Shown here: positions 1 through 63,411 of the stretch, one piece after another
How positions within the stretch are numbered: the stretch's first letter is position 1
Layout: the number at the start of each line of letters is the position of its first letter
Program-made: the position numbers and the translations under genes
The notes under the pieces: generated by a model
Database searches by the model: none
What the model was told of the DNA's origin: nothing
What the model saw: the letters and a program-made list of their open reading frames with translations, nothing else
Source of the DNA: Rhodospirillales bacterium
GTDB lineage: Bacteria > Pseudomonadota > Alphaproteobacteria > UBA8366 > JADFVY01
Direction: 5' to 3'
Length of the DNA: 63,411 nucleotides
NCBI GenBank assembly: GCA_020356105.1
Contig: CP070634.1
Location: 3,133,802 to 3,197,212, forward strand

Positions 1-664
1 AGAACAGTAGGCAGGTCCTGTCCGCGAAAGCCTCGACGTTGTCGACCAGGTTCTCCAGCGGCATATTCACCGTGCCCTCGATGGTGTCGGCCACGTGCTC
101 GTTCTGGCTGCGCACGTCCACGACGAGGGCGCCGCCGCCGTGGAGCGCGCGGGCGGTGTCGATATCGACCGGCACGGCCCACCGCCCTAGCATCCGCATC
201 AGCCCCTCATACATCCAGGACAGGGTGCAGAAATGAGTGGTGATGACGATCGCCTGCAGGAACAGCAGGGTAATGCCGACCGCAACCGCCGCTGTCGGCA
301 TCTCCATCAGGAACAACAACGCAGCCATGGTGTTCATCACGCCCGCAGCGAGGCAGGCGACGCGCCGCTGGAACGGGTTTTCCGGCAACCTCACCGCGCC
401 GAACACCGGCCGGACGGCATGGTTGTAGATCAGGTCCATCGGATGGCCCGCCGGGAAGAAGAAGGCATAGACGCCGAGGAAGGCGACGACGAACAGCACA
501 TGGGGCTGCTGGTAATACAACGCCGCCGCGGTGATCGACGAACAGACGGCCGGCGTGAAGCGGAGCCCCCATTCGAGCTGCTTCAGCTCGCGCGGCGTAT
601 AGCTCTGGTAACCTTGCTGAAAAAGACTTTTCTGCTGGAAGGACAGATCGGTGTCATCGGACAT
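1..664 (-). CDS. DUF4395 membrane protein with C-terminal rhodanese domain (3' end cut by window)
   Basis: The frame opens at the ATG at 664 and runs off the window without a stop, so about 221 residues are visible. Residues about 25-150 are hydrophobic with several membrane segments and match the DUF4395 type (FFPAGHPMDLIYNHAVRPVFG). From about residue 165 a rhodanese fold begins (VVDVRSQNEHVADTIEGTVNMP style); the catalytic Cys loop would lie just past the window edge. Fusion of a small membrane protein to a rhodanese suggests sulfane-sulfur handling at the membrane. It lies 150 bases downstream of, and on the same strand as, the cytochrome b/Fe-S operon and may be its last gene. Domain call is from recognised motifs; function is inferred. 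Confidence 0.72.
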   Translation of the reverse strand, partial: MSDDTDLSFQQKSLFQQGYQSYTPRELKQLEWGLRFTPAVCSSITAAALYYQQPHVLFVVAFLGVYAFFFPAGHPMDLIYNHAVRPVFGAVRLPENPFQRRVACLAAGVMNTMAALLFLMEMPTAAVAVGITLLFLQAIVITTHFCTLSWMYEGLMRMLGRWAVPVDIDTARALHGGGALVVDVRSQNEHVADTIEGTVNMPLENLVDNVEAFADRTCLLF

Positions 665-814
665 TGCAATTACCCCCTCTTGCCGCCGACTCCATACCCC
701 GACTTGCCCTAACGGGGGGTTACCAGAAGGGCAAAATCGCATCGGAATATGCAGCGGCGCGAATCCGGTATCCGGATTCGTCAGGGGCGCCCCCTCGGCT
801 GCGGCGCCGCGGAG

Positions 815-2110
815 TCAGGCTTCGGCGAGTTTGGCTTTCTCTCCGGCGTCGCTCTCCGGCTCCAGATAATCGGCCAGCAGCTCGACGAGACCGATCACAG
901 GCAATTCCATGCCGTACTCGTCGATCGCCTCTTCGATGACGTTGCGGCAGTTCGCGCAGGAGGTCACCAACGCCTCGATATCGCCGAGATCGTCGATCTG
1001 CTTCTTCTTCGAGGCGAAAGCCCTCAGGCGATAATCCTCGGCCCGCGGATTGGAGCTCACGCCGCCGCCGCCGCCGCAGCAGATGTTGGCGACGCCCGCA
1101 TGCGACATCTCGACGAAGCCGTCCGATACCGTGTCGAGGATGGCCCGCGGCTGTTTGACGACGCCGCCGCGACGGACGATCTGGCACGGGTCGTGATAGG
1201 TCACGCGCCGCGTGTCCTTGCCCTTCGTGCGGATCTTGCCCTCGCGCTGCAGCTGGTCGAGGAATTCCAGGATATGGACGACCTTGAAGTCGTACGGCCG
1301 CCCGACCAGGTTCGGCCCCTCCCATTTCAGCGCGGTGTAGGCGTGGCCGCATTCGGGGCTGATCACGTATTTGACCTTGAGCTTCTCGGCCGCGTCGACG
1401 ATCCGCCCGACCAGGGTGCGTGCGACCTCCTTGTCGCCCATCTGGATGCCGATATTGGTGGCCTCATAGGCCTCGGTGGAGATCGTCCAGCTGACCCCGG
1501 CCTGCTTGAAGATCCGCGCCAGGGCGCCGATCACCTCATAGAAATTGAGCAGCTCCATGGCCGACAGCACCACGAGGTAGTCTGCGCCCACCTTGTCGAG
1601 CTCGATCGGGATGCCGACCTCCTGCGACTGCTCGTCGACGATCTTGCGCAGGGTCTCCGGCTTGATGCCGAGCGGGCTGCCGATGTCGAGCGCCCGTTGG
1701 GCGGCACCGGTCAGACCCTCGGGCACGATGCCGGCGGCAACGAATCCCTCGCGGGTCTTGCGGACCAGTGCGGCGACGTCGATGCCCATCGGGCATACCA
1801 GCGTGCAGCGTCCGCACATCGTGCAGGTGTCGTAGACCAGCTCGGACCATTCGTTGAGCTCGTCCTCGGTGATCTCGGCGGGCACCAGGCCGAGCGCCCG
1901 TCGCAGGCTCGCGAATGGCGCCTTGTGGCGCTTGTAGGTCTTGATTAGCGGCTCGATCTTGTAGATCGGCGTGAGCCGCGGATCGTTGTTGGTCTCATAG
2001 AAGTGGCACGCCCGGGCGCACTGACCGCAATGAACACAGGCCTCCATATAGCTGGCGGCGGCGGCATCGACCGTGTCGATGAAGGTCTGGACGGCGTTTG
2101 CGGCGGTCAT
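815..2110 (-). CDS. (Fe-S)-binding protein, HdrD/GlpC/DsrK-like, two CCG domains
   Basis: A 431-residue soluble electron carrier. The N-terminal ferredoxin part has two CX2CX2CX3C clusters (C25, C28, C31, C35 and C96, C99, C102, C106), ligands for two [4Fe-4S] clusters. The C-terminal half carries cysteine-rich CCG-type elements (SPECGHAYTALKW, YHDPCQ, NICCGGGGG, TSCANC), as in heterodisulfide reductase HdrD, GlpC and DsrK/TmcB. The ATG at 2110 overlaps the stop of the upstream cytochrome gene (ATGA), so the longer open frame beginning near 2860 is not used. It is probably the cytoplasmic partner that exchanges electrons with the two membrane cytochromes b upstream. Substrate unknown; a thiol/disulfide or sulfur substrate is plausible given the family and the rhodanese gene downstream. 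Confidence 0.85.
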   Translation of the reverse strand: MTAANAVQTFIDTVDAAAASYMEACVHCGQCARACHFYETNNDPRLTPIYKIEPLIKTYKRHKAPFASLRRALGLVPAEITEDELNEWSELVYDTCTMCGRCTLVCPMGIDVAALVRKTREGFVAAGIVPEGLTGAAQRALDIGSPLGIKPETLRKIVDEQSQEVGIPIELDKVGADYLVVLSAMELLNFYEVIGALARIFKQAGVSWTISTEAYEATNIGIQMGDKEVARTLVGRIVDAAEKLKVKYVISPECGHAYTALKWEGPNLVGRPYDFKVVHILEFLDQLQREGKIRTKGKDTRRVTYHDPCQIVRRGGVVKQPRAILDTVSDGFVEMSHAGVANICCGGGGGVSSNPRAEDYRLRAFASKKKQIDDLGDIEALVTSCANCRNVIEEAIDEYGMELPVIGLVELLADYLEPESDAGEKAKLAEA

Positions 2111-2751
2111 GGCGTCACCCCCCGGCGGCCATAGATGATCCCGGTATAGCCGCGGCTCAGGACAAAGGTGAAGGCGTGCATGAGCCGGCTGAACGGGAAG
2201 TAGATCAGCCAGATCTCGACGGACAGCATGTGCAGGGCGCGCAGGCTGACATTGGATTCCTGCAGCGCCAGGCAGCCGGTCAGCATGGCGATGAAGGTGA
2301 GCCAAGAGCCGACATGGTCGTCGGCATCCGATATCTGCCGCATCGTCGGGTCGGCAATCCGGCGGAACCACAGCAGGATGAGACCAGCGAACGCCGCCTG
2401 CGCGGACACGATGAACGCCCAGCGCGGCATCGCTTCCCAGCCGAAGCCAAGCACCCGCTCCTCGAGGAATGCGATGTGGGGCGCGGCGAAGAACAGCACC
2501 ACGAACAGCCCGATATGGAACAGGTAGCCGGCAAACAGGTGGAGCTTGGTCTTGTTGTAGAAGCTGTGATGCGGCAGCAGGTGCCGGAACAGCGCCTTGA
2601 CCGCCCCCGGAATCGCGGCCGCCCGCGGGACGCTCAGATCGGTGCGGCGGCCGAGCCTCAGGATGCCGATGATCCGCCACAGCACGCCGACCACGAACAC
2701 CGTCGCGGCGAGATACCAGAGCGGCCCTTCGATGATTTCGACGATGATCAT
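2107..2751 (-). CDS. NarI-like respiratory cytochrome b subunit (TmcC/DsrM type)
   Basis: A 214-residue integral membrane protein with about five hydrophobic helices (for example WYLAATVFVVGVLWRIIGIL at the N terminus). Conserved His residues in helices (LHLFAGYLFHIGLF, LHMLSVEIWLIYFPFSRLMH) are likely haem b ligands, as in nitrate reductase gamma. The ATG at 2751 overlaps the stop of the FdhI-like gene, and its own stop overlaps the start of the Fe-S gene, so the three are translationally coupled. No molybdopterin catalytic subunit is encoded nearby, so this is not a nitrate reductase. Together with the Fe-S protein it resembles quinone-interacting membrane modules such as DsrMK or TmcBC. 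Role in quinol/quinone exchange is inferred from family. Confidence 0.8.
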   Translation of the reverse strand: MIIVEIIEGPLWYLAATVFVVGVLWRIIGILRLGRRTDLSVPRAAAIPGAVKALFRHLLPHHSFYNKTKLHLFAGYLFHIGLFVVLFFAAPHIAFLEERVLGFGWEAMPRWAFIVSAQAAFAGLILLWFRRIADPTMRQISDADDHVGSWLTFIAMLTGCLALQESNVSLRALHMLSVEIWLIYFPFSRLMHAFTFVLSRGYTGIIYGRRGVTP

Positions 2752-3782
2752 TCCGCTGCTCCCGGCGCCGGCTTCGCGGCCCCTTTCGGTTCGTCCTCCG
2801 CCATTTCCCGCATGACCTTCTCGGCCCACAGATCGTGATGCTCGCGGGCCCAGTTCTCATCGACGGTGCCCTCGGTCATGCCCTCCAGCGCACCCTCGAC
2901 ACCGATACTGCCGAGGTAGATGTGTCCCATGGCGACCGGGATCACCAGCAGCGCGGCGGTGGCATGCACGATAGTGCTGACTTGCAGATACCACATCGTG
3001 TCGACGAGGCCGGGGAACTCCATCAGAATGCCGGTGACCGACAGCACCAGGCCGGTCATCACGACCAGCCAGAAATACGTCTTTTCCCCGAAATTGTATT
3101 TCCATGAGGGGGCGTGCCCGCCGAACAGGTTTCCGCCCTTGATGATCCACTTCGCGTCGGCCGCCTGGAATATGTTGTCCAGCGCATAGGCGAACAGCAT
3201 GACCAGCAGACCGACGATGAACAGCGGCCCGAACAAATTGTGCCCCTGCATCGCGGCGCTGGCGACGGCCCCGAATGCGGACGGCCCGATCACCGGCAGC
3301 AGGATGTAGCGGCCGAACAGGATGATCAGGCCGGAGATCGCCAGCAGGATAAACACCGCGGCAACGAACCAGTGGATCGACCGTTCCAGCATGGTGAAGC
3401 GCGGAATGCGCCGTCCGGTCCGCCCCCCCTCGATCTTGACCTTGCCGCGCAACAGCGCGAACAGGATGACCGCCCCGAGGCCGACCAGCACCAGGATCCC
3501 GCCATACCGCGACACCGGCCCGTTGCGGATCGAGCGCCATTCTTCCCCCTCGGACTGCACCAGCACGGCGGCCCCGAGTCGCGGGTCGCTCAGCATGAAG
3601 GACTCGCCGCGCCGCACCCGGCGCCACAAATCGGCGTCGCTCTCGTTACCGAGCGATTCGCCCGGCGGAGCGCCTTCGGCGGCGATCACGGGGGACGCCA
3701 GCGGCGGCAGGGGCGCGATGACGGACAGCGGGCCGGCAAGGAAGCCGGCCAGTAACAGAATCCATACGAAGGTTCGCGTCAT
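2748..3782 (-). CDS. Formate dehydrogenase gamma-like cytochrome b
   Basis: A 344-residue protein. An N-terminal signal-like segment (residues 1-35) and a periplasmic stretch of about 60 residues precede a hydrophobic segment near residue 95 and then the four-helix cytochrome b region starting at MLERSIHWFVAAVFILLAIS. His residues in SIHWF, QGHNLFG and TIVHATAALLVIPVAMGH are candidate haem ligands, as in FdnI/FdoI. The ATG at 3782 follows a strong GAGGAGGT ribosome site; the longer open frame to 3851 lacks one. It is first in an operon with the NarI-like cytochrome and HdrD-like protein. No formate dehydrogenase alpha or beta gene is present, so the fold is recruited for another electron path. 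The upstream region holds an FNR/FixK-like box. Confidence 0.82.
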   Translation of the reverse strand: MTRTFVWILLLAGFLAGPLSVIAPLPPLASPVIAAEGAPPGESLGNESDADLWRRVRRGESFMLSDPRLGAAVLVQSEGEEWRSIRNGPVSRYGGILVLVGLGAVILFALLRGKVKIEGGRTGRRIPRFTMLERSIHWFVAAVFILLAISGLIILFGRYILLPVIGPSAFGAVASAAMQGHNLFGPLFIVGLLVMLFAYALDNIFQAADAKWIIKGGNLFGGHAPSWKYNFGEKTYFWLVVMTGLVLSVTGILMEFPGLVDTMWYLQVSTIVHATAALLVIPVAMGHIYLGSIGVEGALEGMTEGTVDENWAREHHDLWAEKVMREMAEDEPKGAAKPAPGAAE

Positions 3783-3895
3783 ACCTCCTCCTCTCGGGAG
3801 TCGCGGGGTTCGAGCCGGACCGTACTCTAAAAGACTAAGCCCCCCCGCCACAAAATCGCCGTTGCCGCGGTACCGAGCCGCCCGGTTCCCTGACG

Positions 3896-3938
3896 TATCT
3901 AGGTTGGCGCCGCGTCCCGGCTCATTGACCTAGGTCAT
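3896..3938 (-). promoter_or_regulatory. Predicted class II FNR/FixK-type promoter of the cytochrome b/Fe-S operon
   Basis: At 3925-3938 lies TTGAC-CTAG-GTCAT, containing a perfect 12-base palindrome (TGACCTAGGTCA) and matching 9 of 10 core bases of the FNR/FixK/DNR family site (TTGAY-N4-RTCAA). On the minus strand a -10-like TAGATA lies at 3901-3896. The centre-to-centre distance of about 33 bases fits a class II arrangement with the activator centred near -41.5 and transcription starting near 3890. The leader to the ATG at 3782 would be about 108 bases. The regulator itself is not in the window. Confidence 0.55.
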
Positions 3939-4034
3939 TTCGCGGCATGCCGACGGAGATGATCGGAGACGATCGGAGACGACCTGGAGACGCGCCGACC
4001 CGGCGCTGCGAAGCCCGGCCGCCAATTCGCCGCA

Positions 4035-5918
4035 TCAGCGGCCCGGCGCCGATGCGCGCGGGTCGGCCGGGGCGGTCGCGACCCCGGGCAGGGGCCGTGC
4101 CGGCCGGCCGGCCAGCGCCGGCTCCATGAACCCTCGCCAGGTCAGCGCGGGGAACGAACCGCCACCGATGCGATCCATCGGCGCATTGTCATCATTGCCG
4201 AACCACACCCCGGCCGCCAGCTCCGGCGTGTAGCCGACGAACCAGGCGTCGCGGCTGTCCTGGCTGGTGCCCGTCTTGCCCGCCGCCGGGCGGTCGAGGC
4301 GCGCCGCCCTGCCGGTGCCCCAGCTGGTAGCGGCGGTCAGGATATCGTTGATCGCGGCCACATCCGGCGCAGCGACGACGCGCCCCGGGCCGCCGCCGCT
4401 GCGGCGATAGAGCACGCGTCCGTCATCGCTGCGGATCTCGGTCACGCCATAGGGCCAGACACCATAGCCGCCGCTGGCCATCACGGCATAGGCGGCGGTC
4501 AGCTCCAGCAGGGTGACCTCGTGCGCGCCGAGCGCCAGTGCCGGGTCCGTCCGCAGCGGGCTGGTGATGCCGAGGCGGCGCGCGACTGCCGCCACATTGT
4601 CGCGGCCGACCGACTCCGAGAGGACGACCGCGACGGAGTTCAGCGACCGCGCCATGGCCTCGCGCAGGGTCACGTCGCCGCGATGCGCGCGCCCGGCGTT
4701 CCGCGGCGTCCAGCCGGCCACGGTGATGGGCCGGTCCTCGACCACGTCGTCGGGCCGGATGCCCGCCTCCAGCGCCGCCAAGTAGACGAACAGCTTGAAC
4801 GCCGAGCCCGGCTGGCGCAGCGCCTGGGTTGCCCGGTTGAACTGGCTTTCGGCATAGCTGCGGCCGCCGACCATGGCGACCACCGCGCCGTCGGGCCGCA
4901 TCGCGACGAGCGCCGCCTGGCCGGCCCGGCGGGGCCCGGCCGCTTCCAGGTTGCGCGCCACCGCCTGTTCCGCCAGCCACTGCAACCGCGGCTCGATGGT
5001 CGTCACCACGACCAGGTCGCCGGCCGCCCCACCGACATAGTCGCGCGCCCGCTCCAGGAGCCAGTCCGCCGCGTACCGGCCCTGCCCGCCGGTCGCCCCG
5101 GCATTGACGACGGCCTTGCCGTCCCTGGCCCGGCCGGCCTGCGATTCGGTCAGCCAGCCGGCCTCGACCATGCTGTCGAGGACGACCCGGGCGCGCGAGT
5201 CCGCGAGGCGCCGGTCGGACATGGGATTGTAGCGCGACGGCGCCTTCAGCAGCCCCGCCAGCAGCGCCGATTCGTAGATTGTGACGGCCGTCGCCGGCTT
5301 GCCGAAATAGCGCCGCGCGGCGGCGTCCACGCCGTAGGCGCCCTGCCCGAAATAGACCCGGTTGAGATAGATCGTCAGGATCTGGTCCTTGCCGAACCGG
5401 CGCTCGAGCCAGAAGGCGAGCAGGGCTTCCTGCACCTTGCGCCGCAGCGTCCGGTCCGGCGACAGGAACAGGTTCTTGGCCAGCTGCTGCGAGATCGTGC
5501 TGCCGCCGCTGCGCAGCCCGCCGGCGACTATATTGTCCCATGCGGCGCGGGCGATGCCGCGCGGATCAATACCCGAATGCGCATAGAACCGGCGGTCCTC
5601 GATCGCCAGCACGGCGCGCGGCAGGTGCGGCGGCAGCTCGTGCAGCTGGACCGCGACCCCGTAGAGGTTGCCGTAATGGGCCAGCACGGAGCCGTCGGCG
5701 GCGTGGATCGTGACCGTCGGCCCGCGCTTGCCCGCCGTCGCCTCGAGCTGCTCGATATCTGGCAGGTCATAGGCATACCAGCCGACCAGCAGCGCCACGG
5801 CAACCGCCGCCCAGACCAGGACGGCAAGGCCGGACCGCACGATCCGCCACAGCGGCAAGCGGCGCTTGCGGCGGGGGACCGGGCGATTCCGGCGAGGATT
5901 GGCGCGTTTTCGCGGCAT
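4035..5918 (-). CDS. Penicillin-binding protein 1A family (class A, transglycosylase/transpeptidase)
   Basis: A 627-residue bifunctional murein synthase. After a basic cytoplasmic tail there is one membrane anchor (IVRSGLAVLVWAAVAVALLV). The GT51 domain shows EDRRFYAHSGIDPRG (catalytic E107), GGSTISQQLAKN and YLNRVYFGQGAYG. The transpeptidase domain shows SAFK with nucleophile S372, SLN at 425 and KTGT at 548. All catalytic motifs are intact. I prefer the ATG at 5918; a GTG at 5942 would add eight residues. It forms cell-wall glycan strands and crosslinks in the periplasm. It is divergent from irr, with a pair of 8-base direct repeats between them. Somewhat short for PBP1A (often 700-850), so PBP1A versus PBP1C/2A naming is open. 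Confidence 0.92.
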   Translation of the reverse strand: MPRKRANPRRNRPVPRRKRRLPLWRIVRSGLAVLVWAAVAVALLVGWYAYDLPDIEQLEATAGKRGPTVTIHAADGSVLAHYGNLYGVAVQLHELPPHLPRAVLAIEDRRFYAHSGIDPRGIARAAWDNIVAGGLRSGGSTISQQLAKNLFLSPDRTLRRKVQEALLAFWLERRFGKDQILTIYLNRVYFGQGAYGVDAAARRYFGKPATAVTIYESALLAGLLKAPSRYNPMSDRRLADSRARVVLDSMVEAGWLTESQAGRARDGKAVVNAGATGGQGRYAADWLLERARDYVGGAAGDLVVVTTIEPRLQWLAEQAVARNLEAAGPRRAGQAALVAMRPDGAVVAMVGGRSYAESQFNRATQALRQPGSAFKLFVYLAALEAGIRPDDVVEDRPITVAGWTPRNAGRAHRGDVTLREAMARSLNSVAVVLSESVGRDNVAAVARRLGITSPLRTDPALALGAHEVTLLELTAAYAVMASGGYGVWPYGVTEIRSDDGRVLYRRSGGGPGRVVAAPDVAAINDILTAATSWGTGRAARLDRPAAGKTGTSQDSRDAWFVGYTPELAAGVWFGNDDNAPMDRIGGGSFPALTWRGFMEPALAGRPARPLPGVATAPADPRASAPGR

Positions 5919-5953
5919 GACACCATATATGGACTGAAACACCGGTTTCGACC

Positions 5954-5981
5954 GTGGAAATTACCCATATCTTGTGGAAAT
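5954..5981. repeat. Two GTGGAAAT direct repeats, 20 bases apart, in the pbp-irr divergent region
   Basis: Identical octamers GTGGAAAT occur at 5954-5961 and 5974-5981, start-to-start distance 20 bases, about two helical turns. The first begins 36 bases upstream of the PBP ATG. The phasing suggests a regulator site, but no known consensus is matched with confidence. Confidence 0.4.
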
Positions 5982-6123
5982 CTCAACGGGATTCGCGTCG
6001 GAATTGCGAAATGAAATTGTTCCAAAAAAACCTCTATGCTATTGTTTCCCGTGCGCTTATATTAAGAAGGGTTCCGGCGTCGGTACGACGCCCCTGGCAA
6101 CACGAAGACGGATTCGAGAGTTG

Positions 6124-6549
6124 ATGAACAGCGCAGGCCGACGGTACGGCAGGGCATACGAGATCCTTCGAGAAGCGGGGCTGCGTCCGACGCGGCAGCG
6201 CCTCGGCCTTGCCCGGCTCCTTTTCGAGAACGGCGACCGGCACGTCACGGCCGAGCAGCTTCAGGCCGAATCGACGGCCGCGGATATGCGGGTGTCGCTG
6301 GCGACGATCTACAATACGCTCAACCAGTTCACGCAGATCGGCCTGTTGCGGGAGGTGGTCGTCGAGCCGGGCCGATCGTATTTCGACACCAACACCGCCG
6401 ACCATCACCATTTCTTCCACGAGGAAACGGCCAAATTGCAGGACATCGAGGGCGAGGCGATCGTCCTCGGCGCGGTTCCGGAGCCGCCCGAAGGCACCTC
6501 GGTGGAACGTATTGACATCATCGTCCGTGTGAAAAATGCTGTCAATTGA
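6124..6549 (+). CDS. irr: Iron response regulator Irr (Fur superfamily)
   Basis: A 141-residue DNA-binding regulator. The winged helix spans residues about 12-80 (LREAGLRPTRQRLGLARLLF, then VSLATIYNTLNQF as recognition helix). The HHH triplet at residues 94-96 (TADHHHFFHEE) is the haem-binding motif typical of Irr rather than Fur. In alphaproteobacteria Irr is stable under iron limitation, is degraded or inactivated by haem, and acts at ICE boxes on haem, iron-storage and Fe-S genes. I chose the ATG at 6124, which fits the family N terminus; the open frame extends upstream to 5974. It precedes rubrerythrin on the same strand; an ICE-like palindrome lies between them. A separate canonical Fur is encoded at about 50 kb. 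Confidence 0.92.
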   Translation: MNSAGRRYGRAYEILREAGLRPTRQRLGLARLLFENGDRHVTAEQLQAESTAADMRVSLATIYNTLNQFTQIGLLREVVVEPGRSYFDTNTADHHHFFHEETAKLQDIEGEAIVLGAVPEPPEGTSVERIDIIVRVKNAVN

Positions 6550-6580
6550 ATAGCTTACGTATCAGTTGGCTAATACCTGT

Positions 6581-6629
6581 TTTAAAATCATTCTAAACTA
6601 TTGACAAGGCCTCCGCGTTCTGCTTTATA
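6581..6629 (+). promoter_or_regulatory. Irr-box-like palindrome and promoter for rubrerythrin
   Basis: Positions 6581-6597 (TTTAAAATCATTCTAAA) form a 17-base palindrome with a single mismatched pair, close to the iron control element pattern TTTAGAA-N3-TTCTAAA. It is followed by a perfect -35 TTGACA at 6601-6606 and, after 17 bases, TTTATA at 6624-6629, running into TATAGG. The palindrome lies immediately upstream of -35. Position and sequence suggest direct control by the adjacent irr product. Confidence 0.6.
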
Positions 6630-6721
6630 GGGCGCACCGGGGATTACGGCCGATGGGCGCCGCCCCGCTGGATCGAAGGCGGCAGCCCTGCCGCTGTGTT
6701 GGCACCAGACAGGAGGATACG

Positions 6722-7141
6722 ATGTCGTTGAAAGGCAGCAAGACCGAACAGAACCTGAAGGACGCGTTTTCCGGTGAGAGCCAGGCGAACCGCCGCTATC
6801 TCTATTTCGCGCAGAAGGCCGACGTCGAGGGTTACAATGACGTCGCCGCCGTGTTCCGCTCGACCGCCGAGGGCGAGACCGGCCATGCGCACGGACATCT
6901 CGAATTTCTCGAGGAGACCGGCGATCCGGCGACCGGTGAGCCGATCGGCAGCACCGATTCCAACCTGAAGGCGGCGATCGCCGGCGAGACCCACGAATAC
7001 ACCGACATGTATCCGGGCATGGCCAAGACCGCGCGCGAAGAGGGCTTCGACGAGATCGCCGACTGGTTCGAGACCCTGGCGAAGGCCGAGAAGAGCCACG
7101 CCGGCCGGTTCCAGAAGGCGCTCGACACGCTCGGGTCCTGA
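6722..7141 (+). CDS. Rubrerythrin (rubredoxin-less)
   Basis: A 139-residue four-helix di-iron protein. Carboxylate/His ligands are visible in order: E19 ([10 protein letters not shown]), E52 and H55 ([10 protein letters not shown]), the [10 protein letters not shown] helix, and the last helix AEKSHAGRF. The usual C-terminal rubredoxin CX2C domain is absent, so electrons must come from another carrier. Rubrerythrins reduce hydrogen peroxide. A strong AGGAGG precedes the ATG at 6722; the open frame up to 6653 has no support. It sits behind an ICE-like palindrome and ahead of a GlpC-like Fe-S protein and a DUF3501 protein, a neighbourhood that recurs with rubrerythrin in proteobacteria. The Fe-S protein could be its electron donor (inference). 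Confidence 0.93.
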
Positions 7142-7169
7142 TCGGCCGCACCGACGGGCGGAGCGTTCC

Positions 7170-7195
7170 GGCGGAGGACCGTGCGGTCCTCCGCC
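7170..7195 (+). terminator. Strong hairpin after rubrerythrin (partial terminator or mRNA stabiliser)
   Basis: An 11-base-pair perfect stem (7170-7180 with 7185-7195) closes a four-base GTGC loop, 28 bases after the rubrerythrin stop. It lacks a T-run, so it may reduce rather than stop transcription into the downstream Fe-S gene, leaving rubrerythrin the most abundant product. Confidence 0.55.
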
Positions 7196-7324
7196 CGCTT
7201 GCCCCGATAGATCCGCTGTGGCCGCAACGCCACTGTCAGGCTTCCGGCCTTCGACCCCGACGCGCAGGACACGCCGTCGGGGTCGAACGCGGGAACAATC
7301 GATGAGCAAACAAGGATTGATGCG

Positions 7325-8668
7325 ATGCGTGAAGGCAGCCTCGACGCGCCGGTCCGCCATCCGATTGCATGGCGGGACGACGAGTTCTACGACGAGCAGA
7401 AACTTGATGAGGAGTTGCGGCGGGTTTTCGACATCTGCCACGGCTGCCGGCGCTGCTTCAATCTCTGCGATTCGTTCCCGCGACTGTTCGATCTGATCGA
7501 CGAGTCGGAAACCGGCGAACTCGACAGTGTCGACAGCAAGGATTTCGGGCCGGTGATCGACGCATGCACGCTGTGCGATCTGTGCTTCATGACCAAGTGC
7601 CCCTACGTGCCGCCGCACGAGTTCAACCTGGATTTTCCCCATCTCATGCTGCGCGCCCGCGCCGTCGAGTTGAAGAACGGGAAGGTCGGCTTCGTCGACA
7701 AGCAATTGACCGAAACCGACCGGAACGGCCGGCTGGCCGGACGCGTGTCGGGCCTCGCCAACTGGGCGACCGATACCAAGAACGGGATGACCCGGGGCGT
7801 AATGCAGGCGGTCGCCGGCGTCGATCGGCACGCCGCACTGCCGAAATTCACCGGCAAGAGTTTCACCGCACGCGCCAAGGCGAACCCGCCGAAGCTCAAC
7901 GCCGATGCGCCGGCGCACGGCCGCAAGGCGGTGATCTATGCAACCTGCTACGGCAACTACAACAACCCGGAGATTGGCGAAGCCACCCAGGCGGTCCTGG
8001 CCCACAACGGCGTCGAGACCGAGGTCGTCTACCCCGAATGCTGCGGCATGCCGCAGCTCGAGCATGGCGACCTCGATCGCGTCTCCTCGAAGGCCGCGAA
8101 CATCGCCGCGACGCTGCGGCCCTGGATCGACAAGGGCTACGACGTGATTGCCCTGGTTCCGTCATGCGCCCTGATGTTGAAATTCGAATGGCCGTTGATC
8201 GCCCCCGATGATGAGAATGTGAAGGCGCTGTCCCAGGCCACCTTCGATGTCAGCGAGTATGTCGTGTCGATCGCTGCGAAGGAGGGACTCGCGCCGGGGC
8301 TGAAGCCGCTGGACGGTGGCGTTGCCATTCATCTGGCGTGCCACGCGCGGGCCCAGAACATGGGGGCCAAGGCGGCGGAAATGATGCGCCTGCTTCCCGA
8401 GAACGACGTGGCGGTGATCGAGCGCTGCTCGGGCCATGGCGGATCCTGGGGCATCATGAAGGGCAATTTCGAGGTGGCGCTGAAGGTCGGCAAACCCACG
8501 GCACGGCAGGCAAGCAAGAGCGGCAAGAAATACGTTTCATCGGAATGCCCGCTCGCCGGCACGCACATTATGCAGGGCGTCGAGGCGCTCGGCGGGGAGA
8601 CGCCCGAGATCGAGCTCGCCCCGCACCCGATCGTCCTGTTCGCCCGCGCCTACGGGCTGGCGGACTGA
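7325..8668 (+). CDS. GlpC/HdrD-like (Fe-S) protein of the rubrerythrin-DUF3501 cluster
   Basis: A 447-residue protein, often labelled anaerobic glycerol-3-phosphate dehydrogenase subunit C, but no glpA or glpB is present. Two [4Fe-4S] motifs lie at C38, C41, C44, C48 and at C81, C84, C87, C92. CCG-type elements follow: [50 protein letters not shown] (with one Cys replaced in the second CCG) and SSECPLAG. There is no membrane segment. The start is the ATG at 7325 with AAGGA upstream. Genes of this type are found between rubrerythrin and DUF3501 in many genomes; the likely job is electron delivery for peroxide reduction or redox-linked metal handling, which is inference. It is distinct from the HdrD-like protein at 815-2110. 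Confidence 0.85.
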
Positions 8669-8686
8669 ACCTGGAGAATGACTGCA

Positions 8687-9292
8687 ATGGATACGGCGAC
8701 GATGACTCGCAAGACGGAGATCACCCGCGACGACATCATGGACATGGCGGAATACGGCGCGATCCGCAAGGAGCGCCGGCGCAGCATGATCGAGAAGAAA
8801 AAGCTGCGCCGCGTTGCGATCGGGCCCGATGCAACCGCGCATTTCGAGGATTATGACAGCATGTGGCTGCAGGTGCATGAGATGCTGTACATCGAAAAGG
8901 GCGGCGAGGAGCAGGTGGCCGACGAGCTGGCCGCCTATAACCCGCTGATCCCCAAGGGGCGGGAGCTCGTTTGCACGGTCCTGTTCGAGGTCGATGATCC
9001 CGAGCGCCGGGCCCGTTTCCTGGCCAATCTGGGCGGCATCGAGGAAACCATGTTCGTCCGGATCGACGGGGAGGAGATCATCGGCAGGGCGGAAGAGGAT
9101 ATCGACCGCACGACCGCCGCCGGAAAGGCGTCGGCGGTGCAGTTCGTGCGCTTCCCGTTCACCGATGCCCAAGTCGACGCCTTTCGTCGCAAGGGCGCCG
9201 AAATCGTCGTCGGCTTCAACCATCCCGGCTACGGCCATATGGTCAAACTGCCCGAGGAAACCCGGGAAGCGCTGGCCGCGGATTTCGACTGA
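8687..9292 (+). CDS. DUF3501 family protein
   Basis: A 201-residue acidic cytosolic protein matching DUF3501 (RDDIMDMAEYGAIRKERRR near the N terminus; YDSMWLQVHEMLYIEKGG; FNHPGYGHM near the C terminus). No catalytic motif or signal peptide is evident. Of three nearby ATGs I chose 8687, which lies 10 bases after GGAG; the ATG at 8678 is too close to it. It starts 18 bases after the Fe-S gene and is presumably in the same transcript as rubrerythrin. The His in MWLQVHEM and the HPGYGH stretch could bind metal. Biochemical function is not known. Confidence 0.85.
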   Translation: MDTATMTRKTEITRDDIMDMAEYGAIRKERRRSMIEKKKLRRVAIGPDATAHFEDYDSMWLQVHEMLYIEKGGEEQVADELAAYNPLIPKGRELVCTVLFEVDDPERRARFLANLGGIEETMFVRIDGEEIIGRAEEDIDRTTAAGKASAVQFVRFPFTDAQVDAFRRKGAEIVVGFNHPGYGHMVKLPEETREALAADFD

Positions 9293-9329
9293 CGCACCGG
9301 GCGGCCGCGAGAGCGGCCGCGCGGGTGCG
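9293..9329. terminator. Hairpin between convergent genes
   Basis: GCGGCCGC at 9301-9308 pairs with its complement at 9313-9320 around a GAGA loop, and CGCACC/GGTGCG at 9293-9298 and 9324-9329 extend the stem with a small internal loop. It lies right after the DUF3501 stop and before the convergent SH3 gene, so it probably works in both directions. Confidence 0.5.
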
Positions 9330-9370
9330 CCGGATTGGCCGGATCGGTTGTTCGGACGGGACCGACGGGA

Positions 9371-9874
9371 TCACTCGATCATCTCGTCCGGATAGACCCC
9401 CCAGAAATCGCCGCGCCGCAACCAGCCGCGATAATTTCGCACCTCGACGCGGCACCAGCCCTCCACGCAATCCTCGACCGTCGCGATGATGCCCGGGCGA
9501 AGGCGGACCACGGGTGGCGAGGTTTCGTCCGCCCGGCGGTAGAGGATGCGCTTGTCGCCGGTTACGATCACCGTGCGCCGGGACGACAGCAGGGCCGAGT
9601 GCACCCAGCCTTCCTGCCCCTCCCAGTCGCGGATTTTCCGCCAATTGTCCCATTCGGCGATGATCTCCACCGGGACGCCGGCGACAACGAAGGTCCATTT
9701 GAGGGGATACTGCTTGCCGGGCCCGACGCGAACATTGACCTCGTCCGCCTTGATCGAGACGAACCGCGGCACCGGTCGTTCTCCCGCCGTCGCGGGGAGT
9801 GACGCAAGCGTCGCCACGATCAGCGAGATCAACAGGCCGGTCCGAACCATTGCGCGCGTCGGTTTGCGAATCAT
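9371..9874 (-). CDS. Secreted bacterial SH3-domain protein
   Basis: A 167-residue protein with an N-terminal signal peptide (TGLLISLIVATLASLPATAGE), followed by two SH3-like repeats. The first includes VNVRVGPGKQYPLKW and WRKIRDWEGQEGWVHSALLS; the second includes WCRVEVRNYRGWLRRGDFWGVYP. Such domains usually bind cell-wall peptides. It is divergent from the 2-hydroxyacid dehydrogenase gene, a pairing common in alphaproteobacteria. The ATG at 9874 almost coincides with the predicted transcription start; an ATG at 9850 gives a shorter, cleaner signal peptide. Periplasmic or envelope role is inferred. Confidence 0.82.
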   Translation of the reverse strand: MIRKPTRAMVRTGLLISLIVATLASLPATAGERPVPRFVSIKADEVNVRVGPGKQYPLKWTFVVAGVPVEIIAEWDNWRKIRDWEGQEGWVHSALLSSRRTVIVTGDKRILYRRADETSPPVVRLRPGIIATVEDCVEGWCRVEVRNYRGWLRRGDFWGVYPDEMIE

Positions 9875-9880
9875 GTCGGC

Positions 9881-9910
9881 CTATAATGGAATCGTCGGCC
9901 GCGACGTCAA
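9881..9910 (-). promoter_or_regulatory. Promoter for the SH3 protein
   Basis: On the minus strand TTGACG (9910-9905) is followed after 18 bases by TTATAG (9886-9881). Transcription would begin about 9874, at the first ATG, so either a leaderless transcript or the downstream ATG at 9850 is used. Confidence 0.45.
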
Positions 9911-9953
9911 GCCGAGGAACGGCGCCTCGGCCGCTTCGCGCGACCGCCGGGGC

Positions 9954-9981
9954 TGGACAGGCGCGCACCGTGTTGTATAAC
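9954..9981 (+). promoter_or_regulatory. Promoter for the 2-hydroxyacid dehydrogenase
   Basis: TGGACA (9954-9959, five of six to consensus) and TATAAC (9976-9981, five of six) are separated by 16 bases, 31 bases before the ATG at 10013. Confidence 0.45.
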
Positions 9982-10012
9982 CCGGGCGGGGTGCAGTTTC
10001 GAAGGTCGACGC

Positions 10013-11011
10013 ATGGCGAAGCAGAAGATGAAGCGAAAACCGCTGGTCATCGTGACCCGCAAATTGCCGGACGTCATCGAGACCCGCCTCATGGAGCTGT
10101 TCGAGACGCGCCTGAACCTCGACGACAAGGCGATGGGGCAGGCCGACATCGTGCGGGCGGTGCAGGAAGCGGACGTGCTGGTTCCGACCGTGACCGACAA
10201 GATCGACGCGGGCGTGCTTGCGCAGGCAGGGCCGAACCTCAAGCTCATTGCCTCGTTCGGGACCGGCGTCGACCATATCGATCTCGCCACGGCGCGCAGC
10301 CGCGGGATCTCGGTGACCAACACGCCGGGCGTCCTGACGGAAGACACCGCCGACATGACGATGGCGCTGATCCTCGCGGTGCCGCGCCGGCTGGCCGAGG
10401 GAACGCGTCTCGTCCGGTCCGGCGAATGGACCGGCTGGAGCCCGACCTCGATGCTCGGTCACCGGATCTGGGGAAAACGGCTCGGCATTCTCGGCATGGG
10501 CCGAATCGGCACGGCCGTCGCCCGGCGGGCCCGCGGTTTCGGACTGTCGATCCATTACCACAATCGCCGCCGCGTTCACCCAGACCTCGAGTCGGAGCTG
10601 GAGGCGACCTACTGGGATAGCCTCGACCAGATGCTCGCCCATATGGACATCGTCTCGATCAACTGCCCGCACACGCCGGCGACCTTCCATCTGTTGTCGG
10701 CGCGGCGGCTGAAGCTGCTGCGGCCGCAGGCCTACATCGTCAATACGAGCCGCGGCGAGGTGATCGACGAGAACGCCCTGGCGCGGGCGCTCGAAGCCGA
10801 GGCCATCGCAGGGGCCGGGCTCGACGTGTACGAGCACGAACCCGCGATCAACCCGAAATTGCTCAAGCTCGACAACGTCGTCTTGCTGCCGCATATGGGC
10901 TCGGCGACGCTCGAGGGCCGCGTAGATATGGGCGAGAAGGTGATCATCAACATCAAGACCTTCGTCGACGGACACAATCCGCCGGACCGCGTGCTGGAGA
11001 CGATGTTCTGA
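10013..11011 (+). CDS. D-2-hydroxyacid dehydrogenase, glyoxylate/hydroxypyruvate reductase type
   Basis: A 332-residue NAD(P)-dependent enzyme. The Rossmann motif is LGMGRIGTAVARRARGFG (about 160-177), and the catalytic triad is R247 (NTSRGEV), E276 and H294 (LLPHMGSAT). The N-terminal half holds SFGTGVDHIDL and TPGVLTEDTADMTMALIL, typical of D-glycerate dehydrogenases (GyaR/GhrB group). It interconverts glyoxylate with glycolate, or hydroxypyruvate with D-glycerate, in the cytosol. The RR pair in HYHNRRRVHP after the Rossmann beta2 strand suggests NADPH preference. Its end overlaps the likely start of the MATE gene. Confidence 0.88.
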   Translation: MAKQKMKRKPLVIVTRKLPDVIETRLMELFETRLNLDDKAMGQADIVRAVQEADVLVPTVTDKIDAGVLAQAGPNLKLIASFGTGVDHIDLATARSRGISVTNTPGVLTEDTADMTMALILAVPRRLAEGTRLVRSGEWTGWSPTSMLGHRIWGKRLGILGMGRIGTAVARRARGFGLSIHYHNRRRVHPDLESELEATYWDSLDQMLAHMDIVSINCPHTPATFHLLSARRLKLLRPQAYIVNTSRGEVIDENALARALEAEAIAGAGLDVYEHEPAINPKLLKLDNVVLLPHMGSATLEGRVDMGEKVIINIKTFVDGHNPPDRVLETMF

Positions 11012-11043
11012 CGCAAACCCTGGGCGGCCACCTGTCGGAGCTG

Positions 11044-12339
11044 TTGCGCCTCGCTGCCCCGGTGGTCGTCGCGCGCGCCGGGATCCTCACCCTGGCCACC
11101 GCGGATATCGTCATGCTGGGCCATTACGGCGCGGCGGACGTCGCCTGGTACGGCATCGGCATGACCCCGTTCATCGTGCTGCTGCTGATCGGCATCGGCA
11201 TGCTGACCGGAACCCTGGTGATGACCAGCCACGCGCGCGGCGCGGGAACGCCGGAGGAATGCGGCGCGGTGTGGCGGCGGTCGCTCCCCTACGCGCTCGT
11301 CATCGGCCTTGTCGGCACCGGGCTGACGCAGTTCGGCGAGACGTTCTTCCTGCTGGTCGGTCAATCGCCGGCAATCGCCGCCGGCGGCGGCCGCGTGACC
11401 GCCATCGCCGGCCTCGCGCTCATCCCGACCCTGCTCTTCGTAACCACGAGCTTCTTCCTCGAGGGTCTCGCGCGTCCCGCGCCGGGCATGGTCGTGATCC
11501 TCTGCGGCAACGTCCTCAACATCGTGCTAAACTGGCTGCTGATCTTCGGCCATGCCGGCTTTGCGGCGATGGGCGCGGAGGGCGCGATCGCCGCCACCTC
11601 GCTGACCCGTTTCACGATGGCGGTCGCCGCGATCTCCTATGTCTGGTGGATGCGGGACGGCAACGTCTTCGCGGTTCGCGCGCGGCCGGCCTCGGGCTGG
11701 TGGCGGGCCGGACGCGAACAATGGCGCCTCGGATACGCGGCCGGTGCCAGCCAGGGCGTCGAGTCACTCGCCTTCAACAGCCTGACGATGATGGCCGGCC
11801 TTCTGGGGCCGCTGGCCCTCGCGAGCTATTCGATTGCGCTCAACCTGACCGCATTGGTCTTCATGCTGGCCCTCGGGCTCGGCGCCGCCACGGCGGTGCG
11901 GGTCGGCGCCGCCCGGGGCGCCGCCGATCACCAGGGCATGGTGGCCGCCGGCTGGGTCGGCCTCGCCGCGACGGTAACGATGATGGCGGGATTCGGGATT
12001 CTGCTGTGGCTGTTCCGCGAGCCTCTGGCGATGTTCTACTCCGACGACGCCGCGCTGCGCCTCGTGCTGCCGGCGCTGTTCTTCATCGTCGCCTTCATCC
12101 TGGTGCCCGATGGCGGCCAGGTCGTGATGTCCTTCGCGCTCCGCGGGGCCGGCGACGCCTGGACTCCGACCGCGCTGCACCTGCTCTCCTTCTTCGTCGT
12201 GATGATTCCCGCCGCCTGGCTGCTGGCGTTCCCGGCCGGCCTCGGCACCACCGGCCTGATGACGGCGATCGCGATGGGCGCCGCCACGTCCCTTGCCATC
12301 CTCTCGCTGAGGTTTCGGATCGTCACCCGACGTCGGTGA
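11044..12339 (+). CDS. MATE family efflux transporter
   Basis: A membrane protein of about 431 residues or more with some 12 helices in two MatE halves (LAAPVVVARAGILTLATADIVMLGHYG opening the first; GASQGVESLAFNSLTMMAGLLG opening the second). It exports cationic drugs or metabolites using an H+ or Na+ gradient. The first recognised start is the TTG at 11044, but this cuts into helix 1. In-frame sequence continues back to a CTG at 11008 that overlaps the stop of the preceding gene and lies 8 bases after GGAG, giving a natural family N terminus (LTQTLGGHLSELLRLAAP); no ATG, GTG or TTG exists in that stretch. The 3' end overlaps the convergent moeB-like gene by 17 bases. Confidence 0.87.
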   Translation: MRLAAPVVVARAGILTLATADIVMLGHYGAADVAWYGIGMTPFIVLLLIGIGMLTGTLVMTSHARGAGTPEECGAVWRRSLPYALVIGLVGTGLTQFGETFFLLVGQSPAIAAGGGRVTAIAGLALIPTLLFVTTSFFLEGLARPAPGMVVILCGNVLNIVLNWLLIFGHAGFAAMGAEGAIAATSLTRFTMAVAAISYVWWMRDGNVFAVRARPASGWWRAGREQWRLGYAAGASQGVESLAFNSLTMMAGLLGPLALASYSIALNLTALVFMLALGLGAATAVRVGAARGAADHQGMVAAGWVGLAATVTMMAGFGILLWLFREPLAMFYSDDAALRLVLPALFFIVAFILVPDGGQVVMSFALRGAGDAWTPTALHLLSFFVVMIPAAWLLAFPAGLGTTGLMTAIAMGAATSLAILSLRFRIVTRRR

Positions 12340-13102
12340 TCGTCGGCGACTCGCCGCATAGCGGACAGGCGGGATTCTTCGGAATGGCGACGGTGCGCAG
12401 CATCACGTCCATCGCATCGTAGAGCAGCAGCCGCCCGGCCAGGCCGTGCCCGAGCCCGAGCAGCTCCTTGAGGACCTCGGTCGCCTGCATAGTGCCCAGG
12501 ACACCGGCGAGGGCGCCGAAGATCCCGGCCTGCTCGCATCGCGGTGCAATTTCCGGCGGCGGGGCGGACGGGAAGATGCAGCGGTAGCATGGCTTGCCGG
12601 GCTCCCATGCCTTGATCGTCGTCGCCTGCCCCTCGAAGCGCAGCACCGCGGCCGTGACCAGCGGCGTCTTCTCGAGATAGCAGGCATCGTTGACGAGGTA
12701 GCGGGTCGGGAAATTGTCGCTGCCGTCGGCGACCAGATCGTAGTCGCGGATAAGGCGACGCACGTTTTCCGGGGTCAGACGTTCGCTGTACGGCACGACC
12801 TCGACCTCGGGATTGATCTGGCCGAGGGTCTGCACGGCGCTTTCCGCCTTCAGCGCGCCGATGCGATCCGTCGTGTGGACGATCTGACGCTGCAGGTTGG
12901 TGATGTCGACCCGATCGTCGTCGATCACGCCCAGCGTGCCCACGCCCGCCGCCGCGAGGTACAGCAGGACCGGCGAGCCGAGGCCGCCGGCCCCGATCAC
13001 CAGGACGCGCGACTGCAGCAGCCTGATCTGTCCTTCCTCGCCGACCTCGTCGAGGATGATGTGCCGGGCATAGCGATGCAGGCGCTCCTCGGTGATCTCC
13101 AT
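12323..13102 (-). CDS. moeB: HesA/MoeB/ThiF family sulfur-carrier adenylyltransferase
   Basis: A 259-residue E1-like enzyme. The nucleotide-binding loop is VLVIGAGGLGSPVLLYLAAAGVG; DDDRVDITNLQRQIVH contains the ATP-contact Asp and Arg; DGSDNFPTRYLVND follows. Two CX2C pairs (CYRC and CPLC) hold the structural zinc. There is no C-terminal rhodanese domain, unlike the MoeZ type. It activates the C terminus of a ubiquitin-like carrier (MoaD, ThiS or CysO-like) by adenylation. It is last in the coaBC-dut-Rrf2-cysK operon, 10 bases after cysK, so supply of a thiocarboxylate for cysteine or cofactor synthesis is possible. MoeB versus ThiF cannot be settled here. Confidence 0.87.
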   Translation of the reverse strand: MEITEERLHRYARHIILDEVGEEGQIRLLQSRVLVIGAGGLGSPVLLYLAAAGVGTLGVIDDDRVDITNLQRQIVHTTDRIGALKAESAVQTLGQINPEVEVVPYSERLTPENVRRLIRDYDLVADGSDNFPTRYLVNDACYLEKTPLVTAAVLRFEGQATTIKAWEPGKPCYRCIFPSAPPPEIAPRCEQAGIFGALAGVLGTMQATEVLKELLGLGHGLAGRLLLYDAMDVMLRTVAIPKNPACPLCGESPTITDVG

Positions 13103-13112
13103 CGCTTCGTCC

Positions 13113-14078
13113 CTATACGACGATCCCGTCGAACAGCGCCGTCGAGAGATAGCGTTCGGCGAAGGAGGGAATGATCACGATGATCCGCGCCCCCTTCATC
13201 TCAGGCCGCTCGGCGATCTCGAGCGCCGCCGCCAGCGCCGCGCCCGAGGAGATGCCGACCGGGCAGCCCTCGAGCGCCGCCACCTTGCGGGCCACCGAAA
13301 ACGAGGTTTCGTTGGCGATGGAGATGACCTCGTCGATCAGCTCGGTCCTCAGGATCGACGGCACGAAGCCGGCGCCGATACCCTGTATCTTGTGCGGTCC
13401 GGGTTCGCCGCCCGACAGAACCGGGCTGTCCTCCGGCTCGACGGCGACGATGCGGATGTCCGGGTTGCGCTCCTTGAAGACCTCGCCGCAGCCGGTCAGC
13501 GTGCCGCCGGTGCCGACCCCGCAGACCAGAACGTCGAACTTGCCGCCGGTGTCCTTCCAGATCTCCTCGGCCGTCGTCTTGCGGTGGATGTCGGGATTCG
13601 CCGGGTTCTCGAACTGTGACGGCATCGCCGCATCGGGCAGCGAGGCGACGATCTCCTCGGCCTTCGCGATGGCGCCCTTCATCCCCTGATCGGCGGGTGT
13701 GAGCTCGATCTCGGCCCCGAGCAGCTTGAGCATCTTGCGCCGTTCCACCGACATTGATTCCGGCATCGTCAGGATCAGCCGGTAGCCGCGCGCCGCCGCG
13801 ACGAAGGCAAGGGCGATGCCGGTATTGCCCGAGGTCGGCTCGACCATCACCGTGCCCTTCTTCAGCTGACCTGCGGCCTCCATCGCATCGATCATCGCGA
13901 ACCCGATGCGGTCCTTGACCGAGGCCAACGGGTTGAAGAACTCGAGCTTGCCGATAATGTCCGCTTGAACTCCCGCATCCGCCGCCAGCCGGGAAAACCG
14001 GACGAGCGGCGTGGCGCCGATCGTCTCGATGAGGTTGTCATATATCCTGCCCCTGAATTCCGGAGAGCCCGAATTCAT
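13113..14078 (-). CDS. cysK: Cysteine synthase A (O-acetylserine sulfhydrylase)
   Basis: A 321-residue PLP enzyme of fold type II. The PLP lysine is K55 in [21 protein letters not shown] binds substrate carboxylate; VGTGGTLTG binds PLP phosphate; GISSGAA closes the site. It makes L-cysteine from O-acetylserine and sulfide. The ATG at 14078 follows AAGGGGGA; an ATG at 14099 lacks a ribosome site. It is placed directly behind an Rrf2 regulator gene with 20 bases between them. Confidence 0.94.
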
Positions 14079-14098
14079 CCTGTCCCCCTTCTGTCCCA

Positions 14099-14551
14099 TC
14101 AGATTGTGAAATCTATGCTCTTCTTCGACCGGCTGTCGATGCCGGCCTCGCGCGCCGTCCGGCACAGCGTCTCGACGCTTACCGAATCGAGCTTGAGGAG
14201 CGCCTCCCCCTCCATCTCCTGCCACAATGGCTGCAGCACGACGCGTCCGAGCTCGGAGCCGGCATCGTCCTCGTCGCCGGCCTCGCCGTCCATGCCGGCG
14301 ACGATCCGCACGATTTCGCCCAGCGAGATCCGCCGCCGCTCGCGCGCAAGCCGATAGCCGCCGCGCGGACCACGGACGCCGCGCAGCACATCCGCCCGCA
14401 CCAGCTGCTGCAGGACCTGCTCGAGGTATCGCCGCGGAATGCCCTGGCGCTCGGCGATGTCCTTGCTCTGAACCGGGTTGACCCCTGAATTGTAGGCGAT
14501 GTCGACCACCGCCTCGATCGCGAACATCAGTTTTCGGGTAAGCCGCAACAT
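14099..14551 (-). CDS. Rrf2 family transcriptional regulator (non-IscR type)
   Basis: A 150-residue winged-helix protein (residues 1-80: [20 protein letters not shown], then [14 protein letters not shown] and [10 protein letters not shown]). The three clustered cysteines that bind [2Fe-2S] in IscR and related proteins are missing; the only Cys is C130 near the C terminus. The region where they would be is acidic instead ([12 protein letters not shown]). Sitting between dut and cysK, it may control cysteine synthesis like the Firmicute regulator CymR, which is itself an Rrf2 protein that binds CysK. That parallel is inference. Confidence 0.88.
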
Positions 14552-14557
14552 TGCCCG

Positions 14558-15025
14558 TCACATCCCTTTTGTTCCAGTCGACCCAAATCCTCCCGCACCG
14601 CGCCGCGAGGCCGGCAAATCCGCGTCCGACGCGACCTCGTGCCATACGGTCCGCGTGATGCCCGAGACGACCATCTGCGCGATTCTCATGCCGCGCGTGA
14701 TCGTGAAACTCTCCTTGCCGAGATTGGCCAGGATCACCTTCACCTCGCCCCGATAGTCGGCGTCGATCGTGCCCGGGCTGTTCAGGACGGTGATCCCGTG
14801 CCGCAGCGCGAGGCCCGAGCGCGGCCGCACCTGCGCCTCGTAACCGACGGGCAGCGCGAGCGCCAGCCCCGTCGGCACGAGGCATCGTTCGCCCGGCCCG
14901 ATCGACACCGGGTCGTCGAGCGCCGCCAGCAGGTCGAACCCCGCGCTGTCCGCCGTCGCATACTCCGGCAACGGGAGATCCGCGCCATGGGCGAGGCGCG
15001 CAACCGGGACCGAGACCGCGCTCAT
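14558..15025 (-). CDS. dut: dUTP diphosphatase
   Basis: A 155-residue trimeric dUTPase hydrolysing dUTP to dUMP and PPi. All five motifs are present: [13 protein letters not shown] (I), [10 protein letters not shown] (II), [13 protein letters not shown] (III), RGMRIAQMV (IV) and the C-terminal [11 protein letters not shown] arm (V). The ATG at 15025 overlaps the coaBC stop (ATGA), a coaBC-dut pairing widespread in bacteria. The longer open frame upstream is only overlap with coaBC. Confidence 0.95.
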
Positions 15026-16269
15026 GGCTCTTCGGCCAGTTGCTCGGCGATCCGTTGCGCCAACCGGCCGGCGACCGCATCCTTGGACATCGGCGGCCAG
15101 TCCTCGACGCCCGAATCGTCGATCAGATGGATGACGTTGCGATCGCCGCCGAAGGTCCCGCTCGCCGGCGAGACATCGTTGGCGAGGATCCAGTCGGCGC
15201 CCTTCTTCCTGCGCTTGGCTTTCGCATTGGCGATCACCTTCTCCGTCTCGGCGGCGAATCCCACCAGCAGGCCGGGACGCAGGTTCTCCGCGCTCGCCAG
15301 CGTCTGCAGGATATCGGGGTTCTCGACCAGCTCCAGCTTCCGCCCGCCGCCGCCGTTCTTCTTGATCTTCTGCGCGGCCGCGTCCGCGGTGCGCCAGTCC
15401 GAGACCGCGGCGGCGCAGACCGCGACATCGACGGGCAGCGATTTGCGGCACGCCTCCAGCATCTCGCGCGCGGTCTCGACATGGACGACCGTCACGCCGG
15501 CCGGATCGGCAAGATTGGTCGGTCCGCTGACCAGCGTCGTCTCCGCGCCCAGCCGCGCCAGCGCCCGGGCGATCGCATGGCCCTGCTTGCCGGACGAGCG
15601 GTTCGCGATATAGCGCACCGGATCGATCGCCTCATGGGTCGGCCCGCTCGTCACCAGCGCCTTGCGGCCGGCCAGTCGCCGCGCCTCGGGCGACTTGCCG
15701 CGCGACGGGGTGACGGCGGCGCCGGCGCCGCGGAAATACGCCTCGATCGCCTCGACGATCTCGTCCGGCTCGGCCATACGGCCTTCGCCGAACTCGCCGC
15801 AGGCCATGTCGCCGACGCCGGGGCCGACGCGCATCACGCCGCGCGCGGCTAGCATCTCGACATTGGCCCGGGTCGCCGGATGCTCCCACATGCGCACGTT
15901 CATGGCCGGGGCGACCAGCACCGGCTTGTCGGTGGCGAGCAGCAGCGTCGTGGCGAGATCATCCGCGATCCCGCCCGCCATCTTGGCCATGATGTCGGCG
16001 GTCGCCGGCGCAACGACCAGAAGCCCCGCGTCACGCGACAGCTCGATATGGCCCATTTCCGCCTCGGCGGTCAGCGAGAACAGATCGTCGTAGACCGTAT
16101 CGCCGCTGATCGCCGCAAGGCTGAGCGGCGTGACGAACTTCGCCCCGGCGCGGGTCAGCACGCAGCGGACCGCGGCACCGCGCTCCTTCAGCCGGCGGAT
16201 CAGCTCGAGGCTCTTGTAGGCGGCGATGCCGCCCGAGACGATCAGGAGAACGCGATTTTCCGACAGCAC
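15022..16269 (-). CDS. coaBC: Bifunctional phosphopantothenoylcysteine decarboxylase/phosphopantothenate-cysteine ligase
   Basis: A 415-residue enzyme of coenzyme A synthesis. The N-terminal FMN-dependent CoaC half shows SGGIAAYK, the His in [24 protein letters not shown] and the catalytic Cys in [11 protein letters not shown]. The C-terminal CTP-dependent CoaB half shows [32 protein letters not shown] and QKIKK. I place the start at the GTG at 16269, which follows AGGA and gives the family N terminus ([13 protein letters not shown]); another GTG at 16314 is possible. It is the first gene of a five-gene operon to moeB. Confidence 0.94.
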
Positions 16270-16492
16270 GGGGCAGCTTTCCTCAGTTCCGTCGACACGG
16301 CCGGGGACAGGCACGAATTTACAATGTAGAACTGTGGTTACTTAATAACCGACCTTCGCCGCCTCGGCAAGCCCGCCGACGAATCCCGGTGCAATGCGCT
16401 TGACTTAAATTTGAGTTAATTCCTTTCGACTGCGAATCGAAAGCCGTGCCGGCAGCGCGCGCCGGCCGGCCAGTCGCGGCGCGGAATCGGCG

Positions 16493-18034
16493 CTAGCCGA
16501 CGATCGCGACGATGGCGGCGACGAGCGCCGCGCCGATGGCGGCCCCGGCGAGCGCGACCGGCCACGGGCTCCGTTCTGGCGCCCGCAGCGACTCGACGGT
16601 ATCGGGATGCAGCCTGATCCCGCCCTCCTCGATCATGCGACCCGCCTGGTCGAGCCGGTCGAGCAGCGCCGGCAGGCGTTCGAGCTGGACGAGCGCGGTT
16701 TCGGCGGCGTCGCGCAGGCGCGCCTCCGGGCCGCGGTTCTCGCGCATCCACTGCTCGATCAGCGGCTCCGAGAGGACCCACATGTTGACGCTGGGATCGA
16801 GCTTGCGGCTGACCCCCTCGGCCACCAGCATCGTCTTCTGGAGCAGCAGCAGCTGCGGCTGCGTCTCCATCTCGAACTGCTCGGTGATCTGGAACAGCTG
16901 CGCCAGCAACCGGGCCAGCGAAATCTGCTCCAGCGGCTTGCCGAACACCGGTTCGCCGATCGACCGGGCGGCCTGCATGAAGGCCTCACGCCGCTGGTGG
17001 GCGGGCACGTAGCCGGCCTGGAAATGCACCTCCGCGACCCGGCGGTAGTCGCGCTTCAGGAAGGCCAGCAGCAGATCGGCGAGATAGTTCCGCGTCTTGC
17101 GGTCGAGCCGGCCCATGATGCCGAAATCGACCGGCATCAGCCCGCCGTCGGGCGCCACGAACATGTTGCCGGGATGCATGTCGGCATGGAAGAAGCCGTC
17201 GCGGAACACCTGGTAGAAGAACACCTCGGCCGAGCGCTCGATGATGTCGCGCGGATCGAGCCCCGCATCGACGAGTTCCTCGACCTCGTCAATGCGGATC
17301 CCGACCACGCGCTCCGTCGTCAGCACCTGCCGGCTGGTGCGCTCCCAGTCGACCGCCGGCACGTGCAAATCGGGGTCGCCCTCGAAATTCGCGGCGAGCT
17401 CGGCGGCCGCGGCGGCCTCCATGCGCAGATCCATCTCCAGGCGGACCGTCTCCTGGAAGGTTCGCACCACCTCGACCGGCTTGAGGCGCCGGAACGGCGG
17501 ATGGGCGCGCTCGACGAGACGCGCCACCCAGAGCATCAGATCGATGTCCCGGGCGAGCCGCTCGGTCACGCCGGGCCGCAAGATCTTGACCGCGACCTCG
17601 CGGCCGTCCGTGGTGGTCGCGAAATGCACCTGGGCAATCGACGCCGCGGCGATCGATTCGGTTTCGAAATGATCGAACAGCCGCTCGAGCGGCACGCCGA
17701 ACTCGTCCTCGAGAATCGCCGTGGCCTGCGCGGAGGGAAAGGGCGGGAGTTGGTCCTGCAGGGCCGACAGATCAGCCGCGATCTCCTCTCCGACCAAATC
17801 CGAGCGGACCGACAGCGCCTGTCCCAGCTTGATGAAGGTGGGTCCCAGCGCGGTGCACGCCGCCGCCAGCCGCTCGCCCGGCCGACCCGGCACGCTGCGG
17901 CGCGAGATCAGCCGCACCAACATCATGATCCCCGGCGCGACGCCGAGCTGCTCGAGCGGAAACAGCGCGTCGTACCGGGCCAGCGTGCGGGCGATGAGCA
18001 GCAGACGAAGCAGGTTGACGGCAGCCGTCAGCAT
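16493..18034 (-). CDS. ubiB: Ubiquinone biosynthesis kinase-like protein UbiB
   Basis: A 513-residue ABC1/ADCK-family atypical kinase. The KxGQ motif appears as FIKLGQALSVRSD, and the kinase core follows with VAVKILRPGV (Lys), FFHADMHPGN (catalytic loop) and VDFGIMGR. The C-terminal tail holds hydrophobic anchor segments (PVALAGAAIGAALVAAIVAIVG). It is needed for ubiquinone assembly at the membrane, probably as an ATPase. It starts 5 bases after ubiE ends, in the same transcript. Confidence 0.94.
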   Translation of the reverse strand: MLTAAVNLLRLLLIARTLARYDALFPLEQLGVAPGIMMLVRLISRRSVPGRPGERLAAACTALGPTFIKLGQALSVRSDLVGEEIAADLSALQDQLPPFPSAQATAILEDEFGVPLERLFDHFETESIAAASIAQVHFATTTDGREVAVKILRPGVTERLARDIDLMLWVARLVERAHPPFRRLKPVEVVRTFQETVRLEMDLRMEAAAAAELAANFEGDPDLHVPAVDWERTSRQVLTTERVVGIRIDEVEELVDAGLDPRDIIERSAEVFFYQVFRDGFFHADMHPGNMFVAPDGGLMPVDFGIMGRLDRKTRNYLADLLLAFLKRDYRRVAEVHFQAGYVPAHQRREAFMQAARSIGEPVFGKPLEQISLARLLAQLFQITEQFEMETQPQLLLLQKTMLVAEGVSRKLDPSVNMWVLSEPLIEQWMRENRGPEARLRDAAETALVQLERLPALLDRLDQAGRMIEEGGIRLHPDTVESLRAPERSPWPVALAGAAIGAALVAAIVAIVG

Positions 18035-18039
18035 CGCCC

Positions 18040-18801
18040 TCAGATCCGCCAGGCCGAATGGATCGCCGCGATTCCGCCGGTCAGGTTGCGGTAGCGGACC
18101 TGCTCCAGCCCGGCGCCACGAATCCGCTCGGCGAGCTCCTCCTGGGCCGGGAACCGACGAATGCTCTCCGCCAGATATTCGTAGGATTGGCGGTCGCCGA
18201 CGACCGACTCGCCGAGCGCGGGAAGCACGGAGAAGGAGTACCGGTCATACAGCGGCTCGAGCCAGTCCCAGGTCAACTTGCTGAACTCGAGGCACAGGAA
18301 CCGCCCGCCCGGCTTGAGGACCCGCCGCGCTTCCGCGAGCGCCCTGTCGATCCGGGTCACGTTGCGCAGACCGAACGCGATCGTATAGGCATCGAAGCTC
18401 GCGTCCGCGACCGGCAGGGCCTCGGCGTCGCCGACGACCCAGGCGATGCCGTCGATCAGACCGCGATCGATGGCGCGATCGCGCCCGACGAGGACCATCT
18501 CCTCGGTGAGGTCGCAGACGGTAACGCGGCCGCCGCCCCGTTCGAGGAACCGGAAGGCGACATCCCCGGTGCCGCCGGCAACGTCCAGCAGATGCATGGT
18601 GGCGCGCGGCCGCAGCATGTCGATCAGCGTCGACTTCCACAGCCGGTGGATGCCGAGCGACATCAGGTCGTTCATCAGATCGTAGCGGCCGGCGACGCTG
18701 TCGAACACCGCGCGCACCAGACGCATTTTCTGCGCGGCCGGGACCTCGCGAAACCCGAAATCCGCGACATCGTGATCGTGCGTGTCGTGTGGCTCCTCCA
18801 T
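18040..18801 (-). CDS. ubiE: Ubiquinone/menaquinone methyltransferase UbiE
   Basis: A 253-residue SAM-dependent C-methyltransferase. SAM motif I is LLDVAGGTGDVAFRFL, preceded by the signature SVAGRYDLMNDLMSLGIHRLWK; GDAEALPVADASFDAYTIAFGLRN and LKPGGRFLCLEFSK follow. It methylates the quinone ring during ubiquinone synthesis. With ubiB downstream it forms a ubiquinone operon, divergent from mutM. The His- and Asp-rich N-terminal tail is not conserved. Confidence 0.95.
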   Translation of the reverse strand: MEEPHDTHDHDVADFGFREVPAAQKMRLVRAVFDSVAGRYDLMNDLMSLGIHRLWKSTLIDMLRPRATMHLLDVAGGTGDVAFRFLERGGGRVTVCDLTEEMVLVGRDRAIDRGLIDGIAWVVGDAEALPVADASFDAYTIAFGLRNVTRIDRALAEARRVLKPGGRFLCLEFSKLTWDWLEPLYDRYSFSVLPALGESVVGDRQSYEYLAESIRRFPAQEELAERIRGAGLEQVRYRNLTGGIAAIHSAWRI

Positions 18802-18917
18802 GGTCGCGACGATAGCGCAGCGATGCCTCGTTTGCTAAAGCATTTTCCGCCTGCGTCGCTTTGACCTCGCCAGGCGCATCTGTTGACCGCTCGACAAAGG
18901 ATAGCGAGACCGAAGCC

Positions 18918-19748
18918 ATGCCGGAACTGCCCGAAGTCGAGACCGTACGCCGCGGCCTGCAGCCGGTCCTCGAGGGACGCGTGCTGGCCGAGATCGTCCA
19001 GCGTCGTCCCGACCTCAGGTTCCCGATGCCGGCACATTTGCCCGAACGGCTGCGCGGCCGGCGCGTCATCCATGTCGGCCGGCGCGCCAAGTTTCTGCTC
19101 TTCGAGCTGGACGATCGTCAGGTCCTGATCCTGCATCTGGGGATGTCGGGACGGCTGACCATCCATCGCGATCACGCCGGGCCGCCGGGCCGCCACGATC
19201 ACCTCGAATTCGCAACCGACGACGGCACGCTTGTCCGGCTCAACGACGCGCGCCGTTTCGGCATGGTGGATTTCGCCCCGCCCGGCGATCCGATGTCCCA
19301 TCCGATGCTGGCCGGGCTTGGGCCCGAACCCCTGGACAATTCGTTCTCGGCCGAGACCCTGGCCGCGGCGCTCGCCGGTCGCCGGACTCCGGTCAAGGCC
19401 GCGCTACTCGATCAGCGGACCGTCGCGGGGCTCGGCAACATATATGTCTGCGAGGCGCTGCACCGCGCTGGGGTCTCGCCGCGTCGCAGCGCGCACACGA
19501 TCTCCGGCGTTCGGGCCCAGCGGCTCGCGACGGCGATCCGCGAGGTGTTGCAGGCCGCCATCGCAGCCGGCGGGTCCAGCTTGCGCGATTACGTCCAGGC
19601 CAGCGGCGAGCTGGGCTATTTTCAGCATAGCTGGCAAGCGTACGACCGCGAAGGCGAGCCGTGCGCATGGCCCGGATGCGCGGGACGGATCCGCCGCATG
19701 ACCCAGTCGGGGCGCTCGACATTCTTCTGTCCGGCCCATCAAAGATGA
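18918..19748 (+). CDS. mutM: Formamidopyrimidine-DNA glycosylase
   Basis: A 276-residue repair enzyme removing 8-oxoguanine and FapyG. It begins [13 protein letters not shown], where the new N-terminal Pro after Met removal is the nucleophile and E2 assists; the conserved Lys lies in RRAKFLLF. The C-terminal zinc finger is C-X4-C-X16-C-X2-H (CAWPGC ... FFCPAH): the fourth ligand is His where Cys is usual. The ATG at 18918 is required by the Pro-2 mechanism, so the open frame back to 18861 is not coding. Confidence 0.94.
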
Positions 19749-19784
19749 TGCGGCGGACGCGGCGTTGATGCTATAGCACCTGGC

Positions 19785-20147
19785 ATGTTGCGCATCGCCG
19801 CCTCGCTCGCCTTTCTGCTGGCATTGGCCGGCGCCGCCGCATCGCCCGGTGCGGCGGATTTCTTCGAGCGCCTCGAAGACGTGCCCGTCATGCCCGGGCT
19901 GATTCCGGTTGCCGATGCCGGCATCGAGTTCGACACGCCCTCGGGACGCATCGTCGAGGCCTACGCCATCGGTGAGACGAGCCGCAAGGCCGTGCGCGGT
20001 TTCTATCGACGCACGCTGCCGCAGCTGGGCTGGCAGGCGGGGGCCGGGGACGCCTATCTGCGAGAGGACGAGTCGCTGAGCATCGATTTCTTCGGCTCGG
20101 ACGGTGAGCTGACGGTGAGGTTTACGGTCGCACCGGCGGCGAACTGA
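19785..20147 (+). CDS. Secreted protein of unknown function
   Basis: A 120-residue protein with a clear signal peptide (LRIAASLAFLLALAGAAAS). The mature part of about 95 residues has a compact pattern: DVPVMPGLIPVADAGIEFDTPSGRIVEAYA, then SRKAVRGFYRRTLPQLGWQ and SLSIDFFGSDGELTVRFTVAP. The middle resembles proteins that build a helix plus beta-sheet pair, but I do not recognise a characterised family. No cysteines. It follows mutM by 36 bases and may share its transcript. Confidence 0.72.
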   Translation: MLRIAASLAFLLALAGAAASPGAADFFERLEDVPVMPGLIPVADAGIEFDTPSGRIVEAYAIGETSRKAVRGFYRRTLPQLGWQAGAGDAYLREDESLSIDFFGSDGELTVRFTVAPAAN

Positions 20148-20219
20148 GACTTTTGGACAGGAACGGCCATCGGTTCCCGGGCCAGTCGGGAGCGCGATAC
20201 CCAGAACAAGGATACCGGA

Positions 20220-20999
20220 ATGATGTCGTACGAACTCATCCTCGTCGAAAAGCGCCAGGCGGTTGGGCTGATCACCCTGAACCGGCCGACGGCGCTCAAC
20301 GCATTATGTGCCGATCTGATCGAGGAGCTGGGCCGTGCGCTGGACGACATGGAGGCCGATGAAGACATCGGCTGCATTGTCCTGACCGGATCCGAGAAGG
20401 CCTTTGCGGCCGGCGCCGACATCAAGGAGATGCAGGCGAAGAGCTACATGGACATGTACATGTCCGACTTCATCACCAAGGGATGGGAGCGGGTGACCAC
20501 CTGCCGCAAGCCGATCATCGCGGCCGTTGCCGGCTATGCGCTCGGTGGCGGATGCGAGATGGCGATGATGTGCGATTTCATACTTGCGGCCGACACCGCC
20601 AAGTTCGGGCAGCCGGAAATCACCATCGGCACCATCCCGGGATCGGGCGGCACGCAGCGCCTGACCCGCTTCGTCGGCAAGTCCAAGGCGATGGAGCTGG
20701 TCCTCACCGGCCGAATGATGGATGCCGATGAGGCGGAGCGTTCGGGGCTCGTCAGTCGAATCATACCCGCCGCCGACCTCATCGACGAGGCCGTCAAGAC
20801 GGCTGCCAAGATCGCCGCCCTGTCCCGTCCCGTGACGATGTTGGCAAAGGAAGCGGTCAATCGCGCCTACGAGACGTCACTGGCCGAGGGGGTCCGTTTC
20901 GAGCGGCGGCTGTTCCACTCGACCTTCGCGACCGAGGACCAGAAGGAGGGCATGGCCGCCTTCTCGGAAAAGCGGAAGCCGGTCTTCCGCAACCGCTGA
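20220..20999 (+). CDS. Enoyl-CoA hydratase
   Basis: A 259-residue crotonase-fold enzyme hydrating trans-2-enoyl-CoA in fatty-acid beta-oxidation. The oxyanion region [11 protein letters not shown], the first catalytic Glu region [15 protein letters not shown] and the second Glu in [19 protein letters not shown] are intact, matching short-chain hydratases. ATG codons at 20220 and 20223 are both possible. It lies immediately before rpsT and dnaA, an order seen in several alphaproteobacteria. Exact chain-length preference cannot be read from sequence. Confidence 0.92.
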
Positions 21000-21029
21000 A
21001 TCGAATGGTGACACCGGCCGCCACCGGGC

Positions 21030-21058
21030 TTGACGGATCGTCGGCAAACTTTTATAAC
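21030..21058 (+). promoter_or_regulatory. Promoter for rpsT
   Basis: TTGACG at 21030-21035 and TATAAC at 21053-21058 are spaced by 17 bases, a near-consensus sigma-70 promoter about 42 bases before the rpsT ATG. Confidence 0.7.
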
Positions 21059-21100
21059 CCGCGGCCTTGAGAAGATCCTCGCAAGTTTTGGAACGGACAA

Positions 21101-21364
21101 ATGGCTCACCATCAATCGGCCAAGAAGCGGATCCGGCAGACGGCGCGGCGCACGGACGTCAATCGCAACCGGGTCAGTCGAATCCGCACCTTCGTCAAGA
21201 AGTTCGAGTTGGCCGTCGCAAGCGGCGACAAGGACGCCGCACAGGCTGCCTTGCGCGCGGCGGCGCCGGAACTCCAGCGCGGCGTGAGCCGGGGCATCCT
21301 GCATCGCAACACGGTCGCAAGGAAGATTTCCCGGATGTCCGCAAAGGTCAAGCAGTTGGGATAG
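21101..21364 (+). CDS. rpsT: 30S ribosomal protein S20
   Basis: An 87-residue very basic protein with the classic [18 protein letters not shown] terminus, followed by two amphipathic helices ([14 protein letters not shown] and [22 protein letters not shown]). It binds 16S rRNA early in 30S assembly. It is flanked by its own promoter and a strong intrinsic terminator, so it is a monocistronic unit ahead of dnaA. Confidence 0.97.
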
Positions 21365-21394
21365 AGCATCCGCCAGGGATGCGACAGAAAACCG

Positions 21395-21431
21395 CGCCGC
21401 GATCGATCCAGATCGCGGCGTAATTTTTTTT
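21395..21431 (+). terminator. Intrinsic terminator of rpsT
   Basis: CGCCGCGATC (21395-21404) pairs fully with 21411-21420 around a six-base loop, followed by a run of eight T residues ending at 21431. It separates rpsT from dnaA. Confidence 0.9.
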
Positions 21432-21959
21432 GGCCCGGAGTCGAATTCCTTTCCCGTGAAATTTCAGTTCGCTGGCCAGAGTCAATTCTTTTTTTTGCGG
21501 TGTTCCCTTTTCGGTCTCATTGCATCGATTCTGAACCACCGATACATTGGGATACCGCTGAGAGAAAAGGCGCTGATCGTGCCAGTATCTCCGGGCCTTC
21601 GAACAATACAAATCAAGTCAAAAAGGGAGATTTTTGCGCTGCGATGTTAAAGATATAAACATGCGCGGCGACGAGCAATGTAATTGCCTAATTTTCACTT
21701 TTGGTTTTAACTCTGACTTCTTTTGCGCGCGCAGGCGGGCGCGGCAAAAGGCAACGAGCAAGGCGTCGTTCTGGGAGCCGGGGTTTGAATCTCAGTCAAG
21801 GAGGCGTCCAACAGAGCATTTGTTCCGCGCCGGACATCCGGCAGACAAGATGGCGGCAAAGAAGCAACGACATGCAAGTCCTGCGGCGCCAGGTTGAACC
21901 GGGCCGCAGAGCACGCGAGCTAGGGTTCGAATGAACGAGCTTTTCAATTGGGTTGGTCG
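21432..21959. other. AT-richer intergenic region upstream of dnaA
   Basis: About 530 bases with no convincing gene, in contrast to the GC-rich surroundings. It holds T-rich runs (for example around 21486-21497) and AT-rich stretches near 21640-21720. I looked for consensus DnaA boxes (TTATNCACA) on both strands and saw none, so I do not call an origin here. It must contain the dnaA promoter; TATAAA near 21653 is a candidate -10. Confidence 0.5.
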
Positions 21960-23327
21960 ATGAAGACGTTATTGGATGAAGACGTGGCGGCACAGTGGGT
22001 TCGGGTCAGAGCACGCCTCAGAGCCGAATTCGGAGAGGCGGCCTACAGGAGCTGGCTGAAGCCGCTGACGCTGCATGAGGTGAAAGGCGGGCATGTGAGG
22101 ATCGGGGTGCCCACCGACTTCATGAGAGACTGGGTGCGGACCCAGTATGGCAATCGTCTTCTCGACCTTTGGAGCGACGAAAACTCCGAGATCTGCGACC
22201 TCGAGATCGTCACGGCGCCGGGATCGGGGGCCGCGACGGCCGAGAACAGGCCGCTGTCGGGCGGCGCGGCGCCGATCGTCGTGGCGGAGAACAACATTGA
22301 GGGTTTCGGGGCCGCCCTCGACCCCCGCTTCACCTTCGAGAATTTCGTGACGGGCAAGCCGAACGAGCTGGCCTTTGCGGCGGCCCGGCGGGTTGCCGAG
22401 TCCTCATCGGTCACCTTCAATCCGCTGTTCCTGTATGGCGGCGTGGGATTGGGCAAGACGCATCTCATGCACGCCATCGCATGGCAGATCTGCCGCCAGA
22501 GTCCGGAACGCCGGATCATCTATCTGTCGGCCGAGAAGTTCATGTACCAGTTCATTCGGGCACTTCGTTACAAGGACACCGTCGCGTTCAAGGAACAATT
22601 CCGTTCGGTCGACGTATTGATGATCGACGACTTCCAGTTCATCAGCGGCAAGGACAGCACGCAGGAAGAATTCTTCCATACCTTCAACGCGCTGGTCGAC
22701 AGGAACCGCCAGATCGTCATCTCCGCCGACAAGTCGCCCAACGACCTCGAGGGCATCGAGGAACGCATGCGGTCGCGCCTTGGCTGGGGCCTGGTCGCAG
22801 ATCTGCACCCGACCACCTACGAGCTGCGCGTCGGCATCCTGCAGTCGAAGGCCGAGGGGCTCGACATAGAGATCCCGCCGAAGGTCGTCGAATACCTGGC
22901 CCACAAGATCACCTCGAACGTGCGCGAATTGGAGGGTGCGCTCAACCGCATCGTCGCAGCGGCGAGCCTGGTCGGCCGGCCGGTGACGCTAGAGAGCACG
23001 CAGGAGATCCTGCACGATCTGCTGCGTGCCAGCGATCGGCGCATCACGATCGAGGAGATCCAGAAACGGGTGGCCGAGCATTTCAACATCAAGCTCGCCG
23101 AGATGTCGTCGGCGCGCCGTTCCAGGGCCGTGGCGCGCCCCCGGCAGGTCGCCATGTACCTCGCCAAGCAGTTGACGTCGCGCTCGCTGCCGGAGATCGG
23201 CCGCAAATTCGGCGGACGCGATCATACGACCGTCATGCATGCGGTCCGCAAGGTCGAGGAGCTGCGCACAGCGGACTCGACCTTCGCCGAGGACGTCGAA
23301 CTCCTTCGCAGAATGATCGAGAGTTGA
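21960..23327 (+). CDS. dnaA: Chromosomal replication initiator protein DnaA
   Basis: A 455-residue AAA+ initiator. Domain I is about residues 1-90. The ATPase domain shows FENFVTGKPNELAFAAARRV, Walker A GGVGLGKTHLMHA, Walker B LMIDDFQF and sensor region NDLEGIEERMRSRLGWGL. The C-terminal helix-turn-helix carries the DnaA signature GRDHTTVMHAVRKVE. I use the ATG at 21960; a TTG at 21948 is also in frame. It opens duplex DNA at oriC and heads the dnaA-dnaN-recF-gyrB block. Confidence 0.97.
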   Translation: MKTLLDEDVAAQWVRVRARLRAEFGEAAYRSWLKPLTLHEVKGGHVRIGVPTDFMRDWVRTQYGNRLLDLWSDENSEICDLEIVTAPGSGAATAENRPLSGGAAPIVVAENNIEGFGAALDPRFTFENFVTGKPNELAFAAARRVAESSSVTFNPLFLYGGVGLGKTHLMHAIAWQICRQSPERRIIYLSAEKFMYQFIRALRYKDTVAFKEQFRSVDVLMIDDFQFISGKDSTQEEFFHTFNALVDRNRQIVISADKSPNDLEGIEERMRSRLGWGLVADLHPTTYELRVGILQSKAEGLDIEIPPKVVEYLAHKITSNVRELEGALNRIVAAASLVGRPVTLESTQEILHDLLRASDRRITIEEIQKRVAEHFNIKLAEMSSARRSRAVARPRQVAMYLAKQLTSRSLPEIGRKFGGRDHTTVMHAVRKVEELRTADSTFAEDVELLRRMIES

Positions 23328-23653
23328 AGACGACCCGGCCGGCGCGCCGGGCGGGGCGGCCGCCGCCGCGACCGGGGGCTGTGCGGGTCGACGCGTCCGC
23401 AATGAAAGCGCCTGATTCGGGATCCGTCGGACATGCCGGGGGGGGCGTCCACAAAACGATATCGGATCACCAAAAATAGTGCGGATTCCGCGGCCCTTTG
23501 CTATATTCCGCTTCCGTTCGCGAGAGGACGTCGAGTCCCCGCGGTTCGGCGGCAGGCGGGCCGCCCATCGGGGTGGCGCGGACCAGCGGAGAAGCTATCG
23601 GACAAACTCACGGAACCGGGCGGAATCCAGTCCGGCGGCACGCGACAGATACG
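23328..23653 (+). other. dnaA-dnaN intergenic region
   Basis: A 326-base gap. The first part is extremely GC-rich (23336-23390). A TATATT at 23502-23507 could be a -10 for dnaN, but no good -35 stands 17 bases upstream. A single GCGTCCACA at 23447-23455 shares six of nine bases with a DnaA box. No gene seen. Confidence 0.4.
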
Positions 23654-24772
23654 ATGAAACTTACGATTGAACGCGCCACGCTGCTCCGTGCATTGAGCCA
23701 CGTGCAGAGCATTGTCGAGCGACGCAACACCATTCCGATTCTATCGAATGTCATGCTCGAGGCGCAGGACGATGCCCTGGGTCTGACCGCGACGGATATG
23801 GACATTGCGATCGTCGAGAGAATCCCGGCCGATATCGGCACCGCCGGCGCGACGACCACGCCCGCCCACACGCTCTACGACATCGTGCGCAAATTGCCGG
23901 ACGGCGCCCAGATTGCACTGGACAGGGATTCCGGGACGGAACAACTCAACCTCTCGGCGGGCCGCGCCAGGTTCAAGCTGGGCACCCTCGATACGGGCGA
24001 GTTTCCGGCCCTGACCGATGGCGAATTGCCGAACCGGTTTACGGTATCGGCATCGGATTTCCGCACGCTGATCGACCGGACGCGGTTCGCAATCTCGACC
24101 GAGGAGACGCGCCACTATCTCAACGGCATCTATCTCCACGCGGTGTCCGGCGATGACGGCAACCGGCTGCGGGCGGTGGCGACGGACGGCCATCGGCTCG
24201 CCCGGGTCGAAATGCCGCTTCCGGAGGGCGCCGCGGGCATGCCGGGCGTGATCGTGCCGCGAAAGACGGTGAACGAACTCCGCAAATTGATCGATGAGAC
24301 GGGGGGCGACATCGACGTGGCGCTGTCCGATACGAAGATCCGTTTCGGCTTCGACGACGCGGTGATGACGTCGAAACTGATCGACGGAACCTTCCCGGAT
24401 TATGAACGCGTCATCCCGGTCGGAAACGACAAGCTCATGATCGTGGACCGCAAGGAGTTTGCCGGGGCCGTCGACCTGGTGGCGACCATCGCCACCGAAA
24501 AGTCCCGCGCCATAAAACTGACCGTCGACGGCAACAACCTGGCGCTCTCGGCGACCAGCCCGGATGCCGGATCGGCCGAGGAGGAGCTCGAGGCCGATTA
24601 TGAAGGCGACCCGATCAACATCGGGTTCAATTCGCGCTATCTGCTGGACATAATGCAGCAAATCGAGGGCGACAAGGCGCAGTTCATCATGGCGGATTCG
24701 AACTCGCCGACGATCGTGCGCGACGCCGGCGACGACAGCGCGCTCTATGTCCTGATGCCAATGCGCGTTTGA
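23654..24772 (+). CDS. dnaN: DNA polymerase III sliding clamp (beta subunit)
   Basis: A 372-residue protein of the normal family length with three clamp domains. Signatures include MKLTIERATLLRALSHVQSIVERRNTIPILSNV at the start, RTRFAISTEETRHYLNGIYL in domain 2, and the terminal LMPMRV peptide-pocket strand. It encircles DNA and tethers polymerase III. The ATG at 23654 is the family start; the frame open to 23498 is noncoding. Its TGA overlaps the recF start. Confidence 0.97.
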   Translation: MKLTIERATLLRALSHVQSIVERRNTIPILSNVMLEAQDDALGLTATDMDIAIVERIPADIGTAGATTTPAHTLYDIVRKLPDGAQIALDRDSGTEQLNLSAGRARFKLGTLDTGEFPALTDGELPNRFTVSASDFRTLIDRTRFAISTEETRHYLNGIYLHAVSGDDGNRLRAVATDGHRLARVEMPLPEGAAGMPGVIVPRKTVNELRKLIDETGGDIDVALSDTKIRFGFDDAVMTSKLIDGTFPDYERVIPVGNDKLMIVDRKEFAGAVDLVATIATEKSRAIKLTVDGNNLALSATSPDAGSAEEELEADYEGDPINIGFNSRYLLDIMQQIEGDKAQFIMADSNSPTIVRDAGDDSALYVLMPMRV

Positions 24773-25935
24773 ATGTGACGGCGCTGGCAACCTTCGAGAC
24801 CAATCGAACGCAGGACGGCGCCGCGCTGTCAGTGGCGCGATTGGTGACGACCCGATTCCGCTGCTATGCGACCGCGCGGCTCGACCTCGACCGCCGCCCG
24901 GTGGTCCTGACCGGCCCCAACGGCGCAGGGAAAACCAATCTTCTGGAGGCCGTCTCCCTGCTGGGCCCCGGACGCGGTTTGCGTCGCGCTCGTCTGCCGG
25001 ACATCGACCGGCTGGGCGACGACGGTGGCTGGGGTGTCGCCGCAATCGTTCAGACCCCGGGCGGCACGGTCGAGATCGGCACCGGACGCGAGCCCGGCGG
25101 CGAGCGACGCACGATCCAGATCGATGGCAAGGCGGCCCGCGGCCAGTCGGCGCTGGCGGAGCATGTCAGCGTGCTGTGGCTAACGCCGGAAATGGACCGG
25201 CTGTTTCGCGAGGGGTCCTACGGCAGGCGGCGATTCCTCGACCGTCTGGTATACGGATTCGATCCGGCCCATGCGGGTCGCGTCGCGGCCTATGAACAGG
25301 CCATGCGAGACCGTAGCAGACTGCTGCAGGAAGGAACCGCAGACGGCACATGGCTTTCGGTGCTCGAAGACGACATGGCCGCGCGGGGCGTGGCAATCTC
25401 AGCCGCGCGACTGGACATGGTACGGCGGCTCGATCGAGCTCTTGCGACCTCGGATGGCACGTTCCCGGGCGTCGCGCTCGCGGTGACGGGGACGGTCGAG
25501 GACTGGCTGGCGGAGATCCCCGCACTCGCCGCCGAGGACCGGCTGAAGGAAGCCCTGCGCGCAAATCGCAGGTTGGATGCGCAGACCGGAACGACCGCCG
25601 CAGGGCCGCACCGCAGCGATCTGGAAGCATGGCACCTGCCCAGGAAGATGCCTGCCGACCGCTGCTCGACCGGCGAGCAGAAAGCCATGCTGATCGCAAT
25701 CGTGTTGGCCGAGGCGCGTCTCCAATCGGTCGAGCGCGGCGTCGCACCGCTCCTGTTGCTGGACGAAGTCGCCGCGCATCTGGACGAGGATCGCCGGGCG
25801 GCGTTGTTCGACGAAATCTGTGAACTGCCCGGCCAAACCTGGATGAGCGGCACCGACGAAGCGCTGTTCGAGGCGCTGGGTCGTCGCGCGCAACGCTATG
25901 CCGTGGCCGATGCGGCGGTCCGCCGAATGTACTGA
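24769..25935 (+). CDS. recF: DNA replication/repair protein RecF
   Basis: A 388-residue SMC-like ATPase. Walker A is GPNGAGKTNLLE, the ABC-type signature is STGEQKAML, and Walker B is LLLLDEVAAHLD. It loads RecA at gaps with RecO and RecR. The start is either a TTG at 24769, overlapping the dnaN stop, or a GTG at 24775; the N terminus (ARLVTTRFRCYATARLDL) fits both. Transcribed with dnaN and gyrB. Confidence 0.94.
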   Translation: MNVTALATFETNRTQDGAALSVARLVTTRFRCYATARLDLDRRPVVLTGPNGAGKTNLLEAVSLLGPGRGLRRARLPDIDRLGDDGGWGVAAIVQTPGGTVEIGTGREPGGERRTIQIDGKAARGQSALAEHVSVLWLTPEMDRLFREGSYGRRRFLDRLVYGFDPAHAGRVAAYEQAMRDRSRLLQEGTADGTWLSVLEDDMAARGVAISAARLDMVRRLDRALATSDGTFPGVALAVTGTVEDWLAEIPALAAEDRLKEALRANRRLDAQTGTTAAGPHRSDLEAWHLPRKMPADRCSTGEQKAMLIAIVLAEARLQSVERGVAPLLLLDEVAAHLDEDRRAALFDEICELPGQTWMSGTDEALFEALGRRAQRYAVADAAVRRMY

Positions 25936-28413
<2,478 letters not shown>

Positions 28414-28425
28414 TGCCGAGCCTCA

Positions 28426-28453
28426 TTGTTTTGTAACGTTTCGCTGCTATAGT
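28426..28453 (+). promoter_or_regulatory. Promoter for fabA-fabB-fabI
   Basis: TTGTTT at 28426-28431 and TATAGT at 28448-28453 with 16-base spacing, just after gyrB. Transcription would start near 28460, giving a leader of about 55 bases before the fabA TTG. Confidence 0.55.
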
Positions 28454-28515
28454 GGCCGCCATGTCGAGAGTGCGCGTATGGCCGCGCGAGGCGGAAACGA
28501 TCAGGTGGACGACCG

Positions 28516-29031
28516 TTGACCAGGAAGAACAGCTACAGTTACAAGGACCTGCTCGAATGCGCGCACGGCCGGCTCTTCGGGCCCGGGAACGCGCAGCTCC
28601 CGCTGCCGCCGATGCTGATGTTCGACAGGATCACCAAGATCTCCGACGACGGGGGCGCATACGGCAAGGGCGAGATGATCGCCGAAATGGACGTGAAGCC
28701 CGATCTGTGGTTCTTCAAATGCCACTTCGAAGGTGATCCGGTGATGCCGGGCTGCCTCGGTCTCGACGCGATGTGGCAGCTCGTCGGCTTCTTTCTCGGC
28801 TGGGTCGGCGGGCTTGGCAAGGGTCGCGCGCTCGGCGTCGGCGAGGTCCGGTTTACCGACCAGGTCTTGGAAACGGCCAAGAAGCTCACCTATCATGTCA
28901 ACGTGAAGCGCGTGATCATGCGCAAGCTGGTGATGGGTATTGCCGACGGCGTGCTGAAGTGCGACGGACAGCCCGTCTTCGAAGTGAAGGATATGCGCGT
29001 CGCGCTGGTCAGCGCTTCGGAAAGATCCTGA
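28516..29031 (+). CDS. fabA: 3-hydroxydecanoyl-ACP dehydratase/isomerase FabA
   Basis: A 171-residue hot-dog-fold enzyme that dehydrates 3-hydroxydecanoyl-ACP and isomerises the trans-2 to the cis-3 product, starting unsaturated fatty-acid synthesis. Catalytic H70 and D84 fall at the same numbers as in E. coli ([19 protein letters not shown]). The start is a TTG at 28516, six bases after AGGTGGA; no ATG is available upstream in frame. First of a three-gene operon with fabB and fabI. Confidence 0.95.
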
Positions 29032-29041
29032 CGGGGGTTCC

Positions 29042-30259
29042 ATGCGGAGGGTCGTCGTAACCGGGCTGGGCATCGTGTCCAGCATCGGCAATAATCAGCG
29101 GGAAGTGACCGAGTCGCTCCGCAACGGGCGCTCCGGCATCGAGTTCTGCGAGGAATACGCCGAGCTCGGGTTCCGCAGCCATATCCACGGATCGATCCAC
29201 ATCGACCTCGACGCCGTCGTGGACCGCAAGATTCGTCGCTTCATGGGCGATGGCGCCGCGTATAACTACGTCGCCATGCAGCAGGCGATCGACGATGCCG
29301 GGCTCGAGCCGAGCGACATATCCAACGAACGGACCGGCCTGGTCATGGGATCCGGCGGGCCCTCGACCAGCAATCTCGTCGAGGCGGCGGATGTGTTGCG
29401 CGAAAAGGGGGTGCGCAAGGTCGGCCCGTACCGGGTGCCGCGCACGATGTGCAGCACCAATTCGGCAACGCTGGCGACGCCCTTCGGAATCAAGGGCACG
29501 AATTACTCGATCAGCTCGGCCTGTTCGACCAGCGCGCATTGCATCGGCAACGCGGCCGAACTGATCCAGTGGGGCAAGCAGGACATCGTGTTCGCCGGCG
29601 GCGGCGAGGAGCTCCACTGGACGTTGACCGTTCTGTTCGACGCGATGGGCGCCCTGTCCGCCGGCTACAACGACACGCCGACCAGGGCGAGCCGGGCATT
29701 CGACAAGGATCGCGACGGGTTCGTGATCTCCGGCGGCGGCGGCGTCGTTGTGCTGGAAGAGCTCGAACATGCGCTGGCGCGCGGCGCGAAGATCTACGGC
29801 GAGCTGGTCGGTTACGGCGCGACCTCGGACGGGTTCGATATGGTGCAGCCCTCCGGCGAGGGCGCGGTGCGCTGCATGAGGATGGCGCTGGCCGGGCTCA
29901 ACGCGCCGGTCGGCTACATAAACGCCCACGGCACCAGCACGCCGGTGGGCGACACGCGCGAGATCGAGGCCGTCCGCGAAGTGTTCGGCGACGCAACGCC
30001 GCCGATCAGCTCGACGAAATCCCTGACCGGCCATTCGCAGGGCGCCACCGGCGTCCAGGAAGTCATCTATTCCCTGCTCATGATGAAGCACGGCTTCATC
30101 ACGGCCTCCGCGAACATCGACGAGCTGGATCCGGAAATCGTGGGGGCGCCGGTCGTGCGGGAGACAATGAACGACGTGACGCTGGACTGTGTCATGTCGA
30201 ACAGCTTCGGTTTTGGCGGCACGAACGCAACGTTGGTGTTTCGGCGCTACGCCGAATGA
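29042..30259 (+). CDS. fabB: 3-oxoacyl-ACP synthase I FabB
   Basis: A 405-residue condensing enzyme elongating acyl-ACP, including the cis intermediate made by FabA. The catalytic triad is C161 ([10 protein letters not shown]), H296 ([11 protein letters not shown]) and H331 ([12 protein letters not shown]). The start [16 protein letters not shown] is the family N terminus, 10 bases after fabA. The presence of both fabA and fabB shows the anaerobic route to unsaturated fatty acids. Confidence 0.96.
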
Positions 30260-30329
30260 ATCCAAAGAGGCGCGCCCGGCATCGGGACGTCGCCGATCTT
30301 CCAATGGCGGGAAGGCATAGCAAACGCAG

Positions 30330-31127
30330 ATGGGCCAACAGAGCGGGCTAATGGCGGGTCGTCGCGGCGTCATCATGGGCGTCGCGAACGACCACTCGAT
30401 CGCGTGGGGGATTGCCAACAAGCTGGCGCGGCATGGCGCGGAGCTCGCCTTCACATATCAGGACGAGGCGCTGCTCAAACGCGTGCGGCCGCTCGCCAAA
30501 TCGGTCGCGCCGGACCCGATCCTCGTGCCCTGCGACGTTACCAGCGACGATGCGATCAGCGCCGTCTTCGAGATCCTGGAAGACCGCTGGGGCACCCTCG
30601 ACTTCGCCGTCCACGCCCTCGCCTTTTCCGACAAGGAGGAGTTGAAGGGCCAGTATCTCGATACGTCACGGGCGAACTTCGCGCGAACGCTGGACATATC
30701 CTGCTATTCGTTCACGGCGGTCGCCCAGCGCGCGGCCAGGCTGATGGGCGAGGGCGGCAGCCTGGTCACCCTGACGTATGGCGGCGCCGAACGCGTCATG
30801 CCGAATTACAATGTCATGGGTGTCGCCAAGGCCGCACTGGAAGCGAGCGTGCGTTATCTTGCCAATGATCTCGGCGGTCGCGGCATCCGGGTCAACGCCA
30901 TCTCGGCCGGCCCGATGCGCACCCTCGCAGGTGCCGCGGTGGGCGGCGCGCGATTCGTATACAAATGGCAGGGAGAGAACGCGCCGCTGCGCCGCAATAC
31001 GACGCTGGACGACGTCGGCGGCGCCGGCCTCTACCTGCTGTCGGATCTGTCGTCCGGGGTGACCGGCGAGGTGGTCTATGTCGACAGCGGCTATCACGTC
31101 ATCGGCATGGCCGCGCCACCCAGATAA
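30330..31127 (+). CDS. fabI: Enoyl-ACP reductase FabI (NADH)
   Basis: A 265-residue short-chain dehydrogenase-like enzyme catalysing the last reduction of each elongation cycle. The cofactor region is GVANDHSIAWGIANKLA; active-site residues are Y150, Y160 and K167 (Y-X6-K, NYNVMGVAK), equivalent to Y146, Y156 and K163 of E. coli FabI. It is the usual target of triclosan. The gene ends at a strong bidirectional hairpin facing pnp. MGQQ and MAGRR starts are both possible. Confidence 0.95.
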   Translation: MGQQSGLMAGRRGVIMGVANDHSIAWGIANKLARHGAELAFTYQDEALLKRVRPLAKSVAPDPILVPCDVTSDDAISAVFEILEDRWGTLDFAVHALAFSDKEELKGQYLDTSRANFARTLDISCYSFTAVAQRAARLMGEGGSLVTLTYGGAERVMPNYNVMGVAKAALEASVRYLANDLGGRGIRVNAISAGPMRTLAGAAVGGARFVYKWQGENAPLRRNTTLDDVGGAGLYLLSDLSSGVTGEVVYVDSGYHVIGMAAPPR

Positions 31128-31152
31128 CCAGGGCGTTTCGATCGAGAGAGAC

Positions 31153-31178
31153 CGCGGCGGCGCCGGAGCGCCGCCGCG
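31153..31178. terminator. Bidirectional hairpin between fabI and pnp
   Basis: An 11-base-pair perfect GC stem (31153-31163 with 31168-31178) closes a CGGA loop, with GAGAC/GTCTC arms extending it. It lies between the convergent fabI and pnp genes; no long T-run. Confidence 0.65.
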
Positions 31179-31215
31179 ACGTCTCATATGCACACGGGCG
31201 CGACGCGCCGGCCGA

Positions 31216-33435
31216 TCAGGCCTCCTCCTTGCGCCGCCGCGGGCGGCTCCGGCCGCGCCGGTCGCCGCCCTCCTTGCGGTCGTCCCGGTCGCCGCCGCGG
31301 CGCCCCCCGGCGGGTCGCGACTCGCCGACCTTCTCGGTGATGTCCTCGCCGGTCTCCTGGTCGACGACGCGCATCGACAGGCGCACCTTGCCGCGATCGT
31401 CGACGCCGAGGACCTTGACCTTGACCTCGTCACCCTCGTTGACGACTTCGGTGACGGTGCTCGGCCGGCCGTCGTTCAGTTCGGAAATGTGAACGAGCCC
31501 GTCGCGGCTGCCGAGGAAGTTCACGAAGGCGCCGAAATCGACCACCTTCACCACCTTGCCGCTGTAGATCTCGCCGACCTCCGGTTCCGCCACGATCGAC
31601 TTGATCCACTGGATCGCCCGGTCGGCCACGGCCTGGTCGATCGCCGCCACCTTGATCGTGCCGTCGTCCTCGATATCGATCTTGGCGCCGGTCACCTCGC
31701 AGATCTCGCGGATGACCTTGCCGCCGGTGCCGATGACCTCGCGGATCTTGTCCCGGGGGATCGAGAAGGTGGTGATCCGGGGCGCGTTCGCCGAGACCTC
31801 CTCGCGGGCGCCGCTCAGCGCCTTGGCCATTTCGCCGAGGATGTGCATCCGTCCCTCGTTGGCCTGCGCCAGTGCGACCTTCATGATTTCCTCGGTGATC
31901 GACGTGATCTTGATATCCATCTGCAGCGAGGTGATGCCCTTCTCGGTTCCCGCGACCTTGAAATCCATGTCGCCGAGATGGTCCTCGTCGCCGAGGATAT
32001 CGGACAGCACGGCGTATTGGTCGCCCTCCTTGATCAACCCCATGGCGATGCCCGCCACCGGACGGCTGATCGGCACGCCGGAATCCATGATCGCCAGCGA
32101 CGCCCCGCAGACCGACGCCATCGAGGACGACCCGTTCGACTCGGTGATCTCCGATACGATCCGAATGGTGTACGGAAAATCCTCCTTGCTCGGCAGCAGC
32201 GGCCGAACCGCCCGCCACGCAAGCTTGCCATGGCCGATCTCGCGCCGCCCCGGGCTGCGCAGGAACGACGCCTCGCCGACCGAGTAAGGCGGGAAGTTGT
32301 AATGCAGGAGGAAATGCTCTCGGTATTCGCCCTCGAGAGCATCGATGATCTGCTCGTCCTGCCCGGTGCCCAGCGTGGTCACGACGAGCGCCTGCGTCTC
32401 GCCGCGTGTAAACAGGGCCGAACCATGTGCACGGGGCAGCACCCCGACTTCGGCCACGATCGGCCGGACCATCCGGGTATCGCGCCCATCGATGCGCAGC
32501 CCCGTATTGAGGATGTTGCCGCGCACGATATCCTTTTCCAGCTTCTTGAACAGCCCCGCCGCCAGCTCGACGTCGAACTCCTCGGCTTCGAGCTGTTGCA
32601 GCGCCGCTTCCTTCGCCGCGGCGACGGCCTCGACCCGCTCCTGCTTGACGGTCTTCGTATAGGCCTCGCGCAGCGGGCCCTCGGCGAGCTCATAGACGCG
32701 CTTTTCGACCGCATCGATCCCCGCCGCCGGCTCCGGCAACGGCCACGGCTCTTTGGCGCACTCCTCGGCAAAGTCGATGATGAAGTCGATCACCTCCTTG
32801 ATCGCCGCATGCGCGAAGGTAACGCCGCCGAGCACGGCATCCTCGTCGAGTTCCTTGATCTCGGACTCGACCATGAGGACACCTTCGCTCGTGCCCGCCA
32901 CCACGAGATCCATCTCGGAGGACGGCATTTCGTCGGCCTGGGGGTTGAGGACATAGGAATCGCCGATATATCCGACCCTCGCCGCGCCGATCGGGCCCAG
33001 GAACGGAATCCCGGAAATCGTCAAGGCCGCTGACGTCCCGATCATACTGACTACATCGGGATCGTTTTCCAGGTCGTGCGCCAGAACCGTGCAGATGACC
33101 TGCGTTTCGTTTCTGAAGTTGCCGTGAAACAGCGGCCGGATGGGCCGGTCGATGAGGCGCGAGGTCAGCGTCTCCTTCTCCGAGGGTCGGCCTTCGCGCT
33201 TGAAAAAACCGCCGGGAATCTTGCCCGCGGCAAACGTCTTTTCCTGGTAGTTGACGGTCAGGGGAAAGAAATCGACCCCGGCCCGCGGCGCCTTCTGCGC
33301 CACCGCAGTGCACAGGACCTGGGTTCCACCATAGGTGACGAGGACCGCGCCGTCGGCTTGCCGGGCAATACGCCCGGACTCGAGTATCAACGGGCGACCG
33401 CCCCAGGTCATCTCCTTGCGGGTAATAGTAAACAT
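31216..33435 (-). CDS. pnp: Polyribonucleotide nucleotidyltransferase (PNPase)
   Basis: A 739-residue 3'-5' phosphorolytic exoribonuclease and degradosome component. Two RNase PH domains (first opening [20 protein letters not shown]; second with [15 protein letters not shown] and [20 protein letters not shown]), an alpha-helical linker, a KH domain ([19 protein letters not shown]) and an S1 domain ([19 protein letters not shown]) are in the standard order. The C-terminal tail is Arg/Gly-rich, likely RNA-binding. Start ATG at 33435 after AGGAT; the open frame to 33564 is noncoding. It follows rpsO, the classic rpsO-pnp order. Confidence 0.97.
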
Positions 33436-33575
33436 AAGCCTATCCTTTATCTCTTCCGTCGCGCAGGTCGCCGGATTGCGCCTGCGAGAGAGTTGCGACG
33501 TCGGGCATGGCTCATTCCACACCGCGTCGCCCGACGCGCCCCCGTTCGACGGCGGCGCGCGCAAAAGGCCGCGCC

Positions 33576-33845
33576 CTAGCGGCGCAGCCCGAGTTCCTTG
33601 ATGATGCTTTCGTAGCGTGAAGCTTCCTTGCGCTTCAGATAGTCAAGAAGGCGGCGACGCTGTCCGACCATGGTGATCAGGCCGCGACGTGTGTGAAAAT
33701 CCTTCTTATGCTGGTTCAGGTGCTCGGTCAGGTTCTTGATGCGCTCCGTCAGGATCGCCACCTGGACCTCCGGTGAGCCCGTGTCGCCTGGCTTCGTTGC
33801 AAACTGCTCGATCAGCTCTTTCTTCCGCTCCGCGGTAATCGACAT
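33576..33845 (-). CDS. rpsO: 30S ribosomal protein S15
   Basis: An 89-residue protein of the exact family length: [15 protein letters not shown] at the start, the RNA-contact region [15 protein letters not shown], and [17 protein letters not shown]. It binds 16S rRNA helix 22 with S6/S18. Translated from the ATG at 33845 with AGGA upstream; 16 bases downstream of truB. Confidence 0.97.
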
Positions 33846-33861
33846 CAAATCCTCCAGGATT

Positions 33862-34788
33862 TCAAAGGTTCAGCACACGAAACGGGCGCACCTCCCCGGC
33901 GGTGTACCGTCCAAGGGCGACGGGTTTACCGCCCGCCATGGTCAGCACCGTATCGCCATCCTCGAGGCCGGCGATACGATCCAAATCGGCCTTCCGCAAC
34001 AAGGAGACAGCCTGCCCGTTTCGCAGACGCCCTGCTTCCATCTCGGTCACGGCCAGGGCCGGGATGTCGTCCAGCGCGGTCTCGACCGAGTGCATATGCG
34101 TCAGGGCGGCGGCACATTGCATATTTTCGTCCAGTTCGTCCAGCGAAATCGCATGCTTCTCGCAGAATGGCCCGACTCGCGTCCGTCGCAGGGCGGCGAC
34201 ATGGCCAACCGTATCGAGCGCAACTGCGATATCGCGCGCCAGCGCCCGGACGTAGGTGCCCTTGCCGCAGGCCACCTCGAAGATGGCGTGGTCGTCGTCG
34301 GGCGCGTCGATCATCATCAGCTCGGCAATCCGGACATCGCGCGGCGCCAGCGCCGGCGGTCGGCCGGCGCGTGCCAGGTCGTAGGCGCGTTGCCCGCCAA
34401 CCCGGAGCGCCGAATACGCAGGCGGCACCTGGCGAATTCGGCCGGTGAACTGCGGCAGGACCGCGCCGATCCGCTCGCGGCGCGGCCGCACGTCACTATG
34501 CGCGACGACCGCCCCGTCCGGATCGTCCGTCTCCGTGGCCACGCCCCAGCGAACCGTGAAGCGGTAACGTTTCTCGCCCTCCTGAAGATACGGTATGGCC
34601 TTCGTCGCCTCGCCCAGCGCAATCGGCAACATGCCCGTTGCGAAGGGGTCCAGGGTGCCGGCGTGTCCCGCCTTGGCCGCGTCGGTTCGGCGCTTGACCG
34701 CTGCGACCGCCGCCGTCGAGGTCATCCCCGGAGGCTTGTCAAGGATGACCCAGCCGTGTATCGGCCGGCCCCTGCGCCTACGTGCCAT
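33862..34788 (-). CDS. truB: tRNA pseudouridine(55) synthase TruB
   Basis: A 308-residue enzyme making the T-loop pseudouridine in tRNA. The catalytic Asp is in [60 protein letters not shown] and [15 protein letters not shown] are family motifs. The ATG at 34788 lies inside the end of rbfA (11-base overlap), so the two are coupled. Confidence 0.95.
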
Positions 34789-35188
34789 CTTCGCTTCGGT
34801 GTCCTTTGAGGTCGCGGGCAACACCGGGCTGCCGCAACAGCGAATCGATACGTTGCGCCTCATCGAACACGACATCGAGAGAGAAATGAAGCGTCGGCGT
34901 ATACTTCATCGTGATCCGTCGACCGAGCTCGCGGCTCAGATACGGCGCCGCGCGGTTCAGTGCCGCCACGACCGCGGCGGCGTCGTTGCCCCCGCCCAGC
35001 GGCATTACGAAGGCGGTCGCGTGCCGCATGTCGGGACTCGGACGAACTTCCGAGACCGTAATCGGCAGATCCTTCAACGCCGGATCGCGCAATTCACCAC
35101 GTGCCAGGATGTCGGCCAGAACGTGCCGCAACTCCTCACCGACCCGCAACTGCCGCTGGCTCGGCGACCTGCCCTTGCGTCTGCTCAT
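34778..35188 (-). CDS. rbfA: 30S ribosome-binding factor RbfA
   Basis: A 136-residue KH-like 30S maturation factor. Typical segments are RVGEELRHVLADILARGELRDPAL, VSEVRPSPDMRHATAFVMPLGG and LGRRITMKYTPTLHFSLDVVFDEAQRI. Needed for 16S 5'-end processing and cold growth. Start ATG at 35188; sits between infB and truB as usual. Confidence 0.94.
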   Translation of the reverse strand: MSRRKGRSPSQRQLRVGEELRHVLADILARGELRDPALKDLPITVSEVRPSPDMRHATAFVMPLGGGNDAAAVVAALNRAAPYLSRELGRRITMKYTPTLHFSLDVVFDEAQRIDSLLRQPGVARDLKGHRSEDGT

Positions 35189-35225
35189 CCGCGATGTGTC
35201 CTCGGATAGGCGCGGCCAAGAGCGT

Positions 35226-37733
35226 TCAAAGCGCGCGCGTGATCTCCTCGACCTCGAAGCACTCGATGACGTCGCCCTGCTTGATTTCGTCGTAGTTCTC
35301 GAAGGCCATGCCGCATTCATAGCCGTGCTGGACTTCGCGAACCTCGTCCTTGAAGCGCTTCAACGTCTTGAGCTTTCCTTCATGGACCACCACGTCGTCG
35401 CGCAACAGCCGCACGCCGGCGCCTCGCTTGACGACACCTTCCGTGACGTAACATCCCGCGACCTTTCCGACCCTGGTGATGTTGAAGACCTCGCGGATCT
35501 CCGCATAGCCAAGGAAATTCTCGCGCAGTTCCGGCGCAAGCAACCCGCTGAGCATGGCCTTGATATCGTCCAGCGCGTCATAAATGATCGAATAATAGCG
35601 GATGTCCACGCCGTCGCGTTTCGCCATCTCGCGTGCCTGCGGGTTGGCGCGGACGTTGAAGGCGATGATGACGCCGCCCGATGCACGGGCCAGGGTCACG
35701 TCGGATTCGGTGATGCCGCCAACCGCACCGTGCAGCATTCGCACCTTGACCTCGTCCGTCGACAATTTGTCGAACGACGCCGCGATCGCTTCGACCGAGC
35801 CCTGGGCATCGGCCTTGACCACGACCGGCAACTCGCTGGCGGTGCCCTCTTTGATCTGCGTGAACATTTGCTCCAGTGTCCCGCGCCCGCTTGCCGCGTT
35901 GCGCTTCTCGCGCTCCTGGCGTTGCCGATACGCTGTGATCTCGCGAGCCCGCGCCTCGTCCGCCACGACCACGAAATCGTCGCCCGCAGCTGGTGTTCCC
36001 TGAAACCCGAGAACCTCGACCGGCATTGACGGCCCCGCTTCTTCGACACTGCGACCGTGATCGTCCATCAGCGCACGGACGCGCCCCCACTCCGCGCCCG
36101 CGATAAAGACGTCACCGACACCGAGCGTGCCGCGCTGCACCAGGACCGTGGCAACCGAGCCGCGGCCGCGCTCCTGGCGCGCCTCGACCACCGTTCCCTG
36201 CGCCCCACGTTCCGGATTGGCCTTCAGCTCAAGCAGCTCCGACTGCAACAGGATGGCTTCTTCCAGCTTGTCGAGATTGGTCTTCTTGGTTGCCGACACC
36301 TCCACGTCGAGAACGTCGCCGCCCATGCCTTCCACGACAATCTCGTGCTGGAGCAACTCGTTGCGAACGCGGTTGGGGTCGGCATCCGGCCTGTCCATCT
36401 TGTTGATGGCAACGATGATCGGCACCTGCGCCGCCTGCGCATGCCGAATTGCCTCGATCGTCTGCGGCTGCACGCCGTCATCCGCAGCGACCACCAGGAC
36501 GACGATGTCCGTTGCCTGGGCGCCTCGGGCGCGCATGTTTGTAAAGGCCTCGTGTCCGGGCGTGTCCAGGAAGGTGATCTTGTGGCCATCCGAGAGCGTC
36601 ACCCGGTAGGCACCGATATGCTGGGTAATCCCGCCAGCCTCGCCAGCCGCCACATCGGTCTCGCGCAGCGCGTCGAGCAGCGACGTCTTGCCGTGGTCGA
36701 CATGGCCCATGACGGTGACGACCGGCGCGCGCGGGAGCATTTCCTCGGTCTTGTCCTCATCGCCTTCGATGCCGATCTCCACATCCGCCTCCGACACGCG
36801 TTTGATCTTGTGACCGAACTCGGTCACCACCAGTTCAGCGGTATCGGCGTCGATGCTCTGGTTGATCGTCGCCATCACGCCGTTCTTCATCAGCATCTTG
36901 ACGACTTCGGCGCCGCGCTCCGCCATGCGGTTGGCCAGATCGGACACCGTAATCGTCTCGGGCACAACAACCTCGCGCACGACCTTCTTCTTGGGCTGGT
37001 CCAGATCGGCCGCCCTTTGCCGCTGTTTCTCCTTCTCGCGGGCGCGCCGCATCGCGGCCACACTGCGGCCGCGCTGGACCTCGTCGTCACCGTCCAGCGC
37101 CTGGGTGATGGTCAATTTGCCCGCTCGTCGACGCGGTTCCTGGCGCGGCCGCGCCGGGGGCGCCTTCTCCGGCCTCTGCTTGCCGCGTCGCGATGTGCGA
37201 TCCTCCGCCTCCTCGGGTTCGGCAACCGGCTCAGATACGGCAGGCGCCGCGGGAGACGGCTTGCGTCGCGCCTTCTCATCCTCCGCACGCTTTTTCGCCT
37301 TTTCTTCCTCAGCCCGCTTGCGCGCCTCCTCTTCCTCAGCGGCGCGTCTCAGAGCCTCCTCCTGGGCCAGGCGCCGGGCCGCCTCATCCGCTTCGCGCTT
37401 GGCCATAACATCGCGCCGGCGCTCCTCGTCGGCGGCGGCCCCTTCCACTGCACGGAGCCGCGCCGCGCGTTCCTTTTCGGTCAGATCGCGCACTTCCTGT
37501 GCCGCCTCGGCGGAGGACACCGTCAGCTGCGGACCGGGCTTTTCGACCGCCCTCATGCGGCCGCCGGCCTCACGCTCGAAGGTGCGCTTCTTCTTGACCT
37601 CGACCTCAACGGTCTTGGTTCGGCCGTGGCTGAAGCTCTGGCGAACCTGGCCGCCCTCGACAGTCTTCTTCAGCTCGAGGCGACCCGGCTTGCGCAGCGT
37701 CAGCTTGCTCTCTTTTTCCGTCCGCTCACTCAT
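35226..37733 (-). CDS. infB: Translation initiation factor IF-2
   Basis: An 835-residue GTPase that places fMet-tRNA on the 30S subunit. A long charged N-terminal region rich in Glu, Arg and Ala (residues about 60-230, predicted coiled coil) precedes the IF2 N-domain and the G domain: [15 protein letters not shown] (G1), DTPGHEAF (G3), NKMD (G4). Domains II-IV follow to the C-terminal [33 protein letters not shown] is a typical alphaproteobacterial start. Part of the rimP-to-pnp transcript. Confidence 0.96.
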
Positions 37734-37755
37734 TACTCATCCTCGTTCACGGCCA

Positions 37756-38370
37756 TTAACTCCGAAAACCTTTCAACCTGCGCGCCTCGGACTGCAGCCG
37801 TGCGGCCAGTGCGCCGGGCGACAGGAAGGCATGAACCGTACGGTCTCGGCCGAACGCGCGGCCCAATTCGTCCGCCTGCAGGCAATCGATAACGGGAAGT
37901 GCAGGGGCCACATTCCTGAGCTTCTCGCGCCCGTCCTCCGCACCGTCCCGAGCCGCCAGCAACACACCCTGACGTCTTTGCCGGAGAATACCGCGGACTT
38001 TCTCGAAGCCGGCCACTGCCTGCCCCGCCCGGCGCGCCAAGGCGATCAACTCGACGCAGCGGGCCGCCAGCAAGCGCTCGATCTGATCGTCGAGGTCATC
38101 TTCGACCTGCAGGGCCCGCCGCGCCGCTCGTTCGAACAGTTTGCGGGCCTGGGCTCTCTTAACGCTATCCCGGTCCGGGCTCAACCATATTCCGCGGCCC
38201 GGCAGGCAGTTCGCAACGTCCGGAACCAGCCGTCCATCGGGATCGACGACGAGGCGCAACAGCTCTTCGCGGGGACGAACCTCAGCCGTGACGATGCATC
38301 GGCGATGCGCCGACCGTCTGTCGCGAGGCGCCGCAGCAGGCGCGGTATCATGACGAATACCTGCGTGCAT
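37756..38370 (-). CDS. YlxR-type RNA-binding protein with L7Ae-like domain
   Basis: A 204-residue protein combining an N-terminal DUF448/YlxR domain (RRCIVTAEVRPREELLRLVVDPDGRLVPDV, LPGRGIWLSPD) with a C-terminal L7Ae/L30e-like region (LLAARCVELIALARRAGQAVAGFEKVR). The two-domain form is common in alphaproteobacteria between nusA and infB. It probably binds structured RNA during transcription-translation coupling; exact role is not established. Start ATG at 38370, 26 bases after nusA. Confidence 0.88.
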   Translation of the reverse strand: MHAGIRHDTAPAAAPRDRRSAHRRCIVTAEVRPREELLRLVVDPDGRLVPDVANCLPGRGIWLSPDRDSVKRAQARKLFERAARRALQVEDDLDDQIERLLAARCVELIALARRAGQAVAGFEKVRGILRQRRQGVLLAARDGAEDGREKLRNVAPALPVIDCLQADELGRAFGRDRTVHAFLSPGALAARLQSEARRLKGFRS

Positions 38371-38395
38371 ACCGTGTCATCCTCGGTTCCATCGC

Positions 38396-39985
38396 TCAGG
38401 CATCCACACTGTCGGCGGTCTCCTCGTCCTCCTGCAACTCAGCCACTGCCTCGGCGTTCATCGCAGCCAGTTCCTCCGCGGTGAACCAGCCGGCGGCAAC
38501 GCGCGCCGCCATGAACATCTCGTTGGCCTCCGACTCGGTCAGGTCGAAGTCACGAAGGACCGCCTCTTCGCCGAAAATCAGCTCGTCCGACGCGAGATCG
38601 GCAAATTCCTCGACCGACTTGATCGATGCCTCTCCGAGCGCGACGAGCATACCGGCGCTGAGACCGGGAATTTCCGCCAGGGCGTCCTCGACCCCGAGCT
38701 CACGCCGCCGCTGCGTCAGCCGCTCAGCCTCCTCTTCAAGGAACTGTCCGGCGCGGGCCCGGAGCTCCGCGGCCACCTCTTCATCGAAACCCTCGATCTC
38801 GGTCAGATCCTCGATCGGCACATAAGCGATTTCCTCGATCGACGAAAATCCCTCGGTGACCAGCAAGTGAGCGATCACATCATCGACATCCAGGGCCTCC
38901 ATGAATCGCTGGCTGCGCTCGTGGAATTCCGCCTGGCGGCGCTCCGATTCCTGCTCTTCGGTCAGGATGTCGATATCCCACCCCGTCAGCATCGAGGCCA
39001 GCCGGACGTTCTGGCCGCGCCGGCCGATGGCGAGACTGAGCTGGTCGTCGGGCACCACGACCTCGATCTTGCCCGCGTCCTCGTCCAGCACCACCTTCGC
39101 GACCTCCGCCGGCGCCAGCGCGTTGACAACGAACGTTGCGGGGTCGGGGGACCACGGAATGATATCGATCTTCTCTCCCTGCAGCTCCGCGACCACGGCC
39201 TGAACACGGCTGCCGCGCATACCGACGCAGGCGCCGACCGGATCGATGCTGCTGTCGTTCGAGATGACCGCGATCTTCGCGCGACTGCCCGGGTCGCGCG
39301 CAACCGAGCGAATCTCGATAATCCCGTCATAGATTTCCGGCACCTCCTGCGAAAACAGCTTGGCGAGGAACTCCGGATGCGTGCGCGACATGAAGATCTG
39401 GGGACCACGCTGTTCGCGCCGCACATCATAGATATAGGCGCGCACCCGATCGCCGCGCCGAAAACTCTCGCGCGGCAGGACCTCGTCGCGGCGCAGCACA
39501 GCCTCGGCGCGGCCGAGATCTACCGTGACCGTTCCGAATTCGAAGCGCTTCACAATGCCATTGACGATCTCGCCGACGCGGTCCTTGTACTCCTCGTACT
39601 GACGCTCGCGCTCGGCCTCACGCACCTTCTGGACGATAACCTGCTTGGCCGTCTGCGCCGCGATCCGCCCGAAATCGATCGGCGGCAGCGGATCGATCCG
39701 GAACTCGCCGACTTCCGCGTTGCGCTTGATGCGCCGGGCACGATCGACCGTGACCTGGGTCATCTCGTTCTCGACCTCATCGACGACTTCCGTGTAGCGC
39801 GCCAGATCGATCGCGCCCGTCGAACGGTCGATATGGGCGCGAATATCGTGCTCATGGCCATACTTGGATCGGCCGGCCTTCTGGATTGCCTGCTCCATCG
39901 CTTCGAGCACCTGTTCGCGCTCGATCCCCTTATCGCGCGCCACGGCATCGGCAACGGCCAGCAATTCGACATGCATCTGGGTCAT
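38396..39985 (-). CDS. nusA: Transcription termination/antitermination factor NusA
   Basis: A 529-residue RNA polymerase-binding factor. Order: N-terminal domain (LLAVADAVARDKGIEREQVLEAME), S1 (GEIVNGIVKRFEFGTVTVDLGRAEAVL), KH1 and KH2 (DPVGACVGMRGSRVQAVVAEL; LAIGRRGQNVRLASML), then two helix-hairpin-helix-type acidic repeats in the C terminus as in E. coli. Lies 5 bases after rimP in the standard order. Confidence 0.96.
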   Translation of the reverse strand: MTQMHVELLAVADAVARDKGIEREQVLEAMEQAIQKAGRSKYGHEHDIRAHIDRSTGAIDLARYTEVVDEVENEMTQVTVDRARRIKRNAEVGEFRIDPLPPIDFGRIAAQTAKQVIVQKVREAERERQYEEYKDRVGEIVNGIVKRFEFGTVTVDLGRAEAVLRRDEVLPRESFRRGDRVRAYIYDVRREQRGPQIFMSRTHPEFLAKLFSQEVPEIYDGIIEIRSVARDPGSRAKIAVISNDSSIDPVGACVGMRGSRVQAVVAELQGEKIDIIPWSPDPATFVVNALAPAEVAKVVLDEDAGKIEVVVPDDQLSLAIGRRGQNVRLASMLTGWDIDILTEEQESERRQAEFHERSQRFMEALDVDDVIAHLLVTEGFSSIEEIAYVPIEDLTEIEGFDEEVAAELRARAGQFLEEEAERLTQRRRELGVEDALAEIPGLSAGMLVALGEASIKSVEEFADLASDELIFGEEAVLRDFDLTESEANEMFMAARVAAGWFTAEELAAMNAEAVAELQEDEETADSVDA

Positions 39986-39990
39986 TGTTA

Positions 39991-40488
39991 CTACTCTCGC
40001 TTCAATCCACCGCCCCCGACAGCGGCCACCAATTCATCCGTCAACACCAACTTGGCCTGCAGGATCCCGTCCAGCGGAAGGGTGACATCCCCCTCCTTCG
40101 TCTCGAGACGCACCGCATCGCCCATCATCCCGGCGATACGTCCGCGAAAGCGCCGGCGTCCGCCGATCGCACTTCGCATTTCGATCTTTGCCTCAAACCC
40201 TTCGTAGCGCTGAAAATCCCGCGGTCGGATCAGCGGCCGATCGATTCCCGGCGAACTGACTTCCAGCGTATAGGCACCGCGGATCGGATCCTCCACGTCC
40301 AGGATAGCCGATACCGTGTGGCTGATCGCCGCACAATCATCGACCGTCATCGCCACATCGTCGTTGTGTTCGGCCATGATCTGGAGAACCGGCCGGGCGC
40401 CGCCGGACAGACGAACACGGACCAGCGCGAAGCCCATTTCGCTGAGCGCCGGCTCAATCATGTCCTCAATCCGTCTAATCGACTCCAT
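39991..40488 (-). CDS. rimP: Ribosome maturation factor RimP
   Basis: A 165-residue 30S assembly factor with an N-terminal alpha/beta domain (IEDMIEPALSEMGFALVRVRLSGG) and a C-terminal SH3-like domain (GRIAGMMGDAVRLETKEGDVTLPLDGI). YTLEVSSPGIDRPL is the family signature. First gene of the long minus-strand transcript reaching pnp; it begins just downstream of the trmB terminator. Confidence 0.94.
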   Translation of the reverse strand: MESIRRIEDMIEPALSEMGFALVRVRLSGGARPVLQIMAEHNDDVAMTVDDCAAISHTVSAILDVEDPIRGAYTLEVSSPGIDRPLIRPRDFQRYEGFEAKIEMRSAIGGRRRFRGRIAGMMGDAVRLETKEGDVTLPLDGILQAKLVLTDELVAAVGGGGLKRE

Positions 40489-40517
40489 TCAACTCTCGGC
40501 CATCTATGCCCGGAACC

Positions 40518-40545
40518 AAAAAAGGGCGGGCCCCCGGGCCCACCC
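40518..40545 (-). terminator. Intrinsic terminator after trmB
   Basis: Reading the minus strand, a GC-rich stem (40545-40537 with 40532-40524, one G-T pair) is followed by six T residues (40523-40518). It ends the metK-trmB transcript and separates it from rimP. Confidence 0.85.
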
Positions 40546-40617
40546 ACTTGCTTATCGGTCGAACGAGTCGACCGTATGGGATTTGTTGCGCTGTTATTTA
40601 GGACAAAACCGCTTCGA

Positions 40618-41358
40618 TTACAAGGGCGAACCGCAGTGCGGCCGCATCGTGCCGCGACCGCCGCCATGCGGTCGCGGCCGGCGACGAAACGTCAGATAGG
40701 TGCAGGTCTCCCCCCTGGACAGCGCCTTCTCCTCATAGCGGCTCGGCGGCCAGTCGCCGGGGCGCACCCGCCAGTCCGCCGGCCCCCGCGCCGTCCATTC
40801 GAAATCCCCGTGATCGCCAAGATGACGCAGCATCCAGCGCACCAGCGTCGCCCGATCGCTTGCCAGCCGCAGCTCCGCACCGTCCTTCATAATCCGGGCA
40901 AGGCCGGCGAGGCTGTCGGGGCCGATGAAACGACGGCGCCAGTGTCGCCGCTTCGGCCACGGGTCCGCGAACAGAACGAACACGCGGCCCACAGAGGCGT
41001 CCGGCAGCCGATCGATCAGGTCGCGCGCATCGTCGGGATGGATCCGTATGTTGCGAATATCGGCCCGGCTGATTTCACCGAGGAGACGGCCGATGCCATT
41101 GACGAACGGCTCGCATCCGAGCATGCCGATGGTGGGGTGGGCCAGGGCCTGCGCGGCCAGATGTTCACCCCCGCCGAAGCCGACCTCGAGCCAGATATCA
41201 TCGACCGGGAACCGGAAAAGTCTGGCCGGATCGAAGCCTCCGCATGACAGGTCGACCCGTAGCTCCGGGAGCAGTTCTTCGAACAACCGGCGGCGTCCGG
41301 GCCTCAGGACGCGGCCGCGTCGCCGTCCATACAGAACACGCTTGCGGTCGGAGCTCAG
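40618..41358 (-). CDS. trmB: tRNA (guanine-N7)-methyltransferase TrmB
   Basis: A protein of about 246 residues methylating G46 in the tRNA variable loop with SAM. Motif I is LEVGFGGGEHLAAQA, the signature is FADPWPKRRHWRRRF, and ETCTYLTFRRR ends the fold. The start is unclear: the natural N terminus (SSDRKRVLYGRRRGRVLRPG) has no ATG, GTG or TTG at its beginning; I placed it at a CTG at 41358 (an ATT lies one codon before), 10 bases past the metK stop. The next standard codon, a TTG at 41286, would lose conserved residues, and a TTG at 41451 is deep inside metK. Confidence 0.88.
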   Translation of the reverse strand: MSSDRKRVLYGRRRGRVLRPGRRRLFEELLPELRVDLSCGGFDPARLFRFPVDDIWLEVGFGGGEHLAAQALAHPTIGMLGCEPFVNGIGRLLGEISRADIRNIRIHPDDARDLIDRLPDASVGRVFVLFADPWPKRRHWRRRFIGPDSLAGLARIMKDGAELRLASDRATLVRWMLRHLGDHGDFEWTARGPADWRVRPGDWPPSRYEEKALSRGETCTYLTFRRRPRPHGGGRGTMRPHCGSPL

Positions 41359-41368
41359 AATGCGCGAC

Positions 41369-42538
41369 CTAACCCAGGGCCGCCCGCAGCGACTCGACCA
41401 GATCCGTTCGCTCCCAGGAGAAGCCGCCGTCCGGCTCCGGTTCGCGGCCAAAATGCCCGTACGCCGAGGTCCGGGCGTAGATGGGTCGATTCAGGTTGAG
41501 GTGTTCGCGAATGCCCCGCGGGCTGAGATCCATATGCCGCTGCAGAACGTCCGATAAATGATCCTCGTCGACCCGACCCGTTCCATATGTATCGACATAA
41601 ACGGACAGCGGCTTCGAGACGCCGATCGCGTATGCGACCTGGATTGCGCAGCGGCTCGCCAGCCCGGCGGCAACGACATTCTTCGCAAGATAGCGCGCCG
41701 CATAGGCTGCCGAGCGGTCGACCTTGGTCGGGTCCTTGCCGGAAAACGCGCCGCCGCCATGCGGCGCCGCACCGCCATAGGTGTCGACGATGATCTTGCG
41801 GCCGGTCAGGCCGCAATCGCCGTCGGGGCCTCCGATAACGAAACGGCCGGTCGGATTGACGTAGAAATCCTCTTCGGCGCACATCCACCCCTCGGGCAGG
41901 ACGTTGACGACGTGCGGCCGGACGATTTCACGGACCTCATCCTGTTCGAGATCCTCCGCGTGCTGGGTCGATACGACAACGGCGGCGGCGCGCACCGGCC
42001 TTCCGTCCTCGTAGAGCAAGGTCACCTGGCTCTTCGAGTCGGGCCCCAAACCGGGCGCCGCGCCCGAATGGCGGGCTTCCGCGAGGCTATGAAGGATGGC
42101 ATGGCTGTAATAGATCGGCGCCGGCATGAGCGCGGGGGTTTCGTCGCACGCATAGCCGAACATCAGCCCCTGATCGCCCGCCCCTTCGTCCTTGTTGCCG
42201 GACGCGTCGACGCCGACGGCGATATCGCTCGACTGCTCATGGACATAGCATTCCACGGCCATCTTCTGCCAGTGGAACCCCGCCTGTTCGTAACCGATCT
42301 CCTTGACGGCCTTGCGCGCAACGTCCTCGAGATGTTCGCGGGTGATCGCGCCCGGGCCGCGGACCTCGCCGGCCAGGATCACCCGGTTCGTCGTCGACAA
42401 GGTCTCGACAGCGACACGGGACTCCGGATCGGCGGCCAGATAGGTGTCCACCACGGCGTCCGAAATGCGGTCGCAGACCTTGTCCGGATGCCCCTCCGAC
42501 ACGGACTCGCTTGTAAAAACATAACTCTTTCTGGCCAC
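41369..42538 (-). CDS. metK: S-adenosylmethionine synthetase
   Basis: A 389-residue enzyme making SAM from methionine and ATP. ATP site [28 protein letters not shown] and the P-loop-like [19 protein letters not shown] are intact. The start is the GTG at 42538 after GAGGGGGAT. It is followed by trmB, which uses SAM. The leader can form a stem reaching into the ribosome site. Confidence 0.97.
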
Positions 42539-42540
42539 AG

Positions 42541-42660
42541 ATCCCCCTCGCGGAAACAGTCCGGACGACACACGACCGGCCCGGGCCGCGAGAACCGGGA
42601 TCCCCGCGCGACCCGCACCGAGCGGGGACGACTAATGACGCGCTATTTGGGGGACGTCAA
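42541..42660 (-). promoter_or_regulatory. metK promoter and structured leader
   Basis: A likely promoter is TTGACG (42660-42655) and TCATTA (42638-42633), 16 bases apart. In the leader, 42592-42586 (CTCGCGG) can pair with 42553-42547 (CCGCGAG); the 3' arm runs into the GAGGGGG ribosome site at 42549-42543. I do not recognise a known SAM riboswitch class. Confidence 0.4.
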
Positions 42661-42714
42661 GAGCATTGCCCGCACCCGCCGATTTTTTGCCGGCGCGGCG
42701 GGATCGTAACCGTG

Positions 42715-43161
42715 TCAGCCGTTGCTGGCGGCCGCAAGACTCTTGGCGAGATCGAACAGACGCTTGCGGACGTTCGGTTCCTTGATCCGGTAATAGGCCC
42801 GAACCAGCTCGAGCGTCTCGCGCTTGGCCAGCGGATCCGCCGAGAATTCCTCCTGAATTCTCTCCGCGAAACCCGTTGCGGCCTTGCCGCCCTTTCCCGA
42901 GATCTCCGGCGGCATTTCCTCGAAGAAGAACGACACAGGCACTTCCAGGACCCGCGACAGGTGGTAAAGACGGCTGGCGCCGATGCGGTTGGCACCCCTC
43001 TCGTACTTCTGGATCTGCTGGAATGTCAGGCCGACCGCCTCGCCGAGCTTCTCCTGGCTGAGACCAAGGAGGGTACGGCGAAGTCGGACACGACTTCCCA
43101 CATGAATATCGACCGGATTGGGTTTTCCTGTCCGACTCACTGGTTGTTTGTGTTCTGGCAT
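42715..43161 (-). CDS. XRE family regulator of the lnt-metK locus
   Basis: A 148-residue helix-turn-helix protein. The DNA-binding domain is residues about 18-80 (VGSRVRLRRTLLGLSQEKLGEAVGLTFQQIQKYERGANRI), followed by a helical C-terminal region (KRETLELVRAYYRIKEPNVRKRLFDLAKSL). This type is conserved between lnt and metK in alphaproteobacteria. Target genes cannot be read from sequence; control of metK, 177 bases downstream, or of itself is plausible. Confidence 0.88.
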   Translation of the reverse strand: MPEHKQPVSRTGKPNPVDIHVGSRVRLRRTLLGLSQEKLGEAVGLTFQQIQKYERGANRIGASRLYHLSRVLEVPVSFFFEEMPPEISGKGGKAATGFAERIQEEFSADPLAKRETLELVRAYYRIKEPNVRKRLFDLAKSLAAASNG

Positions 43162-43221
43162 GATCTGCAGTCCGGTTGTGCTGCCGTATGTTAATGTGCG
43201 TTATGTTTGAATGTAAGGCAT

Positions 43222-43250
43222 TCTTAATGCATACAAACGTATTCAGTCAA
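43222..43250 (-). promoter_or_regulatory. Promoter for the XRE regulator
   Basis: TTGACT (43250-43245) and TTAAGA (43227-43222) are 17 bases apart in an AT-rich gap after lnt. A small inverted repeat GCATT-CTT-AATGC (43218-43230) overlaps the -10 and could be an operator. Confidence 0.45.
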
Positions 43251-43288
43251 GGACAGAGGCCGAATGGAAAATGCTTTTTACAATCGCA

Positions 43289-44857
43289 TTAATTGTTTGT
43301 CGCGCGAAATAAAAATAGAAATACAATTGTCATTAGAAATAAATGCCCATAATCACCAAATTCAGCGTAAACGGTAAGGTTCTTTGCCGGCCGCGGAAGG
43401 CCCGTGTCCGCGACACCTTGTTCACTTAACCCGATCCGCACGATTTCCCGCCCGAAAGAGTCGAAGACCGCCGATATGCCGGTGTTGGCCGAGCGCACCA
43501 GCGGCACGCCCTCTTCTATCGCCCTTGCCCTGGTAATTGCAAGATGTTGGTGCGGGCCCGCCGTATCGCCGTACCATGCATCGTTGGTCAGATTCAGGAG
43601 CCAGGCGGGCCGGTTGGCGGGGTCGACCGTTTCTCCGGGGAAGATCGCCTCATAACAAATCAGCGGGCTGACCGGCGGCAATCCCTCGATATCTAGGGTT
43701 CGCGGGCCTGGGCCGGCAGAAAAATCCAGGCTTCCCGGCGTTACCTTGTCGAATGGAAGAACGCTTCGCAGCGGCACGTATTCGCCGAACGGAACAAGAT
43801 GAAACTTGTCGAAGACGGCCACGACCTCGCCGGAATCGTCCACCGCGACCATCGCGTTCCAGATCCGCCGCGGTGCCTGTGCCCGTCGTGGCGTCCCGGT
43901 CAGCAGATGGCCGCCCTTCGGGACGATGCGGGAAACGGTCTTGCGGACCGCGGCGCCGCTTGTCAGATCTATCGTCGCCGCGGTCTCCGGCCAGATGATG
44001 TGGGTGACCCACCCGGGCCGATCAGCGATACTGAGCGACATGTGAAGATCGAAGTTTCGCCGGATCAGCCGACGATCCCATTTCTCGCGCTGCGGAATGT
44101 TTGCCTGCACCAGGCGCAGGCCGACACCGGGAACGAAATCGTCCGGCGGCGGAGCGCCGGCCAGTCGCAGCATGCCGCCGCCCCAGGCGACCGCCGGGAT
44201 GACGATCGCAAGAGCCAGCGAAATCCACCTGCGGCGCGCCGACCCGCCGGCCGTGCCCGCCAGCAGCGCTGCCGCGGCCACAGCCAGCAGCGTGACGCCG
44301 TACATGCCGACTACCGAAGCCGATTGGGCCAGCGCATCGGACGCAAGCCAACTGTACCCGGCAAGATTCCAGGGAAACCCGGTAAATGCCTTGCCGCGCA
44401 GCCACTCCGTGGCGCCCCAGGCCAACGCCAGCATCAGCGCGCGGCGAAGATTGTCGGCGTCGCGCACGCTCGCGAGCAGCGCTGCGAGCCCGTGAAAGAC
44501 CGCCATGAGGATCGGCAACCCGACCGTCGCGAAGGGCAGGACCCAGATCAGATCAAGGGAATAGGTGATCGGCGCGAATCCGATCCAGTAGAGGCCCGAC
44601 ACGAAATACCCCATGCCGAACCACCATCCGGTGAAGAACGCGCTGCGCCAGCGTAGGCCGACCGGAAGGGCCCAGACGAGACCGGTGAACGAAACATAGA
44701 GCGCCGGGAGCAGATACAGCGGCGGCAGGGCCAGCGTGGCGACGGCGCCCAGCCCGGTCGCCACCGCGTAGCGGCGCCAGCCCTTCAGATCCGCGAACCA
44801 CGCCGCCGCCGCATCGGTCGGAACACGGCGCCAGACCCTCGATCCGTCAATCGCCAT
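43289..44857 (-). CDS. lnt: Apolipoprotein N-acyltransferase
   Basis: A 522-residue inner-membrane enzyme adding the third acyl chain to lipoproteins. Several membrane helices occupy residues about 30-235 and the carbon-nitrogen hydrolase domain follows. The catalytic triad is E291 (IIWPETAATI), K351 (FDKFHLVPFGEY) and C401 (PLICYEAIFPGE). A final membrane helix is at the C terminus. Its ATG lies inside the end of the CBS-domain gene (11-base overlap). Confidence 0.95.
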   Translation of the reverse strand: MAIDGSRVWRRVPTDAAAAWFADLKGWRRYAVATGLGAVATLALPPLYLLPALYVSFTGLVWALPVGLRWRSAFFTGWWFGMGYFVSGLYWIGFAPITYSLDLIWVLPFATVGLPILMAVFHGLAALLASVRDADNLRRALMLALAWGATEWLRGKAFTGFPWNLAGYSWLASDALAQSASVVGMYGVTLLAVAAAALLAGTAGGSARRRWISLALAIVIPAVAWGGGMLRLAGAPPPDDFVPGVGLRLVQANIPQREKWDRRLIRRNFDLHMSLSIADRPGWVTHIIWPETAATIDLTSGAAVRKTVSRIVPKGGHLLTGTPRRAQAPRRIWNAMVAVDDSGEVVAVFDKFHLVPFGEYVPLRSVLPFDKVTPGSLDFSAGPGPRTLDIEGLPPVSPLICYEAIFPGETVDPANRPAWLLNLTNDAWYGDTAGPHQHLAITRARAIEEGVPLVRSANTGISAVFDSFGREIVRIGLSEQGVADTGLPRPAKNLTVYAEFGDYGHLFLMTIVFLFLFRATNN

Positions 44858-45788
44858 GCATCGCCGGATGGGCCGGAAGATTGCGGACCCGCAGCCGCTT
44901 CACGCGCCGCGGGTCGGCGTCCATGACCTCGAATTCGAGGCCCGACGCATCGTGGACAACAAGCTCGCCGCGCACCGGCACGCGCCCCGCCAGAACCGAA
45001 ACAAAACCGCCCACCGTATCGATGTCGCCTTCCTCGTCCGAGCCCGTCACGAGAGGGCCGGCCTTGACTTCGAAATCCTCGATCGGCAGGCGCGCATCGA
45101 CGATCATCGACCCGTCAGGCCGTTCTTCCATGCGCGGGCCTGTCGCCGCTTCGTGCTCTTCGTCGATCTCGCCGACGATCTCCTCGACAAGGTCTTCGAT
45201 CGTGACCAAACCGTCGATGCCGCCGTATTCGTCGACCACCAGAGCCATGTGGATCCGGCTCTTCCGCATCTGCAAAAGCAGATCAAGGACCCGCATGCTC
45301 GGAGCCACGAACAGCAATTGCCGGACCAGCCGCCGCAGCGCGGGACGTCGGCCGCGCCCGTTGGCCTTGTCGACCGCGCCGAGAACGTCGCGGATATGGA
45401 CCATGCCGATCGCATCGTCGAGCGTGCCCTGGTAGACCGGGATGCGCGAATGTCCATGCTGCATCATCACCGCGACCACGTCGCCAAGCGGCGTGCCCGC
45501 CTCTACCGCGACAATGTCGGCGCGCGGCACCATGACATCGTAGATCGTAACGGTGCCGAGCTTCAGAACATTCGCGATGAGCGTGTGTTCTTCCGGATCG
45601 ATCGGTTCGGCACGCTCCTCGCGCTCCTCGATAAGCGCCTCGACCTGATCCCGAAGCGACGTGTCACCGTTCCGGTTTCCCCGCAGCCCCTTGAGCCAGC
45701 TGACGATTCCAGCACTCCAGCGCGGCTCCTCCTGCGGCGGCGCGCTCGGCCCGGCCATTCGGGTGCTAGATGGAGGTTCCTCGGACAT
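44847..45788 (-). CDS. CBS-domain protein, CorC/hemolysin family
   Basis: A 313-residue cytosolic protein: two CBS domains (VMVPRADIVAVEAGTPLGDVVAVMM ... RIPVYQGTLDDAIGMVHIRDVL; then LLLQMRKSRIHMALVVDEYGGIDGLVTIEDLVEEIVGEI) and a C-terminal CorC/HlyC domain (GFVSVLAGRVPVRGELVVHDASGLEFEVMDADPRRVKRLRV). Implicated in Mg/Co efflux or ion homeostasis. It lacks the membrane DUF21 domain. Standard position between ybeY and lnt. Confidence 0.9.
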   Translation of the reverse strand: MSEEPPSSTRMAGPSAPPQEEPRWSAGIVSWLKGLRGNRNGDTSLRDQVEALIEEREERAEPIDPEEHTLIANVLKLGTVTIYDVMVPRADIVAVEAGTPLGDVVAVMMQHGHSRIPVYQGTLDDAIGMVHIRDVLGAVDKANGRGRRPALRRLVRQLLFVAPSMRVLDLLLQMRKSRIHMALVVDEYGGIDGLVTIEDLVEEIVGEIDEEHEAATGPRMEERPDGSMIVDARLPIEDFEVKAGPLVTGSDEEGDIDTVGGFVSVLAGRVPVRGELVVHDASGLEFEVMDADPRRVKRLRVRNLPAHPAMHGD

Positions 45789-45794
45789 CGCCCT

Positions 45795-46304
45795 TCACGC
45801 CTGATCTACTGCATCCTCGACAAGGATATAGGGATTTGCAACCCCCAGCCCGGCGAGAATTTCGATCTCCTGCGCCTCCATCGCGGTCGCGCGTGCCACG
45901 GTGTCGTGATCGCATCCCATGAGGTGCAGCATGCCGTGTACCGTCAGGTGGCTGACGTGATCGGCCAGCGACCGCGAGCGTTCCGCCGCTTCGCGCTCGA
46001 TGGTCTCGAAGGCGAACACGATATCGCCCAGCAGGCGAACGCGGCCCGGCGCGCCGCCGTCGCCAGCGGGGAAGGCGAGGACGTTGGTCGGCGCGTCCTT
46101 GCCGCGATAATCGCGGTTGAGTCCGCGCAGCATCGCATCGTCGCCCAGCGCCACGCTGATTTCCGCGCCCGCCACGGACCCGTCGGCGCCCTGCGCATTC
46201 CAGGTCGCGCAGGCCGCGCGCCTGATCGCGCCGTCGAGTTCCGCGAGCAACGGCTCCCAGTTCTTGCCGACGCAAGAGATCTCGATGGTCAGCCCGGCTG
46301 TCAA
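45795..46304 (-). CDS. ybeY: Endoribonuclease YbeY
   Basis: A 169-residue zinc endoribonuclease for 16S 3'-end maturation and ribosome quality control. Zinc ligands H123, H127 and H133 lie in TVHGMLHLMGCDH. It starts with a TTG at 46304 that overlaps the phoH stop (TTGA) and has GAGGG upstream. Confidence 0.94.
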   Translation of the reverse strand: MTAGLTIEISCVGKNWEPLLAELDGAIRRAACATWNAQGADGSVAGAEISVALGDDAMLRGLNRDYRGKDAPTNVLAFPAGDGGAPGRVRLLGDIVFAFETIEREAAERSRSLADHVSHLTVHGMLHLMGCDHDTVARATAMEAQEIEILAGLGVANPYILVEDAVDQA

Positions 46305-47302
46305 CTCTCGCCCTCCGAGCGCTCGGCGCGGTCGCGTTCCCGGACGTCATATGCCTGGATGATGCGCGTGACCAGCTCGTGCCGAACCACATCGGCCTGC
46401 GTGAACCGGATGAATTCGATGCCCGGCACGCCTGACAGGGTTTCGATCGCGTCCACGAGGCCCGAGCGCAGACCGCCCGGAAGATCGATCTGCGTGACGT
46501 CGCCGGTGACAATCATGCGGCTGTTCTCGCCCATCCGGGTGAGCGCCATTTTCATCTGCACCGGCGTCGTGTTCTGCGCCTCGTCGAGAATCACGAACGC
46601 GTTCGACAAGGTCCGCCCCCTCATGAAGGCCAGCGGCGCAATCTCGATTTCGCCCGTCTCGAGCCGCTTCAACACCTGTTCCGCCGGCAGCGCATCGTAG
46701 AGCGCGTCGTAGAGCGGGCGCATGTACGGGTCGACCTTCTCACGCATGTCGCCTGGCAGAAATCCCAGGCGCTCGCCGGCTTCGACCGCCGGTCGGGACA
46801 GCACGATGCGATCGACCTTCCCTGCGCTCAACATCGCCACCGCCGCGCACACGGCAAGATATGTCTTACCGGTTCCGGCCGGACCCGTAACGAAGACCAG
46901 TTCCCGCGCGCTGATCGCTTGCATGTAGCGCGCCTGAGTCGGCGAGCGTGCGGCAATCCGCTTGCGCTTGGTCTGAATGAACGGCTCGCGGCCCGCGTCG
47001 ACGCTGTCGCCGTTGCCGTTTTCGGTCATGCGCACCGCGGCGTCGACTTCGGCGAAATCGATGTGTTGCCCGTCTCCGACCGCGTCGTACAGCCGTTGCA
47101 GCGCCGCACGCGCCGTCGCGGCCGCATCGGGCGGGCCCGAGATCGCGACAACATTGCCGCGGTTGTGCAAGGAGACGCCGAGTCGCTGCTCGATTCGCGC
47201 CAGATACCTGTCATGTTCTCCGAACACCGACGGGAGCAGCCGGTTATCTTCAAACTCAACCTGCACGGTGACGGTTTCGGCGGGTCTGGCTGCAGGTTTC
47301 AC
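46301..47302 (-). CDS. PhoH family ATPase (PhoH-like, YbeZ type)
   Basis: A 333-residue protein with an N-terminal KH-like part ([24 protein letters not shown]) and a PhoH NTPase domain: Walker [14 protein letters not shown], Walker [22 protein letters not shown], and [13 protein letters not shown]. It works next to YbeY in RNA metabolism. Its GTG start at 47302 overlaps the miaB stop. Confidence 0.93.
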
Positions 47303-48672
47303 GCGCAGACCCTCTGGCCGGGCGCGGCGAGTCCCGCTGACTCGAGCTGACCGTGTAGGCTGTGCGCCCCGATGCGGGAGATCCGACACTCGACGATTTC
47401 CCCCAGCAACCGCTCCGATGCCTCGACGACAACCGCCTGCATCCATGGCGAGCGACCGACGATCTGTCCCGGCCGACGGCCGCGCTTTTCAAACAGGACC
47501 GGCATGACGGTCCCGCCCTTGGAGCGATGGAATGCGGCCTCTTGCGCGCCCAGCAATTGCTGCAGCGTCTCCAAGCGCGCCTCCTTGACCGATTCCGGCA
47601 CGCGGTCCTCCATGGCCGCCGCGGGTGTCCCGGGGCGGGGGCTGAATTTGAACGAATAGGCACCGGCAAAGGTGACGTCCGATACGAGGCGAAGGGTCGC
47701 CGTGAAATCTGCATCGGTTTCACCGGGAAAGCCGACGATGAAATCTGAACTCAGCGCGATGTCCGGCCGCGCCACGCGCAATTTGTCGACACTGCGACGG
47801 AAGTCGTCGACGCCGTGCTGCCGGTTCATGGCGGCAAGAATTCTGTCGCTGCCGGATTGCACAGGCAGGTGCAGATAAGGCATCAGCTTTTCGACCTCGC
47901 CGTGCGCCGCGATCAGCTCGTCGTCGAGGTCACGCGGATGGCTCGTCGTGTAGCGAATGCGCTGCAATCCATCGATATCCGCCAAATGCCGGATCAGACG
48001 CCCGAGCCGCCAGCCGCGACCATCACTGCCGCGACCGTGCCATGCATTGACGTTTTGGCCCAGAAGCGTGATTTCCCGAGCGCCCGATTCCACAAGTCGG
48101 CGCGCCTCCGCCGCAATCGAATCGGCGTCGCGGGAATACTCCGCTCCACGGGTGTATGGCACAACACAGAATGTACAGAAGCGATCACAGCCCTCCTGTA
48201 TCGACAGGAAGGCGGAGGCCCCCTGCGGCGCGCCGACGGCCGGAAGATGGTCGAATTTGGCCTCGACCGGAAACGCCACATCCAGCACCGCGCCGGCGGC
48301 CCGGGTTGCCCGCGCAACCATCTCCGGCAGGCGATGATACGTCTGGGGCCCGAATACCATGTCCACATGCGGCGCCCGTGCAACGATCTCATCGCCCTCG
48401 GCCTGGGCTACGCACCCGCCGACCGCGATCAACATGCGCTCGGCGCCCTGCGCCTCCTTCGTCCTTTTCAGCGGCTGCAGCCGGCCGAGTTCGGAATATA
48501 CCTTCTCGGCCGCCTTCTCCCGGATATGGCAGGTGTTCAGAATGACAAGATCGGCGCCTTCCGGCGAGCTCACCGACTCGTAGCCGAGCGGCCGCAGGAC
48601 ATCCGCCATCCGCGCGGAGTCATACACGTTCATCTGGCAGCCGTATGTCTTGATGAAAAGCCGTTTCGCCAA
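47299..48672 (-). CDS. miaB: tRNA-2-methylthio-N6-dimethylallyladenosine synthase MiaB
   Basis: A 457-residue radical-SAM methylthiotransferase modifying A37 of tRNA. The auxiliary cluster is held by C12, C48 and C87, and the radical-SAM cluster by C162, C166 and C169 (CDRFCTFC). A TRAM domain forms the C terminus. It begins at a TTG at 48672 after GGGGT, giving [15 protein letters not shown]. First of the miaB-phoH-ybeY-corC-lnt run. Confidence 0.95.
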
Positions 48673-48909
48673 GGTCTACCCCACCCTCGGCACGTATCCG
48701 GCAAAGCACGTTGTCATGCGCAGGGCCGAACCCCTTCAGTCACTTCGTATCGATCCCATGTCTCGCTGGCGCGACAGGCAACGCCTGCGGCCGTACGCTG
48801 GAAATGATACCCATGTCGGCCGATTACAACAGGGCCACATGAATATCTCGTTAATTTCAGGGTATCACCAGCCTGCGCAGGCGATCAAGGCGAGTCGTGC
48901 GGCGGACGG
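48673..48909. other. Gap between olsB remnant and miaB
   Basis: About 240 bases with no gene that I can support. In many alphaproteobacteria a lysophospholipid acyltransferase gene (olsA/plsC) sits here; none is seen. It presumably holds the miaB promoter on the minus strand. Confidence 0.45.
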
Positions 48910-48957
48910 ATCAGCGGTGGCTGGGCGCAATGACCTCCCCTCTCAGCCACCGCTGAT
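48910..48957. repeat. 14-base perfect inverted repeat at the end of the olsB-like gene
   Basis: ATCAGCGGTGGCTG at 48910-48923 is exactly complementary to 48944-48957 with a 20-base loop. It covers the last codons and stop of the olsB-like frame. A stem this long could act as a transcript end or stabiliser; there is no T-run. Confidence 0.6.
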
Positions 48958-49817
48958 ACCGGCTGCGGTTTTTCTCTGGAACCCGGTCAGTGCGCGAGAC
49001 GAAGCAGACGTCGAGGGTGCCCAGATCGCTTTTGGTAATGGCGTCGTGGCCGATCATCGCGCCGACCCGCAGCAGGACCTTGATCAATGGCGGCATCCCG
49101 CTCCACGCCTCTGCGCAATCAATCGCCGCGGCGGGAATGTTGTCCAACTCAACGAAGCGCTCCGGCAGCGCGCGAGGTCTCAGCGCCGCGGGCGCCAGCC
49201 GCGCATGGTGAAGATAGGCAAGTTGGCTAAGATGCGTCATCGGCCGGGTGTCCGGAAACCCGACCGTGCCGAACACGAGGCCGACATTGTAGGCGTAAAG
49301 GTTATGTCGCGATGCCCTGACAGAGTTTGCCGACGGTCCTTCGCGAACGAAATTCCGGGTGAATGCAGAAACGGCTGATCTCGACGACCTCCCCGGACCA
49401 GCTCAGCAGGGGTTCGATGTTGAAATCCGCGGCGACCGAAAATCCGGGCGCGGGAAGACATGTGGGAAGCGATCGCGCCACCCTTCCACGCAACAGGCGA
49501 ACGGCGGCAACGACGCCGGCGGCACCCGGCCCGTGTTTGGGATCTCGAACAACGAGGTGGTCCGCCACGCGGTCGAATACGTCAAAGTCACGAAGACGCC
49601 ATTTCGCTGCGATGGATGGCCGGCCGTTCAGCTCCTCGTAGAACACCCGGTATCGAAGCGCCTGGGCCGCATCGATTTCCTCGGGTGAAGTGGCAATTCG
49701 GACAACCGGGCCGTCTTCGCAAGCCCGCTGTCGCGTCGCGGACGAAAGCCTGGAGACTTCACCGCCTGTGATGTTGTGACCCAACATGCCGGCAAGCATG
49801 CGAATGTCGCATGACAA
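48911..49817 (-). pseudogene. olsB: Ornithine-ACP N-acyltransferase (OlsB-like) with a frameshift
   Basis: Two adjacent minus-strand frames together make one GNAT-fold acyl-ACP N-acyltransferase of about 300 residues. The first (49817-49302) carries ALRYRVFYEELNG, RDFDVFDRVADHLVV and EISRFCIHPEFRSRRT and stops after GKLCQGIAT. The second (from about 49306 to 48911) continues as HNLYAYNVGLVFGTVGFPD, then YLHHARLAPAALRPRALPERFVEL and LPPLIKVLLRVGAMIGHDA. One extra base near 49307 breaks the reading frame; removing it restores a full OlsB. This may be a true lesion, a sequencing error or programmed shifting. The intact protein would transfer a 3-hydroxyacyl chain to ornithine, making lyso-ornithine lipid. 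Confidence 0.75.
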
Positions 49818-49873
49818 GAAGAGCGCAGCTTGATGACAACCCGGTGAATGTTTGCCGGCAGCCCTCCGCGCGA

Positions 49874-50317
49874 TCAGCCGCCCTCGCCTTTGCGGCTCTT
49901 GTTGTCGGCGAGGCGCACGCCGTAAAGCTCGAGCCGGTGGTCGACCAGTTTGAAACCGAGCTGCCGCGCTACTTCTTCCTGCAGTTTTTCGATGTCCTCG
50001 TTCTGAAACTCGATCACCTCGCCCGACTCAATGTCGATCAGGTGGTCGTGATGGTCTTCCGCCACTTCTTCGTAGCGCGCGCGCCCGTCACCGAAATCGT
50101 GGCGCTCCAGAATGCTGGCTTCTTCGAACAAACGCACGGTTCGGTATACCGTGGCGATGCTGATCTTCGGATCGACCCTCGTCGCCCGGCGATATACGGC
50201 CTCGACGTCGGGATGGTCGTCCGACTCCGACAGCACCCGCGCAATCACGCGGCGCTGTTCGGTCATCTTGAGACCCTTTTTCTGGCAAAGCCGCTCGATG
50301 CGCGACAGCGCGCTCAA
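49874..50317 (-). CDS. fur: Ferric uptake regulator Fur
   Basis: A 147-residue metal-dependent repressor. The winged helix has GLKMTEQRRVIARVLSESDDHPDVEAVYRR and ISIATVYRTVRLFEEA; metal sites lie in RHDFGDGRARYEE and HHDHLIDIESGEVIEF. There is no CX2C zinc pair, typical of alphaproteobacterial Fur/Mur, which often responds to manganese. I place the start at a TTG at 50317, six bases after GGAG; the frame is open to 50341. Distinct from irr at 6.1 kb. Confidence 0.92.
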   Translation of the reverse strand: MSALSRIERLCQKKGLKMTEQRRVIARVLSESDDHPDVEAVYRRATRVDPKISIATVYRTVRLFEEASILERHDFGDGRARYEEVAEDHHDHLIDIESGEVIEFQNEDIEKLQEEVARQLGFKLVDHRLELYGVRLADNKSRKGEGG

Positions 50318-50386
50318 CTTTCGCTCCGCACGGCAGCGCAATTCATTGCCGACCCGCGATCCCCTGTTGCGCCGCCGGCAGCGGCA

Positions 50387-50821
50387 TCACTTCTTCCTGC
50401 CGCGTTTCCGCTGCTGCGTGCCCAACCCGATGGCTTTTGCCAGCTTGCTGCGCTGTTTGGCATAGTTCGGTGCCACCATGGGATAATCCGATGGCAATCC
50501 CCACCGTTCCCGGTACTCGTCCGGCGTCATGTCATAGGCCGTCTTGAGGTGGCGCTTGAGCATCTTGAGCTTCTTGCCGTCTTCGAGGCACACAATGTAA
50601 TCCGGCGTCACCGACTTCTTGATCGGAACCGCCGGCGTCGGCTTGTCCGCCACCGCCTCGACGCCGCCGCCCACGGACGAGAGAGTCTTGTAGACTTGCT
50701 CGATCAGCCCGGGCAGGTCGTTCACTGCGACTGTATTGTTGGAAACATGCGCCGCGACGATTTCCGACGTCAGCGACAGAAGATCTTCCGAGCTCGGCGC
50801 GTTTTCTGTTCGTTCAGCCAT
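50387..50821 (-). CDS. MucR/Ros family transcriptional regulator
   Basis: A 144-residue H-NS-like regulator. The N-terminal oligomerisation part (LLSLTSEIVAAHVSNNTV, LPGLIEQVYKTLSS) is followed by the Ros zinc-finger-like domain (PDYIVCLEDGKKLKMLKRHL, TPDEYRERWGLPSDYPMVAPNYA). Only C78 and H91 of the usual four zinc ligands remain: the second Cys is D81 and the last His position of the HLxTH motif is Ala. Related proteins fold without zinc. MucR proteins bind AT-rich DNA and control envelope and motility genes. ATG at 50821 or 50830. Confidence 0.9.
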   Translation of the reverse strand: MAERTENAPSSEDLLSLTSEIVAAHVSNNTVAVNDLPGLIEQVYKTLSSVGGGVEAVADKPTPAVPIKKSVTPDYIVCLEDGKKLKMLKRHLKTAYDMTPDEYRERWGLPSDYPMVAPNYAKQRSKLAKAIGLGTQQRKRGRKK

Positions 50822-50848
50822 CGCTTTCATAAACCCTTCGCAGCCCAA

Positions 50849-51011
50849 TATTCCAAATTTGCCTCATTCGTGACCGATTACATGGCAACCGCCCACCAAA
50901 CTTCCATTCAATATAAATTGATTTAATAACCGCAAAGACAACTGTCCAGAAGATTCTTTCGGGATTATTGAAAATTCGGAGTTGTCTGGCCCAGAACCTT
51001 AGCTTTCGGGG
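50849..51011 (-). promoter_or_regulatory. AT-rich upstream region of mucR
   Basis: A 163-base AT-rich gap that includes the palindrome TCAAT-ATAA-ATTGA at 50908-50921 and several TA steps. MucR is known to bind such DNA and to regulate its own gene, so an autoregulatory region is likely. No clear -35/-10 pair chosen. Confidence 0.35.
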
Positions 51012-51509
51012 TCAATCAACGCCCGAATTTACAGTCGCACGCTTCATGATTAACGCATCCGCATAGTTGCCGGGACTCCCTGCATAGTAATCCGGGCGCA
51101 TGCCGACCGGCGCGAAGCCAAGCGACTGATAGAGTGCGCACCCCGCCGCATTATCCGCTGCGACCTCGAGGAACATCGCCGACGCGCCGGCCTGGCCAGC
51201 CCGTTCGAGCGCGGCACGAACCAGGGCGCGGCCGATGCCCCGGCGTCGGGTCGACTCAACGACCACCAGGTTGAGCAATTCGGCTTCATCGGCGGCGACC
51301 CGTGCGATGAGGAATCCGGTCGGCACATCGCCCGAAGCAAGCGCGAGCAGCGCCCAGGAGCCCGGCAGCCCAAGAAACTGCATTACGGCCGCGCTCGACC
51401 ACGGTTCGGTCGAACCGTCTCGGGACAGTTCGGCGATGATCCCGGCCTCTGCGGGACCGGCCGATCGAATCTCGACGATCCGCGGCGGCGGCGCAGCCTT
51501 CATCATCAT
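51012..51509 (-). CDS. rimI: Ribosomal-protein-alanine N-acetyltransferase RimI-like
   Basis: A 165-residue GNAT enzyme. The acetyl-CoA loop is ESTRRRGIGRALVRAALERA, followed by MFLEVAADNAAGCALYQSLGFAPVGMRPDYY, characteristic of RimI, which acetylates the S18 N terminus. It overlaps the tsaB stop (ATG at 51509), a tsaB-rimI pairing common in bacteria. Confidence 0.9.
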   Translation of the reverse strand: MMMKAAPPPRIVEIRSAGPAEAGIIAELSRDGSTEPWSSAAVMQFLGLPGSWALLALASGDVPTGFLIARVAADEAELLNLVVVESTRRRGIGRALVRAALERAGQAGASAMFLEVAADNAAGCALYQSLGFAPVGMRPDYYAGSPGNYADALIMKRATVNSGVD

Positions 51510-52198
51510 TGTGCTGTGCTTTGCTGCTGCCCCTGGGGCACGGCATCGGGGGGACGCAGATACACCGCCGCCGGCGGTGGCTCCCCGGATTGCGGTGGCG
51601 TGGTCGCCAAGCGCCGGGCCGCGATACGAGCGACCACGGCAGCATTCGGCAGATCTCCCCCTGTCAGACGTTGCGGCTGCGGATCGCGCGCCGCAAGGGC
51701 TTTCGCAACGCGGTCGGCGGCATCTCCCGCCAGCGACAGTTGGACGCCATCGGGTATCAGAAGAGCGACGGAACCCGGCATGACCGCGGCCGGCGCTACA
51801 AGCGACGAACCGTCACGATCGAATAGCTGGACGTAAATGTCGTCGCGTTTCGAATCGAGCGCGACCAGCAGGAGCCCGTTGCCGATTCTGTTGGCAGCAG
51901 CGACGGCCTCGAGAGTGGTTACGCCGATCACCGGCAGATCCGCCGCCAGCGCGAAACCCCGGGCGGCCGCAAGACCGATCCGTATGCCCGTGAATGCGCC
52001 CGGGCCAACCGTCACAGCGATGGCCTCTAAGTCGCCGAACTCGAGCTTGGCCTCGTCCATGATCGAGCGCACCATCGGCATCAAGCTCTCGGCATGGCCG
52101 CGGCGCATTTCCTGATAGCGGCATGCGCCGACCGCCCCGCCGCGCCAGAGCGCGGCGGAACAGGCGTTGGTCGCGCAGTCGAGCGCAAGCAGGGTCAT
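51506..52198 (-). CDS. tsaB: tRNA threonylcarbamoyladenosine synthesis protein TsaB
   Basis: A 230-residue ASKHA-fold partner of TsaD in making t6A at A37 of ANN-decoding tRNAs. It begins MTLLALDCATNACSAALWRGG and holds MRRGHAESLMPMV and VTVGPGAFTGIRIGLAAARGFA, the family signature. Start ATG at 52198; the frame is open further upstream without support. The gene is divergent from the polysaccharide deacetylase gene. Confidence 0.93.
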   Translation of the reverse strand: MTLLALDCATNACSAALWRGGAVGACRYQEMRRGHAESLMPMVRSIMDEAKLEFGDLEAIAVTVGPGAFTGIRIGLAAARGFALAADLPVIGVTTLEAVAAANRIGNGLLLVALDSKRDDIYVQLFDRDGSSLVAPAAVMPGSVALLIPDGVQLSLAGDAADRVAKALAARDPQPQRLTGGDLPNAAVVARIAARRLATTPPQSGEPPPAAVYLRPPDAVPQGQQQSTAQ

Positions 52199-52320
52199 GT
52201 CGAATACCGCGGGGTTGCCCGGAGCCTGTCCGTAACATAGTCTCATACAGACATCCTGCAAATTGGGCGAGACTGCGGGGAGGGCGGTGCGCTCCGGGAC
52301 CACTTCCCAGGGGGCGAAAC

Positions 52321-53358
52321 GTGCAACCTCACGACTTCTTCCGGCAGGCATTGGCGCTCGGCACATTGGCCTTGGCCACGGCGATCTCGGCGGGTCCGTC
52401 GCTTTCCGCGGATTCGGCGGCAATCCTGATGTACCATCGGTTCGGCGAAGACGGATTTCCGTCGACGAATGTGCGGATCGAGCAGTTCGAGGACCATATC
52501 CGGACATTGACGAGCGGCCGGTATACCGTCCTGCCCGTTGCCGAAATCGTCGCTGCGCTCCGCGAGGGTCGCGACCTGCCCGATCGAACGGTCGGCATCA
52601 CCATCGATGACGCCTACCGATCCGTCTATACCGAGGCTTTCCCGCGCCTCAAGGCGGCCGGGCTCCCGTTCACCCTGTTCATCGCGACCGATTCCGTGGA
52701 TCGTGGACTGGCCGGCTTCCTCACCTGGGACCAGATCCGCGAGATGCGCGATGCGGGCAACGATGTCGGCGCACACAGTGCAAGCCATCTGCATATGACC
52801 GAGGCGAGCGCCGAAACCAACCGGGCGGAAATGACGCGTTCGCTGCAGCGGCTCAAGGAAGAGCTTGGCACCACCCCGACGCTGTTCGCCTATCCGTACG
52901 GCGAGGCCAGCATCGCGGTATGGAACGTGGTCCGGGAATTCGGGTTCACGACGGCGTTCGGCCAGCATTCCGGCACCGCCCATGCAACCAGCCAGGACTT
53001 CTACCTGCCCCGCTTCGCGCTGAACGAAACCTACAGCGACAGCGAGAATTTCACCCTGCGCATCAACACCCGTGCGCTTCCCGTCGCCGACGTCACGCCG
53101 GCGGACCCGGAGCTGCGCCATAGAAACCCGCCGCATGTCGGCTTCACCGTCGGGCCCTCAATTCCCTCGCTGCTGGGACTTGCCTGCTACCACTCGCAGT
53201 TCGGTGCCGTGGATATCGAGCAGCTCGGCACGCACCGCGTTGAAATCCGGTTTCCGGCGCCGCTGGAGGCCGGGCGAACACGCCTCAACTGTACCAAGCC
53301 CGCCGAAGAGGGACGTTGGTACTGGTACGGCACGCAATTTTACGTCCCTGCGGAATGA
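52321..53358 (+). CDS. Secreted polysaccharide deacetylase (NodB family)
   Basis: A 345-residue protein with a signal peptide (FFRQALALGTLALATAISAG). NodB motifs: TIDDAYRS (catalytic and metal Asp), HSASHLHM (H-X3-H metal ligands) and FAYPYGEA. The C-terminal 90 residues form an extra beta-rich part. It removes N-acetyl groups from a cell-wall or exopolysaccharide substrate; substrate not readable. Start GTG at 52321 after GGGGGCG; the frame is open to 52123 but that part overlaps tsaB and is not coding. Confidence 0.88.
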   Translation: MQPHDFFRQALALGTLALATAISAGPSLSADSAAILMYHRFGEDGFPSTNVRIEQFEDHIRTLTSGRYTVLPVAEIVAALREGRDLPDRTVGITIDDAYRSVYTEAFPRLKAAGLPFTLFIATDSVDRGLAGFLTWDQIREMRDAGNDVGAHSASHLHMTEASAETNRAEMTRSLQRLKEELGTTPTLFAYPYGEASIAVWNVVREFGFTTAFGQHSGTAHATSQDFYLPRFALNETYSDSENFTLRINTRALPVADVTPADPELRHRNPPHVGFTVGPSIPSLLGLACYHSQFGAVDIEQLGTHRVEIRFPAPLEAGRTRLNCTKPAEEGRWYWYGTQFYVPAE

Positions 53359-53369
53359 GCCGGACCCGG

Positions 53370-53434
53370 CGGCGGTCGCGCGACGGACACGCCGTTGGTT
53401 CGGGGCCGGAACAGGCGAGCCGGCGCGACCGCCG
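53370..53434. terminator. Inverted repeat between convergent genes
   Basis: A 12-base GC-rich arm at 53370-53381 is complementary to 53423-53434, 41 bases apart, in the gap between the deacetylase and the convergent glucosaminidase gene. Likely shared transcript end; no T-run. Confidence 0.35.
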
Positions 53435-53500
53435 GTCATGCCGTGCGTCGGTCTTTCGCGAAATTGTGGCCGGCGCAGCCGGATGCGGGCGACGCTGTTG

Positions 53501-54538
53501 TCATGCCGGCGGATCGGCAGACAATTTGCCGCCCACGCTCAGGGCCGGCGCGATCAGCGTATCACCGAGGCTCGCCCGGTCGAGCGTCTGCAGCCGGTTC
53601 CTGCGTATTATCTCGCGCAGCAGCTCGACATAGTCCTCGCCCTTTTCGGAATACCGGCCGAGTTTGCCGGCCAGCATCAGGCTGGTCGTGGGCCCCGACC
53701 GGTCGCGCAGTTCGGCCCGCAACCCGCGGAACGCGCGATACGAGCGATGGGTATTCAGATTTAAGAGGTAGGCGTTGACCGAGTCGATCAGGCGATCGAA
53801 GGACCGCACCTTGTAGGTTTGACCCTCGGGACGCGCGAGGGGCACCAACCCCTTGCCGCCGGCCGTCGTCCACTGGCCGAAGATCGCATTTCCCTCGACG
53901 GCGAAGCGGGATGTCCCCCAGCCGCTCTCTGCCGCGGCCTGGGCAAGCACCAGTGACGGAGGCACGGTATCCACGCGCAACCACAGATCTTCGAGCTCGG
54001 CCGCGGAGGATCGGTAGCGCTTTGCCAGCTTGTCGAGCCAGTCGATCATATCGCGGGGCAGCTCGCGACCGGCCGCCTTCTGGCCGATGGCGGCGCGCAG
54101 GCGTCGGCGCTCCATCGCAACACGGGCGTTTGCCTCGAGGATCAGCGGAAGCAGCAGGGAAATGAACACGGTCTTGCGCCGCTCGACATCCGTGACCAGC
54201 GGCAGGTCGCGCGGCAGCATGGCAAGCCGGAGGCGCGGCACCGGAACATGCCGGCTACGGATCGCCTCGAGGTCATAAGATGCCTCGGCGAATGCGGTCT
54301 GCCACGCCGCGACGGTTGGATGCGGGACAAGCGTGACAGCTCCGTCGACAGCGAACGCACCGCGCTCGGGCTGGATGGCAGGCGCGTATTGAATCGCAGG
54401 GGCGCGACCGACATGGTCGAACGTGGTTTCGACCGCGATCAGCAGGAAAATGCCGAGGAGGCCGGACACCAGACCTGGCCACAGCGACTGTGCGGCCGGT
54501 TGCGGGTTTGCGGCGCGATCGTCTCTCGCGGCCGCCAT
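53501..54538 (-). CDS. Membrane-anchored glucosaminidase, Bax-like
   Basis: A 345-residue protein with one N-terminal membrane segment (GLVSGLLGIFLLIAVETTF). The C-terminal glucosaminidase fold shows the catalytic Glu in VLAQAAAESGWGTSRFAVEGNAIFGQW, then VRSFDRLIDSVNAYLLNLNTHRSYRAFRGLR. This matches the E. coli Bax group of putative peptidoglycan hydrolases. It should act in the periplasm on the glycan strand. Confidence 0.87.
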   Translation of the reverse strand: MAAARDDRAANPQPAAQSLWPGLVSGLLGIFLLIAVETTFDHVGRAPAIQYAPAIQPERGAFAVDGAVTLVPHPTVAAWQTAFAEASYDLEAIRSRHVPVPRLRLAMLPRDLPLVTDVERRKTVFISLLLPLILEANARVAMERRRLRAAIGQKAAGRELPRDMIDWLDKLAKRYRSSAAELEDLWLRVDTVPPSLVLAQAAAESGWGTSRFAVEGNAIFGQWTTAGGKGLVPLARPEGQTYKVRSFDRLIDSVNAYLLNLNTHRSYRAFRGLRAELRDRSGPTTSLMLAGKLGRYSEKGEDYVELLREIIRRNRLQTLDRASLGDTLIAPALSVGGKLSADPPA

Positions 54539-54568
54539 ATCGACAGCTCCGCGCAGGCGCAGGATAAC

Positions 54569-55138
54569 CTAGACGGCCCGGACCTCGGTGACCTCGGGGA
54601 TATAGTGGCGCAGCATGTTCTCGATACCCATCTTGAGAGTCGCCGTGGAGCTCGGGCAGCCGGCGCAGGCGCCGCGCATGTGCAAATAGACGACCCCGTT
54701 CTGGAACGCCTGGAACACTATGTCCCCGCCGTCCTGGGCCACCGCCGGGCGCACCCGTGTCTCGAGCAGCTCTTTTATCTGCGAGACGATCTCCTCCGTG
54801 TCATCGTCGATCTCTTCTCCCGCCACGTCATCCGCCTTGAGGTCGACCCCCTCGGTCAGAACCGGCTGGCCGGCGGTGAAATGTTCCATGATGACCCCGA
54901 GGATTGCCGGCTTGAGCAGATACCACTCGGCCGCGTCCCCCTTGGTGACGGTGATGAAGTCGGGGCCCAGGAAGACGCCCGTCACCTGGTCGATCCCGAA
55001 GAGGCGCTCGGCCAGGGGCGATTTCCCGGCGGCGTCATCCGGGCTCCGAAAATCTGCGCTGCCGTCGGCGACCACGGGTTCGCCCGGAATGAATTTCAGC
55101 GTGGCCGGGTTCGGCGTCTGCTCGGTCTGGATGAACAT
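54569..55138 (-). CDS. NifU-like Fe-S scaffold protein (NfuA type)
   Basis: A 189-residue protein: N-terminal Nfu_N domain (MFIQTEQTPNPATLKFIPG, LAERLFGIDQVTGVFLGPDFITVTK) and C-terminal NifU domain with CAGC at C158 and C161, which carries a [4Fe-4S] cluster between two subunits. It delivers Fe-S clusters to target enzymes such as MiaB and lipoyl synthase types. Typical alphaproteobacterial/mitochondrial NFU1 architecture. Confidence 0.94.
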   Translation of the reverse strand: MFIQTEQTPNPATLKFIPGEPVVADGSADFRSPDDAAGKSPLAERLFGIDQVTGVFLGPDFITVTKGDAAEWYLLKPAILGVIMEHFTAGQPVLTEGVDLKADDVAGEEIDDDTEEIVSQIKELLETRVRPAVAQDGGDIVFQAFQNGVVYLHMRGACAGCPSSTATLKMGIENMLRHYIPEVTEVRAV

Positions 55139-55240
55139 ACGGATATCTCCTGCGGGTTCCGCGTGTTTGTCGGAGGTGAAGATTGTCTCCCGTCACCGGA
55201 AAATCAACCCTTACCTCGGTACGGTATTTCACGGTCGTTA

Positions 55241-55741
55241 TCAGGTTACCGCAACGATCTCCTCGTCGGTCAGCGATCCCGGAACAATCGTGATCGGAAC
55301 CCGCAACAGGCCGGAACCCTTGCCCACAAGGTGGCTGATCAGGGGGCCGGGAGACCCCGATTCCGTGCTTGCGGCCAGCACGAGAACGGAGATCGACGGC
55401 TCCTCCTCGAGCAGTTTGACCAGTTCTTCGCGCACATCGCCCTCGCGCATGTGCACGACCGGAAAGCTGCCGGACCATTCCTTGACCTCGGCGGACAGCT
55501 TTTGCATCAGGGCCTCGGCCTCCTCGCGCGCTTCCTCGCGCATCAGATCGCCCACCGCCATCCAGTGCTGGAATTCGGTCGGTTCCTGCACATACAGCAG
55601 CGCAACGCGTCCACCGGTGCGCATGGCCCGGCGCGCCGCGAAATGGAGCGCGACAAGCATTTCCTCGCTTTGGTCGACGACAACCAGGAAGACGCGGGCA
55701 TCGCCCCGCTGTTCCACCGCGCGATTCTCCTCACCGCTCAT
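55241..55741 (-). CDS. Universal stress protein family
   Basis: A 166-residue UspA-fold protein. The nucleotide site G-X2-G-X9-type appears as SHLVGKGSGLLRVPITIVPG; the N-terminal strand is VFLVVVDQSEEMLVALHFAARRA. An EEAREEAEALMQKL helix is charged. Binds ATP or similar; role under stress is inferred. It is upstream of nfuA by 102 bases. Confidence 0.88.
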   Translation of the reverse strand: MSGEENRAVEQRGDARVFLVVVDQSEEMLVALHFAARRAMRTGGRVALLYVQEPTEFQHWMAVGDLMREEAREEAEALMQKLSAEVKEWSGSFPVVHMREGDVREELVKLLEEEPSISVLVLAASTESGSPGPLISHLVGKGSGLLRVPITIVPGSLTDEEIVAVT

Positions 55742-55827
55742 TCATCATACCCCCGGACCGAGTCGCACTCATGCCGAGCCAATATTGCCATCGCGCCGGC
55801 CCACCGGGCAAACGATCCGTTTCGATT

Positions 55828-56613
55828 TCAGTCCTGAAGGATGGGCAGCACGCGGGCGTGCAGGTCGGCGTCGGCCGCCGCCAGGACTTTGCCGCCGGAT
55901 TGCAGGCCGAGCGCCGCGCCGCGCCAGTCGGTGATGATCCCACCGGCACCCTGCACCACGGGAACCAAGGCGCAGTAATCGTAGGCGCGCATGTCATCCT
56001 CGACGACGATGTCGATAAAGCCGGATGCCAGCATGCCGTATTGATAACACTCGCCACCGTAATGCACGAACTTCACCGCTTCGCGCAGCCGACCAAAGGC
56101 GGTCGAGGCTGCAGGGTCGCCGTCGAACATGTGAGGCGATGTCGACCACAAGACGCAATCGGCCAGCTCGCCCCGCGGCGCAGTCCGCACCTCGGCGCCG
56201 TTCATCGTGGTCGCGTGGCCCGCCGCGCCGACCCAGCGCTCGCGCGAAATCGGCTGGTCGATGACCCCGAGGACTGGATGCCCGTCGTGCAGCAGCGCGA
56301 TCAGCACGCCGAACACCGGCACGCCGCTGATGAACGCCTTGGTGCCGTCGATCGGATCGAGCACCCAGACGAACTCCGCGTCCGGCCGGTCGGGGCCGTG
56401 CTCTTCGCCGATCAGGCCGTGATCCGGAAACTGTCGCGTGATCATGTCGCGCATCCGCGCCTCGGCTTCGCGATCGGCCATTGTGACCGGACTCTCGTCC
56501 GCCTTGTCGACGATCGCCAGGGGGCGGCGGAAATACTGTCTGACCAGGTCACCGGCGGCATCCGCCAGCCGACCGGCCAGCACGATGAACTCTTCGGGGC
56601 AGGAGTCAATCAT
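55828..56613 (-). CDS. hisN: Inositol monophosphatase family, histidinol-phosphatase (HisN) type
   Basis: A 261-residue Mg-dependent, lithium-sensitive-type phosphatase. Metal sites: GLIGEEHG, WVLDPIDGTKAFISG and the late EDDMRAYDYCALVPVVQGAGG. FISGVPVFGVLIAL and the YQYG segment are typical of the HisN subgroup in alphaproteobacteria, which dephosphorylates L-histidinol phosphate. Substrate assignment is by subgroup resemblance; an inositol or adenosine-phosphate substrate is possible. Confidence 0.85.
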   Translation of the reverse strand: MIDSCPEEFIVLAGRLADAAGDLVRQYFRRPLAIVDKADESPVTMADREAEARMRDMITRQFPDHGLIGEEHGPDRPDAEFVWVLDPIDGTKAFISGVPVFGVLIALLHDGHPVLGVIDQPISRERWVGAAGHATTMNGAEVRTAPRGELADCVLWSTSPHMFDGDPAASTAFGRLREAVKFVHYGGECYQYGMLASGFIDIVVEDDMRAYDYCALVPVVQGAGGIITDWRGAALGLQSGGKVLAAADADLHARVLPILQD

Positions 56614-56641
56614 CGCATTCGGCGCGGTACAGGCCTCGAAC

Positions 56642-57214
56642 TCAGGGCAACGGATTCGGCGTGTCGCTCAGGCTCCGCAGATAAACGATCAGATCGGCCC
56701 GGTCGGCATCGCTCTTGATGCCGGCAAAGGCCATCCGCGTGCCGGCAGCGAACGCCTTGGGCTCACGCAGGAACGAATCCAGCTCCTCGTAACCCCAGTT
56801 TCCGCCGTGCCCGCTCAGCGCGCCGGAAAACTTGTAATTGTCGACGCCGCCGATCTGGCGACCCACGACATCCCAGAGATTGGGGCCGATCTTGTGCCCG
56901 CTCCCCTTGTCGAAGCTGTGGCACGCCGAACATTTCCGCGCCACCTTCTGACCGGCCGTCGCATCGGCGGCCGCCAGCCGCGCGCCGAGATCACCGTCGC
57001 CGGCCTCCGTCGGCGCCGGCGCCTCCGCGCTCGGCGGCGCGGATGCGGTGGGCTGTTCTTCGATTTCCGCGGCTTCCATCAGCGGATAGGCCGGCGTGTC
57101 GATGGTCGCCGGGCGATACAGAAGCCAGGATGCCATCGCCGCGGCAACCGCGATCCAGGCGGCGACCAGCACCGCGCCCAACAGCTTGGTCAGAAACAGA
57201 GGATCCTTCGACAT
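56642..57214 (-). CDS. Membrane-anchored cytochrome c (CycM/c552 type)
   Basis: A 190-residue protein: an uncleaved N-terminal anchor ([23 protein letters not shown]), a Pro/Ala/Glu-rich linker of about 45 residues, and a class I cytochrome c domain with CSACH at 95-99 and distal ligand Met near 161 (GTRMAFAG). It probably carries electrons from the bc1 complex to a terminal oxidase in the periplasm. Start ATG at 57214. Divergent from kdsB, an order common in alphaproteobacteria. Confidence 0.93.
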
Positions 57215-57321
57215 GCGCGCTATTCCCGTTTCACCTTCTCCGGACGGCGCTGGCGGTATATTCTCTGGGACGCCGGAAATCAACCGCCGTCCACGCCAAC
57301 ATACCGAACCGACGCAGACGC

Positions 57322-58068
57322 ATGACCCGCCCGCACAACCCCGTGATCGTGATCCCGGCGCGACTCGCCGCCACCCGGTTGCCGGACAAGCCGCTGGCGG
57401 ACATCCATGGCGAGCCGATGATCGTTCATGTTTGGCGACGCGCTGTCGAGGCGGCGATCGGCCCGGTGCTGGTGGCCGCCGCCGAGGATGTCATCGCGGA
57501 TGCGGTGCGGGCCGCCGGCGGCGAGGTCGTGCTGACGGACCCGGCGCTGCCGTCGGGCTCGGACAGGGTCTACCGCGCGGTGGAGACGATCGATCCCGGC
57601 GGTGCGCACGACGCCGTCGTCAACCTGCAGGGCGATCTTCCGACGATCGACCCGGAATCGGTGCGGGCCTGCCTAGCCCCGCTCGACGATGCCGATGTCG
57701 ATATCGGCACGCTGGTGACCGAGATCACGCGGCCCGAGGAGCGCGAAGACCCGAACGTCGTCAAGGCCGTCGCGGGGCTCGCCCCGGGGACGCGGGTGGG
57801 CCGTGCCCTCTACTTCACCCGGGCGACGGCGCCCTGGGGCGAAGGGCCGCTGTATCACCATATTGGCCTCTATGCGTTCCGGCGCGCGGCACTGGCCCGC
57901 TTCGTCGGCCTGCCCCGCGGGATCCTCGAGCAGCGCGAAAGGCTGGAGCAATTGCGGGCGCTCGAGGCCGGCATGCGGATCGACGTCGCGCGCGTTGACA
58001 CGGTTCCGCTCGGTGTCGATACTCCGGCCGATCTCGACCGTGCCCGCGCCGTGCTGGCGCCTCGCTGA
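57322..58068 (+). CDS. kdsB: 3-deoxy-manno-octulosonate cytidylyltransferase
   Basis: A 248-residue enzyme activating Kdo as CMP-Kdo for lipopolysaccharide. Motifs: [48 protein letters not shown] and [17 protein letters not shown]. Starts at ATG 57322. The next gene, pheA, begins 15 bases downstream. Confidence 0.94.
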
Positions 58069-58082
58069 CGAAAGCTTCCGGC

Positions 58083-58958
58083 ATGAGCACCGAATCACAG
58101 GGCGGCGATGCGCCCGCCGAGCCACAGCTGATCATCGCCTTCCAGGGCCATTACGGCGCCTATTCCGACATGGCGTGCCGGGCCGTGTTTCCGGAACTTA
58201 CCACCATGCCCTGCGCCTCCTTCGAGGACGTGTTCGCCGCCGTCCGCGAGGGCAAGGCGGGCCGTGCGATGATCCCGATCGAAAACTCGGTGGCCGGCCG
58301 CGTCGCCGACATTCACCATCTCCTGCCCGACTCCGGCCTGCACATCGTCGGCGAGCATTTCCAGCGCGTCAATCACAAGCTGCTGGCGCCGAAGGGCGCG
58401 AAGACCGGGACTCTGAGGCGGGTGCTCAGCCACGAGCAGGCGTTGTCGCAATGCCGCAACTACCTGCGCCAGCACGGGCTGGATCCGGAGGTCTACGCCG
58501 ACACCGCGGGCGCCGCCCAGTTCGTCGCCGAGCAGGGGGATCCGACCCAGGCGGCGATCGCCTCGCGCCTGGCCGGCGAGATCTACGGATTGGAGACATT
58601 GGCGGACGACATAGAGGATGCGGAACACAACACCACCCGCTTCGTGATCATGCAGCGCGAACCGTTCGACCCGCCCTCGGAGAACGGGCCAGTGATCACC
58701 TCCTTCGTGTTCCAGGTGCGCAACGTCCCGGCCGCGCTGTACAAGGCAATGGGCGGCTTTGCCACCAACGGCGTCAACATGACGAAGCTCGAATCCTACA
58801 TGCTCGGCGGCGACTTCAACGCGACCCAGTTCTATGCCGACGTCGAGGGCCACCCCGACCACACCCCGGTGCGCCTCGCGCTGGAGGAGCTCAGCTTCTT
58901 CTCCCGCCGGGTCAAGATCCTCGGCGTCTACCCGGCCGATCCGGCGCGCTACTCCTGA
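58083..58958 (+). CDS. pheA: Prephenate dehydratase
   Basis: A 291-residue monofunctional enzyme converting prephenate to phenylpyruvate. The catalytic domain shows FQGHYGAYSDMACRAVFP, IPIENSVAGRV and HNTTRFVIM (the catalytic TRF). The C-terminal ACT domain (KAMGGFATNGVNMTKLESYM) binds phenylalanine for feedback control. No chorismate mutase domain. Forms a unit with kdsB. Confidence 0.95.
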   Translation: MSTESQGGDAPAEPQLIIAFQGHYGAYSDMACRAVFPELTTMPCASFEDVFAAVREGKAGRAMIPIENSVAGRVADIHHLLPDSGLHIVGEHFQRVNHKLLAPKGAKTGTLRRVLSHEQALSQCRNYLRQHGLDPEVYADTAGAAQFVAEQGDPTQAAIASRLAGEIYGLETLADDIEDAEHNTTRFVIMQREPFDPPSENGPVITSFVFQVRNVPAALYKAMGGFATNGVNMTKLESYMLGGDFNATQFYADVEGHPDHTPVRLALEELSFFSRRVKILGVYPADPARYS

Positions 58959-58977
58959 CCGCGCGGCAGCTGAGGCG

Positions 58978-59292
58978 ATGCCGGTTCCGTTCAGCGAAAT
59001 CGTCAAAAGCGTCGAGATCGGCCCGATCGAGAGCGAGGACGAGCCGGTCCGCCTGCGGATCGACATCCTCCACACCGAGGGCGCGCGGCCGGCCTACTCG
59101 GCCCGCGTCTGGCAGGTCGCGACGATCCTGCTGCATCCCGCGGAATCGCCGGACCCGGAGGAGACCGAGGAATTCCGCACCCTGGTCGAGGACGAGACGA
59201 TCGGCGGCGAGTCCTTCGCCGGCGACTCGCCGGAGGATGTGCTGCGGCAGATCCGCCACCGCATCGCGGCGGTCTACTACCTCGCGCGGTGA
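58978..59292 (+). CDS. Small acidic protein of unknown function
   Basis: A 104-residue protein starting at the ATG at 58978, 19 bases after pheA with GAGG upstream. It is acidic in the middle (SPDPEETEEFRTLVEDETIGGESF) with a hydrophobic strand (SARVWQVATILLHP) and ends in a helix (EDVLRQIRHRIAAVYYLAR). No signal peptide, cysteine or known motif. Codon pattern matches its neighbours, so I take it as a real gene cotranscribed with pheA. Confidence 0.6.
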   Translation: MPVPFSEIVKSVEIGPIESEDEPVRLRIDILHTEGARPAYSARVWQVATILLHPAESPDPEETEEFRTLVEDETIGGESFAGDSPEDVLRQIRHRIAAVYYLAR

Positions 59293-59317
59293 CGACGGAC
59301 GGCGCGACCGGCCGCCC

Positions 59318-60217
59318 TCAGCCCGCCCCGTCGAGCCAGTCGCGGATCAGCCGGTAGGAGATCGAATCACGGCGCGGCAGGCGGAAACTCTCGTCCTCGG
59401 GCGAGTTACGCAGCTCGTCGCGGCCATACCAGCGGCCGGATTCCAGCTCGTCGGTGTTGATGGCGAGCGCGTCCGTCCTCGCCCGGCCGTAGAACCCCAG
59501 CATGATCGAGGACGGAAACGGCCAGGGCTGCGATGAATGGTAGCGGATCTCGTCGATCTCGATGCCGGCCTCCTCGAACACCTCGCGCGCCACCGCGTCC
59601 TCGAGGCTCTCGCCCGGCTCGACGAAGCCGGCGAGCACCGAATGCATGCCCTGGGGCCAGATCCTCTGGCGGCCGAGCAGCGCCCTGTCGCCGTGGTGGA
59701 TCAGCATGATCACGGCGGGATCAGTGCGCGGGAAGACCGGCGCCGCGCACCCGGCATCGGCGCAGTGCCGGACATGGCCGGCATCGCCCGATTCGGTGGC
59801 ATGGCCGCAGCGCCCGCAGAAGCGGTGCGCGAGATGCCAGTGCATCATGCCCCGCGCATAGGCCAGGAGCGCGCCGTCGCCATGGGCGAGCAGCGGCCCG
59901 ACGCTGCGCAGATCCTCGAACCGGCCGATCACGGCGGTCTCCGGCTCGGCCCGGTGCGACAGGTCGATCGCGAAATGGGCGACGCCGTCGACGAGGCCGA
60001 GCAGCGCGACCGCCTGCGCCTCTTCGATGAGGGCGCGCTCCGGCGGCAACAGATGCGGGGCCGGCGCGCCGTTCATGTCGACCAGGTTGCGCGACCGCCA
60101 CACCGGCACGATGCGCGTCGCCGGGTCGCCCAGCCGGCCGGCAACCCAGTCCGCGTCGCCGCGCAGATGCGCCGCCCGGTCGATGCCGCCCGCGGCATAG
60201 ATGTTCGGCGGTTTCAT
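59318..60217 (-). CDS. nudC: NAD(+) diphosphatase NudC (Nudix)
   Basis: A 299-residue Nudix hydrolase cleaving NADH or NAD to NMN(H) and AMP, and able to remove NAD caps from RNA. The zinc ribbon is FCGRCGHATES ... HCADAGC, and the Nudix box is GFVEPGESLEDAVAREVFEEAGI; the SQPWPFPSSIM signature after it is specific to NudC. Start ATG at 60217. It is convergent with pheA and the small unknown gene. Confidence 0.93.
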   Translation of the reverse strand: MKPPNIYAAGGIDRAAHLRGDADWVAGRLGDPATRIVPVWRSRNLVDMNGAPAPHLLPPERALIEEAQAVALLGLVDGVAHFAIDLSHRAEPETAVIGRFEDLRSVGPLLAHGDGALLAYARGMMHWHLAHRFCGRCGHATESGDAGHVRHCADAGCAAPVFPRTDPAVIMLIHHGDRALLGRQRIWPQGMHSVLAGFVEPGESLEDAVAREVFEEAGIEIDEIRYHSSQPWPFPSSIMLGFYGRARTDALAINTDELESGRWYGRDELRNSPEDESFRLPRRDSISYRLIRDWLDGAG

Positions 60218-60562
60218 GACCTGGAAAGTGGCACGGCCCGAGGCATCTGGCAACGGCACGCGGCGCCGCCGAATCGGCCCGGGCCGCCGGCGAGATCGGC
60301 GGTCCAACCCCAGAAATCACTGTTTTTCGCGGATCTCGGCCCCCGTTCGCGGCCGATCGCCCCGAAAATCGGCGCCGTTCGGTAACGAATCGTTAAGAAA
60401 AGGGCGTAACCGCTTCTTAAGACGGGACCGGGTCTACTGTGCAATGGCGGCCGGAAGGCGTCGCGCGCGTGCTCTGCGCGCGTCCGCGGCGACGGAGAAT
60501 CGCCAAATCCATATCCCGGCCAGGGTGCGCCACCGCGGCCCTGCGAGGAGGAGGTGCAAGTG
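60218..60562. other. Divergent intergenic region with inverted repeat TTAAGAA-N14-TTCTTAA
   Basis: A 345-base gap between nudC and the Cys-rich secreted protein. It contains a 7-base perfect inverted repeat, TTAAGAA at 60393-60399 and TTCTTAA at 60414-60420, which may be an operator. A strong ribosome site (GAGGAGGAGG, 60545-60554) ends it. No gene seen. Confidence 0.45.
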
Positions 60563-61171
60563 ATGAAAACGAAGGGTTATTTTGGTCTTTTGTCGATTAC
60601 GATGGCGCTGCTCGCCCTGCCGGCGGCCGTCGAGGCACGCGACGGCCTGACCCCGGCCGAGAACCCGCTGTGCAACGAGGCGGATTTCGTCACGCCCGGC
60701 CTGTACGGGCTGTGCGTTGCGATGTGCGAGGCGCAGCAATGCGGCGCCGAGTACGATCCCGTCACCAAAACCATCAAGTTCGATGACAACTGCAAGCCCT
60801 CGGCCGAGCAGATCCTCGCCAATTATAACAGGAAGGCCGGCCCGGACGACCCGCAGATGCCCTGCGTCCGGATCCCCTGCCCGTGCTGGACCGAGACCGA
60901 GCTCGACAATATCGGCGGCGGCGGCATCAACGGCACCAACTTCGACAGCTGTCTCGGCCAGGAGGGCGATTCCTTCGCCGGCCTGTTCGGCATGTCGGAC
61001 AATGGCGGCGGCGCGGAATGGGCCTACACCTCGGACGATCCGGCGATGGGCCTGTTGTGCACCAGCATGGAGGCGACGCCCTCGAACAGCCGCACGTTGA
61101 CCGTGAGCCCGGATGAGTTCACGATCTGCCAGCAGTCGGTGATGCGGGAGTGCGTCTCGCGCGGCAAGTAG
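60563..61171 (+). CDS. Cysteine-rich secreted protein of unknown family
   Basis: A 202-residue protein with a signal peptide (GYFGLLSITMALLALPAAVEA) and a mature part with 12 cysteines, enough for six disulfides. The first group (PLC, GLCVAMCEAQQC) suggests a small knotted head; CVRIPCPCW lies in the middle; DSCLGQEGDSF and GLLCTSME follow. The mature part is acidic and glycine-rich. No family recognised. The ATG at 60563 has GAGGAGGAGG upstream; a GTG at 60554 is too close to it. The visible Cys spacing recalls extracellular disulfide-rich domains of myxobacterial and planctomycete proteins, a weak resemblance only. Confidence 0.7.
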   Translation: MKTKGYFGLLSITMALLALPAAVEARDGLTPAENPLCNEADFVTPGLYGLCVAMCEAQQCGAEYDPVTKTIKFDDNCKPSAEQILANYNRKAGPDDPQMPCVRIPCPCWTETELDNIGGGGINGTNFDSCLGQEGDSFAGLFGMSDNGGGAEWAYTSDDPAMGLLCTSMEATPSNSRTLTVSPDEFTICQQSVMRECVSRGK

Positions 61172-61322
61172 CACGGCGGTCGCGCCGGACGCGCGCAACC
61201 GAATTGACGACGAGATGTTATGGGCCGCGGTGCCGCCTGTCCCCGGGCGGCGCCGCGGCCCGACGCATGACCGGGCTGCAGTGGATGGAACCGCGCGATC
61301 GTCGCCCCGGAGCCCGCCCCCC

Positions 61323-62153
61323 TCAGGGCCGCGGCCGCACGCCGCAGCAGGTAAAGGCGCGCGGCTTCAGGCTCTCGCGCACGCAGACGCTGCCGACCCG
61401 GCGGAAGCCGCGATCGCAGGACCAGCCGGCACCATACCGGTCGCGCGTCGCGTTGGCGGGCGCGGGAATCCGGTCGCACTGGTTGCCGACCCGCCGGTAG
61501 CCGCGATCGCAGGACCAGTCGTCGCCGAGATTCTCGGGCGTCGCGTCGCGCGGCACGTCGACCGCCTCGCAGCGCTGGCCGATGCGCCGGTAGCCGCGAT
61601 CGCAGGCCCAGCCGGTGCCAAGGAGGTTCGCCGTCGCATGGGCCGGCACACCGGCCGCCTCGCAGCGATCGCCGGCGCGCCGGTAGCCGGCGTCGCAGGC
61701 CCAGGCGGAAAGGAACGGAATCCGGTGCGCATTGGCGGGAAGCGGTTGCGGCGACCGGGCAGGCATATCGAGAGCCGCGACCAGCGCCGCGATCAGCGCA
61801 TCGTCGATCGCCCCGTGCGGCGCCATCTCGTTACGGCGCTGGAACTCGCGGATCGCGGCCCGTGTCTTGGGGCCGATCAACCCGTCGGCCGGGCCGGGAT
61901 CGTGCCCGGCCACGCGCAGCGCGATCTGCACCGCCCGGACGAGGTCGCGGGACGGCGTCGCGAAGGGGGTCCCGGCATCCGCCGGGGGCCGGGTGAAGCC
62001 GAACGTTTCCGCCGCCGGCACGCCGGGCCCCTCCTCGGCCGCGACCGGCAGCGCGACGGCGACGCCGGCCAGCACGATGGGGAGCACCCTCGTCAATCCT
62101 CTGCGCCACAGGCCTGCCATCAGCCGCACCCGATGGGTTGCATTGGACATCAT
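61323..62153 (-). CDS. Secreted peptidoglycan-binding protein with four Cys repeats
   Basis: A 276-residue protein: signal peptide (about residues 20-40), a PG_binding_1 domain (residues 68-118; ALRVAGHDPGPADGLIGPKTRAAIREFQRRN), then four tandem repeats of about 31 residues from residue 149 on. Each repeat has W-(A/S)-C-D-x-G-(Y/F)-R-R-x-G-x-x-C with ten residues between the two cysteines, then a VPxxAT-like linker, consistent with one disulfide per repeat. The C terminus adds TCCGVRP. Likely a wall-bound protein that displays repeats as a binding surface; ligand unknown. Confidence 0.78.
   Translation of the reverse strand: MMSNATHRVRLMAGLWRRGLTRVLPIVLAGVAVALPVAAEEGPGVPAAETFGFTRPPADAGTPFATPSRDLVRAVQIALRVAGHDPGPADGLIGPKTRAAIREFQRRNEMAPHGAIDDALIAALVAALDMPARSPQPLPANAHRIPFLSAWACDAGYRRAGDRCEAAGVPAHATANLLGTGWACDRGYRRIGQRCEAVDVPRDATPENLGDDWSCDRGYRRVGNQCDRIPAPANATRDRYGAGWSCDRGFRRVGSVCVRESLKPRAFTCCGVRPRP
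61350..61710 (-). repeat. Four degenerate tandem repeats of about 93 bases
   Basis: This stretch encodes the four Cys-pair repeats of the protein at 61323-62153. The core (plus strand GGTAGCCGCGATCGCAGG or close variants) recurs at about 61406, 61496, 61589 and 61682, showing internal duplication at DNA level. Confidence 0.7.
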
Positions 62154-62224
62154 AGCCAGTTTAGCGCAAACCGGGCGGGTCGCGCCATCGGCGTGGCGAA
62201 CGCGCCGCCCCTTACCGCCAGCAC

Positions 62225-62308
62225 GTCATAGCGAGACGGCCACGGGCCACCGCGGCAATCCAGGCAAGACGGTGGATCTGGATTGCTTCGCCTGCGGCTC
62301 GCAATGAC
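62225..62308. repeat. Interspersed palindromic repeat (GCAATC...CATTGCGAG type)
   Basis: GTCATAGCGAG at 62225-62235 pairs with CTCGCAATGAC at 62298-62308 (one mismatch), and GGCAATCCAG at 62254-62263 pairs with CTGGATTGC at 62279-62287, making a long imperfect hairpin. The sequence resembles the short palindromic repeats with ATTGCGAGC and GCAATCC ends found in intergenic regions of many proteobacteria. Probably one of many copies in this genome. Confidence 0.6.
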
Positions 62309-62704
62309 AGAGTGTATTGGAATGGCATGGGACCATCCCGTTCGGCGGGCAAATGAGCCTTATTTAAGGGGGCCGGCCGCCGCCACGCACTGCGGATTGA
62401 AATCCGCTGTGACCCTCCCGGAGCCATCCCGGCGGCCGGCGAGCGGGTGGGTCGGACTTCCCTGGGGGCCGCCGCTCGCTTGTAGGTAGACCTTGCAATC
62501 CCTAGAATGGGCAGGGTGCGAAAGTTGGGCACGCGGGCACGATGCCCGACATCGCCATTTCGAGGCGGCCGCCGGCCGACCCGGCAATCCGCCCGCCCCC
62601 GGCCAGGTGGGCGCCCGCGAACACCGCCGCCGGCGCCGCGCAAGACCGGCCGCATCGCCCGCGGCGGCGCAGCCGCCGGCATATCCGCAGAGGAGGCCTG
62701 ACCC
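62309..62704 (+). other. Upstream region and leader of the ABC binding-protein gene
   Basis: About 400 bases with no supported gene. It contains the promoter listed at 62480-62508 and a leader of about 190 bases in which GGGCA-CGA-TGCCC (62532-62544) can form a small hairpin. I recognise no riboswitch. Confidence 0.4.
62480..62508 (+). promoter_or_regulatory. Promoter for the ABC transporter binding protein
   Basis: TTGTAG at 62480-62485 and TAGAAT at 62503-62508 are 17 bases apart, a good sigma-70 match, about 197 bases before the ATG at 62705. Confidence 0.5.
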
Positions 62705-63411
62705 ATGAAGAGACTGATCCTTGCATCGATCGCCGCCGCGCTCATCGCGGCCGCCGCGACCGTCGCCCCGGCCCAGGACTGGAAGAAAGTGCGCATCGGC
62801 ACCGAGGGCGCCTACCCGCCGTTCAACTACATCGACAAGGACGGCACGCTGAAGGGCTTCGAGATCGACCTTGCAAACGCGCTGTGCGAGAAGATCGGCG
62901 CCCAATGCGAGTTCGTCGTCCAGGACTGGGACGGCATCATCCCGGGCCTGCTGGCCAAGAAGTACGACGTCATCATCGCCTCGCTCTACATCACTGATGA
63001 GCGCAAGGAGAAGTTCGACTTCACGCAGAAATACTACCAGACGCCGGGCCGCTTCGTGGTGCGCAAGGGAACGGCGCTGGAGATCTCGGAAGCGGGCCTC
63101 AAGGACAAGGTGATCGGCGTGCAGCGGGCGACCGCCTTCGAGCGTTTTTTGCGCGATACCTATCCTTCGGTCGAGCTCCAGGTCTATGCGACCCAGGACG
63201 AGGCCAATCTCGACCTGATTTCGGGCCGCGTCGATGCGGTGATGGCCGACGTGGTGGCGATGGGGCTCAACTTCCTCAATTCGCCCGAGGGCCAGGATTT
63301 CGAGTTCACCGGGCCGTCCTTCAGCGGCAGCAAGTGGTTCGGCTTCGGCGCCGGCGTGGCCGTGCGCAAGGAGAACCCGGACCTGCGCGACGCCTTCGAC
63401 AAGGCGATCGA
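62705..63411 (+). CDS. Amino-acid ABC transporter substrate-binding protein (3' end cut by window)
   Basis: 235 residues are visible of a periplasmic binding protein, usually about 260 long. Signal peptide RLILASIAAALIAAAATVAPAQ; SBP_bac_3 domain with RIGTEGAYPPFNYIDKDGTLKGFEIDLANALC, DWDGIIPGLLAKKYDVIIASLYITDERKEKFDFTQKYY, and GSKWFGFGAGVAVRKENPDLRDAFDKAI. It resembles the Lys/Arg/Orn/His binding proteins. A strong AGAGGAGG lies 9 bases before the ATG. The remaining transporter genes would follow beyond the window. Confidence 0.9.
   Translation, partial: MKRLILASIAAALIAAAATVAPAQDWKKVRIGTEGAYPPFNYIDKDGTLKGFEIDLANALCEKIGAQCEFVVQDWDGIIPGLLAKKYDVIIASLYITDERKEKFDFTQKYYQTPGRFVVRKGTALEISEAGLKDKVIGVQRATAFERFLRDTYPSVELQVYATQDEANLDLISGRVDAVMADVVAMGLNFLNSPEGQDFEFTGPSFSGSKWFGFGAGVAVRKENPDLRDAFDKAI

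Follow-up and report, generated by a model that had tools for sequence, protein, structure and literature searches.

A predicted Irr operator at the aerobic-type rubrerythrin operon of an alphaproteobacterium and a candidate variant in Gammaproteobacteria

Introduction

The window analyzed here, a 63,411-nucleotide stretch of the genome of a Rhodospirillales bacterium (contig CP070634.1), contains a gene for a Fur-family regulator immediately upstream of a rubrerythrin operon, with a 17-base palindrome lying between the two. This arrangement raises the question of whether the palindrome is an operator through which the iron response regulator Irr controls the rubrerythrin operon and, if it is, with what sign. 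Irr and the Irr box, also termed the iron control element (ICE), are well known. Irr has been described as confined to the Alphaproteobacteria with few exceptions and has been studied mostly in rhizobia and their relatives (PMC7762939). Its haem-free form binds DNA at low iron or haem and lets go when haem becomes available (PMC7762939; PMC4902296), and it activates or represses its targets depending on the position of the box (PMC7762939; PMC5587712).

The irr–rbr Locus

The regulator gene, irr (6124–6549, forward strand), encodes a protein of 141 amino acids that passes the cut-offs of two curated models, NF045678 (205.3 bits against a cut-off of 150) and NF045677 (181.8 bits against 170), which bears out the initial annotation in naming this neighbor Irr. 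In a tree of 88 proteins (a quick tree of a short protein), Irr and Irr-like proteins, 68 rows in all, separated from Fur with 99% SH-aLRT support, and the Irr of the window grouped with Irr proteins and away from Fur. It carries an HHH (HxH) motif at residues 94–96, a putative haem-binding site, and is devoid of cysteine, hence of the Cys-containing haem regulatory motif of the Bradyrhizobium type. This motif is not universal in Irr, and its absence is not decisive. Haem blocks DNA binding by Irr in the Rhizobium leguminosarum-type mode, while the Bradyrhizobium-type mode is one of degradation; because it contains no cysteine, the window's Irr is suggested to follow the former. The genome encodes two more Fur-family proteins, and the gene for one of them, located within the window at 49922–50281 on the minus strand, groups with ordinary Fur.

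Downstream of irr on the forward strand lie rbr (6722–7141), encoding a 139-aa rubrerythrin (PF02915) without a rubredoxin domain, a gene for RFO, a GlpC-like protein recognized by its CCG domain and named in PMC5114695 (7325–8668), and a gene for a DUF3501 protein (8687–9292; PF12007, 199 bits), for which translation might also start at an in-frame ATG at 8678. Judged by its size and its gene context, namely a rubrerythrin domain lacking a rubredoxin domain and accompanied by DUF3501 and RFO, rbr is of the aerobic type as defined in PMC5114695. Both the gene set and the missing rubredoxin domain are shared with the RBR–DUF3501–RFO clusters of that study and with ferriperoxin (PMC3317640), a peroxidase needed for aerobic growth; Irr and regulation have zero occurrences in the paper on the clusters (PMC5114695). 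The intergenic region between rbr and RFO (7142–7324) folds far above its shuffles (z −5.2) into two long hairpins, which may separate expression of rbr from that of RFO and DUF3501.

The Predicted Operator and Its Promoter

The palindrome at 6581–6597 on the forward strand, TTTAAAATCATTCTAAA, has a central C flanked by eight base pairs, of which the sole mismatched one joins position 5 (A) to position 13 (C), and the letters and coordinates first reported for it, including the single mismatched pair, are exact. It differs at one base from the Irr box TTTAGAANNNTTCTAAA. The consensus TTTAGAA-N3-TTCTAAA, a 7-3-7 palindrome that we take to be that of the ICE, was re-derived here from relatives. 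A −35 element, TTGACA, follows at 6601–6606; the palindrome had been said to abut it, which is right as to proximity and slightly loose in wording, as CTA (6598–6600) stands between them. The probable −10 element, TTTATA (6624–6629), is separated from the −35 element by a 17-bp spacer and is identified from its sequence only, matching TATAAT at three of six positions. Because this −10 element is weak, the rbr promoter was missed by the automatic promoter scan and is absent from its output. RNA folding of the site gave no signal (z −0.9).

When the 212-bp region was dinucleotide-shuffled 20,000 times, no match to the Irr box with at most one mismatch arose, and in the whole 3.86-Mb genome such a match occurs at only two places. 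The second of these (L001) falls in AT-rich sequence preceding a gene that resembles, by eye, a MucR/Ros-type regulator; the matrix drawn from other genera does not place it at E ≤ 10. With a 19-position model of 72 sites from other genomes, the genus of the window having been left out, 6581–6597 (together with its reverse-strand reading) was the only site in the genome at E ≤ 10, with an E-value of about 0.15. The initial annotation had proposed such scoring against genomic background, and the site stands clear of it. A simple matrix of 77 sites from other genomes, again without the window's genus, gave 34.1 bits, a score within the top range of those of other genera's sites, against 14.5 bits for the next best locus in the window, upstream of irr. 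As the sites in both models are orthologous rbr sites, these scores establish 6581–6597 as a conserved element rather than as a site bound by Irr. In sequence the element matches the ICE, or Irr box, and it stands above genomic background.

That runner-up locus (6009–6027, forward strand; AAATGAAATTGTTCCAAAA) is a weaker Irr-box-like site that was matched by 83 of 3000 shuffles. ICE-like sites of at least 14 bits were found upstream of irr in 31% of relatives, against 1.5% of shuffled sequences, and irr may thus be a candidate for autoregulation, which is taken here as a lead because the window's own site is weak.

Conservation in Alphaproteobacteria

Among 52 rubrerythrin loci of the window's relatives with at least 80% identity, 48 combine irr next to rbr with a box of three or fewer mismatches. 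The layout is shared, for example, by the cultivable relatives Sneathiella and Pelagibius (L132 and L115). A phylum-wide search and a set of named genomes added further loci, bringing the sample to 97 loci with irr in the locus, a few of which come from records labeled as other groups and may reflect binning errors or transfers. A box with at most three mismatches precedes rbr in 91 of these 97 loci, compared with about 2% of shuffles, though the loci are mutually related and such counts are not independent events. Past the box, TTGA(C/T) begins after 2–6 bp in 85 of the 91 loci and after exactly 3 bp in 62. In four loci whose best matches are degenerate or displaced (L052, L067, L068, and L102), an ICE-like palindrome also precedes TTGAC by exactly 3 bp, as with CTTGGAACTGTTCCAAG at the expected place in L052. 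At box positions 7 and 11, 82 of the 91 sites have A and T, respectively, and further boxes occur in L119 and L147, one of them sitting between the −35 and −10 elements.

An AT-rich tract upstream of a −35 element is also where an UP element would be expected, and the site could in principle be such an element or a chance palindrome. The conserved positions are palindromic, however, and retain their G and C in many genera, and five positions are invariant in the 72 aligned sites; the shuffles never reached the match, and the box is absent from Irr-less genomes. Neither an UP element nor chance is given any but the slightest probability.

The distribution of the box follows the presence of Irr rather than gene adjacency. 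In four genomes in which irr is not adjacent to rbr (G178, G241, G243, and G059), the box upstream of rbr is kept. No box was found in two genomes in which no Irr was detected (G063 and G049), nor in three whose proteins reach Fur-level scores only (G177, G097, and G089). Where irr adjoins a more distant rubrerythrin, of 73% and 67% identity (L061 and L062), no Irr box was found. An independent ICE matrix from mbfA was not obtainable, as the 144 genomes contain five strong mbfA genes, too few for the purpose; two of these have a box with two mismatches at the start side, one has a box with three, and two have none.

Another member of the Fur family, such as Fur or Mur, might be the protein that reads the palindrome, since two further Fur-family genes are present in the genome (including that at 49922–50281) and sphingomonad rbr operons that have no irr next to them (L162 and L164) carry a different, Fur-box-like sequence, TTGCGAATNATTCGCAA. 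Against this, genomes with ordinary Fur and without Irr have no such box, and the type of box changes with the clade of the regulator, which makes a different Fur-family protein a very improbable reader, if slightly less so than an UP element or chance is as an explanation. All three were rejected on the shuffles, the palindromic conservation, the absence of the box from Irr-less genomes, and the change of box type with regulator clade. Weaker palindromes resembling TTGCGAATNATTCGCAA were also seen in the sphingomonad loci L118, L130, and L165, and those of the L162/L164 type possibly represent a swap of regulator.

The proposal that the rubrerythrin operon is a likely direct target of Irr is thus supported at the level of sequence, and we place the probability that Irr directly controls the rbr operon through the predicted operator at 6581–6597 at about 0.93. 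Counting against Irr control is the behavior of the Rhodobacter sphaeroides protein, whose binding is weak and whose influence on its two targets is small (PMC3413700).

A Candidate Variant in Gammaproteobacteria

The same operon was followed in the class to which G261 belongs, taken as Gammaproteobacteria (274 genomes), with a threshold of E ≤ 1e−25 for Irr-like proteins. Such proteins are present in 111 of the 274, scoring 94–148 bits with one at 172, nearly all of them below the curated cut-off of 150. Aerobic-type rubrerythrin is encoded in 118 genomes, 85 of which also have an Irr-like protein (Fisher p 7e−21 for co-occurrence, uncorrected for kinship). A core of TTTAGA-N5-TCTAAA with no more than two mismatches lies upstream of rbr in 79 of the 85 genomes with an Irr-like protein, compared with 11 of the 33 without a detected one. 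A laxer search, run on ten of the eleven, returned Fur-level scores or nothing; some of these genomes are incomplete drafts, others more than 95% complete. Six genomes that are 96–99% complete (G622, G535, G402, G575, G613, and G647) have the palindrome upstream of rbr and only a Fur-level protein, which may reflect missed Irr-like genes, gaps in the drafts, or another regulator.

The commonest form of the gammaproteobacterial palindrome upstream of rbr is TTTAGAC-N3-GTCTAAA; positions 7 and 11 are C/G in 43 of 90 sites, C/T in 14, and A/T in 14. The variant was seen in the rbr upstream regions of L139, L141, L142, L156, and L169 and in many of L240–L387, and no palindrome of this type occurs in the window's genome. 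Its placement also differs: the classical box of the Alphaproteobacteria lies upstream of the −35 element, whereas this one-base-shifted palindrome usually begins 36–42 bp (about 39 bp) after the start of TTGAC, downstream of the −10 element and near the expected start. It would accordingly lie at or just past the expected start of transcription, a position predicted for a repressor site.

In the tree, the gammaproteobacterial Irr-like proteins fall into one clade (35 of 36 rows, 97% SH-aLRT), either nested in alphaproteobacterial Irr or adjacent to it. Their recognition helix has K in 33 of 36 proteins where alphaproteobacterial Irr has L (27) or Q (3), and mostly reads SKAT as against SLAT. 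It is tempting to link this residue to the base change in the operator; SKAT proteins also occur with the classical box, at TTTAGAATCATTCTAAA sites (G513 and G567), so that the link is only suggestive. We hold it at even odds that control of the aerobic-type rubrerythrin operon is a core task of Irr shared by the two classes, in which the half-site and the position of the operator, and possibly the sign of control, have changed.

Proposed Mode of Control

In the mechanism that we propose, the haem-free dimer of the Irr encoded directly upstream would bind the box at 6581–6597 when iron or haem is low, placing the promoter of rbr–RFO–DUF3501 (TTGACA-N17-TTTATA) under its control. The products of these genes would probably reduce peroxide, using a di-iron protein and an Fe–S protein. 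With only 3 bp between the box and the −35 hexamer, a dimer bound there would, given a Fur-like footprint, cover part of the region read by sigma, and the operon would most likely be repressed until haem binds Irr and releases it.

Repression at low iron or haem is the sign that we consider the more probable, with moderate confidence. It is favored by the near-consensus −35 element, by the additional promoter boxes of L119 and L147, by the position of the palindrome downstream of the −10 element in the orthologous gammaproteobacterial operon, and by the repression of bfr and mbfA by Irr in B. japonicum (PMC4902296). An operator held at rigid spacing upstream of the −35 element equally fits an activator site, which counts against repression, and Irr might instead bind there to touch RNA polymerase and activate rbr at low iron. 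The 3-bp spacing, the weak −10 element of the window (three of six matches), and the published rule that box position sets the sign, with Irr often activating (PMC7762939; PMC5587712), all speak for activation, as does the rubrerythrin mRNA of Ca. Pelagibacter ubique, which rose 1.57-fold when iron was limiting (PMC2864753), provided that this gene shares the arrangement. On the other side, the −35 element is near consensus in most loci, the −10 elements match little worse than those of the gammaproteobacterial promoters, whose palindrome holds a repressor position, boxes inside the promoter (L119, L147) count against an activator, and ccpA of R. sphaeroides, whose start lies about 40 nt past its box, is slightly raised rather than lowered at low iron when irr is mutated (PMC3413700). 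Activation at low iron is therefore a possible reading to which we give distinctly less credence than to repression.

Relation to Known Irr Systems and Significance

The locus shares with the Irr/ICE regulons of Bradyrhizobium, Rhizobium, Brucella, and Rhodobacter an Irr-family protein above curated cut-offs and a 7-3-7 TTTAGAA-N3-TTCTAAA operator in the promoter region of a gene for an iron protein. It differs in its target, the rbr–RFO–DUF3501 operon rather than mbfA, bfr, or ccpA, and in an operator that lies upstream of the −35 element at fixed spacing. As 6581–6597 is the only strong site in the genome, Irr may act here mainly as a local regulator. There is a likeness also to the ccpA promoter of R. 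sphaeroides, where the distance from box to start is similar (about 40 nt) and the product is likewise a peroxide-removing iron enzyme, although a haem peroxidase (PMC3413700).

It is quite possible that rubrerythrin has been predicted before as an Irr target in Alphaproteobacteria. Outside that class, Irr-type regulators of the Fur family have been predicted in Acidithiobacilli, in a passage that ties them neither to rubrerythrin nor to a TTTAGAC-N3-GTCTAAA operator (PMC2631029). The pairing of the gammaproteobacterial operator with the Irr-like clade looks to be new, on condition that these proteins bind the operator.

One conserved target ties Irr to peroxide defense across many genera, and the gammaproteobacterial pairing amounts to a concrete prediction, that of a protein clade together with its operator. 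If it is true, many proteins that fall below the curated cut-off for Irr would join a testable functional class.
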